Source: Oceanisphaera profunda | Lineage (GTDB): Bacteria; Pseudomonadota; Gammaproteobacteria; Enterobacterales; Aeromonadaceae | DNA: 64,000 nucleotides | Direction: 5' to 3' | Assembly: GCF_002157895.1 (NCBI RefSeq) | Contig: NZ_CP021377.1 | Span: 310,001 to 374,000, forward strand | Part shown: positions 1 through 64,000 of the stretch, in pieces | How positions within the stretch are numbered: position 1 is the first letter of the stretch | Layout: the number at the start of each line of letters is the position of its first letter | The notes under the pieces: model-generated | The model's input: only the letters and a program-made list of their open reading frames with translations | Database searches by the model: none | Told to the model about the DNA's origin: nothing | Made by a program: the position numbers and the translations under genes

Positions 1-6
1 ACAAGC

Positions 7-21
7 GTCTATGTTATAGAC
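7..21. promoter_or_regulatory. Inverted repeat upstream of moeA
   Basis: A perfect 6-bp inverted repeat, GTCTAT-gtt-ATAGAC, lies about 90 bases before the moeA start. It is compact enough to be a dimeric repressor operator, but it does not clearly match the ModE consensus, and it could belong to whatever lies left of the window edge. Confidence 0.25.
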
Positions 22-110
22 CAAAATAAGGGATTACTTTACCCCCCATTTAATGGCCTTAATGTTTTGTCTCCTGTTTGCCGCATGTCCTTACTAAAGG
101 GAAGCTTTAT

Positions 111-1352
111 ATGACAACTATCGATCACTGTAATCAACCGGGTTTACGCCCCTACCTTGATGCCAAGCAAGAGATGCTCAATCAATTAGATAAGGTGAGC
201 AAGTGCGAATTGGTCGGTCTTGAGCAACTGTTAAATCGTATTTTAGCTGACGATATCCATTCCCCAATTGATGTGCCCTCCTTTGCCAACTCGGCAATGG
301 ACGGTTATGCCCTCAGCGCCAGCACTCTGGTCGCAGACACACCATTAACTCTGATTGGCGCAAGTCTAGCAGGTCACCCATTTACCGGCCGCGTGGCCGC
401 GGGTGAATGCGTGCGCATCATGACAGGCGCGGCACTGCCACTGGGTGCCGATTCTGTGGTGATGCAAGAGAATTGCCACCTAGATGCACAGTTAGTGTCT
501 GTGTCGGGCACTGTTACATCGGGGCAAAACGTACGTTTCCCGGCAGAAGACTTGGCCCAAGGCGAACTGGTATTTAGTGCTGGCACGCGCATTAACGCCC
601 GGGTATTGGCGGTGTTGTCGTCACTGGGCCTTGAGCAGTTATATGTGTATCGTCCATTAACCGTGGCATTGCTGTCTACCGGCGATGAACTAAGATCCCC
701 CGGCCAACTACTGGGTCCGGGTGATATTTACGACTCCAATCGCATTGCCCTGCGTGCCATGCTGCACAGCTTAGGCGTTAAGGTCATCGATTACGGCATT
801 ATCAAAGACCAACCTGACCTTATTCGCCAAGCGCTGGTAAAAGCCGCCAGTGAAACGGACGCCATTATTACCTCAGGCGGCGTCTCTGTGGGGGATGCTG
901 ACTACATCAAGCAGATTTTAGAAGAAGTGGGTCGTATTGGCTTTTGGAAGCTGGCAATAAAGCCTGGCAAACCCTTTGCATTTGGCCAGATTAACGACTG
1001 CCCCTTCTTTGGTTTACCGGGCAATCCGGTCTCTGCCGCCGTTACCTTTCATTTATTAGTGCGCCCCGCTCTGGCTAAACTTGCCGGTGAAACCTTGGCC
1101 GCCCCCGTAACCTTACCAGCCAAGACACTAATGGCGTTTAAGAAAACACCGGGACGCATGGACTTTCAACGCGCCATTGTTAGCACGCAAGCCGATGGCA
1201 GCTTAGGCGTGATTGCCGCCGGCGCCCAAAGCTCAGGCGTATTTAGTGCCATGGCCCAAGCCAACTGCTTATTACACCTTGAGCAAGACCGCGGCGACGT
1301 GGCCGAGGGCGAACGGGTCACCCTAGAGCTGATCGATGGGTTGTATTGGTAG
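111..1352 (+). CDS. moeA: Molybdopterin molybdenumtransferase MoeA
   Basis: MoeA inserts molybdenum into adenylylated molybdopterin, the last step that makes active molybdenum cofactor in the cytoplasm. The 413-residue product has the family length (about 411 in E. coli) and the family landmarks: SAMDGYAL near the N-terminus, a TGDEL segment followed by YDSNR, TSGGVSVGDADY around residue 270, and the GLPGNPVSA signature. An upstream in-frame ATG at 78 exists, but the ATG at 111 is preceded by AAGGGAAG at the right distance and gives the usual N-terminus, so I chose it. The gene stands alone and converges on queE with a 13-base gap and no obvious terminator. mobA, another molybdenum cofactor gene, lies far away at 57.7 kb. 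Identification is secure. Confidence 0.96.
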   Translation: MTTIDHCNQPGLRPYLDAKQEMLNQLDKVSKCELVGLEQLLNRILADDIHSPIDVPSFANSAMDGYALSASTLVADTPLTLIGASLAGHPFTGRVAAGECVRIMTGAALPLGADSVVMQENCHLDAQLVSVSGTVTSGQNVRFPAEDLAQGELVFSAGTRINARVLAVLSSLGLEQLYVYRPLTVALLSTGDELRSPGQLLGPGDIYDSNRIALRAMLHSLGVKVIDYGIIKDQPDLIRQALVKAASETDAIITSGGVSVGDADYIKQILEEVGRIGFWKLAIKPGKPFAFGQINDCPFFGLPGNPVSAAVTFHLLVRPALAKLAGETLAAPVTLPAKTLMAFKKTPGRMDFQRAIVSTQADGSLGVIAAGAQSSGVFSAMAQANCLLHLEQDRGDVAEGERVTLELIDGLYW

Positions 1353-1365
1353 AAGCAGCGCCAAG

Positions 1366-2166
1366 CTATGCCTTAAACCCCCGCTCGTTATTCCAGATCA
1401 ACACATGCAATTGCGGCAAGACGCGGGCGTTAAACCAGCGGTCTGCCGTTACCTTGTCTACCAGCCAGCGTAAGCGCGCGTTTAAGCTTTCAATATCGGT
1501 TTCCATGTCCGGTTGCTCAGGCGTGGCCGGTGCTAAATTACAGGGCTGCAAGGTCAGCGACAGTTGCGGATAGCGAGCGGCGAACTCTTTAGCCCACTGA
1601 TAATCTGCGTCATCACTAATCACCAGCTTTAAGCTTATCTGGGTGCGCTTACCCGCAGCAGTCAAGCATTCCGCAAAGCGGGCACGGTTAAAGGCCATGC
1701 CTGAAGAAGGTGGCTTGGGGCTCAGTGTTAAGTGATCCAACAAACCAAACCAGGGTTGCGCCTTGCTGCCTTGGGTCTCAATGGCAAAGGTATAGCCTTG
1801 CTGTTGGCCAAGCTGGACAAGCTCGCCTAAAGGTTGCAACGCCGGATTCCCGCCGGACAGCGTCACTAATAGCGGCTGATTGCCACTCAAGCGGATAATC
1901 TCTGCCATCACCGCTTGCGCGCTCATCTGTGCCCAATCCGCCTTAAAGCGCGGCTCTACCGCGTATAAGGTGTCGCACCAACTACAGCGAAAATCACAGC
2001 CGCCGGTGCGTACAAATACCGTCGGTACGCCGATTAAGGCGCCCTCGCCTTGTATGGTAGGCCCAAATATTTCGCTGATGGCAATGAACGCCCGCGTGTC
2101 GCTATTTAGGTTAGGTGTGCCGCTGTCTTGGTTAAGAGTCGTGGCTCGGCTAGTCACCTTGCTCAT
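1366..2166 (-). CDS. queE: 7-carboxy-7-deazaguanine synthase QueE
   Basis: QueE is the radical SAM enzyme that contracts the pterin ring of 6-carboxytetrahydropterin to 7-carboxy-7-deazaguanine, the third step to queuosine tRNA modification. The sequence shows GPTIQGEG near residue 35, a cluster-binding CDFRCSWC (CxxxCxxC spacing) and the LSGGNPAL glycine motif. The product is 266 residues, longer than E. coli QueE (223), with an N-terminal extension of about 28 residues that looks unstructured (Ser, Thr, Asn rich). Its ATG overlaps the queD stop codon in an ATGA arrangement, so it is translationally coupled and is the third gene of queC-queD-queE. Expression should follow the preQ1 riboswitch ahead of queC if the operon is one transcript. 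Confidence 0.95.
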
Positions 2167-2519
2167 GGCCGATACTCCGCCCAGGTTTTAGGTGTTTCCG
2201 ATACCAGTACCGCGCTCACTTCACACCAACGCTCACGCGCCCAATCAAACAAGTGGCGAGCCAAGCGCTCGGCCGTGGTGCACTCGTCACCTAATACTTC
2301 ATTAAGATGGCGGTGATCAAACCTATCATCAAGGTAGTTTTTAAAGGCTTTTAGCTCATGATAATCACGCACAAAACCAAACTCATCGAGCGTCTCACTG
2401 CAAAGCTCAATCACCACTATATAGTTATGGCCGTGCAGGCGCGCACAAGGGTGATCGTCGGGCATTTGTTTAAGCTGATGGGAAGCCGAAAAGTGAAACT
2501 CTTTTTTAATGCGATACAT
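2163..2519 (-). CDS. queD: 6-carboxytetrahydropterin synthase QueD
   Basis: QueD converts dihydroneopterin triphosphate to 6-carboxy-5,6,7,8-tetrahydropterin, the first committed step of preQ0/queuosine synthesis, in the cytoplasm. The 118-residue protein has the tetrahydropterin-synthase zinc ligands: a His in FHFSASHQL and the pair in RLHGHNY, plus the catalytic Cys in [10 protein letters not shown] and the DxxH segment RFDHRHLN. Length matches the family (about 120). Its start codon shares one base with the queC stop (TAATG), and its stop overlaps the queE start, so the three genes are tightly coupled. Secure identification. Confidence 0.95.
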
Positions 2520-3247
2520 TAGTCATCCGCCTTAGCGTTAGCTTTATCGTTAGCCAAGGCACTGTTAGCAACCGCAGTTTGCCAAAACTGGGTATCCAGA
2601 TACGGCGTAGGATCCACAATGCCGGCCAAGGTCATGGCCTCAATGCGCTCCACACAAGTGCCACAACGGCCACAGTGCAGCTCGCCGCCTTCATAGCAAG
2701 ACCAAGTCTCAGCAATCGGCACATTAAAACGCGCCGCATCCCGAGCAATCTCGATTTTATCAGTGTGTACATAGGGGGCAAACAAGCCCACCTCCGCCAC
2801 GCCATCAAGCGCTTGGGCCTGCATGTCGGCAAACAGACGAATAAAGTCGGGTCGACAATCCGGATAGATAAAGTGATCGCCGCCATGCACCGCCAGCGCT
2901 ACTGTATCTAGCCCACGGCTGGCCGCCACGCCAAAGGCGATGGTCAACATAATGGCATTACGATTAGGCACCACGGTCAGCTTCATGTTTTCTTCGCTGT
3001 AATGACCGTGCGGCACATCAATGTCGTCGGTAAGTGCGGAGGATAATTGGCGGCCAATATGACCGATATCCAGCACCAAATGGGGCACTTTTAATTGCTG
3101 GGCACACAGGCGCGCCGCATCAATTTCTTTTTTATGGCGTTGGCCATAGTCAAAGGTCAGTAAGGCACTTAAGGCGCCTTCACTGGCCAAACGATAGGCA
3201 AGCGTGACGGAGTCAAATCCGCCGGAGCAGATCAGTAATGCATTCAT
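2519..3247 (-). CDS. queC: 7-cyano-7-deazaguanine synthase QueC
   Basis: QueC is the ATP-dependent amidotransferase-like ligase that turns 7-carboxy-7-deazaguanine into preQ0 for queuosine. It opens with the PP-loop SGGFDSVT (residues 8-15), has the VPNRNAIM segment, and ends with the zinc-binding run CGRCGTC plus an upstream CYEGGELHC. The product is 242 residues. An in-frame ATG 78 bases upstream exists, but it would run through the riboswitch; the ATG at 3247 follows AAGGAC eight bases away and gives the canonical MNALLICSGG start. First gene of the queC-queD-queE operon. The Shine-Dalgarno sequence is the 3' tail of a preQ1-I aptamer, so translation initiation is probably repressed by the pathway intermediate preQ1. 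Confidence 0.96.
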   Translation of the reverse strand: MNALLICSGGFDSVTLAYRLASEGALSALLTFDYGQRHKKEIDAARLCAQQLKVPHLVLDIGHIGRQLSSALTDDIDVPHGHYSEENMKLTVVPNRNAIMLTIAFGVAASRGLDTVALAVHGGDHFIYPDCRPDFIRLFADMQAQALDGVAEVGLFAPYVHTDKIEIARDAARFNVPIAETWSCYEGGELHCGRCGTCVERIEAMTLAGIVDPTPYLDTQFWQTAVANSALANDKANAKADD

Positions 3248-3257
3248 CAAATTGTGT

Positions 3258-3287
3258 CCTTGTTTTTTCCGGGTAGGCTGCGACCGG
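3258..3287 (-). promoter_or_regulatory. preQ1-I riboswitch, translational type
   Basis: Read on the minus strand, a 4-bp stem CCGG/CCGG encloses TCGCAG-CCTAC and is followed by an A-rich tail ending in ACAAGG. The elements TCGCAG, the A-C just before the 3' stem strand (position of the preQ1-pairing cytosine) and AAAACAAGG are the same as in the known type 2 preQ1-I aptamer of Thermoanaerobacter. The last bases, AAGG, are the queC ribosome binding site, eight bases from its ATG, so ligand binding would hide the site. The first gene controlled makes preQ0, a precursor of preQ1, which fits feedback control. Confidence 0.88.
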
Positions 3288-3373
3288 CATAGATAATCTG
3301 TGTGTTTAACAAGCGTTCCTTGCAATCGGCGCTATTAAAGCGAGGCTATTCTAGCGCTCAGGGGCGCCAGCGC

Positions 3374-3402
3374 AAATAAAAAGGGCGCACTGGGCGCCCT
3401 TT
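3374..3402 (-). terminator. Rho-independent terminator of ppsA
   Basis: A 9-bp perfect stem AAAGGGCGC/GCGCCCTTT with a 5-base loop, followed on the minus strand by TTTTTATTT, lies 27 bases after the ppsA stop codon. It separates ppsA from the queCDE leader. Confidence 0.85.
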
Positions 3403-3429
3403 GTTGCATTTTAATACGCTATTAGAAGA

Positions 3430-5805
3430 TTACTTATTGGCGTGCTCGGCCAAATACAACCAAGTATCGATCACGGTATCTGGGTTCAGCGAGACCGAGT
3501 CTATGCCTTGCTCCACCAACCAAGCGGCAAAATCTTTATGATCTGACGGTCCTTGGCCACAAATACCCACGTATTTTCCGGCCTTGTGCGCCGCTTTAAT
3601 CGCCATCGACAACAGCGCTTTAACCGCTTCGTCGCGCTCATCAAATGATGCGGCGACTAAGCCGGAGTCACGGTCTAAGCCCAGTGCTAGCTGTGTCATA
3701 TCGTTGGAGCCAATCGAGAAGCCATCGAAGTATGCTAAAAACTTATCAGCTAACAAGGCGTTAGATGGCAGCTCGCACATCATAATGACTTTAAGGCCCG
3801 CTTCACCGCGCTTGAGGCCGTTCTCCGCCAAAATATCAATCACAGAGGCCGCTTCGCTTAAAGTACGCACGAAGGGGATCATGATCTCCACGTTAGTTAA
3901 GCCCATGTCGTTGCGCACCCGTTTCATGGCCTCGCATTCCATGGCAAAACACTCGCGAAAATCTGCTGAGATATAGCGCGACGCACCGCGAAAGCCCAAC
4001 ATGGGGTTTTCTTCATCGGGCTCGTAGGCGTCACCGCCTAACAGATTGGCGTATTCGTTCGACTTAAAGTCCGACATGCGCACTATCACCCGCTCCGGCC
4101 AAAAGGCCGAGGCCAAAGTGGCAATGCCTTCGGTCAGTTTGGCGACGAAAAATTCACGAGGATTGTCGTAGCCGGCAATAATATCGTCAATCTGCTGCTG
4201 CAGTTTCGGGGTTTCTTGTGCGTAATTAAGCAAGGCCTTAGGGTGCACGCCTATCATGCGATTGATAATAAACTCTAATCGCGCCAAGCCCACGCCCGCA
4301 TTAGGTAACTGTGCGAAGTCAAAGGCGCGATCTGGATTACCCACGTTCATCATCACCTTTACCGGTGACGGTGGCATAGCACCCACTTCTGAGATATTCA
4401 CCTTAAAATCCAGTTGGCCCTGATACACAAAACCGGTATCGCCCTCGGCACAAGACACGGTAATCTCTTGGCCTTCGGCAATGCGTTTAGTGGCATCACC
4501 ACAACCCACTACCGCAGGAATACCTAACTCACGGGCAATAATGGCCGCATGACAAGTACGCCCACCTCTATTAGTGACGATGGCCGAGGCCCGCTTCATG
4601 ATGGGCTCCCAGTCGGGATCCGTCATGTCGGTGACTAACACGTCACCGGGCTTCACTTCATCCATCTGATCGAGAGAGGCAATCACCTTGGCCGGGCCAG
4701 AGCCAATTTTATGACCAATGGCACGGCCTTCAACGATCACTTCACCTTGCTCAGCCAGCGCAAAGCGCTCTAACACATTGCTGTCTTGGCGGCTGCGTAC
4801 GGTTTCGGGGCGGGCTTGTACTATGTACAGCTGGCCATCTAGGCCATCTTTCGCCCATTCGATATCCATGGAGCGACCATAATGCTGCTCAATGATCACC
4901 GCCTGCTTAGCCAGCTCCATTACTTCAATATCGGTTAACGAGAACTGGTTGCGCTCTTCTTTACTGGTTTCTTTAATGTCTACTTGCTGACCTAAATCTT
5001 GACCGTCTGCATAAATCATTTTTTGCAGCTTCGAACCCAGCGTTTTGCGCACTACCGCAGGGCGACCGGCTTTAAGAGTAGGTTTGTGCACGTAAAACTC
5101 ATCGGGGTTAACCGCACCCTGCACGACCATTTCACCTAAACCGGTAGATGAGGTAATAAACACCACCTGATCGAAGCCCGACTCTGTGTCTATGGTAAAC
5201 ATCACACCTGACGCTGCTATGTCTGAGCGCACCATACGCTGTACACCGGCAGATAAGGCTACGCCTTTATGCTCATAGCCTTGATGCACTCGATAAGAAA
5301 TAGCACGGTCATTAAACAAGGAAGCAAACACGTGCTTAATGGACTCCATGACGGAATCTAAGCCGCGTACGTTTAAGAAGGTTTCTTGTTGGCCGGCAAA
5401 GGAGGCATCGGGCATGTCTTCGGCGGTGGCTGAAGAGCGCACCGCAAACGAGGCTTCGTCGCCCGCCTTGCCAGTCAGCTCAGAGTAAGCTTCGGCAATG
5501 GCTTGCTCAAGTGCGGGTTGAAACGGGGTGTCGATGATCCATTGGCGAATGCTTTTTCCTGCATTACCTAGGGCGGCGATATTGTCTACATCTAAGGTAT
5601 CGAGCAGGTCATGGATTTTAGCGTTAAGGCCACTTTGCTCTAAAAACTCGTTAAAGGCGTAAGCGGTGGTTGCAAAGCCACCTGGAACAGAAACACCGGC
5701 ACCGGCTAATTGACTGATCATCTCGCCTAATGAGGCATTCTTGCCTCCCACTCGGTCTACATCGTGCATTCCGAGCTGTTCGTACCAAATTACATATTCC
5801 ACCAC
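3430..5805 (-). CDS. ppsA: Phosphoenolpyruvate synthase PpsA
   Basis: PpsA makes phosphoenolpyruvate from pyruvate and ATP (releasing AMP and phosphate), the entry to gluconeogenesis from three-carbon acids. The 791-residue protein (792 in E. coli) shows the N-terminal ATP-grasp half ([29 protein letters not shown]), the central swivelling phosphohistidine domain with [15 protein letters not shown] (the His after GGRTC is the phosphorylated residue, the Thr the regulatory target of PpsR) and the C-terminal PEP/pyruvate barrel with GSNDMTQL and CGQGPSD. Translation starts at GTG, preceded by GGAG at eight bases. It is divergent from its regulator ppsR, with a phased repeat array in between that is probably a regulator binding region. 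Confidence 0.97.
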
Positions 5806-5886
5806 GGCTACGTCTCCAACAATAATGTATTTGAATTATGAAAGTTATTAAGTATGCGGGTAAGAGTGTTGATTGAGTACCTTAAC

Positions 5887-5940
5887 TTACATGACAGTTA
5901 CATGATGTTTTATATGAAAGTTACATGTCTTCTTATATGA
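5887..5940. promoter_or_regulatory. Five phased TTAYATGA repeats between ppsA and ppsR
   Basis: Copies of TTACATGA or TTATATGA (one ends in T) begin at 5887, 5898, 5910, 5921 and 5933, with spacings of 11, 12, 11 and 12 bases, so all five face the same side of the helix. On the minus strand each copy reads TCATGTAA or TCATATAA, and one junction reads CTGTCAT, like a PhoB half-site. The array lies 82 bases upstream of the ppsA GTG and 122 upstream of ppsR. A tandem-binding response regulator is the natural reading; the regulator is unknown. Confidence 0.6.
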
Positions 5941-6061
5941 CGCTGGGTATTACGAGTTGCATCATAGCTAGGCCTCACCTTGGAATGATTCTACAATGGC
6001 TATGAAATGCAGGTAAACGCCTAACCTTTGGCAAACTACAAAAATGAGACCTGGAGGCCTA

Positions 6062-6874
6062 ATGCACACAGTTTTTTATGTTTCTGATGGGACGGCGATC
6101 ACAGCCGAAGTTTTTGGGCATGCGGTACTTAGTCAGTTTCCGCTGCCCTTTGAGCAAGTCACCATGCCTTTTGTGGGTGATGCAGACAAAGCACAAGCGG
6201 TGAAAGCCAGAATTGATGAAAGCTTTAGAAAAAGTGGTAAGCGCCCCTTAGTGTTTCACACCATAGTGGACACACAACTGCGTAACATCATCACCAGCAG
6301 TGAAGCTAAATGTTACGATTTCCTTAACACCTTTGTGGCACCCATAGAACAACAGTTGGGTATAAAAGCCGACCCGCGGGTGCATCGCACTCACGGTATG
6401 GACAATAAAAAACACTACGATACCCGAATAGACGCGGTGAACTACGCCCTTGAAAACGACGATGGCGTGACCACTAAAGCCTATGATGAAGCGGATATTA
6501 TTTTGGTCGGCGTGTCTCGTTGTGGCAAAACGCCAACCAGCTTGTATCTTGCTTTGCAGTTTGGGATCCGGGTCGCTAACTATCCGTTTATTGATCAAGA
6601 TATGGAACAAATGACACTGCCCAAAGCGCTGAAAGCCAATAGACACAAGCTATTTGGCCTCACTATAGACCCGCAGCGACTACAAGAAATACGCCAACGA
6701 CGCATGGCCGACAGCGGCTACTCCGCCGCCGCCCAATGCCGCTACGAACTTAATCAAGTAGAACGGCTGTTTCGCATGGAAGCCATTCCTTTTATCGACA
6801 CCACTTATCATTCTGTTGAAGAAATCTCGGTAAAGATTTTAGAACGCACCGGCATCCCTCGTCGCATCTATTAA
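6062..6874 (+). CDS. ppsR: PEP synthase regulatory protein (kinase/pyrophosphorylase)
   Basis: PpsR is the bifunctional ADP-dependent kinase and phosphate-dependent pyrophosphorylase that switches PpsA off and on by modifying a threonine next to its catalytic histidine. The 270-residue product begins with [15 protein letters not shown], has the P-loop-like [15 protein letters not shown] around residue 150 and the YPFIDQDM segment, all typical of the DUF299 family. The ATG at 6062 is preceded by CTGGAGGC; an ATG 18 bases earlier is in frame but lacks a good site. Divergent from ppsA, which fixes its substrate. No terminator is visible after it. Confidence 0.96.
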
Positions 6875-7223
6875 TTGTACACAAGTAAAACACACAAAGT
6901 TTGCGATCTATCTCGAAACATTGCACACAAAAACAAACAAAATGTTGCTTTGATGTTTACAAAAATGTATACATTACACCTAGTGTTTAACCAAGCAGTC
7001 GAACACAACGCAAGTCGCATCACAGTTGTGCGTCTGAATTCTGCCGGATTTGGTGTGTTTTCTTTGTATTTACTGTTTTTTAACTGTAGCAGTGCATACA
7101 AAGTTAACTGGTTCACTAGGGATTCCGGTTACCAATGTCATTACTGGTGGTTGTTGTTACGTTGTCGCATTCGTGCCCAACAAGCTTCTCCCCCACTTGA
7201 GCAAAACTCAGGGACTTAACGCA
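6875..7223. promoter_or_regulatory. Leader of the purine permease with a 12-bp palindrome
   Basis: This 349-base gap holds no credible gene. At 6964-6975 is a perfect palindrome AATGTATACATT, and at 6875-6883 a related TTGTACACAA. Both resemble operators of GntR-family repressors (core TGTATACA). No purine or other riboswitch fold was recognised in the 250 bases before the permease start. Confidence 0.3.
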
Positions 7224-8648
7224 ATGAAACATAGTCAAAGCAAGTCAATATTTGATTTTTACGGCAAGCCAGGCTTCGGCAAAGCATTGCCGCTGTCACT
7301 GCAGCATATCTTAGCCATGATCATGGGTGCAGTTACGCCGCCTATTATCGTTGCTAAAGCTGTGGGTTTAAGCGCACCAGATGCAGCATTGTTAATCCAA
7401 GTAGCCTTGTTCTTCTCTGGTTTATCAACGTTGTTACAGCTTTACCCTATCGGTTCTATTGGCGCACGTATGCCGGTTATCTTCGGTGTAGGCTTCGCCT
7501 ATATGCCAACACTGTTAGCGATTGCTAACGCTGTTGATCCTGCAACCGGTGAAAAAATGTATGGCGTAGATGCCATCATGGGTGCCCAAGTCATTGGTGG
7601 TGTCGCCATGATTCTGGTGGGTCTGTTCATCAAACATATTCGCCATTTGTTCCCACCAGTAGTAGCCGGTACCGTAGTATTGGTAATTGGCTTGTCTTTG
7701 TACCACGTGGCCATTAACTACATGGCTGGCGGCTTCGGCTCACCAGGCTACGGCAGTGGTGAAAACTGGTTGGTAGCAGGCTTAACGCTGGTAGTGGTAT
7801 TAGCATGTTCACAGTTTGGTAAAGGCTACTTCCGTCTTGCCGCTATCATCATCGGTATTCTTGCCGGTTATGCCCTGGGTTCTTTCTTCGGCATGGTGAG
7901 CTTAGAGCGCGTAGCTAACGCACAGTGGGCTGCAATCCCAATGCCATTAGCATTCGGTATTACCTTCCCAATCGGTGCCATCATCCCTATGGTGATTATC
8001 TGTATCGTTAACTCGGTACAAACCATTGGTGACTTGTCTGCTACTGCTGTGGGTGGTATGAACCGCGAGTTACAAGACAAAGAAATGTCTGGCGGTTTAG
8101 TGGCTAACGGTATCACTACTCTGGTTGGTTCTTTCTTCGGTTCACTGCCTACTTCTTCGTTCAGCCAGAACGTGGGTATCGTAGCCATGACCAAAGTAAT
8201 CAGCCGCTATGTACTGGGTGTTGCTGCGGTGTTCATGGTATTGGCCGGTTTACTGCCTAAGTTCTCTGCCATCATGTTGACCATTCCTGCTCCTGTAATT
8301 GGTGGTGCGACCATTATCGTATTCGGTATGATCACCATGACGGGTATTCAGTTGCTGGTTAAAGACGAGCTGTCTTCACGTAACGTGACTATCGCCGCTC
8401 TGTCTGTTGCTCTGGCCATGGGTGTAGCTGCTGCTCCTAACGCCGTTGCTCAGTTACCAGAAATGATGAAATCACTGACTAACCCTGTGATCATCGCCGC
8501 ACTGACCTCTTTCATCTTGAACATGATTCTGCCTAAGAAATCACTGCAAGACGAACAGCGTGAGCGTGACCAGATTGAAAAAGACATGAACGGTTCTTCT
8601 GATACCGAAAATGTCCAAAAAAAAGTGACTCCTGAGGTTGTTCGCTAA
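7224..8648 (+). CDS. NCS2-family xanthine/uric acid permease
   Basis: An inner-membrane proton symporter for purine bases of the nucleobase-cation-symporter-2 family (UraA/XanQ/UacT group). The 474-residue product has about 14 hydrophobic segments, the QHILAMI start segment, and the family signature SSFSQNVGIVAMTKVISRY around residue 310 that sets substrate choice; QNVG is closer to the xanthine and urate carriers than to uracil UraA. The ATG at 7224 follows AGGGA, and the N-terminus KPGFGKALPLSLQHIL aligns with other members; a long upstream open frame is not coding. A highly charged tail of about 35 residues ends the protein. It is followed by a strong terminator and stands alone, so it is probably controlled locally. 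Substrate remains an inference. Confidence 0.88.
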   Translation: MKHSQSKSIFDFYGKPGFGKALPLSLQHILAMIMGAVTPPIIVAKAVGLSAPDAALLIQVALFFSGLSTLLQLYPIGSIGARMPVIFGVGFAYMPTLLAIANAVDPATGEKMYGVDAIMGAQVIGGVAMILVGLFIKHIRHLFPPVVAGTVVLVIGLSLYHVAINYMAGGFGSPGYGSGENWLVAGLTLVVVLACSQFGKGYFRLAAIIIGILAGYALGSFFGMVSLERVANAQWAAIPMPLAFGITFPIGAIIPMVIICIVNSVQTIGDLSATAVGGMNRELQDKEMSGGLVANGITTLVGSFFGSLPTSSFSQNVGIVAMTKVISRYVLGVAAVFMVLAGLLPKFSAIMLTIPAPVIGGATIIVFGMITMTGIQLLVKDELSSRNVTIAALSVALAMGVAAAPNAVAQLPEMMKSLTNPVIIAALTSFILNMILPKKSLQDEQRERDQIEKDMNGSSDTENVQKKVTPEVVR

Positions 8649-8686
8649 AAAAGGAATCTTTTAGCTTAATTAATACTCAACACTTT

Positions 8687-8716
8687 AAAAGCCGGTCATA
8701 TGACCGGCTTTTTTTA
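8687..8716 (+). terminator. Terminator of the purine permease gene
   Basis: A 12-bp perfect palindromic stem (AAAAGCCGGTCA and its complement) with a TATA-centred loop runs into seven T residues, 38 bases after the stop codon. Confidence 0.9.
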
Positions 8717-8852
8717 TGCCTGAAATTGCTCAAAGTGGATAAAGAGAACTTTGGCAGGTCAGTTTTTCAGCTTGTTTTTAAAACCAAAAAATAAGACCCA
8801 ACTCAATATCTTTCACCTAAAACACGTGCCATCTACGAAAGGCACCATGCCA

Positions 8853-8892
8853 GTAGCCGGCAATTTATTCGCCGGTCCAGCGTAGCTGGATG
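8853..8892 (+). repeat. REP-like two-hairpin repeat, copy 1
   Basis: The sequence is GTAG, stem CCGGC, loop AATTTATTC, stem GCCGG, then a second small hairpin CCAGC-GTA-GCTGG and ATG. Related copies at 31301, 58710, 58967 and, inverted, near 49490, 49720 and 58940 keep the loop and the leading TTTGTAG but change both sides of each stem together. The surrounding 8717-8995 gap holds no gene. Confidence 0.7.
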
Positions 8893-8995
8893 ATTTTAGA
8901 TCTAAACCTAAAGCCAAATTCCAAACCGTGACCCGTTAGTATTCCAGATTGATATCTGAAGATTGTTCCCTTTCAGCAGCTATCCGTTATCTACT

Positions 8996-9787
8996 TTACT
9001 TATGCCGAAAAGGCTGTAGTAACAATTGGAGTAAGCGCTGCTCTGCGGGGGCGCGAAACTGGGTTAAGCCAATGGTCATACCCTGTTGGCCAGCTTGGGG
9101 CTGAGCCAGATAGGTGCCGAATAATCGGTCCCACCAAGGGAGATTAAAACCAAAGTTGCTGTCGGTCTCATGAGGGATCACCGAATGATGTACTCGGTGC
9201 ATATCTGGCGTGACCAGTATCAATCGCAGCACGGCGTCCAGCCGCTTTGGCAGCTTCACATTACCGTGATTAAACATAGAAGAGGCGTTGAGCAAGACTT
9301 CAAATAATAAAACAGCCAGTGCCGGTGCACCCAACAAAGTAACGGCGGCCAGTTTGAGCAGCATAGACAGCACAATCTCGAGTGGATGAAAGCGCAAGCC
9401 AGTAGTGACGTCGAATTCCAGATCGGCATGATGTACACGGTGTAAACGCCATAACCAAGGCAGGCCGTGAAACAGCCGATGTTGCAGATAAATAAGCAAA
9501 TCCAGTATCAGCAGCGACAACACCAGTGTTAACCACCAAGGGATAGAGAGCAGATTAAACAGCCCCCAGCCCTGCTCGCTGGCCAGTATGGCCGCCCCCA
9601 CCGCCGCCAGCGGGAAAAACAACCTTAGCAACAGAGTATTAATAACGACGAGTAGCAAATTATGAGGCCAGCGCCCCAGACGACCAATCTGCTGAGGCCG
9701 ACGGGGTGCCCAGCATTCCCACAGCATCATAATGAATAACACGCCGGCAAAGCAGCCAAGGCGGATCCAAGGTTCATGCTCAAGCAT
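8996..9787 (-). CDS. Sterol desaturase / fatty acid hydroxylase family membrane protein
   Basis: A membrane di-iron oxygenase of the fatty acid hydroxylase superfamily. The 263-residue protein has four or five hydrophobic segments and the complete histidine-box set: HRLFH (HxxxH) near residue 108, HRVHH (HxxHH) near 119, an FNHGN segment, and HRVHH near 203. It is the last gene of the minus-strand operon that starts with the sigma factor; its ATG overlaps the stop of the preceding glycosyltransferase by eight bases, so it is coupled to it. Reaction unknown: members hydroxylate or desaturate sterols, fatty acids or carotenoids, or cleave alkylglycerol ethers. In this operon a lipid-modifying role, for instance on the lipid carrying a sugar made by the two glycosyltransferases, is a guess. 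Confidence 0.85.
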   Translation of the reverse strand: MLEHEPWIRLGCFAGVLFIMMLWECWAPRRPQQIGRLGRWPHNLLLVVINTLLLRLFFPLAAVGAAILASEQGWGLFNLLSIPWWLTLVLSLLILDLLIYLQHRLFHGLPWLWRLHRVHHADLEFDVTTGLRFHPLEIVLSMLLKLAAVTLLGAPALAVLLFEVLLNASSMFNHGNVKLPKRLDAVLRLILVTPDMHRVHHSVIPHETDSNFGFNLPWWDRLFGTYLAQPQAGQQGMTIGLTQFRAPAEQRLLQLLLQPFRHK

Positions 9788-10541
9788 GGTGGCTAGCCTC
9801 CGTAACGGGAGTTTGCAGCACGCTTGCCCAGCTGGCTGTCAGCCAGAACAAGTCTTGGGGTTCATCAATATCTTGCAGCCGCTCGGCCAATGTATAGCGC
9901 CAGCCCAGTTGCGTTAGCCGCGCTTGAGTGAGCGCCGCCACTTCAGAGGTGCTCCAGGGCATATCAGTAAATAAGCAGTCGTTAAACTGGCGCAAACCCA
10001 GCAGCGCATAACCGCCATCCCAAGTAGGATGCAGCAAGGCATCTTGCATGCTCAGACGCTGGGCGGCACGACGTAATAACTCGGGGGACAATTGCGGACA
10101 GTCGGTGCCCACTAGCAATACCTGCTGCTGAACTTGAGGTGCGAGCTCGGCCCTGTTAGTTAAGGCCCTGTTATTTAATGCATAGTTAGATAAGGAATAG
10201 TTAGATAAGGTATGGCCAGATAATAAATAGCTAGGTAAGGCATGGCCAGATAAGGCTCGGCGAGCGGCGCGAGCCATGCGAGACCCTAGATCTCCCTCGC
10301 CTTGGCTGCTGAGTATCAGTTGCGGTGGCAGCAACACGCCATCCCACTCGGGAGCATCAGCGGCTGGGCTCATGCACAGCTCAACGGGGCCTATATCGGC
10401 GGTTAGGCACGCCTCTAACGTGCTGGCCAACATCTGCTGCGCAAGCATTGCCGCCCTCTCGAAACCCAGCGACCCCGCGAGTCGGGTTTTAGCTAGGCCT
10501 GCAATGGGTGCCTTGGCAAACACAATAATGCGGGTGCTCAA
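9780..10541 (-). CDS. TIGR04282-type (DUF2064) glycosyltransferase
   Basis: A nucleotide-sugar-transferase-like protein of the DUF2064/TIGR04282 family, called 'arsenosugar biosynthesis glycosyltransferase' in databases because of its neighbourhood, not from biochemistry. It begins TRIIVFAKAPIAGLAKTRL and has GTDCPQLSPE and the WDGGYALLGL motif. The start is TTG at 10541: AGGAGG sits six bases upstream, and the TTG overlaps the stop of the gene before (TTGA); an ATG 102 bases earlier would overlap the neighbour widely. About 253 residues. Between RRA and AELAPQ it carries an insert of seven five-residue repeats encoded by 15-bp DNA units (separate entry), which is unusual. Cytoplasmic; partner of the TIGR04283 enzyme encoded just upstream. 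Confidence 0.86.
   Translation of the reverse strand: MSTRIIVFAKAPIAGLAKTRLAGSLGFERAAMLAQQMLASTLEACLTADIGPVELCMSPAADAPEWDGVLLPPQLILSSQGEGDLGSRMARAARRALSGHALPSYLLSGHTLSNYSLSNYALNNRALTNRAELAPQVQQQVLLVGTDCPQLSPELLRRAAQRLSMQDALLHPTWDGGYALLGLRQFNDCLFTDMPWSTSEVAALTQARLTQLGWRYTLAERLQDIDEPQDLFWLTASWASVLQTPVTEASHHA
10150..10254 (-). repeat. Seven 15-bp tandem units inside a glycosyltransferase gene
   Basis: Seven consecutive 15-bp units, such as GCATGGCCAGATAAG and GAATAGTTAGATAAG, encode a five-residue repeat of the form small residue-Leu-Ser/Asn-Gly/Asn-His/Tyr/Arg (for example ALSGH, TLSNY, SLSNY). Units differ by point changes but keep frame and length. The pattern resembles a minimal pentapeptide repeat. 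Confidence 0.85.
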
Positions 10542-11200
10542 CGGTACCTCCTGGCTAATTGACTCGGGCACGTGCCGCGCCAGTAGGCAAAGCGCAATCG
10601 CCACATGAGGAAAATGGTGCGCCATACGCCGTTTTGCTGCCAACGCCGCCCCGAAGTCAGCACTTTTTGCCGTAAACAGGCAGGCCAGCCCACGCGCTTA
10701 AGCCGTTGGCTAAGCGCGATATCTTCCATTAAGTCTTGTTCGGGAAAGCCACCCACCGCTACAAAAGCGGTGCGGCGCATAAACAGCGCTTGATCGCCGG
10801 TCGCAATGCCTGACCAACGAGAGCGCCAGTTCATCATAAAACTGATGACTTTTAGCATGGGATGCTGGCCACTAATGGCCACATCAAATCGCCCCCACTG
10901 ATGCAGCGCTAATGCTTTACTTATCAGCGACTCAAAATGCTCTGGTAGCCCCGTGTCCGCATGCAAAAATAACAGATACTCGCCTTGGGCATGCTCGGCG
11001 CCTAAGTTCATTTGCCGAGCGCGCCCCGCAGTACTACTTAACACTTTCACACCCTGTTGCTGGGCAATAGCCACCGACTGATCACTACTGCCGCCATCCA
11101 CCACAATTAGCTCGATATGAGACTTTTGGTTCGTCAAAGCCGCCAAGGTGCTAGGCAGCGCCTTGGCCTCATTGAGCATCGGCATAATAATGGACAACAC
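10538..11200 (-). CDS. TIGR04283-type family 2 glycosyltransferase
   Basis: A GT-A fold, family 2 glycosyltransferase (220 residues). It shows the N-terminal beta strand MPMLNEA, the VVDGGSSDQS motif, GRARQMNLGA, the metal-binding LHADTGLP (the DxD-like segment), and EDIALSQRLK as the catalytic-base helix. This is the TIGR04283 family, whose members sit next to TIGR04282 proteins and ArsS. Translation starts at GTG, sharing one base with the arsS stop (TAGTG). The C-terminus is basic and aromatic (WRLRFAYWRG), which may help it sit on the membrane. Fourth gene of the sigma-led operon. The sugar donor and acceptor are unknown; the arsenosugar label is from association only. Confidence 0.88.
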   Translation of the reverse strand: MLSIIMPMLNEAKALPSTLAALTNQKSHIELIVVDGGSSDQSVAIAQQQGVKVLSSTAGRARQMNLGAEHAQGEYLLFLHADTGLPEHFESLISKALALHQWGRFDVAISGQHPMLKVISFMMNWRSRWSGIATGDQALFMRRTAFVAVGGFPEQDLMEDIALSQRLKRVGWPACLRQKVLTSGRRWQQNGVWRTIFLMWRLRFAYWRGTCPSQLARRYR

Positions 11201-12216
11201 TATGAAGCCTTAGGCGCATCGTGTAGCGCGCGACTATCTAAAGCACCATTTAAAGCACCACTGCAGCTGCTGCCTTGGCCGGCGGTGCAGCCATAGCAAT
11301 GCTCGGCGACCCGTATTGGCTGGCCGTTTAGCTCACGATGCAGCAGATCGCGCAGATGAGGTCGGTGTTCTTTATTTTCAGCATCGGGCAGCCGTAGCCC
11401 TAATTGCTGGTTAAAATCACAGTCATATAAGTAGCCTTGCCAATCCACGCTGACTAAATTGCGACACATCAAATTTGCTAAATTATCGGCTGAATAATTG
11501 TCTTTTAGTAACCGCAAATAATCATGAAACTGCCCCTTGGTAATCAGGTAATCGCCAAAGCGTTTAATGGGCATATTGGCCAAGGCAAACAGATGATTAA
11601 ACCGAATATCAAAATGCGCCAGCAGTTCACGGCGATACGCCGCCTCCAAGCCTTGTTGCTCGGGCGGCAGGGTTGGCCCTTGTGGGTTATAAACCAAATT
11701 TAATATCAAGCCAGAATCGGGCTGACCATAACCCAGCTGATTAAGTTTTTGTAATGCGGCAATGCTTTTATTAAAGGTGCCTTTACCGCGCTGTTTATCC
11801 ACATTCTCCAGCTCGTAGCACGGCAATGACGCCACTACTTCTACTTGGTGCTCGGCTAAAAAATCGGCCAAGGTTTCGTGGCCTGGCTCATAAAGAATCG
11901 TGAGATTACACCTGTCTATTACATGCACACCCAGCTTGCGCGCGGCAATCACTACCTCGCGAAAGCGCGGGTGCATCTCGGGGGCGCCGCCGGTTAAATC
12001 GAGGGTGGTCAGCTTGCGTGCCTGTAATACACGGGGGATCAGGGCGAGATTTTCGTCATCCATCATTTCGGTGCGATGCGGGCCGGCTGCCACATGACAA
12101 TGCACACATTTCATATTGCACATATAGCCCAAATTCACCTGTAGTGTATCCAGCGCATCACGCTTGAGGGCAGGAAAGCCCGTTAGGTCGAGTAGCGGTA
12201 AAGTATCTCGCATCAT
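11200..12216 (-). CDS. arsS: ArsS-type radical SAM protein (DUF3641)
   Basis: A radical SAM enzyme with a cysteine-rich C-terminal DUF3641 domain, the ArsS family. In cyanobacteria ArsS adds an adenosyl-derived group to dimethylarsinous acid, the first step to oxo-arsenosugars. The 338-residue product has the cluster motif CNMKCVHC (residues 33-40), DLTGGAPEMHP as the SAM-binding glycine motif, CRNLVSVDWQG and CDFNQQLG, and ends with HCYGCTAGQGSSCSGA, the signature Cys cluster. Two ATG codons are adjacent at the start; GGAA precedes them. It lies 45 bases after the zinc-finger gene and is coupled to the glycosyltransferase. No arsM (arsenite methyltransferase) is in the window, so the substrate in this organism is not proven; a related selenium or other methyl-metalloid substrate is possible. 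Confidence 0.88.
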   Translation of the reverse strand: MMRDTLPLLDLTGFPALKRDALDTLQVNLGYMCNMKCVHCHVAAGPHRTEMMDDENLALIPRVLQARKLTTLDLTGGAPEMHPRFREVVIAARKLGVHVIDRCNLTILYEPGHETLADFLAEHQVEVVASLPCYELENVDKQRGKGTFNKSIAALQKLNQLGYGQPDSGLILNLVYNPQGPTLPPEQQGLEAAYRRELLAHFDIRFNHLFALANMPIKRFGDYLITKGQFHDYLRLLKDNYSADNLANLMCRNLVSVDWQGYLYDCDFNQQLGLRLPDAENKEHRPHLRDLLHRELNGQPIRVAEHCYGCTAGQGSSCSGALNGALDSRALHDAPKAS

Positions 12217-12261
12217 GATTCCTTTCTTTAGGCGGATCGCATTTGGCTAACATCACCGATG

Positions 12262-12492
12262 TTAGCTGCCGTCTTTATCAACCGGATCTTGTGGGTCCGG
12301 ATCGGTCGCTGTGGTGTCGGGTCGAAGAGCAAACCGATGCGCCAATGAACGAATAATCGGTAACTGCCGTTCAAATTGACGACAACCGTTACACATCACA
12401 GTGTGCAGCGCCAAAGAGAGCTGTTCAAATTGGCTTAAGGGCCGTTCTTGACTCTCAGACATTAGCCGAGTGGCTTTGTGACAACTCAACAT
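12262..12492 (-). CDS. Zinc-finger anti-sigma-factor-like protein
   Basis: A 76-residue soluble protein of the zf-HC2 / putative anti-sigma class. Two CxxC/HxxC-like clusters are visible: SCHKAT near the N-terminus and HTVMCNGCRQFE around residue 38, matching the His-Cys-Cys zinc arrangement of anti-sigma zinc fingers. The tail is acidic and disordered (DPDPQDPVDKDG). There is no membrane segment, so it would sense something in the cytoplasm. The start chosen is the ATG inside the last codons of the sigma gene (7-base overlap), because it puts the first Cys at residue 4; a longer upstream frame would overlap the sigma gene by 46 bases. The coupling indicates that it controls that sigma factor. 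Confidence 0.8.
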   Translation of the reverse strand: MLSCHKATRLMSESQERPLSQFEQLSLALHTVMCNGCRQFERQLPIIRSLAHRFALRPDTTATDPDPQDPVDKDGS

Positions 12493-13079
12493 GGGCAGTC
12501 TCCTTGTTGTTGCCAGGTATTTTCCAGGCATTCGCGTAACCGTAACCGAGCTCGATAGAGCAGCACATTAAGATTGCTGACCGTTAAATCCAGCTCTAGG
12601 CAAATTTCTCGGCTTTCTAAACCAATAAATTCGCGCATCATAAAAGTACGGCCTTGATTGGGGGGCAGCTTGTCTAAACACAATTCAAACAAGGTCCAGA
12701 ACTCCTGATCTTGTTGGTTGCTTTCTGGCTCGCTCCATTCCACAGGACGCTCTACTTTGTGCCACATGCCAAACCGGTTAAATAGCTGCTCTTCTAACTG
12801 ATTACTGTCGTCGGCACCTAAACTGGTGAGCGTGACCAAACGCTGGTTTTTGCGGATCACATCCACAATTTTGTGCTTAAGAATGGCAAACACCCAGTTT
12901 TTATAGGCGGCCCGACCCGCAAAGCTATCGGCGTATTTAAAAGCACCCAACATGGCCTCCTGCACTGCGTCTTCAGCCAATTGCGCATCTTTTAACTGTA
13001 GGGTGGCAAAACGCAGCATTTGTCGGCGTAATTCCTCGGTCAACAAAGGGTGTGCAACATTGTGTCTATGATCCATCAT
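12486..13079 (-). CDS. ECF-type sigma factor (TIGR02943-like)
   Basis: A 197-residue sigma-70 family factor with regions 2 and 4 only. Region 2 has QLKDAQLAEDAVQEAMLGAF and the WVFAILKHKIVDVIRK promoter-melting segment; region 4 has EFIGLESREICLELDLTVSNLNVLLYRARLRLRECL, a clear helix-turn-helix. The family is the TIGR02943 group, which in other proteobacteria is also followed by a small zinc-finger protein. It is first in a six-gene minus-strand operon leading to the radical SAM enzyme, the two glycosyltransferases and the hydroxylase, and it may drive its own promoter. Unusually, the C-terminus ends GDCPC, two cysteines. Trigger unknown. Confidence 0.9.
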   Translation of the reverse strand: MMDHRHNVAHPLLTEELRRQMLRFATLQLKDAQLAEDAVQEAMLGAFKYADSFAGRAAYKNWVFAILKHKIVDVIRKNQRLVTLTSLGADDSNQLEEQLFNRFGMWHKVERPVEWSEPESNQQDQEFWTLFELCLDKLPPNQGRTFMMREFIGLESREICLELDLTVSNLNVLLYRARLRLRECLENTWQQQGDCPC

Positions 13080-13312
13080 GACTCTTATTTGGTGGTGGCA
13101 GCGGATAAACAGAGTATATGTAGCTTAGCGCCTGCGCACTCATTTAGGACTCTAATGTTACCAATGCTGTGCGTTTCGTCTCTAATGTGTTGTTATGCTT
13201 GAGTTGTAACTTAACTCTTAACTTGAGTCGTGAGCAGGCACAGCTTTATTACAGTGCGAGCGTTTTTTATTACTTTTTTTCTACCCACACAGGCCAAGTA
13301 CAGGGATCCCTA

Positions 13313-14476
13313 ATGCGCCAATATCGAATATTTAATCAGGAAGATGCCGTTGCCTATGCCCGTGAGGCGGCCCAGCTTGGGCCAGAGCTGGTCTTGCAAG
13401 GAGCAGAAATAGGAGATGGCAACCTCAATCAGGTGTTTAAAGTATGCCAACCTGGCCAGGTCACAGGGTGGATTGTAAAACAAGCGCTGCCCTATATTCG
13501 CTGCATTGGTGACTCTTGGCCCCTAACGCGGGATCGCGCGCGCATCGAAGCCGAAATATTGCTACAACATGGGCAGTGTTGCCCCGAATTTACGGTAGCG
13601 GTATTGCATCACGATGCATCTTTGTCGGCGATGCTGCTAGAGGATTTATCGGAGCTGCAAGTGTGGCGCCAAGCCTTGTTGAACGGCGAGCATTTTGCCG
13701 ATGCTCCTGTGCAGCTAGGGGAATATTTAGCACAGGTGCATGTGCACAGCAGTGACTTCCGCTTAGATTATCAAGCCCAGCAAGCTGCACGAATACAGTT
13801 TGCCAACCCTGAGTTAATGTCGATCAGCGAAGCGGTATATTTTGTCGATCCCTTTTGTGATCATGAACGTAATAATGTGGCGGCAGGTATTCGTAATGAT
13901 GCCGAACTGCTCTGGGCCGATCAGGCATTAAAAGTACGAGTAGCTAAGCTCAAGCATGACTTTCGTTGCAAGGGCCAAGCGTTATTGCATGGCGACTTGC
14001 ATACCGGATCCGTGATGGTGGGCGCCGGCAAGCTTAAAGTGATTGATGCGGAGTTTGGCGGCTATGGCCCCATGGGTTTTGATGTGGGCGTACTGATCGC
14101 CAACTTGTTGCTTAATTTATGTAGCCAGAACTCTCCTCCTCCACAGCGGCAGCGCATTAAGGACGTACAAGCCTTTTGGCAAAGCTTTCACGCCCAGTTC
14201 TTTTTATTAGCCAGCCAAACCGCGGATCCAGCCCTAGCCGAGCCTGATTATATCACCGTCTTTTTACGTCAGGTGTGGCAAGACGCCTTAGGGTATGCCG
14301 GTTGTGAAATGATACGCCGCACCTTGGGCGTCGCCCATGTGGCAGATATTGACAACATTGCCGACCCAGAGCAAAAAATCGCCAGCCAACGGCACGCATT
14401 AGCACTGGGCCGCGCTCTGATCATGCACGCCGAGCAACTTGATGACGCCGAGCTGGAGAAGATAGCGTTAGGCTAG
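13313..14476 (+). CDS. S-methyl-5-thioribose kinase-like protein (MtnK family)
   Basis: A 387-residue small-molecule kinase of the MtnK family, which phosphorylates 5-methylthioribose (and, in some bacteria, 5-deoxyribose) at C1. The start has GDGNLNQVFKV as the nucleotide loop; WIVKQALPYIR carries the ATP-binding Lys; HGDLHTGSVMV is the catalytic loop with its Asp, and IDAEFGGYGPMGFDVG holds the metal-binding DxE. An open frame extends 144 bases further upstream, but the ATG at 13313 has AGGGA before it and gives the family N-terminus. No mtnA or other salvage gene is adjacent. It is divergent from the sigma operon. Radical SAM enzymes release 5'-deoxyadenosine or, in ArsS, a 5'-substituted nucleoside, so a pentose kinase here may act on the sugar that results; this is inference. 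Confidence 0.86.
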   Translation: MRQYRIFNQEDAVAYAREAAQLGPELVLQGAEIGDGNLNQVFKVCQPGQVTGWIVKQALPYIRCIGDSWPLTRDRARIEAEILLQHGQCCPEFTVAVLHHDASLSAMLLEDLSELQVWRQALLNGEHFADAPVQLGEYLAQVHVHSSDFRLDYQAQQAARIQFANPELMSISEAVYFVDPFCDHERNNVAAGIRNDAELLWADQALKVRVAKLKHDFRCKGQALLHGDLHTGSVMVGAGKLKVIDAEFGGYGPMGFDVGVLIANLLLNLCSQNSPPPQRQRIKDVQAFWQSFHAQFFLLASQTADPALAEPDYITVFLRQVWQDALGYAGCEMIRRTLGVAHVADIDNIADPEQKIASQRHALALGRALIMHAEQLDDAELEKIALG

Positions 14477-14759
14477 GTGAGGGTGATGAGTGATGAGGAC
14501 GACACAAAAGCGCTACGCCTTACGTTAAAGACCAGCACCCTCTCCTCTATACTCCTAAGTGGTTTGAAAAATCCATTCATCGCTAGGTGTGGAACCTGTG
14601 TATCTGATCCGGCGTTGCCGGATTTCGGCGCTCAAAGCGCAACTACATTCGTGCAATATGTTGATCTTACCTATTGAAAATGTTTTTCATATTTTGTCTC
14701 TATTTTCCGTGGATTCCGTGGCAAATATATCTTTAGGTTTCGGTATTTGGCTCTATAAA
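14477..14759. repeat. Intergenic region with a half-site of the GCCACGGAAT repeat
   Basis: This gap has no supportable gene. At 14702-14722 the inverted form TTTTCCGTGGATTCCGTGGC appears, a single end of the MITE-like family found complete at 21769, 34126 and 44672. No terminator for the kinase gene is seen. Confidence 0.55.
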
Positions 14760-16925
14760 TTAGCCCCGTCGCCAGCGATGATAACGGCTTAACCATGCCA
14801 AGATGCGTTTGGGCGCATGGGCGCGTTTCCACTCTCCGGCCACGTATTTATTGGCTTCTGCCAGTGTTGGATACACATGCATGGTGCCCAATATCTTGTT
14901 TAAGCCCAGCCCATGTTTCATGGCCAGTACATATTCTGCCAGCAAATCACCCGCATGCTCACCCACTATGGTCACCCCCAGTATTCGGTCTTTACCCGGC
15001 GGGGTTAACACCTTAATAAAGCCCTGATCTGAGCCGTCGGTAATGGCTCGGTCGAGCTCGCTCAGATTAAAGCGCGTGACTTCATAGGCGATATGTTGCG
15101 CAGTGGCTTCTTGCTCGTTTAAGCCCACTCGGGCTACCTCGGGATCGACAAAGGTACACCAAGGTACGATGGAGTAATCGACCTTAAAGCGTTTAAAATG
15201 GCCAAATAGCGCATTCACGCTCGCATACCACGCCATATGAGCGGCAGTGTGAGTGAATTGATAAGGTCCGGCCACGTCACCGGCGGCATAAATATTAGGG
15301 AACAAGGTTTCTAGATACTCATTGGTGGTTACGGTGCGCTCAGTGGTGATGCCGAGCTCCGTTAACCCAAAGCCCTGCAACCGCGCGCGCCGCCCTAGCG
15401 CTAGCAACAGGGTGTCGGCCTCAAGGGTAAGCGGTGTGTCGCCTTGATTTACCTGTACTTGGTTAACTTCTAGCCGTATGCCTGCAGATATAGGCGCTAA
15501 TTGCGTAGTGTCACAATCGGTGAGCACCCGCACCCCGTCGGCGACCAGCGCTTGTTTAACCCATTCACTCACTTCAGTATCTTCTTTGGGCATAAGGCGG
15601 GTATTGCGTTGCACCAAAGTCACGCTCGAGCCTAAGCGGGCAAAGGCTTGAGCCAGCTCGCAGCCAATCGGCCCCCCGCCCAGTATTAATAATCGCGCCG
15701 GTGGCGACGCTCGCTCGGCCATGGCCTGCCATAAGGTGTCACTGGTGAGGTAACCCACCTTATCCAATCCGGGCAATGGCGGCACCGCAGCACTGGCGCC
15801 CGTGGCAATAATAATACTGCGCGCCGTCAGCCTCTGCACATCACCGTTGCTCAAGGTCACTTCTACCGTCCAAGGGTCGACCAGTTTGCCGTGGCCTTGC
15901 AAGACGTTTACGCCCAGTTTCGTATAGCGCTCCACGCTGTCGTGAGGGGCTATCTTATTGATCACGGCCTGTACTCGCTGCATCACGCGTTTAAAGCTGA
16001 ATTCAGGTGCCGTGCTGGTGAGGCCATAATGCGCGGCATGGCGCATCTGGTGAGCCAGTTTGGCACTGCGCAGCAATGCCTTGCTGGGTACACAACCGGT
16101 ATTAAGACAGTCCCCGCCCATATTGCCGCCCTCAATAAGCGTAACCTTGGCCTTAACCGCCGCGGCTATATAGCCGCTGACTAAGCCTGCGGCACCGGCG
16201 CCAATTACTATCAGGTTGCAGTCAAAATGAGCGGGCTTATTAAAACCACGATACACTTTTCGGCGTTGTATAAGGCGCAGCACGGCACGCGCCAGCAACG
16301 GAAAAATACCGAGTAAGGCAAACGAGGCTAACAAAGTCGGCGACAGTATGCCGCTTAAGCTATTAATAGCCGCCAGCTGAGTACCGGCGTTCACATACAC
16401 CAAAGTACCGGGCAACATGCCGAGCTGACTTACCCAGTAAAAGGTGCGTATCGGCAGTGCCGTTAGCCCCATCAGCAGGTTAATGATAAAAAACGGAAAT
16501 ACCGGTACCAATCGCAGCGTAAACAGATAAAAGGCACCGTCTCGGTTAATGCCCTTATCGATGGCCTTGAGTCGGTCACCGAAGCGCTGTTGCACCTGAT
16601 CTCGCAGCAGAAACCGCGATACCAAAAACGCCAAGGTAGCACCGATACTCGAGGCAAATGACACCAATACCAACCCTTGCCAGACACCAAAAAAAGCTCC
16701 TGCGGCTAAGGTCATAATGGCCGCCCCCGGCAGTGACAACGCCGCCAGCACTACATACAGCACAAAAAAACCACCCGCCATCAACCAAGGCGACTCGGCG
16801 CGCAGCGTGGCTATGTGCGCCTGTTGTTGTTTTAGGGCGTCCAGAGTAAACCAGTCACCGAGATCGAAGATAAAAAACAGCGCAATGACCAGCACTAGCA
16901 GGATAAGCAATAGGGGTTTGCGCAT
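14760..16925 (-). CDS. TVP38/TMEM64 membrane domain fused to a mercuric-reductase-like flavoprotein
   Basis: A 721-residue fusion. Residues 1-230 form a DedA-like TVP38/TMEM64 membrane domain: an N-terminal hydrophobic helix, LSLPGAAIMTLAAGAFFG, and the amphipathic RLVPVFPFFIINLLMGL segment. From about residue 236 there is a class I pyridine nucleotide-disulfide oxidoreductase: the FAD motif VIGAGAAGLVSGY, the redox pair GGDCLNTGCVPSKAL, the NAD(P) motif LGGGPIGCELA, and AAGDVAGPYQFTHTAAH. There is no N-terminal HMA domain and no C-terminal Cys pair, so mercury reduction is not implied. The start at 16925 has AAGGA upstream. It is divergent from the Pro-Cys cytochrome gene. An electron-transfer or thiol/disulfide function at the membrane is plausible; the same fusion occurs in other proteobacteria with unknown function. 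Confidence 0.9.
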   Translation of the reverse strand: MRKPLLLILLVLVIALFFIFDLGDWFTLDALKQQQAHIATLRAESPWLMAGGFFVLYVVLAALSLPGAAIMTLAAGAFFGVWQGLVLVSFASSIGATLAFLVSRFLLRDQVQQRFGDRLKAIDKGINRDGAFYLFTLRLVPVFPFFIINLLMGLTALPIRTFYWVSQLGMLPGTLVYVNAGTQLAAINSLSGILSPTLLASFALLGIFPLLARAVLRLIQRRKVYRGFNKPAHFDCNLIVIGAGAAGLVSGYIAAAVKAKVTLIEGGNMGGDCLNTGCVPSKALLRSAKLAHQMRHAAHYGLTSTAPEFSFKRVMQRVQAVINKIAPHDSVERYTKLGVNVLQGHGKLVDPWTVEVTLSNGDVQRLTARSIIIATGASAAVPPLPGLDKVGYLTSDTLWQAMAERASPPARLLILGGGPIGCELAQAFARLGSSVTLVQRNTRLMPKEDTEVSEWVKQALVADGVRVLTDCDTTQLAPISAGIRLEVNQVQVNQGDTPLTLEADTLLLALGRRARLQGFGLTELGITTERTVTTNEYLETLFPNIYAAGDVAGPYQFTHTAAHMAWYASVNALFGHFKRFKVDYSIVPWCTFVDPEVARVGLNEQEATAQHIAYEVTRFNLSELDRAITDGSDQGFIKVLTPPGKDRILGVTIVGEHAGDLLAEYVLAMKHGLGLNKILGTMHVYPTLAEANKYVAGEWKRAHAPKRILAWLSRYHRWRRG

Positions 16926-17099
16926 AAGAAAATCCTTTTTATGGCGATGAGACGGGTCTTTATGACATTGAAGCCAACGAGTGACGGCTATCATTAGCGT
17001 TAAGCTTAAGAACAAAGTCGTCACCAAGCGCGCGATTCTTACAGCGAAATGGGCCGCTGGCGTAAGATGCCAATAACAATAAGCAGATCCGGTAATAAC

Positions 17100-17129
17100 T
17101 TTTGTAATGTTTTTGTAAAGCTTTTGTAA
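17100..17129 (+). promoter_or_regulatory. Pho-box-like triplet TTTTGTAA upstream of the Cys-rich cytochrome
   Basis: Three exact copies of TTTTGTAA begin at 17100, 17111 and 17122, with an 11-bp period. PhoB half-sites also recur every 11 bp, and the half-site TTGTAAT occurs in the good Pho box at 37864. The array ends 90 bases before the cytochrome ATG. A short hairpin (AAGGCAC/GTGCCTT, 17164-17187) lies in the probable untranslated leader. Confidence 0.55.
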
Positions 17130-17218
17130 CAACTAGGCTGTTAGCTGCGTCTTATTAGTACGCAAGGCACTTTTTATGCGGTGCCTTTATGGAAGACCCT
17201 ATCTTAAGGAGTACCATC

Positions 17219-18133
17219 ATGCGTCTATGTCATTTTCACTCAGCATCTCACTTTCGTATTACCCCCGTTGCCGCCTTAGTGTCCGCATCCCTGATGGCGC
17301 TTGCACTATCAGGCCCTGTGCAAGCCGTTGAGTCGGGGGGGCATGTAGCTCAAGAGAATGCCGTGCAACAGTTAGCCATGAGCAAGAATCCTTGTGCTGC
17401 TAGTCCCTGCAGTGCCGCCGAGTCTGCTACCAAAAATCCTTGTGCGACTAAAAATCCTTGCGCCGTGAAGAGTCCCTGTGCGACCAAGAACCCCTGCGCG
17501 ATGAAAAGCCCGTGTTCGGCCAATCCCTGCGCCATTAAGCCGGCGAAAGTAAATCCCTGTGCAGCTAAACCGGCAAAAGTGAACCCCTGTGCCGCCAAGG
17601 CCGTGCAACGCCCAGATAATTATCAACCTTACCAAGGCGATAACGCCGAGTTGGTAACGCTAGGTAAGGCGCTGTTTAACGATACCAGCCTAAGCAGCAA
17701 TGGCCTTTCTTGCAGCAACTGTCATCAAAGCCAGATGATGTATCAGGCAAGCTTTGCCATGGCGTATCCCCATCCGGTGGCGATGGCGCAAGATCAGTTT
17801 GGTCTGAGTCAGGTGCATTTGGATGAAATGATCCAAATTTGTATGATGTCCCCCATGGCGACGCAGCCCTTAGCGTGGGATTCAAAAGAGCTAGCCGCCT
17901 TGGTCGCCTATGTCCAAACCGAGCAAACCAGCTATTCACCCAGTGGAGCCAATCCTTGCGCGGCAAAAAATCCCTGTGCGATGAAGAACCCTTGTACAAT
18001 AAAAAGCCCATGCAAGGCTAATCCCTGCGCGACGAAAAAACCTTGTGCAATGAAAAGCCCCTGTAAGGCTAATCCCTGTGCGGTAAAGAACCCTTGTGCC
18101 GTTAAAAACCCCTGCGCGGCTAAGTCACAGTAG
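17219..18133 (+). CDS. Secreted cytochrome c flanked by Pro-Cys repeat arrays
   Basis: A 304-residue exported protein. Residues 1-36 are a signal peptide ending VQA. Residues 56-127 hold ten NPC/SPC motifs, mostly in six-residue units such as KNPCAT; residues 133-235 are a cytochrome c domain with heme motif CSNCH (165-169) and the PLAWDSKELAALVAYV end helix; the last 65 residues hold ten more NPC/SPC/KPC motifs. Besides the heme pair and one Cys in the domain there are therefore twenty regularly spaced thiols. Lys-rich spacers make the arrays basic. AAGGAG precedes the ATG. It is followed at once by a His-rich protein gene and is divergent from the TVP38-flavoprotein. Metal or metalloid binding, or thiol redox buffering coupled to electron transfer, are possible roles; none is known to me. 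Confidence 0.85.
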   Translation: MRLCHFHSASHFRITPVAALVSASLMALALSGPVQAVESGGHVAQENAVQQLAMSKNPCAASPCSAAESATKNPCATKNPCAVKSPCATKNPCAMKSPCSANPCAIKPAKVNPCAAKPAKVNPCAAKAVQRPDNYQPYQGDNAELVTLGKALFNDTSLSSNGLSCSNCHQSQMMYQASFAMAYPHPVAMAQDQFGLSQVHLDEMIQICMMSPMATQPLAWDSKELAALVAYVQTEQTSYSPSGANPCAAKNPCAMKNPCTIKSPCKANPCATKKPCAMKSPCKANPCAVKNPCAVKNPCAAKSQ

Positions 18134-18140
18134 GATGCCT

Positions 18141-18881
18141 ATGACAAGCAGCACACTTCAACCCTTGCCCAAACTAGTAGTACCGGTGGCAGTCAGCCTG
18201 CCCACCGCAGACATACATCGATTACGTGAAGCTGGTGCCCAAATTCGGGAATGTTATCGAGTAATGAGCAAAGGCGGAGTTAATATCGTCGGGGAAGTGC
18301 TTAAAGGCCAAGGGACCTTTTTTGAGATGACCCACTATCCCCTAGACGATGTATTGGATAAAGACAGCCACAGCCAATATTACTACCACGCTCATCGTGG
18401 TGGTGAGCAGGAGCATGGCCACTTCCACACCTTTTTGCGTGCGCCCGCCATTCCCGCCGAACTCTGTATGCGGAATTACCCACAAGCCAGTGAGCCTTGG
18501 CCCCAAGGAGATCAGGCGATTGCCCATCTGGTTGCCATTGCTATGGACGCTTGGGGATACCCCTCAAGCCTGTTCGCCTGTAATCGCTGGGTGACCGATG
18601 AAAGCTGGTATCCGGCAGCAGCGGTAATCTCCATGCTGGATAATTTTGTTATCGATCATGCTAATCCGTCTTGGCCGGTGAATATTTGGCTGAGCAACAT
18701 GCTGGTGTTATTCCGCCCCCATATAGAAGCGCTGCTGGTGCACCGCGATGCGGTGATCGACCAGTGGCAGGCGCAATATCCAGAGCAGGACATCTTTGAA
18801 AATCGGCAACTAGAGATCACCGGCCAGCTCGCTATTTCGGTGGATGACTGGCTAGCCGAACTGGAGGCGGTGTTGGTTTAA
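18141..18881 (+). CDS. Conserved hypothetical protein with a His-rich loop
   Basis: A cytoplasmic 246-residue protein that I believe belongs to an unnamed family (perhaps DUF6969; uncertain). It has no signal peptide or membrane helix. A central segment YYYHAHRGGEQEHGHFHTF contains six histidines within 19 residues and could bind a metal; a long alpha-helical region with many Trp follows. Its start is within ten bases of the cytochrome stop, so it is the second gene of that operon. The ATG at 18141 has TAGGA at a suitable distance; another ATG six bases earlier is possible. Being coupled to the Pro-Cys cytochrome, it may take part in its maturation or metal loading, which is inference. Confidence 0.72.
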   Translation: MTSSTLQPLPKLVVPVAVSLPTADIHRLREAGAQIRECYRVMSKGGVNIVGEVLKGQGTFFEMTHYPLDDVLDKDSHSQYYYHAHRGGEQEHGHFHTFLRAPAIPAELCMRNYPQASEPWPQGDQAIAHLVAIAMDAWGYPSSLFACNRWVTDESWYPAAAVISMLDNFVIDHANPSWPVNIWLSNMLVLFRPHIEALLVHRDAVIDQWQAQYPEQDIFENRQLEITGQLAISVDDWLAELEAVLV

Positions 18882-18900
18882 TGACAACAACGTCATAATT

Positions 18901-18945
18901 AAAAACGCCGCGGGTAAAGACTGTTTGGTCTTTACCCGCAGCGCT
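18901..18945. terminator. Bidirectional terminator between the His-rich protein gene and ovoA
   Basis: A 12-bp perfect stem GCGGGTAAAGAC/GTCTTTACCCGC (18910-18939) with a 6-base loop lies between the two convergent genes. On the minus strand it is followed by GGCGTTTTTAATT, a good tract for ovoA; on the plus strand the tract (CTGTTTTAG) is weaker. Confidence 0.8.
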
Positions 18946-18989
18946 GTTTTAGACTGAAAGCTGACCGCTAACGGCTATTGCTTCTGCCG

Positions 18990-21104
18990 TTACTTCAACT
19001 GCCACACCGTCATATCGGCTAGGGTATGTTGATATTTGCGGCGGGTTTCGCGGATCACAAACGGCACGTCTTGTTGCGCCACTAGGTTAAAGCGCTCGCC
19101 TAATAAACGTCTTAAGCCGTCTAGGGTAGTAACATTTTCGCCATTCACCTTAATGCCGCCCAGCCATTTGTCTTTCGGCGTGTATTGCTCAAGCCAAGTG
19201 TAAGGTGAGGTTAACACCAAGTAACCGCCAGCGGTTAAGCGTTCATGAATGTGATTTAAGAACAAGCTCGGATCGTATAAACGGTCGATCAAATTGCCGC
19301 AAAATATCAGATCATAATCGCTAAAACGTGCCTTTAAGTTACAGGCATCGCCTTGTACAAAGTCAATTTTATCAGCCAGCTCGCTGTAGCCTAAATCACT
19401 TAAACTGACCTCTTTAAACTCGACTAGCTCGCCTTCGGTCGGAATAGCAAAGCGGGTGTGGCCGGTTTCTTTTAACTGAAAGCCGTGCTGAATAAAACGT
19501 GCCGAAAAGTCGATGCCATCTACGTGATCAAAGTGGCATGCCAGCTCAAAACTGGCGCGACCCACGGAGCAACCTAAGTCCAGCGCCCTTGCGTGTTTTA
19601 ACTCAGGGGTGTGCTTAAGCAAAGCCTGCACACAAGCTTGAGGGTAATTGGGCACATTAAAGTAAGTGTCACCGTAGTGAAACTCTAAGTATTGGGCGAC
19701 AAGTTCGTCTGTTTCGTAAGTATTAACCGGTTCCACTGGCACCTCAGCGCTGTCGGACTCTAGGTATCTAAAGCCCGCATGTTGAAAAAAGTGACGACGA
19801 AAGGCATAACGCGCGTAACGAGAGGCTTCGTTACCGGTCGATGCCCAAGAGCCGCCTTTAAATAAATTGTGTTGGCCATCGAAGGTAGGCGTGGAGAAGT
19901 CATCATATAAAGGATGCACTTCAAAGCCGGGAAAACCATCGATGGCGGATTCGGTCCATTGCCACACATTGCCGACGATATCGCACAGGCCTTGGTGTTC
20001 AAAGCGGTTAACTGGGCAAGAGGAGGCATAATGCTCGAGGTTAAGATTGCCAGGCGCTTGGCTCCAATGGGGTTGATCCGTGTCGAGCTGATTGCGCAGC
20101 ACCGTCCATTCGGCTTCGGTAGGTAAACGGATATGGCGGCCGGTCTGATTCGCTTTCCAGTTACAAAAGGCCTTGGCTTCGAGGTAATTCACCTCTACCG
20201 GCCAATCCAGCGGCAGCGGCATTTCTTGCAATAAATTGCGCTGCAGATATTCGCCGTGCTGATAACGCCAAAAACGCGGCATGATGGCACCGGTAAATTC
20301 TAGCCAACCTTGCCCCTCGCTCGTCCACCACTTAGCGTCTTGGTAGCCGCCCGCCTGCACAAAGTCTAAGAACTCACCATTAGACACCAGAAATTTCGCC
20401 ACTTTAAAGGGCGCCACGTCCACGGTCTTTTGGCCGTATTCATTGTCCCAGCCATAAGTGGCGACCGAACTGGGCTTGCCCAGCGTGACCGTCTGCCCCG
20501 CTATCGGTAACAAACTATTTGTGGGTGCCACGCCCGCTTGGCTACACGCCGCCCACTGAGGGTGCGCGTCCAGATATTTAAGGGGCAACATGCGCATAAT
20601 CACCGACGAGGTTTCCAGGTGAATGCGCTCGTGCTCAATGCCCATTAAAATAAGCCAAGCCGGTGAGTCTTGGGTAATGGGCAAGCTAAGGGGCATATCA
20701 GTGATCAGCGCATCCACAATGTGGCGCACTTGGTTACGATAGTGGCGAGTGTCGGCTAGGCTTGGCCAGTCGTAGTGGGCACTATTAAGATCGTCCCAGG
20801 ACATTTCATCCACGCCAATGGCAAACATGGACTCTAAGCGTTCGTTCACCCGCTGATGTTGGTATTTACCCAGTAATAGCTTGTTGATAAAGAATACGGC
20901 CGTGTGGCCAAAATAGAAGATCAAAGGGTGGCGCAGTGGCTCGGCACGTACATAATAGGCTTCATCACTGTTAATACAGTCAAACAGGCTTTCGTACTGG
21001 CTAAAGGTGTGGTGAAAATAGTTGCGAATTTCAGCGCGTTTGGCGGCCACTGAACTGCCGGTTAGTAACGGCGTTTTACTCACCACCTCTGTTAGTTTTT
21101 CCAT
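18990..21104 (-). CDS. ovoA: 5-histidylcysteine sulfoxide synthase OvoA
   Basis: OvoA is the iron enzyme that joins cysteine to histidine and then N-methylates the product, in ovothiol A synthesis. The 704-residue protein has all three modules: an N-terminal DinB-like domain (residues 1-175) with the iron-binding HERIHLE (HxxxHxE), a formylglycine-generating-enzyme-like sulfoxide synthase domain (about 210-440) with GNVWQWTES, FKGGSW and YARYAFRR, and a C-terminal SAM methyltransferase (about 480-700) with ALDLGCSVGRASFEL. The ATG at 21104 has AAGG six bases upstream; another ATG six bases earlier abuts that site. The lyase OvoB that completes ovothiol is not in the window. Ovothiol is a low-molecular-weight thiol antioxidant, so its place near the Cys-rich block may be meaningful or chance. 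Confidence 0.93.
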   Translation of the reverse strand: MEKLTEVVSKTPLLTGSSVAAKRAEIRNYFHHTFSQYESLFDCINSDEAYYVRAEPLRHPLIFYFGHTAVFFINKLLLGKYQHQRVNERLESMFAIGVDEMSWDDLNSAHYDWPSLADTRHYRNQVRHIVDALITDMPLSLPITQDSPAWLILMGIEHERIHLETSSVIMRMLPLKYLDAHPQWAACSQAGVAPTNSLLPIAGQTVTLGKPSSVATYGWDNEYGQKTVDVAPFKVAKFLVSNGEFLDFVQAGGYQDAKWWTSEGQGWLEFTGAIMPRFWRYQHGEYLQRNLLQEMPLPLDWPVEVNYLEAKAFCNWKANQTGRHIRLPTEAEWTVLRNQLDTDQPHWSQAPGNLNLEHYASSCPVNRFEHQGLCDIVGNVWQWTESAIDGFPGFEVHPLYDDFSTPTFDGQHNLFKGGSWASTGNEASRYARYAFRRHFFQHAGFRYLESDSAEVPVEPVNTYETDELVAQYLEFHYGDTYFNVPNYPQACVQALLKHTPELKHARALDLGCSVGRASFELACHFDHVDGIDFSARFIQHGFQLKETGHTRFAIPTEGELVEFKEVSLSDLGYSELADKIDFVQGDACNLKARFSDYDLIFCGNLIDRLYDPSLFLNHIHERLTAGGYLVLTSPYTWLEQYTPKDKWLGGIKVNGENVTTLDGLRRLLGERFNLVAQQDVPFVIRETRRKYQHTLADMTVWQLK

Positions 21105-21365
21105 GTTCATCCTTGATGCTTGTTAATTTTCAACGATATAAATGCGAGAAAATTCAGCGCGCATTTCACAATACACATCAGACCCGTGAAGTAGCGGCTC
21201 TCTTTCGTGGCGCCACGCAAGTCCAACTATATTGCTACTAAGACCCACGGGTCTACGTTAAAAATCGGTTTAAAGCCGCCACAGCTGTGCTATAACGCTG
21301 TTCTTTATCCTTGGTGTTAACCTCGGCTTTAATCCTGTTTTGTTCATCTCTCACTAGGAAGTATC

Positions 21366-21680
21366 ATGACACAATTTAGCAATGTTACCGTAATTAAGCA
21401 GGCCAATGTGTACGACGGCGGCAAGGTCACCAGCCGCGTGATTCAGTTTGCTGATGGCAGCCGCAAAACCTTAGGCATTATGCTGCCCGGTGAATATAGC
21501 TTTAGCACGGCAGCAGCCGAGCTGATGGAAATTTTGGCCGGCGAGCTGGAAGTGCAACTGCCAGGCTCAGAGCTTTGGCTGGCCATTAAAGGCGGTGAGT
21601 CCTTTGAAGTACCGGCCAACGCAAGCTTTAACTTAAAAGTAACCACTCTGGTGGACTACTGCTGCTCTTACTACGACTAA
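21366..21680 (+). CDS. ppnP: Pyrimidine/purine nucleoside phosphorylase PpnP
   Basis: PpnP (formerly YaiE, DUF1255) is a small cupin that splits nucleosides with phosphate into base and ribose-1-phosphate, with broad substrate range. The 104-residue product (94 in E. coli) has the cupin sequence LGIMLPGEYSFSTAAAE and MEILAGELEVQLPG, and FEVPANASFNLKV near the end. ACTAGGAAG precedes the ATG. It is divergent from ovoA across a 260-base gap and is not followed by a coupled gene. As a nucleoside phosphorylase it could also process adenosine derivatives made by the radical SAM enzyme nearby, but that is speculation. Confidence 0.93.
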   Translation: MTQFSNVTVIKQANVYDGGKVTSRVIQFADGSRKTLGIMLPGEYSFSTAAAELMEILAGELEVQLPGSELWLAIKGGESFEVPANASFNLKVTTLVDYCCSYYD

Positions 21681-21768
21681 TCAGCTCGAACCTTTACTCG
21701 CTAAGTAATGCTGCATAACTTATGTGGTGGATTCTGTGGCTAGCTTGCTTTAAAGCTAAGGAGCTCTC

Positions 21769-21950
21769 GCAACGGAATCCACGGAACCCACAGAAAAATT
21801 AAGCTGAGAGAAGTTCGAAAAGTATCAATAATTCTAATTGGTAACAGCAAACCTAAGGCAGTCGGGCTCTGCTTTAGTTAAGAATTTACAAATAAAATAT
21901 CTTTCCGAAATTATCTTTATTGTTCCGTGTTCTTCTGTGGATTCCGTTGC
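21769..21950. mobile_element. MITE-like element 1 (182 bp)
   Basis: The ends are perfect 14-bp inverted repeats, GCAACGGAATCCAC and its complement, and there is no coding capacity. The interior AAAAATTAAGCTGAGA is shared with the element at 34126. A further half-site lies at 21725-21740. The rest of the 21681-22179 gap has no gene. Confidence 0.65.
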
Positions 21951-22179
21951 AAAAAATTATTAGGTTAAGCCCTGTTTCCATCGCTGTTAAAGCGGACTAC
22001 TTAACGTTTACAAAGTAGGTGGGCACAACGTAGGTAAAAATACAGCAGCCCGTTAAAATGAAAATTTCCCCTGCCACGCTTTCTTGTAGTTGGCATGGCG
22101 TTAAGCTTGCTGTATCAGGCACTACTTTGATAAATGCACTCGCATAATGAGTAAAATTCAACACAAGGGTTTTATTACT

Positions 22180-23397
22180 ATGATGAAATTTTCAATCAGT
22201 GCAGTTTTCTCATTCACAGCCCTAGCAATCTTAGGCGCTGCACAGGCAGAGATGACGAACCCTTATAAGGTGGTAAGTATTTCTACAGTTTCTGAACAGC
22301 AATCTATTGAGCAAGCAGATGATGTTAGAGCTTATATGCACGGCATCAATCTCGCAAAGCGAGCAGATGGGCATTACGATTTAATATGGTCAGCGGCATC
22401 TGATGAGGTAACCAAAGAAGGAAACTGGAATCATGATATTTATACCAGTACGTTAAACGCACAAACCCCCGCTATCCAAGCCATACGCACGCTGATATCC
22501 GCTCCAGAAGCGCAGGAGCCTGTCAGTGTAAGTCAAACCAAAAACGGCATGCGCATGTATACCTTTGAAGATGGTAATCAGGCAAAAAATCAGGTCGCCC
22601 AACGCTTTGCTATTTTTGATGAACAAGGACATCCCGTAAAACAATACCCTCAGACCGTCAAAGACGGCGGACATTCAGGGCATACGGCTTCTACCAATGA
22701 ACAACATGTTATTTTCTGGTCAGATGATTGGATAGAAGGCGGTGGCGTAGATAATTTGGGCTCAGGAAAAGAGGTGTGGGTCACCGCTTATACCGCTAGC
22801 GGTAACAAATTACATACGAAAAAAATTACCACGCTAAACAACCAACGTGATTGGTGGCCAATGATTGCCGCCTCTGCGGATCGTACTATGCTGGTGTGGC
22901 AACGTTTTGTAGAGGGGGAAACATACGCAGAATTAATGGGAGCCATCTATGATCCAAAAACAAATAAACTTATCAAGCAGCCAATTATATTAAATAAAAA
23001 CATTCAATATTACACATATGAAGTGAGCTATATTGAATCCATTAAATCCTTTGTGGTGAGCGCGACAACGCACCTCAATAAGGGAGTACTATATGTGATA
23101 AATGAAAACGCAATGGTGACTGCTAAAAAACAGGGTTTGAAAGCTTTTGTGCGTGAAGCCCACCCTGCAATCAAGTTAGGTGATAAAAAATCCGAGCTTA
23201 TGTATCCCACAGCGCCAACGGGCTTTGCCTTATTTGAGGTAAACGCAAATAGCATTTCCATGCAGGCGCTAATAGAAGACTCTTATGAGTGGCAATATAG
23301 TGGTACCGTCGGTTTTTACACCCTTAAAAATGATGTTTATTTCGCTTCCTTGTCAAAAGAGGGAGTTATTGAAAAACTGGTACGAAAATCACACTAA
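22180..23397 (+). CDS. Secreted protein of unknown function
   Basis: I do not recognise this family. The 405-residue product begins with a signal peptide (MMKFSISAVFSFTALAILG, cleavage after AQA) and has no other membrane helix, so it should be periplasmic or secreted. The body is beta-rich, with repeated patterns of the type HVIFWSDDW, VWVTAYTASG, TMLVWQRF and YAELMGAIYDPKT spaced about 50 residues apart, which suggests a beta-propeller. The start at 22180 gives the best signal peptide; an ATG 33 bases upstream is in frame. Codon use is more AT-rich than the neighbours, hinting at acquisition. It stands alone between repeat-rich gaps, with no visible terminator. Confidence 0.75.
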   Translation: MMKFSISAVFSFTALAILGAAQAEMTNPYKVVSISTVSEQQSIEQADDVRAYMHGINLAKRADGHYDLIWSAASDEVTKEGNWNHDIYTSTLNAQTPAIQAIRTLISAPEAQEPVSVSQTKNGMRMYTFEDGNQAKNQVAQRFAIFDEQGHPVKQYPQTVKDGGHSGHTASTNEQHVIFWSDDWIEGGGVDNLGSGKEVWVTAYTASGNKLHTKKITTLNNQRDWWPMIAASADRTMLVWQRFVEGETYAELMGAIYDPKTNKLIKQPIILNKNIQYYTYEVSYIESIKSFVVSATTHLNKGVLYVINENAMVTAKKQGLKAFVREAHPAIKLGDKKSELMYPTAPTGFALFEVNANSISMQALIEDSYEWQYSGTVGFYTLKNDVYFASLSKEGVIEKLVRKSH

Positions 23398-23573
23398 ATT
23401 ATCTACAGCTCCTATCTTATTAGGTTAGGCGTTAGCCTGATAAATATAGTTGAGCTCAGTCGTCGCTCCAGGCACCGCCAATTTCACCTCAAGGCGGAAT
23501 CACATTTTTTAGTTTAATTTTAATGAATTAGCGGTCTGTGACCTAATTATAGCTCCTGTCTGATGAGCCTTTC

Positions 23574-23636
23574 ATGACGCTAATTGAACACCTTACACTT
23601 ATTGAAGAGACACTCTCTGATATTAATCGTCTATAG
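23574..23636 (+). pseudogene. Possible N-terminal relic of an ISAs1-type transposase
   Basis: A 20-codon frame reads MTLIEHLTLIEETLSDINRL and stops. The motif Leu-Ile-Glu-His-Leu followed by Ile-Glu-Glu/Asp-Thr-x-x-Asp-Ile-Asn resembles the start of ISAs1-family transposases. Nothing of the catalytic domain is left, and no inverted repeats are seen. The rest of the 23398-23752 gap holds only a probable promoter (CGCTATAATTAG) near 23700. Confidence 0.35.
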
Positions 23637-23752
23637 AAACTATAAAGAGGTTGGCGCGCACAACAAGACCGTATTGAATCCAACTTTCACCATCCGTCTC
23701 GCTATAATTAGTGCACACTAAGCCACTATTAGCCCGCCCCATGGAGAGTCTA

Positions 23753-24838
23753 ATGCGTATGCTACTGCTGTTACTAAGTCTGCTGGTCACGCCGCTGGCT
23801 GCCGAATATCGAATACAAACGGTGGCTCAAGGGCTGCACCACCCGTGGGGCTTGGTTGAACTGCCCAGTGGCGAGCTATTAGTGGGCGAGCGCCGTGGTC
23901 GCTTGCTGCGCTTAAATACCGATGGCAGCCGAACCCTGATTGCCGGCCTGCCCAAGATGGTGAGCGCTGGCCAAGGCGGCTTGCTGGATTTAGCCCTGCA
24001 TCCTAATTTTGCAGAAAACCGCTGGCTGTATTTCAGTTACAGCCAGCCCGGCAAAGGCGGTGCTGGCACAGCCGTGGCGCGGGCCAAGCTCACTGACACC
24101 CACTTAAGCAGTCTAGAAGTCATCTTTGTACAACAACCTAAAACCACAGGCAGTGCCCACTTTGGTTCACGTATGGTGTTTGACGCTCAAGGTTATCTGT
24201 TTATTACCACCGGCGAGCGTTATCACGCGCGAGATAAAGCACAACAGCTAGATAATCATCTGGGAAAAATCCTGCGTTTGCATGACGAAGGCACTGTGCC
24301 GACTGATAATCCGTTTATCAATACTCCCCACGCCAAGCCCGAAATTTGGAGCTATGGGCATCGTAATATTCAAGGGGCCGCTATTCATCCACCCAGTGGT
24401 GAGCTGTGGGTGCACGAGCACGGCCCGCGCGGCGGTGACGAAGTGAACATCATAAAAGCCGGAGCCAATTATGGCTGGCCCTTAGTGACCCATGGTCGGG
24501 AATACAGCGGCGGTAGCATAGGCCAAGGTACGCATCTTAAAGGCATGGCAGACCCGATTTGGGTGTGGGTGCCTTCTATTGCGCCCTCTGGCATGCTTTT
24601 TTATCGCGGAGAATTATTTCCCCATTGGCAGGGTTCATTACTGGTGGGCGCTTTGGCGGGGCAAAAACTGGTACGGCTCACACTCAACGGCCAAAAGATC
24701 GTGAATGAGCAAGCGTTACTTGGCGAGCTAAATGTGCGCATCCGCACCTTAGTAGCAGCGAAAGACGGCGGTATTTATCTGTTAACCGATGCAGCAAATG
24801 GACAGCTGCTTAAGTTATTGCCCGCCACCGATCAGTGA
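23753..24838 (+). CDS. PQQ-dependent aldose sugar dehydrogenase family protein
   Basis: A periplasmic six-bladed beta-propeller of the soluble aldose sugar dehydrogenase (YliI/Asd, GSDH) family, which oxidises aldoses using PQQ and calcium. The 361-residue product has a signal peptide (MRMLLLLLSLLVTPLAA), then LHHPWGLVELPSGELLVGER, GQGGLLDLALHPNF, GSRMVFDAQGYLFITTGER, the NIQGAA strand, and VHEHGPRGGDEVN, whose basic and acidic residues contribute to PQQ and calcium binding. The ATG at 23753 has GGAG five bases upstream. No pqq genes are in the window, so cofactor supply is unknown. Single gene, followed by a repeat-rich gap. Confidence 0.88.
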   Translation: MRMLLLLLSLLVTPLAAEYRIQTVAQGLHHPWGLVELPSGELLVGERRGRLLRLNTDGSRTLIAGLPKMVSAGQGGLLDLALHPNFAENRWLYFSYSQPGKGGAGTAVARAKLTDTHLSSLEVIFVQQPKTTGSAHFGSRMVFDAQGYLFITTGERYHARDKAQQLDNHLGKILRLHDEGTVPTDNPFINTPHAKPEIWSYGHRNIQGAAIHPPSGELWVHEHGPRGGDEVNIIKAGANYGWPLVTHGREYSGGSIGQGTHLKGMADPIWVWVPSIAPSGMLFYRGELFPHWQGSLLVGALAGQKLVRLTLNGQKIVNEQALLGELNVRIRTLVAAKDGGIYLLTDAANGQLLKLLPATDQ

Positions 24839-24860
24839 GTAAGCCCGTTAAGACAAAGAA

Positions 24861-25345
24861 AGAGGCTGAATATGCTGACTGGTTTGGGTATGTTTTTTGG
24901 CTCCATGTTGTCCTCTTCACCCTTTACGCTTCACCCTTCACGGTTTAAACACCGCACCAAAACCTATTTTTGCCACGGAATACACGGAAAAATAGGGAGC
25001 AAATCTGACTGAGATCTTGATGGTAAGAACTGAGATTAGACCCAAGCAAAAGTGACCGGCGAAACAGAGACTGAATATGCGGGCTGGTTTGGGAGTGGCC
25101 TTTGCTCCATGTCGTCCCCTTCACCCTTTACGCTTCACCCTTCACGGTTTAAACATCGCACCAAAAGCTATTTTTACCACGGAATACACGACTCTTTACT
25201 TACGAGAAGCACAGAAAAATAGGGATCAGATCTGAAAGGGATATTTAATAGTAAAACCTGAGATTAGGCACATGCAAAATCACAGGCGAAACAGAGACTG
25301 AATATGCGGGCTGGCTTGAGGATGGCCTTCCAGTCGGCCTCTTCA
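24861..25345. repeat. Two and a half tandem copies of a 205-227 bp non-coding unit
   Basis: Copies begin at 24861, 25066 and 25293 with AGAGRCTGAATATGC. Each has a GGTTTGGG/GGCTTGAGG segment, a C/T-rich run CACCCTTTACGCTTCACC, GTTTAAACAYCGCACC, and in the first two a GCCACGGAATACACGG half-site followed by AAAAATAGGG. The third copy is truncated. No gene is supportable between 24839 and 25498. Confidence 0.8.
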
Positions 25346-25498
25346 CCCTTCACGGCTCTTTCGGTGTTTGTCTGTAACGTAAGACGTACCGCGTAAGGCG
25401 TACCGCTTTCTTGGGGGCTGATCTTGTGCTCATAATGCGTTAACATTTAACAACTGGACTTAGTTTTAATTACTTTTGTGAGCAACAAGGAATACATA

Positions 25499-25948
25499 AT
25501 GACGCAGAAAATCTGGAACGTGTATCTGTCAGGTGAAATTCACAGTGACTGGCGTGAGCGTATTATCGAAGGTACTAAAGCCAAAGGCTTGGCTGTGACC
25601 TTTACCTCAGCGGTAACCAATCACGATGCCAGTGACATGGTAGGCGTAAATATTTTAGGTAGCGAAGAAGATAACTTCTGGCGTGACCGTAAAGCGTCTG
25701 GCATTAACAGCATTCGTACTTCTACCCAAATTAAAGAAGCCGACATTGTAGTGGTGCGTTTTGGGCCTCAGTACAAGCAGTGGAATGCGGCTTTTGATGC
25801 AGGTTTTGCGTCAGCCTTAGGCAAGTCTATTATTACTTTGCATGACTCTGAGCTGGATCATCCGCTTAAAGAAGTGGACGAAGCCGCTAAAGCGACCTGT
25901 CGCCAGCCTGAGCAAGTAGTCGAGATTTTGTCTTACCTATTGTCGTAA
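25499..25948 (+). CDS. YtoQ family protein
   Basis: A 149-residue cytoplasmic protein of the YtoQ family, with a nucleoside 2-deoxyribosyltransferase-like Rossmann fold. It shows VYLSGEIHSDWRERI at the N-terminus, a central region RTSTQIKEADIVVVRFG, and FDAGFASALGKSIITLHD, the segment that in relatives holds the substrate-binding Asp/Glu. The ATG at 25499 is preceded by AAGGAATAC; a GTG seven codons upstream is in frame but less likely. Function unknown; by fold it may act on a nucleoside or nucleotide sugar. A good terminator follows. Confidence 0.85.
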   Translation: MTQKIWNVYLSGEIHSDWRERIIEGTKAKGLAVTFTSAVTNHDASDMVGVNILGSEEDNFWRDRKASGINSIRTSTQIKEADIVVVRFGPQYKQWNAAFDAGFASALGKSIITLHDSELDHPLKEVDEAAKATCRQPEQVVEILSYLLS

Positions 25949-26018
25949 ATAAGTGTTGTCATAAATGACGTGAAGTTTGCCGAACTGGCGTAGAACGTGC
26001 GCCAATTGGCACCAAAAG

Positions 26019-26046
26019 AATCCCTCGTACTGCGGGGGATTTTTTG
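26019..26046 (+). terminator. Terminator after ytoQ
   Basis: AATCCCTCG-TACTG-CGGGGGATT forms a 9-bp stem with one G-T pair, followed by five more T residues, 71 bases after the stop codon. Confidence 0.85.
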
Positions 26047-26142
26047 TTGTGCCGACTTCTGTCGGTTGCCGTCCTTTTGCCGCCCCACCCAACCCCCTTC
26101 TGCTTTACACTCACCGCTCACTGGTATGTAAGGTAGGCACTC

Positions 26143-26667
26143 ATGAAGTTTTGGACATTGGCATTAACATCGGCAATCGCCTTTAGCGGCTCGTCACTGG
26201 CCAACGAAGCCGTGTGGGTAGATGTCGCCAGCCAGCAAGACTATGCTCTTGAGCACCTAGTGGAAGCTATTCATATTCCACACACCTATATTGCTCGTGG
26301 CGTGAGTGCCCGCTTCCCGGATAAAAACACACCGATTAAGCTCTATGACCGCGACCAAGTTAAAGCCCAACGCGCCCAAGAAGCGCTGCAAACGCTCGGC
26401 TATGTACAGGTGACCAACAGCGGTGATTTAGCGGGGTTAAAAGAACATGGCCAAAGCACAGTGCAAAGTACGCCCACGGCACAAAATGAGCTGCTCCCTA
26501 CTGAAGCACTTAATCAAGGTGAACCTTTTAGAGAAAGTGCTGCATTTAGCCAAAATGAGCAATATGACCAAAACCCGCCAACTGCGGCGAGTTTATACAG
26601 TCAGGCTGTGGCGACCTCGTCATTAACTGAACCAATGCTCGATACCTTAGCAAAAACAGCCGACTAA
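26143..26667 (+). CDS. Periplasmic rhodanese-like protein lacking the catalytic cysteine
   Basis: A 174-residue exported protein. After a signal peptide (MKFWTLALTSAIAFSGSSLA) comes a small rhodanese domain like PspE: WVDVASQQDYALEHLVEAIHIP, then PIKLYDRDQVKAQRAQEAL and LGYVQVTNSGDL. Where PspE has VYCNAGRQS, with the sulfur-carrying Cys, this protein has LYDRDQVKA: Cys is replaced by Asp and the loop is altered, so thiosulfate sulfurtransferase activity is not expected. A Gln/Ser/Thr/Asn-rich tail of about 70 residues follows. Alone between ytoQ and the antiporter gene. Probably a binding or structural relic of the fold; role unknown. Confidence 0.8.
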   Translation: MKFWTLALTSAIAFSGSSLANEAVWVDVASQQDYALEHLVEAIHIPHTYIARGVSARFPDKNTPIKLYDRDQVKAQRAQEALQTLGYVQVTNSGDLAGLKEHGQSTVQSTPTAQNELLPTEALNQGEPFRESAAFSQNEQYDQNPPTAASLYSQAVATSSLTEPMLDTLAKTAD

Positions 26668-26756
26668 CATTAGCAAAGCCTTAATGTCGGCTGATTACAG
26701 GTATTTATGCCTCGCTCAATCAGCCATTTTTTACTGCAAGCTGCCGTTTTAACAGC

Positions 26757-28493
26757 CTAAACCTTATCGGTTTCATCTTCACGCAAGCCCACTTTTAACA
26801 CCTTATCGCCGTCTACGTCGGCCACGGTCCAAATCATCTCGTAGCGCACAAAATTATCACCCACTACCGGGTGGCCATTGGTGTGCGTGAGCATAAATTC
26901 ACCCAAGTTCAAATTTTCTTCACTGCTATCTACATCTACGCCATACATAAGTGCGATATCACCCATACGCGCGTCTTCATCAAGAATAAAGTCACCAAAG
27001 AAGGCACGAGCCTTGCTGCGGGCCGCGTCCAGATCACCACCAAACATATTGTTCAGCACTTTAAGGTGATTGCTGCGCCCGATTACGCACAACACATCGT
27101 CCATGGCGAGCCGCGTGCTGCCAGAGGCAGGCAACAGATTTTCGCCTCTAAATACCGCTGCTACTCGACAATGAGGCGGAAAGGTAAGGTTGCGCACCAC
27201 AACGCCGTCTATCGCCTCACTGCTCACCGTATAGAGGAACATTTCAAAGTCGTCTTCTTGGAAGATACCCAGCATAGAGCGGCGACGCGGCGCTAATTCC
27301 GGCGGCACCTCCACTCTTAATAGCCGTGCCATTTGCGGAATGGTGGAGCCTTGTACTAACAAAGACACCAAGACCACAAAGAAGGCGACGTTAAACAGCA
27401 TCATGCCTTCGGGCAAACCGGCCATCAGCGGAAATATGGCCAGTACAATCGGCACGGCTCCGCGTAACCCCACCCAAGAAATAAAGCCGATTTCTCGGCG
27501 ATTAAAGCGAAAGAACGGCACCAAAGACACCAGCACCGCAAAAGGCCGAGCAATAAAAATCAGTGCCAAGGAGATCAAAATAGCCGGAAATGCCATGGCC
27601 CACATATCCGCCGGCGAAATAAGTAAACCCAACACCAAGAACAAGCCGATTTGGCTCAGCCATGCCAAGCCATCCAGCACTGGTAAAATCGACTCCATGT
27701 CTCGCAGGCGAGAGTTACCCAATACTAAGCCGGCCAAATACACCGCCAAGAAGCCACTGCCCTCTAATAGCGCCGTAAAGGCGAATAACGTTAGACCAAA
27801 TCCCATCACTAATATGGGGTACAAACCGGGGGCTAATTCAAAGCGTTTGATCATTTGCACTAACAGCATGCCGCCCAAAATACCGGCCACGCTACCAATG
27901 CCAAACTGGCTTAGTAAAAATAATAGCGTTTCGCCGATACCATTCATGTCGCCAGTGATCAGGCCAATTAAGGTCAACGTTAAAAAGATCGCCATGGGGT
28001 CGTTGGTGCCCGACTCAATTTCCAGCGAGGCGCCAACGCGTTGGTTAAGGTGCATGCCTCTGCCGCTGAGCAAAGAGAACACCGCCGCCGCGTCCGTTGA
28101 GCCCACAATGGCCCCCAACAACAGGCCGTGTAACCAGCTGAGGTCGAGAATATACACCGCAATGACACCGGTAACGCCACTGGTCACCACCACCCCTAAG
28201 GTGGCCATGCTCAACGCCGGTTTTAGGCCCACCCTAAAGGTGTCCATGCGGGTACGCATACCGCCATCCAGCAAGATAATGGCCAACGCCAAGTTACCTA
28301 TGCTGTAGGCCAAGGTATAGCTTTCAAATTCAATGCCACCAGGGCCACTCTCACCGGCTAACATGCCAACAAACAAGAAGATAAGCAGGATAGGAATACC
28401 GGAACGCGCCGACAATAAGGTGGCCAGCACACTCACACACAGCAAGATCCCAGCCAGTAAGAAGAGATGTTCAAGATTTTCCAATGAAGACAT
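26757..28493 (-). CDS. K(+)/H(+) antiporter, NhaP2/CvrA type (CPA1)
   Basis: A CPA1-family cation/proton antiporter of 578 residues, the same size as E. coli CvrA and Vibrio NhaP2 (potassium/proton exchange, tolerance to low osmolarity and alkali). It begins with 12-13 membrane segments (residues 1-385) including LLLGAIVGSTDAAAVFSLL and SGTNDPMAIFLTL, where the Asp residues carry out exchange, and WVGLRGAVPIVLAIFP. A cytoplasmic part follows: a TrkA-C domain (about 400-485; VVRNLTFPPHCRVAAVFRGE) and a CorC/HlyC-like end. The start has only a weak ribosome site. Divergent from the NhaC-type antiporter gene, so two ion exchangers sit back to back. Confidence 0.92.
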   Translation of the reverse strand: MSSLENLEHLFLLAGILLCVSVLATLLSARSGIPILLIFLFVGMLAGESGPGGIEFESYTLAYSIGNLALAIILLDGGMRTRMDTFRVGLKPALSMATLGVVVTSGVTGVIAVYILDLSWLHGLLLGAIVGSTDAAAVFSLLSGRGMHLNQRVGASLEIESGTNDPMAIFLTLTLIGLITGDMNGIGETLLFLLSQFGIGSVAGILGGMLLVQMIKRFELAPGLYPILVMGFGLTLFAFTALLEGSGFLAVYLAGLVLGNSRLRDMESILPVLDGLAWLSQIGLFLVLGLLISPADMWAMAFPAILISLALIFIARPFAVLVSLVPFFRFNRREIGFISWVGLRGAVPIVLAIFPLMAGLPEGMMLFNVAFFVVLVSLLVQGSTIPQMARLLRVEVPPELAPRRRSMLGIFQEDDFEMFLYTVSSEAIDGVVVRNLTFPPHCRVAAVFRGENLLPASGSTRLAMDDVLCVIGRSNHLKVLNNMFGGDLDAARSKARAFFGDFILDEDARMGDIALMYGVDVDSSEENLNLGEFMLTHTNGHPVVGDNFVRYEMIWTVADVDGDKVLKVGLREDETDKV

Positions 28494-28907
28494 TCCGACA
28501 GGGTTTTAGATACTGTAGTTATATCATACCCTTACCTATTTAATGAAAGTGAATTTTTAATTAAATTAAAAAACTAACTATGCAAAAATTTACATATTTA
28601 TCTTTTATCTCGTGGCTGGACTCGTCTGCTATCGCTTCTGTTATGGCCTTTACGCCCACTTTAGCCAAAATGACTAAGATCTGACTGCATAACTATTCTA
28701 AAGTAGCCTGTATTATCGTTAAATAGTGCACCATGTAGGTCCATTAAAGCTTAGATATTTTCCAACTCTGCATATTTTATTATTAAATTTCACGATCCGG
28801 TTGCGCGTCATGCTCTGCTTCTTTACAGTTCTGCGCCTGTTTACTTTTTTAAGCCCGCGGTCTGGCCCTTGCCAGTTAGTGTCCATCTGTTCAGGAAGCA
28901 AAACCAC
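28494..28907. promoter_or_regulatory. Divergent control region between two antiporter genes
   Basis: This 414-base gap is AT-rich and should hold the promoters of both antiporter genes. A short hairpin CTGGC-CCTT-GCCAG (28862-28875) lies in the nhaC-type leader, 33 bases before its start. No gene or known riboswitch was recognised. Confidence 0.3.
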
Positions 28908-30413
28908 ATGGAACCAACCCACATCAGTTCACTGATCCCCATCGTGATCACTCTTTTACTCGCTCTTGGCACCCGCAATGTGGTGATCGGTCTTTTTGCC
29001 GGTGTGGCGAGTGGCGTGGTCATGCTGAACGATTGGCATCATCCGCTGGATAATTTTGGCATTTTGGTCAAAGACCATTTGGTCGGACAGCTGACCGACA
29101 GCTATAACGCGGGCGTATTGGTGTTGCTGGTGTTTATCGGTGGCTTTGTGGCATTAATGGAGCAGTCTGGCGGTGGCCAAGCCTTTGCGCGCAAGGTCAC
29201 CCACTGGGTAAGCACCAAATTTCGTGCACAAATTGCGGCCTGGCTGGGCGGTATTATTATCTTCTTTTCCGATTTGGGTACGCCCTTAATTGTGGGCCCG
29301 GTATTTCGCCCACTGTTCGATAAACTTAAAATATCACGCCAAAAACTAGCCTTTATTATCGACTCAACTGCTTCACCGGTGGCCATTTTGGTGCCTTTTA
29401 TCGGCTGGGGCGTGTACATCATGGGCCTGCTACAAAAGGAATTTAATGCCCTTGAGCTGCCGTTAACTGACTGGGAAGCTTTTATTTCAGCTATTCCATT
29501 CCAGTTTTACGCAGTACTGGCGGTGGCCATAGTGCCTTTAATTGCCTTTAAGAAATTAGACTTTGGCCCCATGGCCGATGCCGAACGCGCCGCCGAGCGC
29601 GGTGACATTGCCAGTGGCCCTATTGAACAGCAAACCCTGTTTCACCACGACAATGCACAAGCTTCTTTTGTCTGGGCGCCGCTGTTGGTCATGGCTGGCG
29701 TGTTAGCCGCCATGCTGGGGCCACTGGGCTTTCCGTTTGAAAAGGTATCGGGCTCGGTGTTTCGCGCGGCACTCTCCACCGCCTATTTTATGGCGGCCAT
29801 GACGCTGATTATCTTAATGGCTGCTTACGGGGTGCGCCGAGTGACCGACGGTATTGCCGTCTACCTTAAAGGCATGAGCAACATGATGCAGGTGGCGATA
29901 GTGCTGATACTGGCATGGACCTTAAGCAGTGTCGGTAAAGACTTAGGCGCCGCCGCTTATATTGCCGAACAGGCACAATCGGGCTTTCCTGCTTGGCTGG
30001 TGCCCGCAGTGGCCTTTTTGCTGTCGGCGATTATTTCTTTTGCCACCGGCTCATCTTGGGGTACTTTCGCCATTATGTTTCCCTTGGTGATCCCCACCGC
30101 CATCGCCATAGACGCGCCGCTATATGCTTGCATTGGTGCCGTGCTGTCGGGCGGCCTGTTTGGTGACCATTGTTCGCCTATTTCAGAAACCACCATACTG
30201 TCGTCTACCGGCTCGGGCTGTGATCAATTTGAGCACTTCCGTACTCAGTTGCCTTATGCCTTGCTTAACGGCAGCATTGCACTGGCTGGCTTTTTGGTCG
30301 CTGGCTGGGCAGAAAGCCCGCTTATTCTGCTGGCAGCCATTGCCACTCAGTTGGTACTGGTTATTGCATTGTCACGCTGGCAAACCCATCGTCTGCAGGC
30401 AACAACCGCCTAA
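28908..30413 (+). CDS. Na(+)/H(+) antiporter NhaC family protein
   Basis: An inner-membrane exchanger of the NhaC family (501 residues, about 12 membrane segments). Recognisable segments are PIVITLLLALGTRNVVIGLFAGV at the N-terminus, GGFVALMEQSGGGQAFA, DLGTPLIVGPVFRPLFDKLKIS with DSTASPVAILVPFIGWGVYI, and the late SFATGSSWGTFAIMFPL and GGLFGDHCSPISETTILSS, which are typical of the family. The ATG at 28908 has AGGAAG before it; the frame runs 39 bases further up. A strong terminator follows. Sodium/proton exchange is the best guess; some members exchange malate or lactate for ions. Confidence 0.9.
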   Translation: MEPTHISSLIPIVITLLLALGTRNVVIGLFAGVASGVVMLNDWHHPLDNFGILVKDHLVGQLTDSYNAGVLVLLVFIGGFVALMEQSGGGQAFARKVTHWVSTKFRAQIAAWLGGIIIFFSDLGTPLIVGPVFRPLFDKLKISRQKLAFIIDSTASPVAILVPFIGWGVYIMGLLQKEFNALELPLTDWEAFISAIPFQFYAVLAVAIVPLIAFKKLDFGPMADAERAAERGDIASGPIEQQTLFHHDNAQASFVWAPLLVMAGVLAAMLGPLGFPFEKVSGSVFRAALSTAYFMAAMTLIILMAAYGVRRVTDGIAVYLKGMSNMMQVAIVLILAWTLSSVGKDLGAAAYIAEQAQSGFPAWLVPAVAFLLSAIISFATGSSWGTFAIMFPLVIPTAIAIDAPLYACIGAVLSGGLFGDHCSPISETTILSSTGSGCDQFEHFRTQLPYALLNGSIALAGFLVAGWAESPLILLAAIATQLVLVIALSRWQTHRLQATTA

Positions 30414-30418
30414 TCGTT

Positions 30419-30450
30419 AAAGCCCTAGCATCTTTTGCTGGGGCTTTTTT
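30419..30450 (+). terminator. Terminator of the nhaC-type gene
   Basis: AAAGCCCTAGC-ATCTTTT-GCTGGGGCTTT forms an 11-bp stem with one G-T pair and runs into six T residues, immediately after the stop codon. Confidence 0.92.
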
Positions 30451-30532
30451 ATCAACACCGGTCTAGCCTTTAGCCTTTTATGCCAAGCAGCTATTATTAG
30501 CTTATTTACTGTGAACCAAACCAGAGGCGTTT

Positions 30533-30997
30533 ATGATTATTAGCTTATCCATCAAGCTTGTTTCGGGAATCTATGCAGAAAATGAGTGGGCGTGTGAGCT
30601 AGAAGTAGCAGAAAACATGTCGTTGCATGATTTACATGACGTCATTCAAGACGCGGTCGATTTTGAGAACGACCACATGTATGCGTTTTTCATCTCTCGC
30701 CAAGAGTTCGGCTCAGAGCGTATCTATTTTGACGATGAGCATAACTCACTAGATGCCGACTTAGCATCCTTGTTCCCGTTACCTAAAGGCAAGAAGCTGT
30801 TCTATTGGTTTGATTTTGGCGACGATTGGGTGTTTCAGGTGTCCAAATCACGCAAGAAACCTAAAGAGCCACAGCCGGGGCGCGAGTATCCCGCCATGCT
30901 CGCCGAAACCGGCACCAAGCCGGAGCAGTACCCCGACTATGACGAAGATAATGAAGGTGATAATGATCGCAGCACCTATGAGGTAAGGATCCTGTAA
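30533..30997 (+). CDS. Plasmid pRiA4b ORF-3-like protein
   Basis: A 154-residue cytoplasmic protein of the pRiA4b ORF-3 family (also found as passenger in IS1096). The sequence has the ACELEVAENMSLHDLHDVIQ opening, a central FDDEHNSLDADLASLFPLPKGKKLFYWFDFGDDWVFQV segment that is the family core, and an acidic tail (PDYDEDNEGDND). The family is widespread in chromosomes and mobile elements, and no biochemical activity is established. It stands immediately before the 1.2-kb repeat and integron-cassette region, so it may mark the edge of acquired DNA. Confidence 0.85.
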   Translation: MIISLSIKLVSGIYAENEWACELEVAENMSLHDLHDVIQDAVDFENDHMYAFFISRQEFGSERIYFDDEHNSLDADLASLFPLPKGKKLFYWFDFGDDWVFQVSKSRKKPKEPQPGREYPAMLAETGTKPEQYPDYDEDNEGDNDRSTYEVRIL

Positions 30998-31184
30998 ACC
31001 ACGCTCGCGCTTAAAATAACTGCGCACATTTTATGCAGGCAAGCATGGCGCTTGCCTGCTGCGCGAACTGAATCGATTTTTTTGCGACACTGTATGATGG
31101 GCCGTGGTTTACGCTTTCGGCAAACGCCGGAGCAGCACACAAGGCCAAGGCAATCAGGGAGCTGCGTGCAGTCATCATCACTAC

Positions 31185-31505
31185 TGTGGATCGCCAAATT
31201 CTAAACCGCGGCGAAGTTGGGTGGTTTTAAAAACAACACCAAGCAAAACCGTGGCGAAGTCCTCTTCACCGAAGAGACAGCCACGAAAGATGTCGTACTT
31301 GTAGCCGGCAACTTGTTCGCCGGGCCAGCGAAGCTGGATGCTTTTAAAAACAGCACCAAGCAAAACCGTGGTTCATGCTCTCATTACCGAAAATAAGGCC
31401 ACCTACACGGTCAAAACCAAGCACCAAGACGGTGGCTGAAGGAGTCTTGAATCTTTAAGATCCTGCAACGACAAAATCCACGTTTGTTCCGCAGCATTAC
31501 TTACC
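31185..31505. repeat. Composite intergenic repeat, copy A (also at 58820-59173)
   Basis: This 321-base segment is related along its length to 58820-59173: both begin TGTGGATMGCCAA, contain GGCGAAG units, the two-hairpin REP-like element (here 31301-31340), TTACCGAAAATAAGG, GGAGTCTTGAATCTTTAAGA and end AGCATTACTTA. The 31506-31930 remainder holds no gene I can support; one hairpin CATGACA-TCCT-TGTCATG lies at about 31600. Confidence 0.75.
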
Positions 31506-32035
31506 AGTAATAAATAATCACACTTTTGCCAATCAGCACAGAGGCAACTGGGTAACCTCCTCCGACTCGCTCAAGCACAATCCCTGTGACGCTCAAACAC
31601 ATGACATCCTTGTCATGTGATGGTCGGCTGAGGCTATCCCAGCCGCCTCTTATTAGTTTCTGAGTCTTCTGCTGGTAACGTTAACAAACCACTCCGGTGC
31701 TTAAGGCTGCACACTAAGTGATCTTTTGTATTGTCATCCTCACCTTCTAAAGACAGCCAGTTAGCGATCATCACCTTCCATTTAGCCACTCACTGCTTAT
31801 AATGATCCAGCTTCATTTGAATTCAGTTTTAGTTTCTGTTCTCAGTGTAAAAAACTTAATAAAAGGCCTCAGCAGTAGTCTGCTTTGCCGCGATTAAGCT
31901 TACTAAGGCGACTGACTGTGCTCAAAAAGTACAGTGAGCATGCGCGTTTACAATAGAATTTTAAAATAAAACTAGATAAATCAATGCGTTGAAAAATCGG
32001 TAGCGTTGATACTCGGTATTAAACGCGGACAATTC

Positions 32036-32169
32036 GAGCATGCGTGTTTTGATCATTTAGTAAGGATGCCATAGCAAGTTAAAGTTATATGTAATCAGTA
32101 GTTTATGGTGAAACTTGCTACAAGCGCTATGAGTGAAAACGCGCATGCGCAGTATTAAAAATGTTATGC
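32036..32169 (+). other. Palindrome-rich boundary with GTTATGC core (attI or degenerate attC)
   Basis: Inverted arms GCATGCGTGTTTT (near 32038) and AAAACGCGCATGC (near 32140) enclose a second pair TAGCAAGTT/AACTTGCTA, and the segment ends at GTTATGC (32163-32169), a match to the integron core GTTRRRY. The first cassette gene starts 18 bases later. A third copy of the arm, GCATGCGCGTTT, lies at about 31938. Confidence 0.45.
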
Positions 32170-32186
32170 GTAAATAGGGATCGTGC

Positions 32187-32891
32187 ATGATATATGCGTT
32201 TGTGAAAATATTTACAGAAGAGTTTCATGCAGAAGCCTTTAGAAAAGGCGATCTTTATATGCAGACTATTCGTATGTTTAAGGAACATAAAGATGAATCA
32301 GGTGAACTTAGAGGCGACCAGATGGAAGGGGTGGTTGCTTGGTATCAGCCAGATAAAATAAAGCTAGAAGTAAGTGGTCACGAAATTCCTAGTAGCGAAA
32401 TTGCATCTCCAATAGCGATTCATAGCAACGAGCTTCTTGAAAACAATGCCTTCTGTATATACTCCCTCAATAGCCAAGGACATGAAACTGTTTCGGCAGA
32501 AACGATTAAGGACTTCAAACGCACGCTGGAAATACACGAAGCATGTTATGGCTTAGGTGCTTATTGTGTGGCGGTTTTAAACGCACAAGAATTCATAAAT
32601 CGATGCCAAGAGAAGGTAAGATCATTAAATGTTGATGGGAAGTTGGGGCTGGTCGATTATTTCGATGAGATGACATTTAATGGTGAGTTACCAAAAGAAA
32701 AGCATGGATTTCAAAAACGAAGCTTCTTTTCCCACCAAAGGGAATATAGGGTTCTCGCTAATCTGCATCGAGACCCAGATATTTACACAATGAATATTGG
32801 TGATCTGAGAGATATTACTACCCAAGTGATCACACCCGATGAATTCAATCGCCAGCTTGAAATTAGGTTGCCAAATGGCAGCAGCGCATAA
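32187..32891 (+). CDS. Integron cassette gene 1, unknown function
   Basis: A 234-residue protein I cannot assign. There is no signal peptide or membrane helix. The N-terminus FVKIFTEEFHAEAF-RKGDLYMQTIRMF followed by an Arg-Gly-Asp-x-x-Glu-Gly segment, and a late FFSHQREYRVL, are patterns I associate with a poorly described family of bacterial proteins that often occur in mobile DNA. AGGGAT precedes the ATG. The gene starts 18 bases after a GTTATGC core and its stop codon lies in the 5' end of an attC-like site, the exact layout of an integron cassette. Base composition is clearly more AT-rich than the core genes. A defence or stress role is possible but unsupported. Confidence 0.75.
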   Translation: MIYAFVKIFTEEFHAEAFRKGDLYMQTIRMFKEHKDESGELRGDQMEGVVAWYQPDKIKLEVSGHEIPSSEIASPIAIHSNELLENNAFCIYSLNSQGHETVSAETIKDFKRTLEIHEACYGLGAYCVAVLNAQEFINRCQEKVRSLNVDGKLGLVDYFDEMTFNGELPKEKHGFQKRSFFSHQREYRVLANLHRDPDIYTMNIGDLRDITTQVITPDEFNRQLEIRLPNGSSA

Positions 32892-32957
32892 CAAACGCAG
32901 GCACAGGGAAAAATTTTCCGCTGCGCTACAAATTTTCCCGTGCTGCGGGCGTTATAT
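32886..32957 (+). other. attC-like recombination site 1
   Basis: The site begins GCATAACAAACGC and ends GGGCGTTATAT. Between them GCAGGCACAGGGAAAA pairs with TTTTCCCGTGCTGC, leaving single unpaired bases, as in attC stems. TAACAAACGC and GGCGTTAT are the ends typical of Vibrio-type repeats. The stop codon of cassette gene 1 overlaps the left core. Confidence 0.78.
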
Positions 32958-32975
32958 ACTCATGGAAAGGCAAAA

Positions 32976-33995
32976 ATGCTCTATAAAATAGAAGAAAAAG
33001 CAGGTGTATTTCAAAAATTAGATCCCGTTGAATTCAAGGATTTTTCTAGCTTCGGAAAACTTGAAAAAGATTTAGAAAACTTAATCGCAAATAGCATTTT
33101 AGATGTGTTATTTGAGGATGCTAAGTTGATGCCTATATTTCAGGAAAGGCAATGGCAAGCAGAGGCTGATATATATGCACTAAATGAAAGAGGTGAGTTA
33201 GTTATATTTGAGCTTAAACGTGCCTCAGCCGGTAAAGATGCAGTCCATCAAGCGCTTAGATATGCGCAAGATGCAGGTCAGTGGACTTATCAAAAGTTAG
33301 CTAGAAAATTTGAAGAATATAGCAATAGTACCGTTTCGTTAGTTTCAGCCCATAGAGAAGCTTTTAGCCTTGAGCATGAATTAGAACCAAAGGAAATCAA
33401 TAACAATCAGCACCTTCTGGTTATTGGTAGTGCAGCTGACGAATCATTAATATCGTCTGTGGATTACTGGAAGAAAAATGGTATATCCATTGATTTCTTA
33501 CCATATCGAGTTTACGAGCTTGCAGGACAAAAACACTTTGAATTTTTTGCACTTCCGTATGATATTCACAAAAACCCAAGCGATGTGAAAGGTGTTTTGT
33601 TTGATACAAATCGCAGTTGGGATGAAAGCTCTATCTGGTCAATGATGGAAAACAGTCGTGTTGAAGCGTATGGAGATGCAAAACGGTTTGTTCATCATGT
33701 GCATGTAGGGGATATTGTTTTCTTTTCACACAAATGGTGCGGTTTAATAGCGGCTGCAAAAGTAAAAAGTGAAGTAAAAACGCCCGACAGTGAAACTTTG
33801 TATAGAGATGTAGAGTTTTTAACTCCAATCCCTAGTCGGCAAGGTGGAAAGTTGTTGGCTATGCCTTTTTCAGAAGTTAGCTCAACAACAGGCAAAAGTT
33901 TCTTTTGGGCAAGAACTATAAAAGTGCCTTACCTTACAAAAAATGAAGCACTTGAGCTAGTCGAAGAACTTAACAAATATCTGCGTCGTAAATAA
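32976..33995 (+). CDS. Integron cassette gene 2: PD-(D/E)xK nuclease-like protein
   Basis: A 339-residue cytoplasmic protein. Residues 30-100 show the PD-(D/E)xK nuclease layout: a Glu in the first helix (LEKDLENLI), Asp65 in EADIYAL, Glu79 and Lys81 in VIFELKR, and the following helix QALRYAQ with the Gln-x-x-x-Tyr pattern. This resembles the DUF91/NucS-like nuclease domain. Residues about 235-330 contain GDIVFFSHKWCGLIAAAKV, like an EVE/PUA-type domain that binds modified bases. GGAAAGG precedes the ATG at 32976, 25 bases after the attC core. AT-rich. The combination of a nuclease with a possible modified-base reader in a mobile cassette suggests a defence function against foreign DNA; this is inference. 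Confidence 0.78.
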   Translation: MLYKIEEKAGVFQKLDPVEFKDFSSFGKLEKDLENLIANSILDVLFEDAKLMPIFQERQWQAEADIYALNERGELVIFELKRASAGKDAVHQALRYAQDAGQWTYQKLARKFEEYSNSTVSLVSAHREAFSLEHELEPKEINNNQHLLVIGSAADESLISSVDYWKKNGISIDFLPYRVYELAGQKHFEFFALPYDIHKNPSDVKGVLFDTNRSWDESSIWSMMENSRVEAYGDAKRFVHHVHVGDIVFFSHKWCGLIAAAKVKSEVKTPDSETLYRDVEFLTPIPSRQGGKLLAMPFSEVSSTTGKSFFWARTIKVPYLTKNEALELVEELNKYLRRK

Positions 33996-34045
33996 CAAGT
34001 CAAGGCTGCCAGACTGCTTCGCAGCCGCAGTTTGAGAGGTTATAT
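33990..34045 (+). other. attC-like recombination site 2
   Basis: The site opens AAATAACAAGTCAA and ends TTTGAGAGGTTATAT. The inner arms GGCTGC/GCAGCC and TCAA/TTGA pair. The right core GTTATAT is identical to that of the first site. The stop codon of cassette gene 2 lies in the left core. More degenerate than site 1. Confidence 0.6.
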
Positions 34046-34125
34046 GGTCAGCAGAGAGAGTTTGGAGTAAATTAATTAAAATGTTTAATTTAAGTGACAA
34101 TTTAAAAAATATTAAAAGTAATCTA

Positions 34126-34290
34126 CAACGGAATGCGCGGAAAAATTAAGCTGAGATAAGGTCGAAAAAGCCAAAGCATCAGATTGGTAACAATATGGCT
34201 AAGTAATGAATTGTGCCTTGCCGCTTACCAATCCCATGTTTTTCAGATTTGATCTCTATTTTTCTGCGGGTTTCGCATTCTTCCGTTGCA
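34126..34290. mobile_element. MITE-like element 2 (165 bp)
   Basis: The ends are CAACGGAATGCG and, inverted, CGCATTCTTCCGTTG (a two-base insertion in one arm). The interior AAAAATTAAGCTGAGA and GGTCGAAAAAG match element 1 at 21769. It has no coding capacity. It sits directly behind the second cassette. Confidence 0.65.
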
Positions 34291-34311
34291 AAAATGTCTT
34301 TTCGCTCTGTG

Positions 34312-34935
34312 TTAGTAATCAAACCCGACTTGGGCTTTTACGCCGGCATCGAAGGCATGTTTTACTGACTCTATTTCGCTGACAGTATCGGCCAATTCAA
34401 TCAGGGAGCGGTGGCAGCTGCGGCCGGTGATGATCACGTGCTGGTGTGGGGGGCGGTTTTTCAGTGCAGTTATTACCCGCTCTAAGTCCAGATAATGGTA
34501 AGCCACCATGTAAGTTAACTCATCCAGCAACACCAGATCGATACTGGGATTGCTAAGCATCTTCTCGGCGGGCGCCCAGGTTTCTTCACAGGCTTGCATG
34601 TCTTTTTCACGGTCTTGGGTGTCCCAGGTAAAGCCGGTGTTCATCACCACAAAAGGCACACCGACTTTTTGCAGCAAGTTGCGCTCGCCGCATTCCCAAC
34701 CGCCTTTAATAAATTGCACCACGGCCGCACTTTTACCGTGGCCCACGGCGCGGGCTACAGTACCAAAACCGGCGGTGCTTTTACCTTTACCGTTGCCGGT
34801 GATCACCATCAGCACGCCCCGCTCTTCTTGGGCCTCGGCCACTTTGGCATCCACCGCTTCTTTTACTTTTTGCTGGCGTTGCTGGTGGCGCTCGGCTTTA
34901 ATCTGCTCGCGGCTGTCGTCTTGAGATTCGCTCAT
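34312..34935 (-). CDS. cobO: Cob(I)yrinic acid a,c-diamide adenosyltransferase (CobO/BtuR)
   Basis: This enzyme transfers the adenosyl group of ATP to cob(I)alamin or cob(I)yrinic acid diamide, producing coenzyme B12 forms in the cytoplasm. The 207-residue protein has the P-loop GNGKGKST at about residue 47, AAVVQFIKGGW, the LVLLDELTYMV strand and HVIITGR(S)CH near the end. The N-terminal 35 residues are charged and helical, as in BtuR. It lies 31 bases after the CLCA_X gene on the same strand. No other cobalamin gene is in the window, so it may serve salvage of imported corrinoid. Confidence 0.95.
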   Translation of the reverse strand: MSESQDDSREQIKAERHQQRQQKVKEAVDAKVAEAQEERGVLMVITGNGKGKSTAGFGTVARAVGHGKSAAVVQFIKGGWECGERNLLQKVGVPFVVMNTGFTWDTQDREKDMQACEETWAPAEKMLSNPSIDLVLLDELTYMVAYHYLDLERVITALKNRPPHQHVIITGRSCHRSLIELADTVSEIESVKHAFDAGVKAQVGFDY

Positions 34936-34966
34936 GATGTTCCTTATGCGGGTAACAAAAATATGA

Positions 34967-35809
34967 TTAAGGTTGCTGGCTCAGTGCCGCGCCTAAAGTA
35001 CGAAAATAACGGCTGAAAGCGGCATTAATGCGCAGACGTTGCTCACTTTGAGGATATAAACCTAACTCGGCTTCTTTGGTGGCTTTAGTGCCTTTCACTA
35101 AAAACCCGTTTTTGATTATCGCATCTTGCACGAAGGCTTCAAAGGCGCGGGCGCACAGCTCTTCGGGTTGGCTGTAATAAAGGGTGTTAAGTTGGCTGTC
35201 AGCGGCGGCGGACGCCATAAATAAAGGGCTGGGCTCGCTGCCCGTTTCATCAAGCAGAATAGCCTTAAAGCAATCAAATAATAGGCTGTTGATCGGGTGC
35301 TTTATGGTAGGGGCATTATCTAACCAAGCCCGCGAGGCAAAGGCACGATTATTGGCGCTGCTCAGACTGCTAGGAGCGATACTTTTAGCAGCGATGTAGT
35401 GATCAAAGGCATGAAACCATTCATGGGCGATACTGCCGGGGCCGGCATTTTTAGCGAGAGAAAAGGTGCGGGTGGCAGGGTAGTAATGGGCAGATACGCC
35501 AGGGCGACCGCCAATGCCATATTGTAATGAAAGATTACCGCGTAATGAAATAAGCGCTTCTGGGCCTTGTAAGATCAACATCAAATCGCACAGGGCATCA
35601 TAAAATAATCCGGCGGCGCGTTCACGCTCGGGGCGGGTTACCCAACGGCCAATTTCAATGCTGCGAAAATCAAACTGGCGACGTACTTGCACAAAATCAA
35701 TAAGCTCGCCGTGACTGTGATTGGGCCCATTACGATAATAGCGAGACTGAGTCTCGCTATTATCGGTGTGTTTATCTGTTGTTACATTTCTTGTCACATC
35801 TACTGCCAC
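34967..35809 (-). CDS. CLCA_X family protein with a zincin motif
   Basis: A 280-residue cytoplasmic protein of the CLCA_X family, found in gammaproteobacteria. It contains SIAHEWFHAFDHYIA near residue 135, an HExxHxxxH zinc-protease motif with all three histidines, and the strand pairing IGGRPGVSAHYYPATRTFSLAKN just before it, as in zincins. A late YSQPEELCARAFEAFVQ resembles the third metal-ligand or Met-turn region. The predicted start is GTG with a poor ribosome site, so the N-terminus is uncertain. It is followed by cobO in what may be a two-gene operon. Peptidase activity is inferred from the motif; no substrate is known. Confidence 0.82.
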   Translation of the reverse strand: MAVDVTRNVTTDKHTDNSETQSRYYRNGPNHSHGELIDFVQVRRQFDFRSIEIGRWVTRPERERAAGLFYDALCDLMLILQGPEALISLRGNLSLQYGIGGRPGVSAHYYPATRTFSLAKNAGPGSIAHEWFHAFDHYIAAKSIAPSSLSSANNRAFASRAWLDNAPTIKHPINSLLFDCFKAILLDETGSEPSPLFMASAAADSQLNTLYYSQPEELCARAFEAFVQDAIIKNGFLVKGTKATKEAELGLYPQSEQRLRINAAFSRYFRTLGAALSQQP

Positions 35810-35839
35810 TTACGTTAATGCCACTTATTGTGTTTCGGC

Positions 35840-35867
35840 GTGCTGTTAAAACTTAGTTTAACAGCAC
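35840..35867. other. Perfect 11-bp hairpin without T tract
   Basis: GTGCTGTTAAA-ACTTAG-TTTAACAGCAC lies between the DUF1328 gene and the CLCA_X gene. It has no T run on either strand, so it is either a weak terminator or an RNA-processing element. Confidence 0.4.
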
Positions 35868-35899
35868 TGCGGCATAGACTAAAGCGCGGCTGTTATTGG

Positions 35900-36064
35900 T
35901 CAGGGTGCGCCACGACGACCCGCGATCAAACTGATAATGAATATGATAATACCCACTACGAAGACCAGTTTTGCTGCCCATGCAGCCGTACCTGCCATGC
36001 CTCCAAAGCCTAGCGCACCGGCGATGAGGGCTATCACTAGAAATATAATTCCCCAACGAAACAT
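35900..36064 (-). CDS. DUF1328 small membrane protein (YtjA family)
   Basis: A 54-residue protein translated from an ATG with AAGGAGC before it. It reads [20 protein letters not shown], then [18 protein letters not shown] and a second hydrophobic helix ending in LIAGRRGAP: two membrane segments with short ends, the DUF1328 pattern. These proteins are inner-membrane peptides made under stress in enterobacteria; function unknown. A different frame overlapping it on the same strand is a shadow. The next gene on the same strand, upstream, is a BON-domain protein, and both could belong to an envelope-stress set. Confidence 0.9.
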
Positions 36065-36234
36065 AAACTGCTCCTTACTCGAGTGGAAGTGCCTGTCGTC
36101 TGTTCAGTTATAAATGTAGCAGACGATAACTTGTCCTACTTTCTTTGTTGGGCTCCCAATTTTACTTGGGAGCAGTGTTAAGCCTGTAATGTTAGTTGAC
36201 CCTGTAAGGTCAGCATGGAGCGCTAAATGTTGTG

Positions 36235-36993
36235 TTATGACTGCTTAATGGTGAGGTCATTTTTAACGCTTACTACTCCATCCACACCTTTAGCTACATT
36301 TTCAGCTTGGGTGGCTTGGGCTTGGTTTTCTACTTCGCCGGTAAGCTGCACTACACCGTCTTGAGTTTCTACCGATACCGACAGACCGGGTACTACATCA
36401 TCAGCTAAAAACTTGGCCTTAACGGCACTGGTTACCATGGCGTCATCTGCATATTCTTTCAGTGACTGGTCGGCATTGTCTGTTACATTCAGCTTGTCGT
36501 TCACTGACACTACGCCTGCTACTTTACCGGTCTCAGTTACTGCGTGTTTAATTTGCTCTTGGCTGGCGACAAAGCCAGATAAGGTCACTACGCCTTTTTC
36601 GGTTTCTACCGAAATGTCTTCGCTATCAATGGCATCGTGATCCAGCAATTCTGCTTTTACTTTAGTGGTGATCAGGCTGTCATCCATAAAATCACCGGTC
36701 TTTTCGGCAGCACGCTCTGCCTTATCACCGGTCCGCTCAGCTAGGTTGCCAGCTTTATCGGCAGTATTTTCAACGGCGTTACCCGCCTTGTTCGCTGTGT
36801 TCTCGATGGCATTACCTGCTTTATCGGCTGCATTATCGAGTTTGTCACCGGTACGCTCGGCCGCGTTCTCAACATCGGTCGCCATCATACTGGTATGCTC
36901 ATCAGCGGGGTCTGCTGCATAGGCGCTGCCGCCTGCTAAAACGGAGCTCAACACAACAGCTATGATTGAAGGTGAAAATTTCAAGTTTTTCAT
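36235..36993 (-). CDS. Periplasmic BON-domain protein (OsmY-like) with 11-residue repeats
   Basis: A 252-residue exported protein. After a signal peptide (cleavage about AYA, residue 26) comes a region of about 75 residues made of imperfect 11-residue units such as ADKAGNAIENT and ADKAGNLAERT, which should form an amphipathic helix as in LEA or apolipoprotein-type proteins. Two BON domains follow (about 105-170 and 183-250), with DDSLITTKVKAELL, GVVTLSGFV and GVVQLTGEVENQ. OsmY-like proteins bind membranes or assist outer-membrane proteins under osmotic stress. A hairpin (GCTCCCAA/TTGGGAGC, 36152-36173) follows the gene without a T tract. Confidence 0.9.
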   Translation of the reverse strand: MKNLKFSPSIIAVVLSSVLAGGSAYAADPADEHTSMMATDVENAAERTGDKLDNAADKAGNAIENTANKAGNAVENTADKAGNLAERTGDKAERAAEKTGDFMDDSLITTKVKAELLDHDAIDSEDISVETEKGVVTLSGFVASQEQIKHAVTETGKVAGVVSVNDKLNVTDNADQSLKEYADDAMVTSAVKAKFLADDVVPGLSVSVETQDGVVQLTGEVENQAQATQAENVAKGVDGVVSVKNDLTIKQS

Positions 36994-37506
36994 CGTTCTT
37001 TTCCTCTAGTTGCGATATGAACACTGTTTTATAAAGTGCAATTGAAACGAACATTAAGAGTCTCTCGCTTCGTGCCCTTTTATATCTAGCCCAGCTTGAT
37101 AATCAGTTCAAGTAGTAAAATTAATAAATTTTATCTTTCGTGGCTAGAATAAAACTCTACTAACAAGCACCTCGCGTACAGAAAACAACAATAAAAATAT
37201 AATAAATAATAAAAATCAATGACTTAGATTTGAAATAAAGAGTCATTAAATTGACGAAAGCGGCATTGATCATTATTACATAAGCACTATCACGTCATTA
37301 ACATCAAAGTTTAGCGTCAGGATTTGTCTGCTGTTAACAATATTAATTCCTTAAAACCTAACTAAACCTAACAAGCACACTTATATTATGGCTGTACAGT
37401 CGCGTTATATCACAACAAGCAAAACAGATAAGAAAATCGTATCACTCTATAATATTTCCTAAATAACCATAAATTAATTACGGATATATTAATATCAAAT
37501 TCATAA
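36994..37506. other. AT-rich intergenic region
   Basis: This 513-base stretch is strongly AT-rich and should hold the promoter of the BON protein gene. I see no gene, repeat family copy or RNA fold in it. Confidence 0.3.
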
Positions 37507-37623
37507 CCTCAGATCTGTGGTAGCGATGTAAAAGTCGAACCAACAACCAGCTCCACCTACTGGCTGCGGATTAATGACACTCACGGTTCAACTGGCGGCG
37601 AATATTTACTGGGTGTTCGATAA
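37507..37623 (+). pseudogene. Possible C-terminal gene relic
   Basis: An open frame without start codon reads DVKVEPTTSSTYWLRIND, then THGSTGGEYLLGVR and stops. The composition and the TYWLRI-Asn-Asp...Gly-Gly-Glu-Tyr-Leu-Leu pattern look like the last strands of a secreted pre-peptidase-type beta domain. Nothing upstream continues it, so it would be the end of a deleted gene. Confidence 0.35.
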
Positions 37624-37844
37624 GATCTAAGCCATGCGTAACGCCAAGGTAGGCTAGCCCGATGGATGTGCTTGCAGCGCGGCGGTGGAGCCTAACCTTA
37701 GTTCTGCCTTTATAGAGCCACTGCATAGATCGCTGACATAGTTAGTTGGGGTTGTTGTATAAAAGGTTAACAAAACCGTCAGCAGCGAATTTATGACTCG
37801 AATGTATCTCTATTTGGACCCAAAAAGACCCAAGCGAAGCGCAA

Positions 37845-37881
37845 CTGTAATGAAACTGTCGCATTGTAATAAAACCGTCAC
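37845..37881 (+). promoter_or_regulatory. Two Pho boxes upstream of the Na/Pi cotransporter
   Basis: CTGTAATGAAACTGTCGC (37845-37862) and TTGTAATAAAACCGTCAC (37864-37881) each contain two seven-base half-sites 11 bp apart, close to the PhoB consensus CTGTCATAWAWCTGTCAY. They end 44 bases before the cotransporter start, a normal position for PhoB activation. Confidence 0.8.
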
Positions 37882-37925
37882 AAAGAGTGGGCATAGTGGC
37901 GCCAACTTTGAGATGAGGATGCACG

Positions 37926-39089
37926 ATGAGCTTTCAAACCACCGCCCTTCCCGGCTCTGCAAAAGAAAGTAACGCACCGTCTAACTGGCTGTCTTGGCTG
38001 CTGGTATCATTCCTGATTTATATGCTGCTGGCCGCAGTGGGCGCCATCGGCTCCGGCTTTAAGGCCGCCGCCGGCAGTGACGCCAAAGAGCTGTTTGCCT
38101 TTGCTTCCAACCCGGGTATCGCGCTGATTGTCGGGGTAGTGGCCACGGCCCTTATCCAGAGTTCCAGCACAGTCACCTCCATTATTGTTGGTATGGTTGC
38201 CGGCGGCCTGCCTATTTCCATCGCCATTCCCATGATCATGGGTGCCAATATCGGCACCTCCCTGACCAGCACCTTAGTCAGCCTGGGTCATATTCGTAAT
38301 GGCGAGGAGTTCAAGCGGGCTTTTTCTGCCGCCATCGTGCATGACAACTTCAACATTCTGGCCGTGGCCATATTGCTGCCGCTGGAGCTGCTGTTCCGTC
38401 CGCTTGCCACTGCGTCCGAGTATCTTGCCGGCCTGCTGGTCAGCGATGCCAGCGCCAGCATGAGCGGCATGAACTTCATGAAGGTGCTGCTTACACCTGC
38501 TTCCGACATACTGAAAGCCAGCGTGGGCTGGCTGCCCGGCATCTGGTCTGGCGTAGCCTTGATTTTGGTCGGCATCGGTTTGATCCTGATAGTGGTAACC
38601 CAGATTGGTAAGGTGCTGCGCACCCTGATGGTAGGCCGTGCCATGGATATACTGCATACCGCCGTGGGCCGCGGCCCTATATCGGGCATGGCGTCGGGTA
38701 CTCTGGTCACCGTGCTGGTGCAGTCGTCTTCCACCACCACCTCACTGATTGTGCCACTGGCCGGCACCGGCGTGTTTAGCCTAAAGCAGGTTTACCCCTT
38801 CATACTGGGCAGCAATATCGGCACCACCATCACAGCACTGCTGGCGGCCACCGCCATCAGCGGCGCTACAGCCACGGTGGCGCTGCAAATTGCCTTAGTG
38901 CATCTGTTGTTTAACTTGCTGGCGATTATCGTTATTTATGTGCTGCCGTTCTTGCGCCAGATTCCGCTGGTAATGGCCGAGACTTTGGCCACCTTGGCCC
39001 AGCGCAACAAGGCTTATGTGGCAGGCTATATCGGAGGAGTATTCTTTGCCCTGCCACTGATGGTGGTCGGCATTAGCCAGTGGCTCTAA
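37926..39089 (+). CDS. Na/Pi cotransporter family protein
   Basis: An inner-membrane sodium-dependent phosphate transporter of the NptA/PF02690 family. The 387-residue product has two inverted half-repeats, each with the hallmark: ALIQSSSTVTSIIVGMV near residue 80 and VLVQSSSTTTSLIVPLA near residue 260, with GANIGTSLTS and GSNIGTTITA following. There are about eight membrane segments. AGATGAGGA precedes the ATG. Two Pho boxes directly upstream indicate induction by phosphate shortage through PhoB. The 3' end overlaps, on the opposite strand, the last 17 bases of the bile-acid-symporter-family gene. Confidence 0.93.
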   Translation: MSFQTTALPGSAKESNAPSNWLSWLLVSFLIYMLLAAVGAIGSGFKAAAGSDAKELFAFASNPGIALIVGVVATALIQSSSTVTSIIVGMVAGGLPISIAIPMIMGANIGTSLTSTLVSLGHIRNGEEFKRAFSAAIVHDNFNILAVAILLPLELLFRPLATASEYLAGLLVSDASASMSGMNFMKVLLTPASDILKASVGWLPGIWSGVALILVGIGLILIVVTQIGKVLRTLMVGRAMDILHTAVGRGPISGMASGTLVTVLVQSSSTTTSLIVPLAGTGVFSLKQVYPFILGSNIGTTITALLAATAISGATATVALQIALVHLLFNLLAIIVIYVLPFLRQIPLVMAETLATLAQRNKAYVAGYIGGVFFALPLMVVGISQWL

Positions 39090-40062
39090 GCGCTTCTCCT
39101 TGGCGGGCATAATGTTGCGCCATTACCGCGCACACCATCAGTTGAATTTGATGAAAAATAATTAAAGGTAATAGCGCCGGCCCTAATAAAGGCCCAGCGA
39201 ACAACACCTGCGCCATGGGCACACCGGTGGCCATGCTCTTTTTAGAGCCACAAAATACGATAGTGATCCTATCTTCTCTGCTAAAGCCACAGCGCTCCCC
39301 CAGCCAAGCCGTTAAAAACAACACCACGGCTAATAACACACAGCACACCAGCGTGAGTACCAACAAGGTCTTAGGCAAGACCGTATTCCATAACCCCTCT
39401 ACCACAGAAGCGCTGAGTGCTGTGTATACCACCAGCAAGATGGAAGTTTGGTCGAGGCGGCTTAGGTTTTTTTTATGTTTATCCACCCAGTCACCAATAA
39501 TGGGCCGCATGGCATGGCCGAGCACAAAGGGCAGTAACAGCTGCATGCTAATGGAGCCGATAGAGCGTAAAGGAGACGCCCCCTCTGAGGCATCAACTTG
39601 CATTAATAGCGCCACCAACAGCGGGGTTAGTAGAATGCCAATAATACTAGAGGCAGAGGCACTGCACACGGCGGCGGGCACATTGCCCCCGGCCAGCGAA
39701 GTAAACGCAATAGCCGATTGCACGGTGCCGGGCAAAACGCATAAAAACAGTATGCCCATATAAAGCTTGTCGCCCACTAGGGGAAGCAGCATAGGTTTCG
39801 CCAGCAAGCCAATAATTGGAAACATCAAAAAGGTACAGGCAAAAACCAAGGTGTGCAGTCGCCAGTGCATCATGCCCGCAATAATGGCTTGGCGAGATAA
39901 CTTGGCCCCGTGCATAAAAAACAATAACGCAATGGCCGCCACAGTTAAGCCATCAAAAAATACCGCGCCTTGACCTTGGGCAGGCAACAAAGTGGCGGTG
40001 GCCACTACGGCTAACAAGATCAGCGTAAAATTATCAAACAGCAGGCGTAAGTAGCCAAACAT
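39073..40062 (-). CDS. Bile acid:sodium symporter family protein (PF13593 type)
   Basis: A 329-residue inner-membrane transporter with nine to ten hydrophobic segments, of the SBF-like group (YfeH in E. coli). Signature segments are LLFFMHGAKLSRQAI, CVLPGTVQSAIAFTSLAGGN (the helix break in the core domain), and FCGSKKSMATGVPMAQVLF, the second crossover. Substrate unknown: members carry organic anions, and the related ArsB/Acr3 group carries arsenite, but this sequence is not Acr3. Divergent from an AraC regulator gene that may control it. The gene ends inside the convergent phosphate transporter gene (17-base overlap). Confidence 0.88.
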   Translation of the reverse strand: MFGYLRLLFDNFTLILLAVVATATLLPAQGQGAVFFDGLTVAAIALLFFMHGAKLSRQAIIAGMMHWRLHTLVFACTFLMFPIIGLLAKPMLLPLVGDKLYMGILFLCVLPGTVQSAIAFTSLAGGNVPAAVCSASASSIIGILLTPLLVALLMQVDASEGASPLRSIGSISMQLLLPFVLGHAMRPIIGDWVDKHKKNLSRLDQTSILLVVYTALSASVVEGLWNTVLPKTLLVLTLVCCVLLAVVLFLTAWLGERCGFSREDRITIVFCGSKKSMATGVPMAQVLFAGPLLGPALLPLIIFHQIQLMVCAVMAQHYARQGEALRATG

Positions 40063-40401
40063 GGGGTTCTCCTCTCAACAGATGCCGCACTCTACCCTAA
40101 AACCACCTCGCGGTTTATCGCCATTAGGTCCACTAGTGTCGTTAAAGAGACAATCATAGCGAAACGCTTAGTGTGTGGCTTAAAGATCAGCTGTGTTCCT
40201 GAGGAACGTTAGGAGCGGGTTTTAGTAACTAGAGCAGATACTGGGGCAAGCCCAGTATGACGGAAGTGTGTCTTATGGGTTTATGCCGTCTTCCTGACGC
40301 ACGTCAGGATCTGGTTTGGCAACAGACTAAAAATACTATCCACGGCCACTTGTTGAGCTGGCGCTATTGTTAATCGACGGCCGGTTCTGCATTATCTGGC
40401 C
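40063..40401. repeat. Divergent promoter region with a CCTGACG...CGTCAGG repeat
   Basis: The gap holds one copy of the dispersed repeat containing AAGCCCAGTATGACGG and, about 45 bases later, GCCGTCTTCCTGACGCACG followed by TCAGGATCTGG (near 40235-40315). No gene is seen. The promoters of the SBF transporter and AraC genes must lie at its two ends. Confidence 0.6.
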
Positions 40402-41208
40402 ATGAACACACATCTCACACCTCAACAACAGTTACTCAGTCAACTGAACGCCTTAACTACCCTGCCCCGCCCGGTGCTGGGCCAAGTGGTGTCTTTACCA
40501 AACCATGCCATTGCCACGCCCCATCGCCATCCGTGGGCCCAGTTATCTTATGCACTAAAGGGCGTGATAACGGTGAACACGCCAACCGGTCAGTTTGTGG
40601 CCCCGCCCACGCGGGCCATTATGATACCGCCCGGCATTGAACATGGCGTGCATTGCTCACCACATACTGTTATCCGCAGCCTGTATATTGCCGCCGACAG
40701 CTTAGGCCAGCAGCACTGCCAAGTGCTGGAGATTGACCCGCTGTTAAGAGAGTTGATTGTGGCGTTTAGTCTGTTGCCCGTGGAGTACGACGAGCACGGC
40801 GCCGAAGGTCGCTTAGTGGCGGTATTACTGGACCGCTTAGCCCAAGCTCAGCCCAGTGATTTAATGTTGCCGTGGCCGGTGGATGCGCGCTTAACCGAGC
40901 TGTGTCGTTATTTAGCGGATCATGCGGATTGTCGCCAGCCATTGGCGCATTTTAGTGCGCAATTGGGCGTGAGCGATAAAACACTGAGCCGTGCCTTTAA
41001 ACGCGATACCGGCATGAGCTTTCGCCAATGGCGCCAGCGCAGTCGGCTGTTGGCGGCTTTGCCTTTATTAGAGTCCGGTGAACGCATTACCGATGTCGCC
41101 TTGGCTTGTGGCTACGACAGCTTATCGGCCTTTATTGCCGCCTTTAAAGCCTTGCTCGGCAGCCCACCAGGCGAGTATTTAAAAACCAAGGCTGAAATAA
41201 GGTGTTAA
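40402..41208 (+). CDS. AraC family transcriptional regulator
   Basis: A 268-residue regulator with an N-terminal cupin-like sensor domain (HRHPWAQLSYALKGVITV, IMIPPGIEHGV) and a C-terminal AraC DNA-binding domain of two helix-turn-helix units (about 175-265; LGVSDKTLSRAFKRDTGMSFRQWRQRSRL, then ITDVALACGYDSLSAFIAAFKALLGSPPGEYL). It is related to the NimR/RipA-type regulators that control the adjacent, divergent transporter gene. By that analogy the divergent SBF transporter is the likely target. It is followed after 125 bases by the amidohydrolase gene on the same strand. Confidence 0.92.
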   Translation: MNTHLTPQQQLLSQLNALTTLPRPVLGQVVSLPNHAIATPHRHPWAQLSYALKGVITVNTPTGQFVAPPTRAIMIPPGIEHGVHCSPHTVIRSLYIAADSLGQQHCQVLEIDPLLRELIVAFSLLPVEYDEHGAEGRLVAVLLDRLAQAQPSDLMLPWPVDARLTELCRYLADHADCRQPLAHFSAQLGVSDKTLSRAFKRDTGMSFRQWRQRSRLLAALPLLESGERITDVALACGYDSLSAFIAAFKALLGSPPGEYLKTKAEIRC

Positions 41209-41333
41209 GCAGGTAATACTTGCACCGTCTTATAAAGCGCATTAGCTTAATCATTTCACTTTATTGCGCCGCTGGCTCCCTATGCCTGCGCTCACATGAC
41301 GTTATTTTTCTCTCTAATATCAAAGGATCTGAT

Positions 41334-43187
41334 ATGACGCGGACTTCAGCTTTGGCTCTTGCACCTAAATCTCACCCTCGTACCTTACTGAGCCTATCGC
41401 TGAATATATTGTGCAGTGGCTTGTTACTCAGTGCTGCAAGCTCTGCATTGGCGGGCGTGCCAGTGGCGGCAACGCCGCCCAACCTTGACGCCTTTAGCCT
41501 TGCAGACTCCATCACCCCCGCAGACACTCATAGCACTCAGCCCTATGCGGACATCTTATATACCAATGGTGACATTCTCACCATGGACGGCGAGCAAGCA
41601 AACTACGTAGAAGCCCTCGCGGTGCGCGCCGGTAACATACAACAAACCGGCACCCGGCTGGCGCTTGAAACATTAAAAGGCCCAGACACTCAAATCATCG
41701 ACTTATCAGGTAGCACTCTGTTACCCGGTTTTATCGACGCCCATGGCCATTTTATGTTTGCGCTGAACATGGTCAACCAAGTGAATGTGGCGAGCCCACC
41801 GGTAGGTAAAGTAACCGACTTAAACAGCTTGCTCGATGAGCTGGCAGCGTTTCAAGAACAGCGCCAAATTCCAGAAGGTGAGTGGCTAATTGGCTGGGGT
41901 TATGACCAGATGGGGTTAACCGAGCAGCGCCATCTCACTAAGTTAGACTTAGACACGCGCTTCCCCAATCATAAAGTGTTGCTGATCCACGTCTCTGGCC
42001 ACGGCGCCGTGCTGAATTCCCAAGCCTTGGCGTGGGCCAAGATTGACGCCGACACTAAAACGCCCGAGGGCGGCATTATTGCCCGCCTGCCAGACAGCAA
42101 TGAGCCGGCGGGTTTGTTAATGGAAACCGCCTATCTGCCGGTGTTTAGTAATTTGCCCAAAGCCAGTGAAGCGGAGCAATTGGCGCTTATGGACTCAGCC
42201 CAGCAAATGTATGCCAGCCAAGGGTATACCCATGCCCAAGAAGGCTTTAGTCATCTGGCCGATGCGGACTTTTTAATAAAGGCGGCGGCACAAGAACGGG
42301 TGTATCTGGATATCGCCTCTTTGCTCAGCTTTACCGAGCTGGAAACTTGGCTAAATAACCCTAAGTACACACTTGGCAGTTATCAAAATGGCGTTAAGTT
42401 ACAAGGCCTTAAAATTACCCAAGACGGCTCACCCCAGGGTAAAACCGCCTATATGAGTGTGCCTTATCTCACCGGGGGTCCTAACGGCGAGCCAGACTGG
42501 CGCGGCCAAACCACCCTGCCTTATCAAAGCTTTGCCGACATAGTAAAAACCGCGGTAGACAATAAGATTCAAGTCTTTATTCACGCCAATGGCGATGCCA
42601 CTATCGATGAAGCCATTAAGGCCGTGGATGCCGCCGGCGTTACTGCTGCTGATGATGCACGAACGGTAGTGATACATTCCCAGTTTCAGCGCCCTGAGCA
42701 GCTAGAGGATTATGTGCGCTTAGGCATAGCGCCTTCGTATTTTACCAACCACGCGTACTTTTGGGGTGATGTGCACATTGCTAACGTCGGCTTAGCAAAA
42801 GCCAGTTTTATCAGCCCTTTGATGTCAGCTAAGGCCAAAGGCTTAGTGACCTCAAACCACACCGACTTTAACGTGACGCCGCTCGATCCGCTGTTTGTGC
42901 TGTGGTCTGCCATGGCGCGAGAAACCCGCGACGGCGTGGTGTTAGGTGACACTGAACGCGCAGATGCCTATACTGCCTTGCAAGGCTTAACCACGGGCCC
43001 CGCCTATCAAATTTTTGAAGAAGAACGCAAAGGTAAACTCAAAGCCGGCTTGCTAGCAGACTTAGTTATTTTGGATAAAAATCCCCTTAAAGTGCCGATG
43101 GCCGAGATCCGAGAGATCAAAGTGCTAGAAACCATTAAAGAAGGTCGCACTGTTTATCCTAAGCCCGTCGTTAAAGCAGCGCTTTAA
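41334..43187 (+). CDS. Secreted amidohydrolase (YtcJ/NfdA type)
   Basis: A 617-residue amidohydrolase of the family 3 (YtcJ-like). An N-terminal signal region of about 42 residues is followed by the composite domain start ILYTNGDILTMDGE, the metal motif PGFIDAHGHFMF, a WLIGWGYDQMG segment, GLKITQDGSPQGKTAYMS, FIHANGDATIDEAIKA and TSNHTDFNVTPLDPLF, and ends with GLLADLVILDKNPL. The metal ligands (HxH and later His and Asp) are present. The ATG at 41334 has AAGGA; an open frame runs 114 bases further up. Such enzymes hydrolyse N-substituted formamides or similar amides; substrate unknown. A terminator follows. Confidence 0.9.
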   Translation: MTRTSALALAPKSHPRTLLSLSLNILCSGLLLSAASSALAGVPVAATPPNLDAFSLADSITPADTHSTQPYADILYTNGDILTMDGEQANYVEALAVRAGNIQQTGTRLALETLKGPDTQIIDLSGSTLLPGFIDAHGHFMFALNMVNQVNVASPPVGKVTDLNSLLDELAAFQEQRQIPEGEWLIGWGYDQMGLTEQRHLTKLDLDTRFPNHKVLLIHVSGHGAVLNSQALAWAKIDADTKTPEGGIIARLPDSNEPAGLLMETAYLPVFSNLPKASEAEQLALMDSAQQMYASQGYTHAQEGFSHLADADFLIKAAAQERVYLDIASLLSFTELETWLNNPKYTLGSYQNGVKLQGLKITQDGSPQGKTAYMSVPYLTGGPNGEPDWRGQTTLPYQSFADIVKTAVDNKIQVFIHANGDATIDEAIKAVDAAGVTAADDARTVVIHSQFQRPEQLEDYVRLGIAPSYFTNHAYFWGDVHIANVGLAKASFISPLMSAKAKGLVTSNHTDFNVTPLDPLFVLWSAMARETRDGVVLGDTERADAYTALQGLTTGPAYQIFEEERKGKLKAGLLADLVILDKNPLKVPMAEIREIKVLETIKEGRTVYPKPVVKAAL

Positions 43188-43235
43188 GCCCGCGTCAGTT
43201 AGAAAAGCGAACGCTAAAATTTGAAAGCAAAAAGC

Positions 43236-43271
43236 AAAAAGCACCCATTCTCGCGACTGGGTGCTTTTTTT
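43236..43271 (+). terminator. Terminator of the amidohydrolase gene
   Basis: AAAAAGCACCCA/TGGGTGCTTTTT, a 12-bp stem with a 10-base loop, ends in seven T residues, 48 bases after the stop codon. Confidence 0.92.
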
Positions 43272-43578
43272 ATGGCTCTAGCAAATGCTTAACGCGACAG
43301 CGAGTGTATAGGGTTAAGGTCTTACCCCTGAATAATTTGCCACTTTTCGATCTTATCTCTATTTTTCCGTGGGTTTTGTGGATTCCGTGGCAAAGAAGAT
43401 GTTGATCTTTCACTGACGGCCGCGGTTCTACAGCTGATATAACGGACGACTTAAATGCCTCATAAAGAGCGTAATTTACTGCTCATAGCCCCGATTACGG
43501 AAAAATAGTAAAAATTACTGCCGATATTGAGGATATAATTTTGCTCATGCTTTCCCATTACTAGCCTCGGACTCTGCC
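43272..43578. repeat. Intergenic region with a MITE end
   Basis: An end of the GCCACGGAAT family in inverted form (TTTTCCGTGGGTTTTGTGG followed by ATTCCGTGGC) lies at 43363-43391. The opposite end is not recognised, so it is a solo copy. No gene is seen in the gap. Confidence 0.55.
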
Positions 43579-44619
43579 ATGAACAATTGGACTCGCACCG
43601 CCCTTAAAATCTTATCCAGCGATCAGCTGCGCACCTCAGATACCCACCTGTATCGGCTGGATATTCCCAGCCTGCATGGCATAGATATTTACTTAAAAGA
43701 CGAAAGTACTCACCCTACCGGCAGCCTCAAGCATCGATTGGCGCGCTCTTTATTTTTGCACGCCATTTGCAGCGGAAAAGTCGAGCAAGGCACCCATGTG
43801 GTGGAAGCCTCATCGGGCAGCACTGCCGTGTCGGAAGCCTATTTTGCTAAACTGTTGGGCTTAACCTTTACCGCTGTTATGCCCCGCCACACTACCTGCA
43901 AAAAAGTAGAGCAAGTTAAGCGCCTCGGTGGCCACTGTCATTTTGTGGATCACGGATCGCAAGTTTACGCCGAGGCCGAGCGGTTAGCGCTGGAATATAA
44001 TGGCCATTATATGGATCAATTTACCTTTGCTGAGCGCGCCACCGACTGGCGGGGCAACAACAATATTGCTGAGAGCATCTTTCACCAACTGGCCCAAGAG
44101 CCGCACCCTATTCCCCACGCTATTGTGATGAGCGCCGGCACCGGCGGCACCTCGGCCACGCTGGGCCGTTATACCCGCTATTTGGGGTTGGATACCAAAT
44201 TAGTGGTGGTGGATCCCGAAAACTCGGTGTTTTACGACAGTTATCAAAGCGGTGATACCAGCCTGATTAGTCAAGCCGGTGGCCGTATTGAAGGCATAGG
44301 CAGGCCCAGAGTAGAAGCCTCATTTTTGCCAGAAGTGATTGATGAAATGATCAAGGTGCCAGATGCCGCCAGCATCGCCACCATTCATTGGCTGGAGCAT
44401 ATTCTAGGCCGTAAGGCTGGTGGCTCAACCGGCACTAACTTGTGGGGCGTGTTGCAGCTGGCTAAGCGCATGCAGCAAAACGGCGAGCAAGGGTCGCTGG
44501 TGACCTTAATGTGCGACGGCGGCGAGCGTTACCTAGACACTTACTACAACCCAGAGTGGGTAGCCGAGCACATCGGCGATTTAACGCCCTATCGCGAGCA
44601 ATTGGCGGTGTTTGGGTAG
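43579..44619 (+). CDS. PLP-dependent cysteine synthase/L-cysteine desulfhydrase family protein
   Basis: A 346-residue fold-type II PLP enzyme of the cysteine synthase family, closest to Cds1-type L-cysteine desulfhydrases. The PLP lysine lies in HPTGSLKHRLARSL (around residue 51), followed by VEASSGSTAVSEAYFAKLLG (phosphate/substrate loop), an Ala-Gly-Thr-Gly-Gly-Thr phosphate loop and VVVDPENS. A C-terminal KAGGSTGTNLWG follows. Cds1 releases hydrogen sulfide and pyruvate from cysteine; cysteine synthesis is the alternative. No cys genes are adjacent. Only a weak ribosome site (CGGA) is visible before the ATG. Confidence 0.85.
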   Translation: MNNWTRTALKILSSDQLRTSDTHLYRLDIPSLHGIDIYLKDESTHPTGSLKHRLARSLFLHAICSGKVEQGTHVVEASSGSTAVSEAYFAKLLGLTFTAVMPRHTTCKKVEQVKRLGGHCHFVDHGSQVYAEAERLALEYNGHYMDQFTFAERATDWRGNNNIAESIFHQLAQEPHPIPHAIVMSAGTGGTSATLGRYTRYLGLDTKLVVVDPENSVFYDSYQSGDTSLISQAGGRIEGIGRPRVEASFLPEVIDEMIKVPDAASIATIHWLEHILGRKAGGSTGTNLWGVLQLAKRMQQNGEQGSLVTLMCDGGERYLDTYYNPEWVAEHIGDLTPYREQLAVFG

Positions 44620-44671
44620 ACACAGTATTAAGCGGAAAGTAAAACAAACACCAAACTAAAAAGACTTTCTC

Positions 44672-44797
44672 GCCACGGAATACACGGAACCCACTGACGA
44701 AGAGCAAAGCTTAAAAGGCGTTATGTATATAAGCACTTATCAAGCAGTTGTTTATTGTTGATGTTAATTTTTCTGTAGGTTCTGTAGATTCCGTGGC
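44672..44797. mobile_element. MITE-like element 3 (126 bp)
   Basis: The ends are GCCACGGAATACACGGAAC and, inverted, GTTCTGTAGATTCCGTGGC. Matched outward, 9 of the first 10 bases and most of the next 12 are identical. No coding capacity. It lies 52 bases after the PLP enzyme gene. Confidence 0.65.
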
Positions 44798-44846
44798 AAA
44801 TATTAGGTTGTTAAGTCTTGGATATGGTCAGAACGCGATGTTAGGT

Positions 44847-44935
44847 CGTCATGCTGAACTTGATTCAGCATCTTTGTGCAGAGAACCTTCTAATCTCACC
44901 AAGATCCTGACGTTCGTCAGGATGACGGCAAAGCA
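44847..44935. repeat. CTGA..TCAG dispersed repeat
   Basis: The segment contains CGTCATGCTGAACTTGATTC with AGCATC, and then AAGATCCTGACGTTCGTCAG with GATGACGGC, so that the ends are inverted relative to each other. Related copies are at 40235, 49386-49690 and 55130. Confidence 0.6.
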
Positions 44936-44981
44936 TCATTGCCAGAAAAACACCGCATCCGTGGGTGCGGTGTTTTACCCT

Positions 44982-47900
44982 TTACCCTTCACTCTTGGCC
45001 ACTCGCCCCGGCCGCAGTACCAGCATGCAGGGGGTGAGCAGTAAAGTGAGCAAAGTGGCAAACACCAAGCCGCCGGCAATGGCACTGGACAGCTGCGTCC
45101 ACCACTGAGTAGACGGTGCGCCTATGCCTAAGCCTGGCCCCAATAAATCCACGTTTACACCCAGTACCATGGGCATTAAACCCAACACTGTGGTAATGGC
45201 GGTAAGCAGCACCGGCCGCAGGCGCAAACAACCGGTTTCAAGTGCCGCTGCAACGGGTTCCATCCCATCGGCGCGCAATTGATTAAAGGTATCTATCAGC
45301 ACAATATTGTTGTTCACCACTATGCCGGCTAAGGCAATAATGCCCATGCCCACCATCACAATGCCAAAGGATTGGCCGTTAAGCAGTAAGCCCAGCAAAA
45401 CGCCTGCGGTCGAGAACACGATGGCCGATAACACCAAGCCGGTTTGATACAGGCTGTTAAATTGCGTCACTAAAATCAGCGTCATCATAAAGATGGCCAC
45501 GCCAAAGGCGGCGATTAAAAACTGCCCTGCTTCTTTTTGATCCGCATCTTCTCCGGCCACCACTAAAGTCACCCCCTCGGGCAGGGCTGTGACTTGGCCA
45601 CGCAGCGCGCTCAAACGTTCATCAAGACGAAAGCCTTGTTCAATGTCCGCTTGTAAGGTGATGGTACGTTTACCGTCGACGCGATGCAGAGTCCCAACTT
45701 TGGGTGCCGGCGCCAGTGTCACAAAGTGGCTTAAGGGCACTTGGCCACGGGCCGTATTAAGCGTGAGCCGCGACAGGTGATCGAGTGAGCGAAAATTAGC
45801 AGGCAAGCGCACCCGAATATCCACTTCGTCGTTGGCGTCTTCTGGCCGATAGGTGGCCAAATTTAAGCCATTGGTAACCAATTGCACCGCATTACCAACA
45901 CTGAGCACATCGGCACCTAAGCGCGCCGCCGCTTCGCGATCCACGGTTAAGCGCCATTCAATGCCCGGCAAACTGCGGTCGTCTTCCACATCAATAAAAC
46001 CGCCCAGCTCATTCATGGCTTGGCGAAGGGTATCGGTGGCCTGATTGAGCAGGGTTTCATTAAGTCCACTCAAGCGTAGCTCTACCGGTTTGCCGCTACT
46101 GGGGCCCATTTGCTGCTGACGAAAATCTAAAATAATGCCGGGTATGTCCTCGGTGAGCGCCAGCATGGTGTCTTTAATGTCGGTGGCAGGTCTGCGTTGA
46201 TACCAGTCTACAAATTGAAACTGCAGCACGCCGATCACATCACTGCCCATTTGGCTATCCGCCATGGCAAAGCTGCGGGCATACAAGGCTTTAACCTCGG
46301 TGAGACCTTGTAGCCTCTCCTCCACTTGCTGCAATAAGGCATCTTTTTCATAGACGGATAAATCGCCCCGCGCCCGCACTTGTAGCTGCGCGCTGTCCGG
46401 CTCTATGTTAGGGAAAAACTCCACCCCATGATTAAAGCGGGCATATCCTGCATAGACAATCACCACCAAGATTAAGGTGGTGATCAAACTGGTTGCTGGG
46501 CGTTGTAATAACCAAGCCAACAGCCTCCTATAACTGGCTAGGCCCGGCATGCTGATGGCGACTTTAGGCTGGCGCGCCTTGGCAAGCCCGCCCATGGTAG
46601 GCAGAAATATCAGCGCCATCGCCAATGAGGCCAGCAAGCAGATAATCACGGTAGCGGGCAGGTACTTCATAAACTCTCCCACCACACCGGGCCAAAATAG
46701 CAGCGGCACAAATACCGCAAGCGTAGTAGCGGTGGAGGAGATAACCGGCCAGCTCATGCGGTGCGCCGCATTGATCCACGCTTGCTTAGGCGCTTGACCC
46801 TCGTGCAAATGTCGGTCGGCCAACTCACTGACCACAATGGCGCCATCCACCAACATGCCGGCCACCAAAATCAGCCCAAACAACACGATAATATTCATAG
46901 TAAAACCAATGGCCCAGATCACCAGAATACCGGACAAGAAGGCGCCCGGTATGGTGAGTCCAACCATCAGCGCCGAGCGCATGCCCATGGCCAGCAAGAT
47001 TAAAATCAACACCAACACCACGGCGGTGACTACGTTGTTAAGTAAGTCCGAGAGCATGGTTTCCACTTGCATGGACTGATCCATGATGTAGTTAATTGCT
47101 ACGCCCTCTGGCAACAAGGGCTGAGCTTGTGCCAGCAGCTGCTTCACTTGTTCTATGGTGTCGATAATATTGGCACCGGCCCGTTTACTGACTTCCAGCA
47201 CTAAGCCCGGCTGGTCATTAATGCGCGCAAAGCCGGCGGGATCTTTAAACGTGCGCCGCAACATGGCCACATCACCAAAAGTGACCACCCGATCGCCATG
47301 CACTTTGATGGGCATGCCCAACACATCGTCAAGATTTTCGATAATGCCCGGCACTTTAATGGCCATGCGCCCAGCACCCGTGTCTAAACTGCCGGCGGCT
47401 ACTAAACGGTTATTGCTTGAGACCAAATTAAACAGTTCATTGTAATCAATGCCGTAGGTATCCAGCACTTGCGGGTCGACGATGATCTCCAGCACGTCTT
47501 CTCGGTCACCGCCAATGTCCACTTCTAACACTTCACCTATGCCTTCAATCTCATCTTTGAGGCGGCGCGCTATCATCACCAATTCGGTTTCAGATATAGG
47601 GCCCGACAAGGCCACGGATAACACCGGAAACAAGGACACGTTGATTTCATGTACTTGGGGCTCATCCGCTTCTTGAGGTAATTTACTGCGCGTGGCATCG
47701 ACTTTCTCCCGTACATCTTGCAACGCGAGTTTAGGATCAAAGCCCGCATCAAATTCCAACATCACAGAAGCGTGGCCTTCACTGGCAGTGGAGCTCATTT
47801 TTTTTACCCCCGCCAGCGTGCGCAGTTCTTGCTCTATGGGTCGCACTAGTAAGCGCTCGGCATCTTCGGGGCTAATGCCCTCTAATGACAAAGACACATA

Positions 47901-48038
47901 CATCATGGGGATGGTGACGTCTGGGTTGGCTTCTTTAGGAATGGCTTGATAAGCGCCTAGGCCGCCCAGCAATAAAAAGATAAAGGCCATTAAGGTGGCG
48001 CGACTGCGCTGCACCGCCGCTGCAATTAGGCCCCTCAT
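44982..48038 (-). CDS. RND family efflux transporter permease
   Basis: A large inner-membrane proton-driven exporter (1018 residues) of the AcrB/HAE type. It has 12 predicted membrane helices, the two periplasmic porter regions, and repeats such as AIPKEANPDVTIPMMYV at the N-terminus and GVEFFPNIEPDSAQLQV after the seventh helix. The proton-relay segment reads GMLVDGAIVVSELADR: AcrB has two Asp here, while this protein has Asp-Gly, as in heavy-metal CzcA-type pumps. Its ATG overlaps the stop of the adaptor gene (ATGA), so the two are coupled. An outer-membrane channel gene is not adjacent, so a shared TolC-type channel is likely. Substrate unknown. Confidence 0.93.
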   Translation of the reverse strand: MRGLIAAAVQRSRATLMAFIFLLLGGLGAYQAIPKEANPDVTIPMMYVSLSLEGISPEDAERLLVRPIEQELRTLAGVKKMSSTASEGHASVMLEFDAGFDPKLALQDVREKVDATRSKLPQEADEPQVHEINVSLFPVLSVALSGPISETELVMIARRLKDEIEGIGEVLEVDIGGDREDVLEIIVDPQVLDTYGIDYNELFNLVSSNNRLVAAGSLDTGAGRMAIKVPGIIENLDDVLGMPIKVHGDRVVTFGDVAMLRRTFKDPAGFARINDQPGLVLEVSKRAGANIIDTIEQVKQLLAQAQPLLPEGVAINYIMDQSMQVETMLSDLLNNVVTAVVLVLILILLAMGMRSALMVGLTIPGAFLSGILVIWAIGFTMNIIVLFGLILVAGMLVDGAIVVSELADRHLHEGQAPKQAWINAAHRMSWPVISSTATTLAVFVPLLFWPGVVGEFMKYLPATVIICLLASLAMALIFLPTMGGLAKARQPKVAISMPGLASYRRLLAWLLQRPATSLITTLILVVIVYAGYARFNHGVEFFPNIEPDSAQLQVRARGDLSVYEKDALLQQVEERLQGLTEVKALYARSFAMADSQMGSDVIGVLQFQFVDWYQRRPATDIKDTMLALTEDIPGIILDFRQQQMGPSSGKPVELRLSGLNETLLNQATDTLRQAMNELGGFIDVEDDRSLPGIEWRLTVDREAAARLGADVLSVGNAVQLVTNGLNLATYRPEDANDEVDIRVRLPANFRSLDHLSRLTLNTARGQVPLSHFVTLAPAPKVGTLHRVDGKRTITLQADIEQGFRLDERLSALRGQVTALPEGVTLVVAGEDADQKEAGQFLIAAFGVAIFMMTLILVTQFNSLYQTGLVLSAIVFSTAGVLLGLLLNGQSFGIVMVGMGIIALAGIVVNNNIVLIDTFNQLRADGMEPVAAALETGCLRLRPVLLTAITTVLGLMPMVLGVNVDLLGPGLGIGAPSTQWWTQLSSAIAGGLVFATLLTLLLTPCMLVLRPGRVAKSEG

Positions 48039-49258
48039 GGCCGAGGCTCCGCTGGCTTGAATTCGGATAGTGCAGGCTCGCCCGACTGTTCGAGGGGGAT
48101 AGTCTCAGCTGGCTTAATCTCAGTCGGCTTGGTTTCAATCGGCTTAGCTTCAGGCAATGCAGACTCCGCCATACGCACATTAACCACAGTGCCGGCTGCT
48201 ACAAAGTCAGCGCCGCGGGTTACGAGCCGCACCGAGCTTGGCAAGCCACTTACCCAAGCTTGTTCAGTGGTGATGCTCAGTAACGTGACCTGCTGCCATT
48301 GCATGCGATCTTGCTCATCAAGCAGATACACTCCCAATTGGCTTTGCTTGTTCAACGCCAATAATGCTGGGGATAAACGAATGGCATCTTGTTTAGGCAG
48401 TTGAATATGCAGGCCCACGCTAGCACCCGCGACTCGCCAACCGTGTGGATTATCTAATTTGGCCTCAAGGGCAAAGCTGCGGGTTTGGTCATCGGCGGCT
48501 TGGGCAATAAAGTCCAGTTTGCCGTTAAGCTCACGGCCATCGAGTAATACGGCACGCACCGGCAACCCGGTGTTAAGCTTTAGCACCGCTTGTTGCGGCA
48601 CATGGGCCGTTAACTTAAGCCGAGACACATCGACTAAGGTCAGTAGCTCATCGCCCACTTGCACAAATCCGCCCTGCTCTACGGGCAAACTATCCACTTG
48701 GCCGGCAAAGGGGGCGACTATTTCACTGTGGCTCACCGCCAACTTAGCGTTGGCCACTGCGGCTTTAGCGCTGACCGCTGCGGCCTTTAAAGAGAGATAA
48801 TCGGTTTCTGAGATGTGTTGCTTGGCGCGCAGGCGAGCGCCGGCACTCACCTGCGCTTGGCGCAATGCCAAATCTGCTTGGGCCTGCTCCAGTTGCACCC
48901 GTCGCCCATCATCACTGACGGTAATTAATGCGTCATTTTTTGCCACCCTTTGCCCTAACTCGGGCCGAGTGAGCACAGTACCGCTGACTTGAGCGCGCAG
49001 GTTAACGCTATGAATAGGCGCCAGTTTGCCTTGTAACAATACCTCTGCCTGATAAGGCTCGGCCTTAAAGTCACTAGCCTCAACAAAAAACAGCTTGGCC
49101 GTTGTTTGCTGTAGTGCCCTTTGCTCATCTGGGGCTTGGCTTTGTGCTTGATACAGCTCACCGCGCCACAGCCAAAATGCCAGCAGCATCAGTACCAAGA
49201 TCAGCCAACTCAGCTTCTTATAACGAGCCAGCCATAGCGTTGCCCTAGTTGCCACCAT
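48035..49258 (-). CDS. RND efflux periplasmic adaptor subunit
   Basis: The membrane-fusion protein that connects the RND pump to an outer-membrane channel. The 407-residue product has an N-terminal membrane anchor (WLILVLMLLAFWLW), a biotinyl-lipoyl half (VNLRAQVSGTVLTRPELGQRV), an alpha-hairpin (LEQAQADLALRQAQV to AKAAVANAKLAV), the second lipoyl half (IVAPFAGQVDSLPVEQGGFV), and beta-barrel domains. A tail of about 40 residues with repeated Lys-Pro-x-Glu units (EAKPIETKPTEIKPAETIP) is unusual and encoded by repeated DNA. The ATG at 49258 has GGAAG upstream; a longer frame begins 132 bases earlier. Coupled to the pump gene by a 4-base overlap. Confidence 0.9.
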   Translation of the reverse strand: MVATRATLWLARYKKLSWLILVLMLLAFWLWRGELYQAQSQAPDEQRALQQTTAKLFFVEASDFKAEPYQAEVLLQGKLAPIHSVNLRAQVSGTVLTRPELGQRVAKNDALITVSDDGRRVQLEQAQADLALRQAQVSAGARLRAKQHISETDYLSLKAAAVSAKAAVANAKLAVSHSEIVAPFAGQVDSLPVEQGGFVQVGDELLTLVDVSRLKLTAHVPQQAVLKLNTGLPVRAVLLDGRELNGKLDFIAQAADDQTRSFALEAKLDNPHGWRVAGASVGLHIQLPKQDAIRLSPALLALNKQSQLGVYLLDEQDRMQWQQVTLLSITTEQAWVSGLPSSVRLVTRGADFVAAGTVVNVRMAESALPEAKPIETKPTEIKPAETIPLEQSGEPALSEFKPAEPRP

Positions 49259-49385
49259 GAGACCACTTCCGAGTTCAAAGAGTGAAACTTCAGCATAGCA
49301 AGTTAGAGCCAAGTGAAACAGCCACAGGATGAGTAGCTGTGAGCTAGAAGCGGGAAGAGCTTTAGACCTATAGTGCAGATATCGG

Positions 49386-49752
49386 GACAAGCTCGATAAG
49401 ACGGCAATGGTCGGTTTTTAGCTCTATGCCGTCTTCCTGAACTCGATTAAGGATCTCGTTTTAGATTTAACCCGTTCCGCCTGCGGCGAAATGCGAGAAC
49501 AAGTGTTCGCCTACAAATACCAAAGCTAAGGACTGTGTCATTATTTATGCCGTCTTCCTGAACTCGATTCAGGATCTCGTTTTAAGTTTTAGTACCGAGA
49601 GCAGATACCGGAGTAAATCCGGTATGACGGCCTAGGACGGTGTTTGTTTTTAAGCCGTCATCCTGATGCACATCAGGATCTCGCTTTTGATTTAACCCGT
49701 TTCGCCTTCGGCGAAATGCGAGAACAAGTGTTCGCCTACAAATGACAAAGCA
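49386..49752. repeat. Cluster of dispersed repeats with a 225-bp internal direct repeat
   Basis: Three units of the type GCCGTCTTCCTGAACTCGAT with a matching CAGGATCTCG lie here. A 63-base segment GATTTAACCCGTT...CAAAGC occurs at 49464 and again at 49689, each containing the inverted REP-like element (stem CGCC-loop-GGCG and GCGAGAACAAGTGTTCGC). No gene is seen from 49259 to 49918. Confidence 0.75.
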
Positions 49753-49918
49753 AAGGGCGAGATACGGGCAGTGTCTTGCTTAGCTAAAACCTTACCGCCT
49801 ATCACTATTTCTTATGATCTAAGTCAAAGCAAAAAACTATTTTGCTTTAGTGTTTATTGTTGACTCATTAGTCAGGCAGGCATAGGATAACCCATAACAA
49901 GCATCTGGAGTGCACATT

Positions 49919-50044
49919 ATGAGTCATACCCAACTACTTCGTTTTGCGAACATTGCTATGGTGATATTTTTAGTGGTGGCCTGTGGCGCCTTAAGCATTG
50001 CTTACCTTCAAGAAGAGAAAGTATCGTTAGGCGTGAAAATATAA
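49919..50044 (+). CDS. Small single-helix membrane protein, unknown
   Basis: A 41-residue frame: a short polar start, a hydrophobic helix NIAMVIFLVVACGALSIAYL, and a charged end QEEKVSLGVKI. CTGGAG lies eight bases before the ATG and a strong terminator follows 36 bases after the stop, so it looks like a complete small gene. I know of no family. It is flanked upstream by an AT-rich probable promoter with a TTGCTTTAGTGTTTA run near 49850. Confidence 0.6.
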   Translation: MSHTQLLRFANIAMVIFLVVACGALSIAYLQEEKVSLGVKI

Positions 50045-50080
50045 CGCCAAGCAAAAATTATCCGTCCACTTTATCGCAAT

Positions 50081-50120
50081 AAAAAAAGCCCCGAGCAGCA
50101 TGACTGTTCAGGGCTTTTTT
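50081..50120. terminator. Bidirectional terminator between the small gene and purK
   Basis: AAAAAAGCCC and GGGCTTTTTT frame a longer imperfect stem (GAGCAG/CTGTTC) with a five-base loop. It has T and A runs at both ends, so it can serve both the 41-codon gene and the convergent purK. Confidence 0.88.
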
Positions 50121-50149
50121 GTGCGCGTTGCAACAACTAACGTTGGAAA

Positions 50150-51217
50150 TTAATCCAGCTGGCTGCGCAACCAGTTAAGTACTTCCACGTAAGTGGCCGG
50201 TAGCATGGTTTGCAGCAGATCCAGTGCCGCCTTGGTGTCGGCGTGGTTATCGAGGCAGAAGTTAATGTGTCCGACCTTGCGGCCCACTCGTACCTCTTTG
50301 CCATACCAATACAGCTCGGCACCGGGTACGGTAAGCCAAGCATCTTGATAATCCACACCCACTAAATTCACCATCACGCTGGTGTTTTTAACGGTGGGTT
50401 GTACCAAGGGCAACTTGGCCACGGCACGTAAGTGCGCTTCAAACTGGCTGATATTGGCGCCAGCTTGGGTCCAGTGGCCGCTGTTATGTACGCGCGGTGC
50501 CAGTTCATTAACCAGCAGCGTATCGCCTAAGCGGAAGCACTCCATGGCCATGACGCCCACGTAATCTAGGTTATTCATTAGCTTGCCCAGCATCTGCTCG
50601 GCTTTTTCTTGCAAGTGTGCAAGGCGCGGCAATGGTGCCACCGAGCCCAACAAGATGCCATCTACGTGCAAGTTAAGGGTCAGTGGATAAAAGAAACACT
50701 GGCCATCCGCACTGCGCATGCCCACTACCGACATTTCTTCGTCAAAGTCGATGGCTTGCTCGGCGATGCACACTTGATGCCAGCCTTCTGGCACCGCATC
50801 ACGGCCCGGCTCACGTAACCAATGTTGGCCACGACCGTCGTACCCGCCGGTGCGCTGCTTAAGTAATACCCGCTCGCCTAAGCGCTCGTGCAAACTCTCG
50901 GCCGTGGTATCGGACTCCACCAATTGCCAAGGTGCTGTGGCTAAGCCCAGTTCATCAATCAGGGATTTTTGCGTAAAGCGATCGGCTAATCGTGGAAAAG
51001 TCTGCAAGTTAACGAAAGCACCGTGGCTGGCCAGTTGGCGAGTCGCGGCGGTATCCGGCCATTGCTCACGCTCAGCGGTCACTTGCTCATGGGCCAACAA
51101 AGGCAGCGTTTCTTCTGATTCTATATCTACCGGTTGTACGTCTAAATTAAGCGGCATGCCTGCATGCTTAAGCATTTGGCCTAATTGGCCGGCACCCAGT
51201 ACCCAAATACGGCTCAT
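50150..51217 (-). CDS. purK: 5-(carboxyamino)imidazole ribonucleotide synthase PurK
   Basis: PurK uses ATP and bicarbonate to make N5-carboxyaminoimidazole ribonucleotide in purine synthesis. The 355-residue ATP-grasp protein begins [18 protein letters not shown], has [15 protein letters not shown] in the ATP-binding domain, and [17 protein letters not shown] with SQFEAHLRA, the family markers. The ATG overlaps the purE stop codon (ATGA), so the two are translationally coupled, in the order purE-purK as in E. coli. A strong terminator lies 29 bases downstream. Secure. Confidence 0.97.
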
Positions 51218-51708
51218 GCTTGTGCCCTCGGATCAGGATTGGCTAATACGGTGTCGGTTTGTTGCTGGCGAAACGCCTCTAGGCGCTCGGCCAGTGCTGG
51301 GTCGTTATTGGCCAATATTTGGCACGCTAATAACCCCGCATTAAAGGCGCCCGCTTCACCGATGGCCAGCGTACCCACCGCCACACCTTTGGGCATTTGC
51401 GCGATAGACAACAAGCTGTCCATGCCATTAAGGGCACGGCTTTGTACCGGCACTCCTAATACCGGCAGGCGGGTTTTAGACGCTACCATGCCAGGTAAGT
51501 GCGCCGCACCACCGGCGCCGGCAATAATCACTTGAAAACCGCGCCCTACTGCCTCTGCGCTAAATGACATTAGGCGGTCGGGAGTGCGGTGCGCCGACAC
51601 CACTTCCACTTCATAAGGCACCTGTAATAAATCCATAATTTCGGCGGCGCCTTCCATGGTGGGCCAATCACTTTTTGAGCCCATGATGACGGCAACTTTT
51701 GCTTGCAT
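51214..51708 (-). CDS. purE: 5-(carboxyamino)imidazole ribonucleotide mutase PurE
   Basis: PurE rearranges N5-carboxyaminoimidazole ribonucleotide to the 4-carboxy form, the step after PurK. The 164-residue protein shows [41 protein letters not shown] and [20 protein letters not shown], all typical of class I PurE octamers. AGGAGT precedes the ATG at 51708. First gene of purE-purK. No clear PurR operator was seen upstream. Secure. Confidence 0.97.
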
Positions 51709-52244
51709 GACTACTCCTGGTTAACAAGGTTTATGGCGCAGTGGCGCGGTATTAATCACACGCACACCCGCTCAGCATTTCGGTGGATCTGGGGGGTGTG
51801 CAATTATAGCGAAACGGGACTTTGTCGGCTAGTGAAGTAAGCCAGATTCTGGCGTCAACTGGACAAAACCTGAGTTTGGGGTTAAGTTAAGTGCTTGTAT
51901 TTATAATTGAATGAAATTGAATACCGTCACAGGAGGTGTCCCCGCCATGTTTGGTGCCATTGAAGCTTTGCCCTAAGTCACGACCGTCTGTGTCGTCGAC
52001 CACACATCACCCGGCTCTCGCCAACGTCTCTAGCTTTTAATTTTTAATATCGTTTTATTAGCGTTTTTTCGCGTCCGTTGTCGCAAGCCTGGTCGTCTTT
52101 ACTTACGCCACATTTATGTCACTGCAGTTGCCTAATCCGCCACTGTAGCTGGACGTTTTTCTGTTCATTTATTCGAACGTTTGCCTAAGCCTTAGCTTGA
52201 ACATGAGCCTTGGCTTGCGTATCGATCATTTCATGGAGACATCC
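51709..52244. promoter_or_regulatory. Long leader of the symporter gene with a possible nine-codon upstream frame
   Basis: A short frame MFGAIEALP (51947-51976) has ACAGGAGG ten bases before its ATG. The rest of the 536-base gap is T-rich and without a gene. The start of purE lies at its left end. Nothing else was recognised. Confidence 0.25.
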
Positions 52245-53951
52245 TTGGAACTCTATCAACTCTCTACAACAACGGTATTGCTGTTGTTGGCGGCTTTTTA
52301 CGGCGGCACCTATTTTTTAACCACCTTTATTAAAAAAGACCAAGAAGACACCGATGCCTTTATGGTGTCTAACCAACGCATCGGCTTTGGTATGGGTGCC
52401 GCCAGTATGACCGCCACCTGGATTTGGGCCGCCTCGTTTTATGCGGCCGCCACCTCAGGTTATACATACGGTGTCTCGGGCCCGCTGCATTATGGGCTAT
52501 GGGGTGCGCTGATGATTTTATTTATCTATCCGTTTGGCCGCCGCTTTCGAGCATTGGCACCTAAGGCGCATACCTTGGGCGAGCTGATTCATGCGCGCCA
52601 CGGTTCATCCAGCCAGCTGATTTTAGCCTTCTCAAACCTCTTGGGCAGTATCATCAGCTTAATGGTGAACTTTACCGCCGCCGGTGCCTTGGTGGCCGTG
52701 CTCTCGCCTTTGTCATTTCAAACCGGCATCGCGATTGCCGGTGTCGGCGTGCTCAGCTATACCTTGTGGTCGGGCTTTAGGGCCTCGGTGTTTACCGATT
52801 TCGCGCAATTAGTGGCGCTGATGGGTATCTCGATTGTGATTATTCCTGCGGTATTATTTGCCATGGGTGGCCCGAGCGTGATGCTCGAGGGTTTCAATAA
52901 TATGACCTTAGAGCAGACCAGCTTGTTCTCGATGGATGCCATCTTAAACCAAGGTGCGCCCTTCTTTATCGCGGTGTTGGCCTATGCCATAGGTAACCAA
53001 ACCATTTCTCAGCGGCTGTTTGCGGTAAATAAAAACCACATTAAATCGACCTTCTTAACCGCCACCTTGGGCTACGGCGCTATCGTGATCGGCTTAGGTA
53101 TGATTGGTTTAATGGCGCTCACCTTAGGCGTAGAGCCCCTTAACGGTGAAGGCAATAACCTGATCCCACAAATGGTATCGACTTACCTATCGCCGGTGTT
53201 TATTGGCTTATTCTTTATCTTGGTAATTGGTTCATTGTCGTCCACCGCCGACTCCGACTTATCGGCGCTGTCTGCCATCGTAATGGCCGATGTGTACGGT
53301 AAAAACTTAGCGAAAGGTAAAGTCGACCCTAAACGCATGCTGTTTATTGGTCGCATGACCATGGTGGCTGCCACTATGATCGGTATCATTCTCGCCAGTT
53401 ACTCGTTTGATATTTTAGTGATGCTGGTATTTGTGGGTGCCTTGTGGGGAGCCATAGTGTTCCCAGTAATCGCCAGTTGCTATTGGGATCGCATTACTAA
53501 CGCCGCCTTTACCAGTGCCGTGCTTACCGGTTTGGCCTTGTTCTGTATCTCACGTTTCGAACTGTTGTCCATGACCGGATTTACAGGCCTCTTGTTTGAG
53601 CTGCTGGCCTTTATTGGTGCTGGCGTGGTGATCGGCTTAATGGCCTTTGGCTTCTTCGGTAAGTGGGCAGGCTTTGTGGCCGGTACCATTGCCGCCTTGG
53701 CCATGACCTATTTCGCTACCGGTTTCTTACGGGAATACACGGTATTGCTGTCATCACTGGTGGCCTACGGCTCCAGTACCTTAGTATGCGTGGTGATGAG
53801 CTTATTGAATAAAGAGCGTTTCGACTTTGATTTGATCGCCCAGCGCGTGGGTCATTATGACAACCGAAACGAGCTGGCCGAAGCCCTCAAAAATAAAAAA
53901 AGTCCAGGCAATGCGGGCTTAAACCCTGCTCGTTTGGCTAAGGAGTCTTAA
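52245..53951 (+). CDS. Sodium:solute symporter family protein
   Basis: An inner-membrane symporter of the SSS family with 13-14 predicted helices (568 residues from the chosen start). It has the sodium-site sequence TATWIWAASFYAAATSGYTYG, GALMILFIYPFGRRFRALAPKAHTLGE, and FILVIGSLSSTADSDLSALSAIVMADVYGK with the paired Ser residues of the sodium site. The likely start is TTG at 52245, because GGAGA lies six bases before it; ATG codons at 52233 and 52197 are in frame but lack a ribosome site. Its stop overlaps the start of a 43-codon gene. Solute unknown; relatives carry urea, amino acids, carboxylates or choline-like compounds. Confidence 0.9.
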   Translation: MELYQLSTTTVLLLLAAFYGGTYFLTTFIKKDQEDTDAFMVSNQRIGFGMGAASMTATWIWAASFYAAATSGYTYGVSGPLHYGLWGALMILFIYPFGRRFRALAPKAHTLGELIHARHGSSSQLILAFSNLLGSIISLMVNFTAAGALVAVLSPLSFQTGIAIAGVGVLSYTLWSGFRASVFTDFAQLVALMGISIVIIPAVLFAMGGPSVMLEGFNNMTLEQTSLFSMDAILNQGAPFFIAVLAYAIGNQTISQRLFAVNKNHIKSTFLTATLGYGAIVIGLGMIGLMALTLGVEPLNGEGNNLIPQMVSTYLSPVFIGLFFILVIGSLSSTADSDLSALSAIVMADVYGKNLAKGKVDPKRMLFIGRMTMVAATMIGIILASYSFDILVMLVFVGALWGAIVFPVIASCYWDRITNAAFTSAVLTGLALFCISRFELLSMTGFTGLLFELLAFIGAGVVIGLMAFGFFGKWAGFVAGTIAALAMTYFATGFLREYTVLLSSLVAYGSSTLVCVVMSLLNKERFDFDLIAQRVGHYDNRNELAEALKNKKSPGNAGLNPARLAKES

Positions 53952-54082
53952 TGAACGAATTAACGCTAGGTATCTATATATTAATCTGGCCCGCTCTTAC
54001 CTTAGGCATCTTATGGGTCATTTGCCGTGCGGTATGGAAAGACATTAAGACGGCGAAAAAAGAAAAACGCGGTTTAGTGTAA
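53951..54082 (+). CDS. Small membrane subunit of the symporter
   Basis: A 43-residue protein with one membrane helix (LGIYILIWPALTLGILWVIC) and a basic tail (RAVWKDIKTAKKEKRG). The start shares one base with the symporter stop (TAATG), and AAGGAG lies just upstream, so it is translated with the symporter. Similar small proteins, annotated as putative transporter small subunits, follow symporter genes of this type. A perfect terminator follows 36 bases later. Confidence 0.82.
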   Translation: MNELTLGIYILIWPALTLGILWVICRAVWKDIKTAKKEKRGLV

Positions 54083-54118
54083 GCCTAGCTTTAGGTGTAA
54101 CACGCAAACAGCAGTAAC

Positions 54119-54153
54119 AATAAGGCGAGCCCTAGGGCTCGCCTTATTTTTTT
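54119..54153 (+). terminator. Terminator of the symporter operon
   Basis: A perfect 30-bp palindrome (AATAAGGCGAGCCCT and its complement) followed by five more T residues. The NRDE gene ends just beyond on the other strand, so it may act in both directions. Confidence 0.93.
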
Positions 54154-54173
54154 GGTTAATTGACAGATTTTCG

Positions 54174-54947
54174 TTATGCACTGGGCAGAATAAGTTGCAG
54201 GCACTGGGTACTGAGTAGCTCTGCATGAGCACCACGGCTGCGCTCGATGATATCGAGTTGCTGACCTTTAATGCACAAATAGGTTTGAGCACGGGTGCCA
54301 TAAGTAGGGCTGTGAATAAACGCCGAGGACAAGAGTAATTCCAGCTCAGGGCTTACGCCGGTATCAGGTAAAGAGTCGGGTGCGGCCTGAGTGGCGTCGT
54401 CTAGCAAGGCAAACGCGGAGGCTTCACCTGTATCGTCTAACTGGGCTAACCCCTGCTTAAGGCGGATCAGTTTGGGCCAAGGCGTGTTGAGCTGGGCATT
54501 AGATAAACCATAGCTACCCGCATTTAAGCGCCTTGCCTCACCACCAAGGCGATTGCCGCCATACCAAAGCTCACCCTGCTCCTGATTCATAGCAAGGTCA
54601 CCCAACAACAGATTAAAACCGGCGTACTCCTTGCCTTGGCTAAGCACTTGCTCTAAATAGGCCTCTGGGCTTAATAAGCTGGTTAAAAAATTTGTCACCA
54701 GCTCACCACGACTGCGTTTACCGACATTCATCTGTGCTTCTCGTACATTGGTCAATGCCGCAAACCGACCGCTGCGATTTACTCCGAGCCAAGTGCCCCC
54801 CGCTTCTTGATCCCGCCCTGCCCATATATTGGGCGAATCTGGCCACCAATCCGCAGCAGCCGTGGGACGTGCATAAAACTCATCACGGTTGGCCAATAAC
54901 TGCAGCTGCCTAGCTTGGGGCTGCCACGAAAACGCAATCAAGCACAC
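54174..54947 (-). CDS. NRDE family protein (TANGO2-like)
   Basis: A 257-residue cytoplasmic protein of the NRDE/TANGO2 family, with a probable N-terminal-nucleophile fold. It starts GTG-TGC, so Met-Cys: the Cys at position 2 is conserved in the family and may be exposed by Met removal. The name-giving motif LLANRDEFYARPT (residues 17-29), AGGTWLGVNRSGRFAALTN and a YGLSN segment follow. AGGAA lies nine bases before the GTG. Function in bacteria is unclear; the human homologue is linked to heme and lipid handling. Alone, convergent with the symporter operon. Confidence 0.9.
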   Translation of the reverse strand: MCLIAFSWQPQARQLQLLANRDEFYARPTAAADWWPDSPNIWAGRDQEAGGTWLGVNRSGRFAALTNVREAQMNVGKRSRGELVTNFLTSLLSPEAYLEQVLSQGKEYAGFNLLLGDLAMNQEQGELWYGGNRLGGEARRLNAGSYGLSNAQLNTPWPKLIRLKQGLAQLDDTGEASAFALLDDATQAAPDSLPDTGVSPELELLLSSAFIHSPTYGTRAQTYLCIKGQQLDIIERSRGAHAELLSTQCLQLILPSA

Positions 54948-55315
54948 GAATTAGTTTCCTCAGGTAGTAAGTAACAAAACCACTTTATACTAATGCCCGT
55001 GAAATTGAGGCTTTTTGCGGGAGTAAATTCTGGAAAACACTATGGTTCACTTTACGGCGCAAGTGCTGTCTGAGGTTGAATAGCTAAAAACTATGCCGTT
55101 GGTAGAAAGAGCACCGTATGTTTCTTATTTAGCCTTCTTCCTGATGCACATCAGGATCTCGCCCTTATATTTTCTCCCTGAAATCGACTCAAATCTAACT
55201 TTAGACCTTAGTGCGAGACATCGGGCCAAGCCCGGTATAACAAGGAAACTAGCTCGGTCTGACAGCTTCTCTGACGTAATATGTATGACGTAATGCATAA
55301 AACGCCCCTCAGGGG
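54948..55315. repeat. Intergenic region with a CTGA..TCAGG repeat
   Basis: CTTCCTGATGCACATCAGGA followed by TCTCGCC (about 55135-55165), and GGGCCAAGCCCGGTATAACA (about 55220-55240), belong to the dispersed repeat family found at 40235, 44847 and 49386. No gene is supported here, although frames of 60-66 codons exist on both strands. Confidence 0.55.
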
Positions 55316-56155
55316 TCAAGGCTCTTCTTTGCGCTCACGCATAAAGCTGGCAAAACGCGGTTGCCGTTGTTGGGTTTCGCCTTGATAGCGATAAGTAACG
55401 GTAGAACCCACCGCAGGCGGGGTTTGGCGCTGCGCATCACTAAAGCCGGTACCTAAGCGAAACTGCCGACCATCCGGCGTTTCCACCAGCAGCGCACCCA
55501 GCATGCCTTGATACTTACCCAGCCCTGGCAAATGCGCCACTACCTTGGCTTCTGCATCTTGAAATTGCTTAAGCTTGAGTAAGCTTTGATTACGCCCCGC
55601 TTGGTAGCGACTGTGTTTATGGCGCAGCATTAAGCCCTCGCCGCCGCTCTTCTCTACGTCTTTTAACAACTTAGCGAGGGCCGTATTATCCGTGAGCCGC
55701 TGCTGCTCAATAAGCTGTAAGTAAGGCGTATCTATTGGCGTCAGTAATTGTTCCAGCTCGCTCAGTCTGGCTTCAAAGAGTGCATTGCTTTGGGGTAAAT
55801 CAAACACCATAAACCGAATTTGGCGCCATTCATCTTCTTGAGGCTGATAACGGCGCACCGCCGCCGAGAGCGCGTCAAACTGGCCGCGCCCCAGCCAAAG
55901 CTCGCCGTCTAAATGGGTACTGGGAAAGTCTGCCACAAACCAATCGGGCACCACAAAGCGATGCCCAGCCCGCGACCACAGAGCTTCACCATCCCAATAG
56001 GCGCGCACGCCATCGAGTTTTTCACTCACCCAATAACGGCTGGCATCTTGCTGCTGATAATTGGCGGCTAATTGCAGTGGCGGGGCATTAGGATGCGAAG
56101 CTGCGACCACCATAGTGACCACCGCCAGCGGTAATAATAAGGGAAGATAATTCAT
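55316..56155 (-). CDS. ATP-dependent DNA ligase with signal peptide (LigE type)
   Basis: A minimal ATP-dependent DNA ligase of 279 residues. The N-terminal LPLAVVTMVVAASHPNA is a probable signal peptide, so it should act in the periplasm. The adenylation motif EKLDGVRAYWD (KxDG, residue about 46) is present, then LDGELWLGRG (motif III-like), MVFDLP, GEGLMLRH (motif IV) and LLKLKQF (motif V); an OB-fold domain follows (residues 200-275). There is no DNA-binding third domain. Periplasmic ligases of this group seal nicks and have been linked to DNA uptake or extracellular DNA. Alone. The strong ATP-site motifs make identification good; location is inferred. Confidence 0.9.
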   Translation of the reverse strand: MNYLPLLLPLAVVTMVVAASHPNAPPLQLAANYQQQDASRYWVSEKLDGVRAYWDGEALWSRAGHRFVVPDWFVADFPSTHLDGELWLGRGQFDALSAAVRRYQPQEDEWRQIRFMVFDLPQSNALFEARLSELEQLLTPIDTPYLQLIEQQRLTDNTALAKLLKDVEKSGGEGLMLRHKHSRYQAGRNQSLLKLKQFQDAEAKVVAHLPGLGKYQGMLGALLVETPDGRQFRLGTGFSDAQRQTPPAVGSTVTYRYQGETQQRQPRFASFMRERKEEP

Positions 56156-56302
56156 ATAAGCCCTCCTTGGCCTATGAACGCTTGATTAACACCATCAAGC
56201 ACCCATAAGCATAGGAGAGAACACAGTAATCAGTTCTTAAGCCGCTAGCCGCGTGACATTTTATGTCATGAGTAAAAACCGTAAGTAAGGTGTGCAGCGC
56301 CC

Positions 56303-57511
56303 TTAAAGCTTACTTTGATCGGGTTTGACTTTAATGGGCCGTGCCGCCGACCAGCCGCTGGCCAATTGGCCCAGCTGTAAGGCCAGCAGTAACAATAATG
56401 CCCACTGCCAATGACCGCTGATATCACGCATTAACCCTAATGACACCGGCCCTAAGGCGGCCAGCAAATAACCAATGCTTTGTGCCATGGCCGACAGCGC
56501 CGTGGCCTGCGCCGTGTTCTCGGCACGCAGCACAAAGAAGGACAAAGCCAAGCTTAATGCACTGCCACAACCCATGCCGATAAATGACGCCCACAACAAA
56601 GGGGCCGCATTAGGCTGCCACCAAATACCTGCAATACCGATGAAAGACACCATAAAAGTGCCCACTACTAGCAGCCGCTGGTTAGCCATTTTTGCCGCTA
56701 AAATCGGCACAAATAAGTTGAAGGGAATACTTACCAAGTTAATCAAGGCCGTGGCCGTGCCCGCTTGATGGGCATCTAAGCCATTTTCAAGCAGTATTTT
56801 CGGCAACCAAGTGGCCATGGAATAAAAATAAAACGACTGCAGACCCATATAAAAGGTAATCGACCAAGCGATTTTATCCCGCCATAAGCTCACTCGCTGC
56901 CGGTTAGCCGGGCGCCCCACTGTCTTCACTTTGAGCATTGGCAGCCAAAACAGCACGCTAAACAAAGGCAACACCGCCCACAATGCGACTGGATAGCGCC
57001 AATCGCCAAACTGCTCTAATAAGGGGATCGCCAAAAACACGCCCATACCGGCGCCTAGGCTTAAGGTCACCGAATACAGGCCAGTCATCAAACCCACTTG
57101 ACGCGGGAAAAAGGCTTTTACTAGTCCCGGTATCAACACATTAAGTACGGCAATGGCACAGCCTAATAATAAGGTGCCCACTATCACTAACGCATAGCTA
57201 TCAAGCAGTCGAAAACCCACGCCTAGGCTTATCACCATTAAGCCTGCGATAGAAATCCATTGTGGAGCCCAACGTCTGGTGAGCCAAGGGACGCAAATCG
57301 ACATGCCAGCAAAACAGAGCAGCGGCAAGGTGGTTAATAAACTAAAGGCACTGGCGCTGATCTGCAGGCTGTCACGAATTTCCATGACGAGCGGGCCCAC
57401 GACCACCAAGCCGCCGCGCAGATTAGCCGCTGCCAACATAAGCGCCACTATGGCCAAGACGGCGATCACTGGGCGACCAACGAAAGGACCCGTTGGCGAG
57501 GATGATGACAT
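56303..57511 (-). CDS. CynX/NimT family MFS transporter
   Basis: A 402-residue major facilitator with 12 membrane helices, of the CynX/NimT (cyanate or nitroimidazole) group. Visible features: LMLAAANLRGGLVVVGPL in helix 1, RLLDSYALVIVGTLLLG, VPWLTRRWAPQWIS in the helix 2-3 loop, and GMGCGSALSLALSFFVLRA. AGGAAT precedes the ATG. The substrate is not known, and no cyn genes or the AraC-type nimR are beside it. Divergent from mobA. Good family assignment, weak substrate assignment. Confidence 0.9.
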   Translation of the reverse strand: MSSSSPTGPFVGRPVIAVLAIVALMLAAANLRGGLVVVGPLVMEIRDSLQISASAFSLLTTLPLLCFAGMSICVPWLTRRWAPQWISIAGLMVISLGVGFRLLDSYALVIVGTLLLGCAIAVLNVLIPGLVKAFFPRQVGLMTGLYSVTLSLGAGMGVFLAIPLLEQFGDWRYPVALWAVLPLFSVLFWLPMLKVKTVGRPANRQRVSLWRDKIAWSITFYMGLQSFYFYSMATWLPKILLENGLDAHQAGTATALINLVSIPFNLFVPILAAKMANQRLLVVGTFMVSFIGIAGIWWQPNAAPLLWASFIGMGCGSALSLALSFFVLRAENTAQATALSAMAQSIGYLLAALGPVSLGLMRDISGHWQWALLLLLALQLGQLASGWSAARPIKVKPDQSKL

Positions 57512-57718
57512 GAAGATTCCTTATTTTCAGTAGGCTGTGTCTTGGCCAAATATGCACCAAGATAGACACAGTGCAGAACGAGAGGGGTAGACCTGACCGC
57601 CCTTAAGTAAGCAGAGGCGACCAAATGCAAGCGGACCATGGTAGGATCTGTGTTTGATGAGCGCAAGCCGTAAACACCCGCGCTGGCGCATTACCCGCTT
57701 ATTAGGTTAAGGAATCCA

Positions 57719-58384
57719 ATGCTGAGCCCAGAGAAAATAAGCGCCGTGATTTTAGCCGGTGGCGAAGGTCGGCGCATGCAAGGGGCCGATAAAGGACTAC
57801 TAACGTTATGGGGCCAGCCGTTAGTGGCGCACTTGTTGGCTCGCCTCACCCCGCAAGTGGCACAGGTGCTGATCAATGCCAATCGTAATCAAGAGACGTA
57901 TCAAGGCTATGGCCCCGTATTTAGCGACCACGCTTGCAATAACGACGAGCACCCAGCCACCGACTTAGCTCCCCCATTTTTTGATGGCGCCGATTTTGCT
58001 GGCCCCTTGGCCGGATTGGCCGCGGGCCTGCGCCAAGCCGAGCATGACTGGGTGCTGTTTGTGCCCTGTGATAGCCCACTGGTACCGCTGGATTTAGCCA
58101 ACAGGCTCGCTGCGGCAATTAGCCACACTGGGCAAATTGCCGTGACGGATGATGGCGAACGCTTACATGCGGCCACCGTTTTGCTGCACAAATCCTTATT
58201 GCCCTCACTGCACGCTTACTTAGCCGCAGGCGATCGTAAATTGCAGTTATGGTACCAACGCCATGAACTGCTCAAGGTCGACTTCAGCGACCAGCGCGCG
58301 GCTTTTACCAATATCAATACGCCAGCGGCGCTAGCGGAGTTGGAAGAGAGCGGTGCCCTTCATCCTCTCTTCCAGCGGCGCTAG
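57719..58384 (+). CDS. mobA: Molybdenum cofactor guanylyltransferase MobA
   Basis: MobA attaches GMP to molybdopterin to form the guanine dinucleotide cofactor used by DMSO reductase-type enzymes. The 221-residue protein shows ISAVILAGGEGRRMQGADKG at the N-terminus, VLINANRN, FAGPLAGLAAGL and FVPCDSPLVP, and FTNINTPAAL near the end. AAGGAAT precedes the ATG. The 3' end is altered: a perfect 50-bp tandem duplication covers the last codons, so the reading ends HPLFQRR instead of continuing into the ancestral end, HPLLYPVDD, still encoded after the second copy. Activity is probably intact since the change is at the very end. Confidence 0.95.
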   Translation: MLSPEKISAVILAGGEGRRMQGADKGLLTLWGQPLVAHLLARLTPQVAQVLINANRNQETYQGYGPVFSDHACNNDEHPATDLAPPFFDGADFAGPLAGLAAGLRQAEHDWVLFVPCDSPLVPLDLANRLAAAISHTGQIAVTDDGERLHAATVLLHKSLLPSLHAYLAAGDRKLQLWYQRHELLKVDFSDQRAAFTNINTPAALAELEESGALHPLFQRR

Positions 58385-58421
58385 CGGAGTTGGAAGAGAG
58401 CGGTGCCCTTCATCCTCTCTT
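58322..58421 (+). repeat. Perfect 50-bp tandem duplication across the mobA stop
   Basis: The unit starting CCAGCGGCGCTAGCGGAGTT occurs at 58322-58371 and again, identical, at 58372-58421. Fifty is not a multiple of three, so the second copy is read in another frame and gives a new stop codon at 58382-58384. Confidence 0.97.
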
Positions 58422-59276
58422 ATATCCCGTAGATGACTGATGATGCTGTTTACAGGCAACTCGATGCTTGTAAAGAGGCAACAGAGATCGCCTCCCGCGA
58501 CCGTGAAATGCCAAGGACGGCATTTTCCGAGCCCCCATGGATGGGTTTATGGCGTGTCGTGAAAGGTGGCTGTGTTGCCTCTAACACTCCAAGCCTTAAA
58601 ATAGATCAAATATTTAGTGAGATTGGTATAACAAAGAGCCGTGACAAAAATTTTCCTGATTACGTATGAACCTCAGCCACTGTACCGTCCTGTTTAGGTT
58701 TGTTCTTTTGTAGCTGCCAACTTGTTCGGCAGGCCTGCATCGCTTGCATTTTAAAATTCAAATATAAAAGCGTGCAGAAGTACCGTTCACGAAGATGCTA
58801 AGCAGTCCGCCATAACTAATGTGGATAGCCAAGATCCAAACTGCGGCGAAGCTCTCTTCGCTAAAGAGGACTTCGCCAGGCCAGCGTAGCTGAATGGGGT
58901 TTTAAATCTCAAAACAAAAACAACACCGTGGCGAATAAATTGCCACCTACAAAAGACGGTTACTTTGTAGCCCGCAACTTGTTCGCGGGGCCTGCGAAGC
59001 AGGATGGGGGTTAAATCTGAAAACCAAACCAAAACCGTGCTGAATACTTTTTACCGAAAATAAGGGCACCTACAAGGTCAAAACCAAGCGCTAAAACAGT
59101 AGCGAAGGAGTCTTGAATCTTTAAGAGCCCGTAACTAAAAAATCCACGTTAGTTCCGTAGCATTACTTATACCTGCAAATCATTGAATATACTGATAAAT
59201 AAAATGACTAAAGTATGGCTGATCATTGTGGGTAATCAGGAAAATTTTAGTCTTTAAATCATGTTATTACAGGATC
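58422..59276. repeat. Intergenic repeats and composite repeat copy B
   Basis: 58820-59173 is copy B of the composite repeat at 31185. It includes REP-like two-hairpin elements at 58710-58750 and 58967-59006 (stem CCCGC, loop AACTTGTTC) and an inverted one near 58927-58957 (stem GTGGC, loop AATTTATTC). The 58433-58669 frame looks like repeat, not a gene. Between 59174 and 59276 nothing is recognised. Confidence 0.7.
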
Positions 59277-59304
59277 AAAAAAGGACGCCGAAGCGTCCTT
59301 TTTT
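59277..59304 (-). terminator. Terminator of fabB
   Basis: AAAAAAGGACGC-CGAA-GCGTCCTTTTTT, a 12-bp perfect stem with a tetraloop and T runs on both strands, lies 30 bases after the fabB stop codon. Confidence 0.93.
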
Positions 59305-59333
59305 AGTATTGGCTCAAGCCACAGTATAAAGGA

Positions 59334-60548
59334 TTAACCTTTGTATTTACTGAATACTAAGCTGGCGTTAGTGCCGCCGAAACCGAAGCTGTTTGACATT
59401 ACAGTGTCTAATTCCACTTCTTTGTATTCGGTCACGATAGGCAGATTTTTCGCCTTTTCGTCCAGCTCGGTAATATTGATGCTCGGCGCGATAAAACCGT
59501 GCTCCATCATCAGCAAGGAGTACACGGCTTCGTGTACACCTGCCGCACCCAGCGCATGACCGGTCATGGCTTTAGTGGCAGAGATGAAAGGCGCGTTATC
59601 ACCAAACAAATTGTTGATAGCTTCCAACTCTTTTACATCGCCCACTGGCGTTGAAGTGCCGTGGGTGTTGATGTACTGCACGGCCGCAGGTGCGGTGGCC
59701 ATGGCTTGTTGCATGCAACGTACCGCGCCCTCGCCTGATGGTGCAACCATGTCGTAGCCGTCAGAAGTAGCACCGTAGCCGGTAATTTCAGCGTAGATTT
59801 TAGCGCCACGCTTCAACGCGTGCTCTAATTCTTCTACTACTACCATGCCGCCGCCGCCAGAGATGACGAAGCCATCACGGCCCGCATCATAGGTACGAGA
59901 AGCCAGTTCAGGGGTGTCGTTATATTTGCTCGACAATGCACCCATGGCATCAAATTGCAGGGCTAGCGTCCAGTCCACTTCTTCACCACCACCGGCGAAG
60001 ACGATGTCTTGTTTGCCCAATTGAATTTGCTCTAACGCATGGCCAATACAGTGTGCAGAAGTCGCACAGGCGGAACTGATGGTGTAGTTGATGCCTTTAA
60101 TTTTAAACGGCGTCGCCAAGCAAGCAGACACGGTCGAAGACATGGTACGTGGCACCATGTAAGGACCCACGCGACGCACGCCTTTGGTACGCAAAATATC
60201 GCACGCTTCAATCTGGTTTTTAGAAGAAGCACCACCTGAACCGGCCACTAAGCCAGTGCGCTCGTTCGATACCATGGACTCATCAAGGCCAGCGTCCTTA
60301 ATGGCTTCTTCCATAGAAAGATAGGCAAAGGCGGCGGCATCACCCATAAAACGCATCACTTTGCGGTCTATGTGCTCTGATGGAACCATGTTTATGTTTC
60401 CCCAAACATGGCTGCGCAAGTTATGATCGGCGAATTGCTGGGAGAAGCTAATACCGGAGCGGCCCGCCTTGAGTGAGGCCAAAACCTCTTCTTGATTGTT
60501 ACCAATGCTCGACACCACACCGATACCGGTAATGACTGCTCTTCTCAT
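59334..60548 (-). CDS. fabB: 3-oxoacyl-[acyl-carrier-protein] synthase I FabB
   Basis: FabB condenses malonyl-ACP with acyl-ACP and is needed for unsaturated fatty acid elongation. The 404-residue enzyme (406 in E. coli) begins [17 protein letters not shown], has the active cysteine in [15 protein letters not shown] (around residue 163), the catalytic His pair in [11 protein letters not shown] and [12 protein letters not shown], and FGFGGTNAS at the end. Divergent from mnmC, the same arrangement as in E. coli. Single gene with its own terminator. Secure. Confidence 0.97.
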
Positions 60549-60653
60549 CTCTCTATCCTACTGTCTTGATTTGCCGACAATTCTAACCATAAAGAAAGGT
60601 TAAAGTGGTCTGCTTTCACATAAAATAGCCGCTTTTACGGCCCCGGAGGTTTA

Positions 60654-62645
60654 GTGTCACCCCACTTCATTACAACCGCGTGTCTGGACTGGAATGACCA
60701 AGGCACGCCGGTCGCTGCTGCGTTCGACGATGTCTACTTTTCTAACGACGATGGTCTGGCCGAAAGTCGTTATGTATTTCTCGGCCAAAATGACCTACCC
60801 AACCGTTGGCGCAATCACGACCGCCCACTATTTGTAGTGGCCGAAACCGGTTTTGGCACCGGTTTAAACGTACTGGCTACTTGGCAGGCTTTTCTCGACT
60901 ATCGTCGGCAACATCCGCAAGGTAACGCCCAGCGACTGCACCTGATCAGCGTGGAAAAATATCCACTTAACCACACAGATCTAAGCCAAGCACTGGCCCA
61001 ATGGCCAGAGCTTAGCACTTTAAGCGCACGTTTGTTAGCTGAATATCCACTGCCAATTAGCGGCTGTCATCGACTGCAATTAGACGAGAATGTGAGCCTA
61101 GATTTATGGCTAGGCGATGTCACCCAAGTGCTGCCCAGTATGGAAGCGGGCTTAAGCGGCAAGGTGGATGCTTGGTATTTAGATGGCTTTGCGCCCAGTA
61201 AGAACCCTGAAATGTGGACGCCTGCATTATTCGCTCAATTAGCGCGTTTAGCCCGCAATGGTGCCACGCTTGCCACCTTCACCGCAGCCACCTTAGTGAG
61301 GCAGGGTTTAACCGCGGCAGGCTTTGAGATGAAGCGCATAAAAGGCTTTCGCCACAAACGTGAAATGTTAGCCGGCGTGTTGCTGCGTCATCACCGCCAA
61401 CCTTACGCCACCCCTTGGTTTTGGCGCCGCCCGGGCCGAATTGGCCACACCGTTATCGTGGGTGCCGGCATTGCGGGCGCTTGTCTCGCCCATGCGCTAA
61501 CGCGACGCGGCATGCGCGTCACCTTACTAGAGCAACATGGGGCTCCCGCACAGGGGGCATCGGGCAATCGCCAAGCGGCGATTTATCCGTTGTTAAACGG
61601 CGAGCACGATAATTTAAGTCAATTTTATTTACAGGCTTTTTTGCATGCTCGCCGCACCCTCTGCGCTTTTACCGAGCAGCATAAAGTGGCGCACGACTGG
61701 TGTGGCGTGGTGCAGTTGGCGTATGACGAGACCAGCTCTGCTAAAATAACCAAGTTATTGGCCCATCATTTTCCCGACACTTTATTGGCCTCGCTTAGTG
61801 CAGAGCAAGTTAATGCCCGTACCGGCATTGCCGCCAATTTAGCTGGGCTAGAATATCCGCTGGGCGGCTGGATTTGCCCCTTTGAGCTGATTACTGCTTT
61901 GTTGGCGCAGGCCAAGAAAACGGGCTTGCTGCACACCCGCTATCAGACTCAGGTAGAGAGCTTACAAGCCAAGGACGAGCAATGGTTGCTAACCACAAGT
62001 ACCGGTGAGGTGCTGGCAGATAATGTGTTTTTGGCCAACAGCCATGGCGTGTTAGATCTGGTGCAAACCCAAGGCTTAGCGCTGTCTGCGGCGCGCGGCC
62101 AAGTCAATTATCAAGCCAGTGCACCCTCTTTAGCCTCATTAAAAACCGTAGTGTGCTATCACGGTTACCTGACCCCCGCTTGGCAAGGGCTACATTGCAT
62201 TGGCGCCAGTTATGGCCGTGATCAGGTGCACCTTGAGTACAGCGCCACAGACGAGCAAGAAAATCATCATAAATTGGTGAGTACCCTGCCCGCCTTGAAT
62301 GATCTCCCTCTAAGCAGCGGTTCAGGTCGGGTTGGCGTGCGCGCCACTTCTCGGGATCATTTTCCGATGGCGGGTGCAGCTCCCAACAAGGCGGCGCAAC
62401 TTCAGCAGTTTGATAAGTTACAACGACGCCAAGCGCAAGCGGTGCCATTAGCGGAGGATCATGCCGGTTTATATGTACTATCAGGCTTGGGTTCGCGGGG
62501 GGTATGCTCGGCGCCTTTGTTGGCTGAGCTATTAGCGGCACAATTATGTGACGAGCCTTATCCGGTCTCGCGCCCTATTCTTGATAGCCTAGCGCCCAAT
62601 CGGCATTGGGCGCGTAAGTTACTCAGGGGCCAGCCGCTGCGCTAA
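60654..62645 (+). CDS. mnmC: Bifunctional tRNA 5-methylaminomethyl-2-thiouridine enzyme MnmC
   Basis: MnmC completes the 5-methylaminomethyl-2-thiouridine wobble modification: the C-terminal oxidase removes a carboxymethyl group and the N-terminal methyltransferase adds a methyl. The 663-residue protein has the N-terminal domain (residues 1-250; VVAETGFGTGLNVLATW, WYLDGFAPSKNPEMW) and the FAD domain from about 262 (VIVGAGIAGACLAHALTRRG, GASGNRQAAIYPLL, YVLSGLGSRGVCSAPLLAELLAAQ). Translation starts at GTG with CGGAGG six bases upstream. Divergent from fabB. Secure. Confidence 0.96.
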   Translation: MSPHFITTACLDWNDQGTPVAAAFDDVYFSNDDGLAESRYVFLGQNDLPNRWRNHDRPLFVVAETGFGTGLNVLATWQAFLDYRRQHPQGNAQRLHLISVEKYPLNHTDLSQALAQWPELSTLSARLLAEYPLPISGCHRLQLDENVSLDLWLGDVTQVLPSMEAGLSGKVDAWYLDGFAPSKNPEMWTPALFAQLARLARNGATLATFTAATLVRQGLTAAGFEMKRIKGFRHKREMLAGVLLRHHRQPYATPWFWRRPGRIGHTVIVGAGIAGACLAHALTRRGMRVTLLEQHGAPAQGASGNRQAAIYPLLNGEHDNLSQFYLQAFLHARRTLCAFTEQHKVAHDWCGVVQLAYDETSSAKITKLLAHHFPDTLLASLSAEQVNARTGIAANLAGLEYPLGGWICPFELITALLAQAKKTGLLHTRYQTQVESLQAKDEQWLLTTSTGEVLADNVFLANSHGVLDLVQTQGLALSAARGQVNYQASAPSLASLKTVVCYHGYLTPAWQGLHCIGASYGRDQVHLEYSATDEQENHHKLVSTLPALNDLPLSSGSGRVGVRATSRDHFPMAGAAPNKAAQLQQFDKLQRRQAQAVPLAEDHAGLYVLSGLGSRGVCSAPLLAELLAAQLCDEPYPVSRPILDSLAPNRHWARKLLRGQPLR

Positions 62646-62732
62646 GGGGCCTTTTAACTTAATAAGCCCAGCTGATTTAGACTGGACTTATGATGAGCGA
62701 TGTAATTCTACGGGAGCTTATTCCGATTGGGC

Positions 62733-63236
62733 TTATTCTGGCTTAATAAGGCCAAGCTGGCGGCCATAATCATTTTGCTGCTGAAAATCACGCAGCAAGG
62801 TTTGGGCAATGTCCAGCTGATGATAGCCAACGCGATCGGCCACCTCATGCAGCTGCTCGCAGTTGGCTTGCGGCGCAATTTGAAACAAAGAGTGCTCTAA
62901 CCATTCCGCGGATAATAAGGCGCGCTCACGTACTAGACGTTCATAACCGGTTAACGCCAGTCGGTAATTTTGCCATGCGGGCGTTTGTGGCCACTCCAAA
63001 GGCTCAGTCACGGTCGCGGTGAGCGAGACTAACACTTGGGAGGGCAAACAGCCTTTTTCCGTGTGCTGGCCCGACAATTGCCAAGACAAGCGATAATCCA
63101 CATCTGCCAAACTGGGCTCCAGCGCACTCGAGCCATAAATATCCACAGTTTGGCGCGCTTTCAATACCATATTTTCGGCCCACGCCGGCAGCGCCAGCAA
63201 TAAGATCAGGCCCCAACTCCAAGATAATGGTTTCAA
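62733..63236 (-). CDS. Secreted protein, possibly DUF922-like without the zinc motif
   Basis: A 167-residue exported protein. The most likely start is a TTG at 63236: GGAG lies seven bases upstream, and the product then begins KPLSWSWGLILLLALPAWA, a good signal peptide; an ATG at 63275 lacks a ribosome site. The mature part is predicted alpha/beta with DYRLSWQLSG, an LVSLTATVTEPLEWPQ strand pair and a long helix. The overall order resembles the DUF922 family of secreted putative zinc proteases, but where those have HExxH this has GYERLV, so no metal site. Two Cys (in GCLPSQ and NCEQL) could form a disulfide. I am not sure of the family. Confidence 0.55.
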   Translation of the reverse strand: MKPLSWSWGLILLLALPAWAENMVLKARQTVDIYGSSALEPSLADVDYRLSWQLSGQHTEKGCLPSQVLVSLTATVTEPLEWPQTPAWQNYRLALTGYERLVRERALLSAEWLEHSLFQIAPQANCEQLHEVADRVGYHQLDIAQTLLRDFQQQNDYGRQLGLIKPE

Positions 63237-63444
63237 TATCGCTCTCCAAAATATTATCTGCGCGCAGAGCTTCATTATAGGCGCTCGGTATAATCAAGTC
63301 ATTTGAGTCTAGTGCTATGTTACTCGATTTAGACACAAAAAATGCAGAAATCCGGCACAACCCCCTGACATATCACCCCTGCCTCTATATTGGCTCTAGC
63401 AGCTGCGTTATAGTGCGCACATTGTTAATTGGTTGGAGCGCTGC

Positions 63445-64000
63445 ATGATCACAGCCTATACCCTGAATGGCACATCCTTCAATATTCAGCCCCTCGACTT
63501 AGAAGCTGAGTTACCGCCTAATGTCGTGTGGCTGGATATCTTAAAGCCCAGTGAAGACGAACAGCGCTGGATGAAGCAGTTGTTTGTGGAAGAAATGCCA
63601 GAGCTCGACGAGCTTGACGACATTGAAGCCTCGGCGCGTTTTTATCGCGATAAAGACGGCCTGCATATTCACTCGCTGTTTCCGCAACGCTTGGGCAAAG
63701 AGATAGACGGCATCAACGTGCTCTTTAACTTACGCAACAACATGCTGATCAGTTTTCGTGAAGATGACTTAGGTCTGATCCGCCTGTTACGCCATTATAT
63801 GCGTCAAGACCGTGTTGAAGCGGACAACGCCACCGACCTGCTCTTGGAAATATTCGAGCTAAAAGTCGAATATATTTCTGACTTAATTGAAGACGGCTAC
63901 AAAACGCTCGAGCAAACCGCTAAACAAGTACTGCACGTCACCAACTTGCACAGCACAATGTCAGACTTGATGCAGCAAGAAGACGGCAACGGCCATATTC
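63445..64000 (+). CDS. corA: CorA-like magnesium transporter (partial, runs off the window)
   Basis: The first 185 codons of a CorA family divalent-cation channel are in the window. The sequence VVWLDILKPSEDEQRWMKQLF, EASARFYRDKDGLHIHSLF, NVLFNLRNNMLISFREDD and LLLEIFELKVEYISDLIEDGY matches the cytoplasmic funnel of CorA, and the acidic helix that follows is cut by the edge. The pore motif GMN would lie beyond the edge. GGAG lies nine bases before the ATG. Family assignment is good; the C-terminus cannot be checked here. Confidence 0.9.
   Translation, partial: MITAYTLNGTSFNIQPLDLEAELPPNVVWLDILKPSEDEQRWMKQLFVEEMPELDELDDIEASARFYRDKDGLHIHSLFPQRLGKEIDGINVLFNLRNNMLISFREDDLGLIRLLRHYMRQDRVEADNATDLLLEIFELKVEYISDLIEDGYKTLEQTAKQVLHVTNLHSTMSDLMQQEDGNGHI

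Follow-up and report, generated by a model that had tools for sequence, protein, structure and literature searches.

A Cys-repeat cytochrome gene and a DUF6969 gene form a likely operon

The stretch of Oceanisphaera profunda DNA analysed here (the window, 64,000 nucleotides of a genome assembled as one contig of 3.5 Mb) contains a gene for an exported cytochrome c set within two arrays of Pro-Cys units, directly followed on the same strand by a gene for a protein of the Pfam family DUF6969. The features of the locus and its surroundings are:

12262..12531, minus strand: anti-sigma factor (NF052368, E 8.7e-20; zf-HC2 at only 15.9 bits, under the cut-off)
12486..13079, minus strand: ECF sigma factor of the TIGR02943 family (E 1.3e-68, over the cut-off), likely regulator of the operon
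13227..13253, minus strand: the same ECF-type promoter motif as at 17125, upstream of the sigma gene, suggesting autoregulation
14760..16925, minus strand: fusion of a VTT membrane domain with a MerA/lipoamide-dehydrogenase-like reductase, transcribed away from the operon, a recurrent neighbour
17125..17151, plus strand: ECF-type promoter candidate, TGTAAC-N17-CGTC, 5' of the heme/Cys-repeat gene
17219..18133, plus strand: exported monoheme cytochrome c within two Pro-Cys repeat arrays, 304 aa
17219..17326, plus strand: N-terminal signal peptide with predicted cleavage after PVQA, a hydrophobic leader recognised by reading the sequence and not by a signal-peptide program
17387..17593, plus strand: N-terminal array, 10 Pro-Cys units
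17606..17926, plus strand: SoxA/TsdA-fold monoheme domain
17711-17725, plus strand: CSNCH heme motif
17840-17842, plus strand: conserved candidate heme-ligand Cys
17951..18118, plus strand: C-terminal array, 10 Pro-Cys units
18135, plus strand: alternative in-frame ATG of the DUF6969 frame
18141..18881, plus strand: DUF6969 protein of 246 residues (PF22308, E 4e-81), in which no signal peptide was seen
18387..18428, plus strand: residues 83-96 of DUF6969 with its HxH...EHGHxH motif, where a metal site is predicted
18904..18945, no strand assigned: strong hairpin between the operon and the convergent ovoA, probable terminator

An AAGGAG sequence can be read 7 nt 5' of the ATG of the heme/Cys-repeat gene, and the stop codon of this gene is separated from the DUF6969 start by one base (ATG at 18135) or by seven (ATG at 18141). 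As the two genes are adjacent and followed by the hairpin, they look like a two-gene operon. The convergent gene (18990-21110) encodes the ovothiol synthase OvoA, with its N- and C-terminal equivalog domains, which makes for a thiol-rich neighbourhood.

The sigma and anti-sigma genes are located 4.1-5 kb upstream of the operon, and the ECF sigma factor likely controls it. The motif TGTAAY-N17-CGWC is present 5' of the heme/Cys-repeat gene in 7/7 Oceanisphaera having that gene and upstream of the sigma gene in 3/3 Oceanisphaera examined; it is absent from the fetched locus of the one Oceanisphaera without the heme domain, and none of the 8 sigma genes from other genera showed it in the upstream region. 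The window holds two hits versus 0.20 expected, for a pattern drawn from these very sites, and genome-wide the motif occurs 10 times versus 38 for its reversed form, so that only the conserved sites count. Related ECF genes lie near 8 of the 55 DUF6969 loci outside Oceanisphaera described below, the one tested (L033) scoring under the TIGR02943 cut-off. The VTT-reductase fusion recurs at 3/55 of these loci (Marinobacter L031, L033, L034), and its two parts are encoded in separate frames in L122. Another such fusion (L218:9074-11254; phmmer E 1e-70 for the VTT part) lies close to an NPC heme gene, in a genome where DUF6969 gave no hit.

The arrays keep their cysteines while changing in size

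The arrays comprise 20 Pro-Cys (PC) units, ten on each side of CSNCH, made up of 14 NPC, 5 SPC and one KPC. A preliminary description of this DNA had counted ten plus ten NPC/SPC motifs, which is right for the number and for 19 of the units but not for the KPC. The six-residue spacing that it gave likewise holds for most of the protein, where consecutive units are 5-6 residues apart, but not for intervals of 10, 10 and 11 in the N-terminal array. It was correct in calling the spacers basic (20 Lys and 1 Arg versus 1 Asp and 1 Glu, tallied over 126 characters that cover 17 Cys of the arrays) and in recognising a CxxCH cytochrome domain and a secretion signal, seen here as CSNCH and a leader ending in PVQA. 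Its interpretation of the 10 + 10 symmetry as design, however, is not supported by comparison with six other Oceanisphaera, where the arrays measure 7+6, 10+13 (the 10 counting one PC within the leader), 14+9, 12+17, 11+17 and 10+12, or with L122, where they measure 12+0.

Across the seven Oceanisphaera copies the number of PC units ranges from 13 to 29, and there are three clear losses of a Cys (NPS, NPW and SPR, with KPA and SPSG stretches treated as spacers). The arrays thus keep their cysteines, rather than varying freely without them as the preliminary description had asked to be checked. All four Pro codons (CCC 11, CCT 7, CCG 1, CCA 1) and both Cys codons (TGT 12, TGC 8) are used in the arrays of the window, which are therefore not a recent DNA duplication. 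With a leader read from the sequence and 20 PC units, the protein has the make-up of a Sec-exported Cys-rich precursor, and the heme-linked array is found in 7 of the 8 Oceanisphaera having the system. These observations support the view that selection has maintained the array of exported thiols, which is linked to a heme and to a His-rich partner.

The heme domain resembles SoxA and TsdA

The domain enclosed by the arrays has TsdA/SoxA as its nearest family; it reaches 31.4 bits with PF21342 (SoxA-TsdA cytochrome c domain), over the cut-off of 27, and does not reach the NCBIfam SoxA equivalog (29.6 versus a cut-off of 110). Its candidate ligand Cys aligns with a Cys of SoxA (1h31) and is kept in 12/12 aligned heme domains. 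In TsdA/SoxA enzymes thiosulfate is joined oxidatively to a thiol via the Cys heme ligand (PMC4423706). The window's protein shares with these cytochromes the fold of the heme domain and the position of the Cys ligand, but it is set within thiol arrays, is monoheme, its single CxxCH leaving no second heme as in TsdA, and carries Met (or Val) and Pro at positions -4 and +4 from the ligand Cys, where TsdA has the catalytic Arg and Ser with which it handles thiosulfate. Since these two residues are missing, plain thiosulfate chemistry is unlikely. Both are present in the genome's own TsdA-type diheme cytochrome (L017:1318-2226, DRINGCMQRSM), which adjoins a transposase-like gene. A lipoprotein homologue of the heme domain without repeats (L025:3376-5650) stands, as judged by eye, in a row with TlpA- and DsbD-like genes.

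The DUF6969 partner has an invariant His-rich site

The partner protein scores 271.9 bits with PF22308, for which the curated cut-off is 27, and its structure model has a pLDDT of 86.7 and a pTM of 0.88. Numbered from the ATG at 18141, residues H83, H85, E91, G93, H94, H96, H129, N148 and V151 are identical in 63/63 DUF6969 sequences, and H92 is present in 62/63. The six histidines that the preliminary description had placed in one loop do occur within residues 77-96, but the model distributes five of them over two adjacent strands (residues 78-85 and 92-100), and the first, H77, is not conserved. DUF6969 is apparently leaderless and probably cytosolic, with an invariant His-rich site that probably binds a metal. 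A literature search for DUF6969, PF22308 or NPCAAKNPC found no publication, and we know of no function for this family.

DUF6969 co-occurs with variable Cys-repeat proteins

Among 61 genomes of close relatives and other members of the order, 8 have DUF6969, and every one of these is an Oceanisphaera. The family was also found in 30/369 genomes of the class and in 20/398 of the phylum, and a pattern-based scan of GTDB contigs, which reaches close relatives only, gave 10 loci. The 63 loci analysed consist of the window, 7 other Oceanisphaera, 6 from the GTDB-contig scan and 49 from the class and phylum samples. After curation by eye, a gene for a Pro-Cys repeat protein was assigned nearby at 49 of them, mostly just upstream and on the same strand, and a gene for another Cys-rich secreted peptide at six (L096, L097, L126-L129). 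No Cys-repeat gene is nearby at eight loci (L028, on a contig of 4.7 kb; L030; L092; L093; L112; L114; L121, whose gene is close to a contig end; L124); NPC repeats occur elsewhere in the genome for three of the seven searched (L028, L114, L121). A Cys-repeat protein is therefore found nearby or in the genome for 58/63 DUF6969 loci, and the five loci without a peptide are L030 (locus only), L092, L093, L112 and L124. The preliminary description had made its proposal depend on the partner not occurring without a Cys-repeat protein, which agrees with the 58 loci, none having been found for the other five; its own refuting conditions were thus for the most part withstood.

The repeats were also searched for with a DNA pattern for NPC[A/G]xxNPC, using the reversed pattern as a control. 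The pattern occurs in 10/369 class genomes and 21/349 phylum genomes, with one hit of the reversed control in each sample. In the class sample it is present in 8/30 DUF6969-positive versus 2/339 negative genomes (Fisher P 3e-8), and in the phylum sample, where DUF6969 status was assigned by genome handle and which shares some genomes with the class sample, in 8/12 versus 13/337 (P 2e-8). Pattern-bearing genomes without DUF6969 number 2/10 in the class and 13/21 in the phylum; examples with NPC repeats but no DUF6969 are G121, G364, G170 and G252, as well as families f221 and f223. The association is thus strong from DUF6969 to Cys repeats and weaker in reverse.

The Cys-repeat unit varies widely between taxa (NPCAAK, NPCAPSARGG, NPCGPAKK, SPCGL, APCSAA, CGAK), and the PC-type proteins at DUF6969 loci have between 2 and 29 PC units, the peptides at L102 and L104 having just two. 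If the exported protein were a substrate and its partner the enzyme, one would expect the first to change fast and the second to keep a fixed His/Glu motif, as they do here, and DUF6969 shows both the linkage to a variable peptide (58/63 loci or their genomes) and the invariant candidate active site that would characterise a RiPP maturase. A TsdA-like heme domain is encoded at only 17/63 DUF6969 loci, at odds with the earlier view of heme plus thiol array as the core unit, and in the tree the heme form lies within one branch of modest support (99/71). The commoner core is a Cys-repeat peptide with DUF6969, and the heme form is one elaboration of it.

At five of the loci without DUF6969 that were read (L165, L193, L194, L221, L222), the NPC protein adjoins multiheme cytochromes; it bears heme itself in L193, L194, L221 and L222 and is heme-free in L165. 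Beside the NPC peptide of L165 (8043-9824), a multiheme cytochrome is fused to a thioredoxin/DsbD-like domain (PF13899, E 3e-15), resembling a cytochrome-to-thiol electron bridge. At L221 (4340-8561), in a genome (G442) without a DUF6969 hit, genes for ArsS, ArsM (PRK11873, E 3e-106, over the cut-off), a peptide and a heme protein with NPC repeats, and a multiheme cytochrome that matches ExtKL weakly are consecutive.

Neighbouring genes point more to sulfur than to metals

Neighbours were counted at the 55 DUF6969 loci outside Oceanisphaera, within the stretches fetched. A two-stretch rhodanese with a leader follows DUF6969 or lies near it on the same strand at 19/55 loci, and a YeeE/YedE-type sulfur transporter (PF04143, Sulf_transp) is encoded on the same strand at 14/55. 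As the rhodanese loci map to a single change on the tree (weak support, 46/75), many of them may represent one inherited association, and their distribution is compatible with an old link that was later lost. L130 brings together a TsdA-like cytochrome, a split sulfur transporter, a Cys peptide, DUF6969 and rhodanese, and L085, a locus of the cytochrome type, combines Cys-repeat proteins, DUF6969 and Sulf_transp in one place. Neither a rhodanese nor a sulfur transporter was seen adjoining the operon of the window. Across the 17 loci of the heme type, a transporter occurs at L085 only and a rhodanese at none. Thioredoxin and DsbD genes adjoin L086 and L088.

Genes for MNIO, DUF2063 and DoxX are present at 4/55 loci (L028, L088, L122 and L128, the last with PF05114 at E 1e-103). 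At L128 (5138-8662) MNIO, DUF2063, DoxX, a CGAK-repeat peptide and DUF6969 stand in one row, a bufferin-type cluster with DUF6969. The window's genome gave no MNIO hit (PF05114), while 2/14 control genomes were positive. ArsS is near 1/55 loci (L128), and TIGR04282/TIGR04283 genes are near 1/55. Sulfur is suggested more than metals by the genes most often found nearby, although a few loci carry MNIO (copper-type) and ArsS/ArsM genes. An island in the window (8996-14476) encodes ArsS, TIGR04282 and TIGR04283 glycosyltransferases and an MtnK-type kinase, genes whose names refer to arsenosugars or methylthioribose. Yet the genome returned no homologue with the ArsM of L221 as query (a search run with no positive control), and the name arsenosugar may not be right for this island.

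A periplasmic carrier of sulfane sulfur as the preferred reading

Our observations point to a two-gene Cys-repeat/DUF6969 thiol system outside the cell membrane that, as far as our searches go, is undescribed. The preferred reading, to which we give a probability of about 40%, is that a cytosolic, probably metal-binding DUF6969 acts on a Cys-repeat carrier and that this carrier, once exported, handles periplasmic sulfane sulfur. A carrier of repeated (Pro-)Cys-[Ala/Ser/Gly] units would be made in the cytosol, where DUF6969 would act on its Cys units or load them before export; once exported by Sec, it would serve as a periplasmic multi-thiol acceptor for sulfane sulfur, as persulfide or thiosulfonate groups. 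Where a periplasmic rhodanese or a YeeE/YedE-type sulfur transporter is present, the carrier would cooperate with it. In the form seen in Oceanisphaera and relatives, the TsdA/SoxA-fold heme enclosed by the arrays would, through its conserved Cys ligand, take electrons from this sulfur-thiol chemistry and pass them on, and the nearby ECF sigma factor would control the operon. Pairing, Cys/His conservation, heme-domain family and neighbours are computed results. We infer that DUF6969 is located in the cytosol, holds a metal and acts on the Cys units, that the cargo is sulfur, and how electrons travel and the sigma factor exerts control; the enzymatic nature of DUF6969 is our proposal.

Counted for this reading were the pairing, the variable peptide versus the fixed DUF6969 motif, the rhodanese and Sulf_transp neighbours, L085, the TsdA/SoxA-like heme domain with its kept ligand Cys, and thioredoxin/DsbD at L086 and L088; counted against it were the missing TsdA Arg/Ser, the lack of sulfur neighbours at the window's operon, the possibility that rhodanese reflects one inherited link, the NPC proteins without DUF6969, the five loci without a peptide, and the ArsS/ArsM and MNIO links. 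A likeness in idea exists to the Sox system, where the YeeE-like SoxT is discussed as taking up the sulfur that SoxYZ, a periplasmic carrier, gives off (PMC11582611). What is alike is the notion of sulfane sulfur bound to Cys on a carrier in the periplasm and passed to a YeeE-type importer. The system here differs in having a many-Cys repeat peptide and DUF6969.

The Cys-repeat protein might instead be a sponge for copper or another soft metal, chelating Cu(I) in the periplasm like bufferins and captophorins, with DUF6969 maturing it or handling its metal, either instead of MNIO or together with it. Bufferins are likewise Sec-exported, variable-length precursors with Cys motifs and a dedicated enzyme, and some of their clusters are reported to include cytochrome c fusions and sigma-factor genes (PMC12452194); a secreted, variable-length Cys-repeat precursor beside a dedicated protein is the feature shared with both groups (PMC12452194, PMC13097082), and the four loci with MNIO, DUF2063 and DoxX fit as well. 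The units differ, however, being EGKCG in bufferins and Lys-Cys or Cys-Lys in captophorins (PMC13097082) versus Pro-Cys here, and both groups are RiPPs modified by MNIO, which most DUF6969 loci lack nearby and the window's genome lacks altogether, so that by this defining feature the window's operon is not a bufferin cluster. Rhodanese and sulfur transporters are also the commoner neighbours, and no copper gene was seen by eye among the partly annotated neighbour clusters common to at least four groups. We consider a metal sponge less likely than the sulfur carrier, but a live rival to it.

Less probable again, though also a live rival, is a periplasmic arsenite trap, in which As(III) would be held between adjacent thiols and the operon would be part of the adjoining arsenosugar-type island. 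The window's ArsS, TIGR04282 and TIGR04283 genes, within 7.5 kb of the operon, the consecutive NPC and ArsM/ArsS genes of L221 and the ArsS near L128 would agree with it, but 'arsenosugar' is a database name, the ArsM query gave nothing in the window's genome, and within the stretches fetched ArsS is near a single one of the 55 other loci, as are the TIGR04282/TIGR04283 genes. We give a similarly low likelihood to an unmodified thiol/disulfide relay or store, in which Cys pairs cycle between dithiol and disulfide, the heme links them to respiration and DUF6969 is a sensor or assembly factor rather than a modifying enzyme. The multiheme cytochromes beside NPC proteins in genomes without DUF6969, the thioredoxin domain at L165, the DsbD- and TlpA-like genes at L025 (by eye) and the thioredoxin and DsbD genes at L086 and L088 suit such a relay, which nevertheless leaves unexplained why Cys peptides almost always come with a leaderless protein that is His-rich and invariant, as well as the peptides of L102 and L104 with their two PC units.

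On a bolder reading, DUF6969 might found a new family of metal-dependent enzymes, of a fold without a PDB match here, that modify post-translationally or sulfur-load the Cys units of exported repeat proteins. This would be a new RiPP-like class in Pseudomonadota, some of whose substrates would have a built-in Cys-ligated heme oxidising the modified thiols; we put it forward tentatively, at somewhat less than an even chance. DUF6969, so far a Pfam domain with no assigned function, acquires a defined partner, as it tracks fast-varying secreted Cys-repeat proteins over 63 loci. Its function becomes directly testable, and so does a new way to Cys-based carriers of sulfur or metals. The heme variant would amount to a thiol array with its own electron outlet. 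Downstream of DUF6969 at L115 (6744-7838), a Pro-Cys array of 15 PC units is joined to another kind of domain, which contains a CHACH heme motif.
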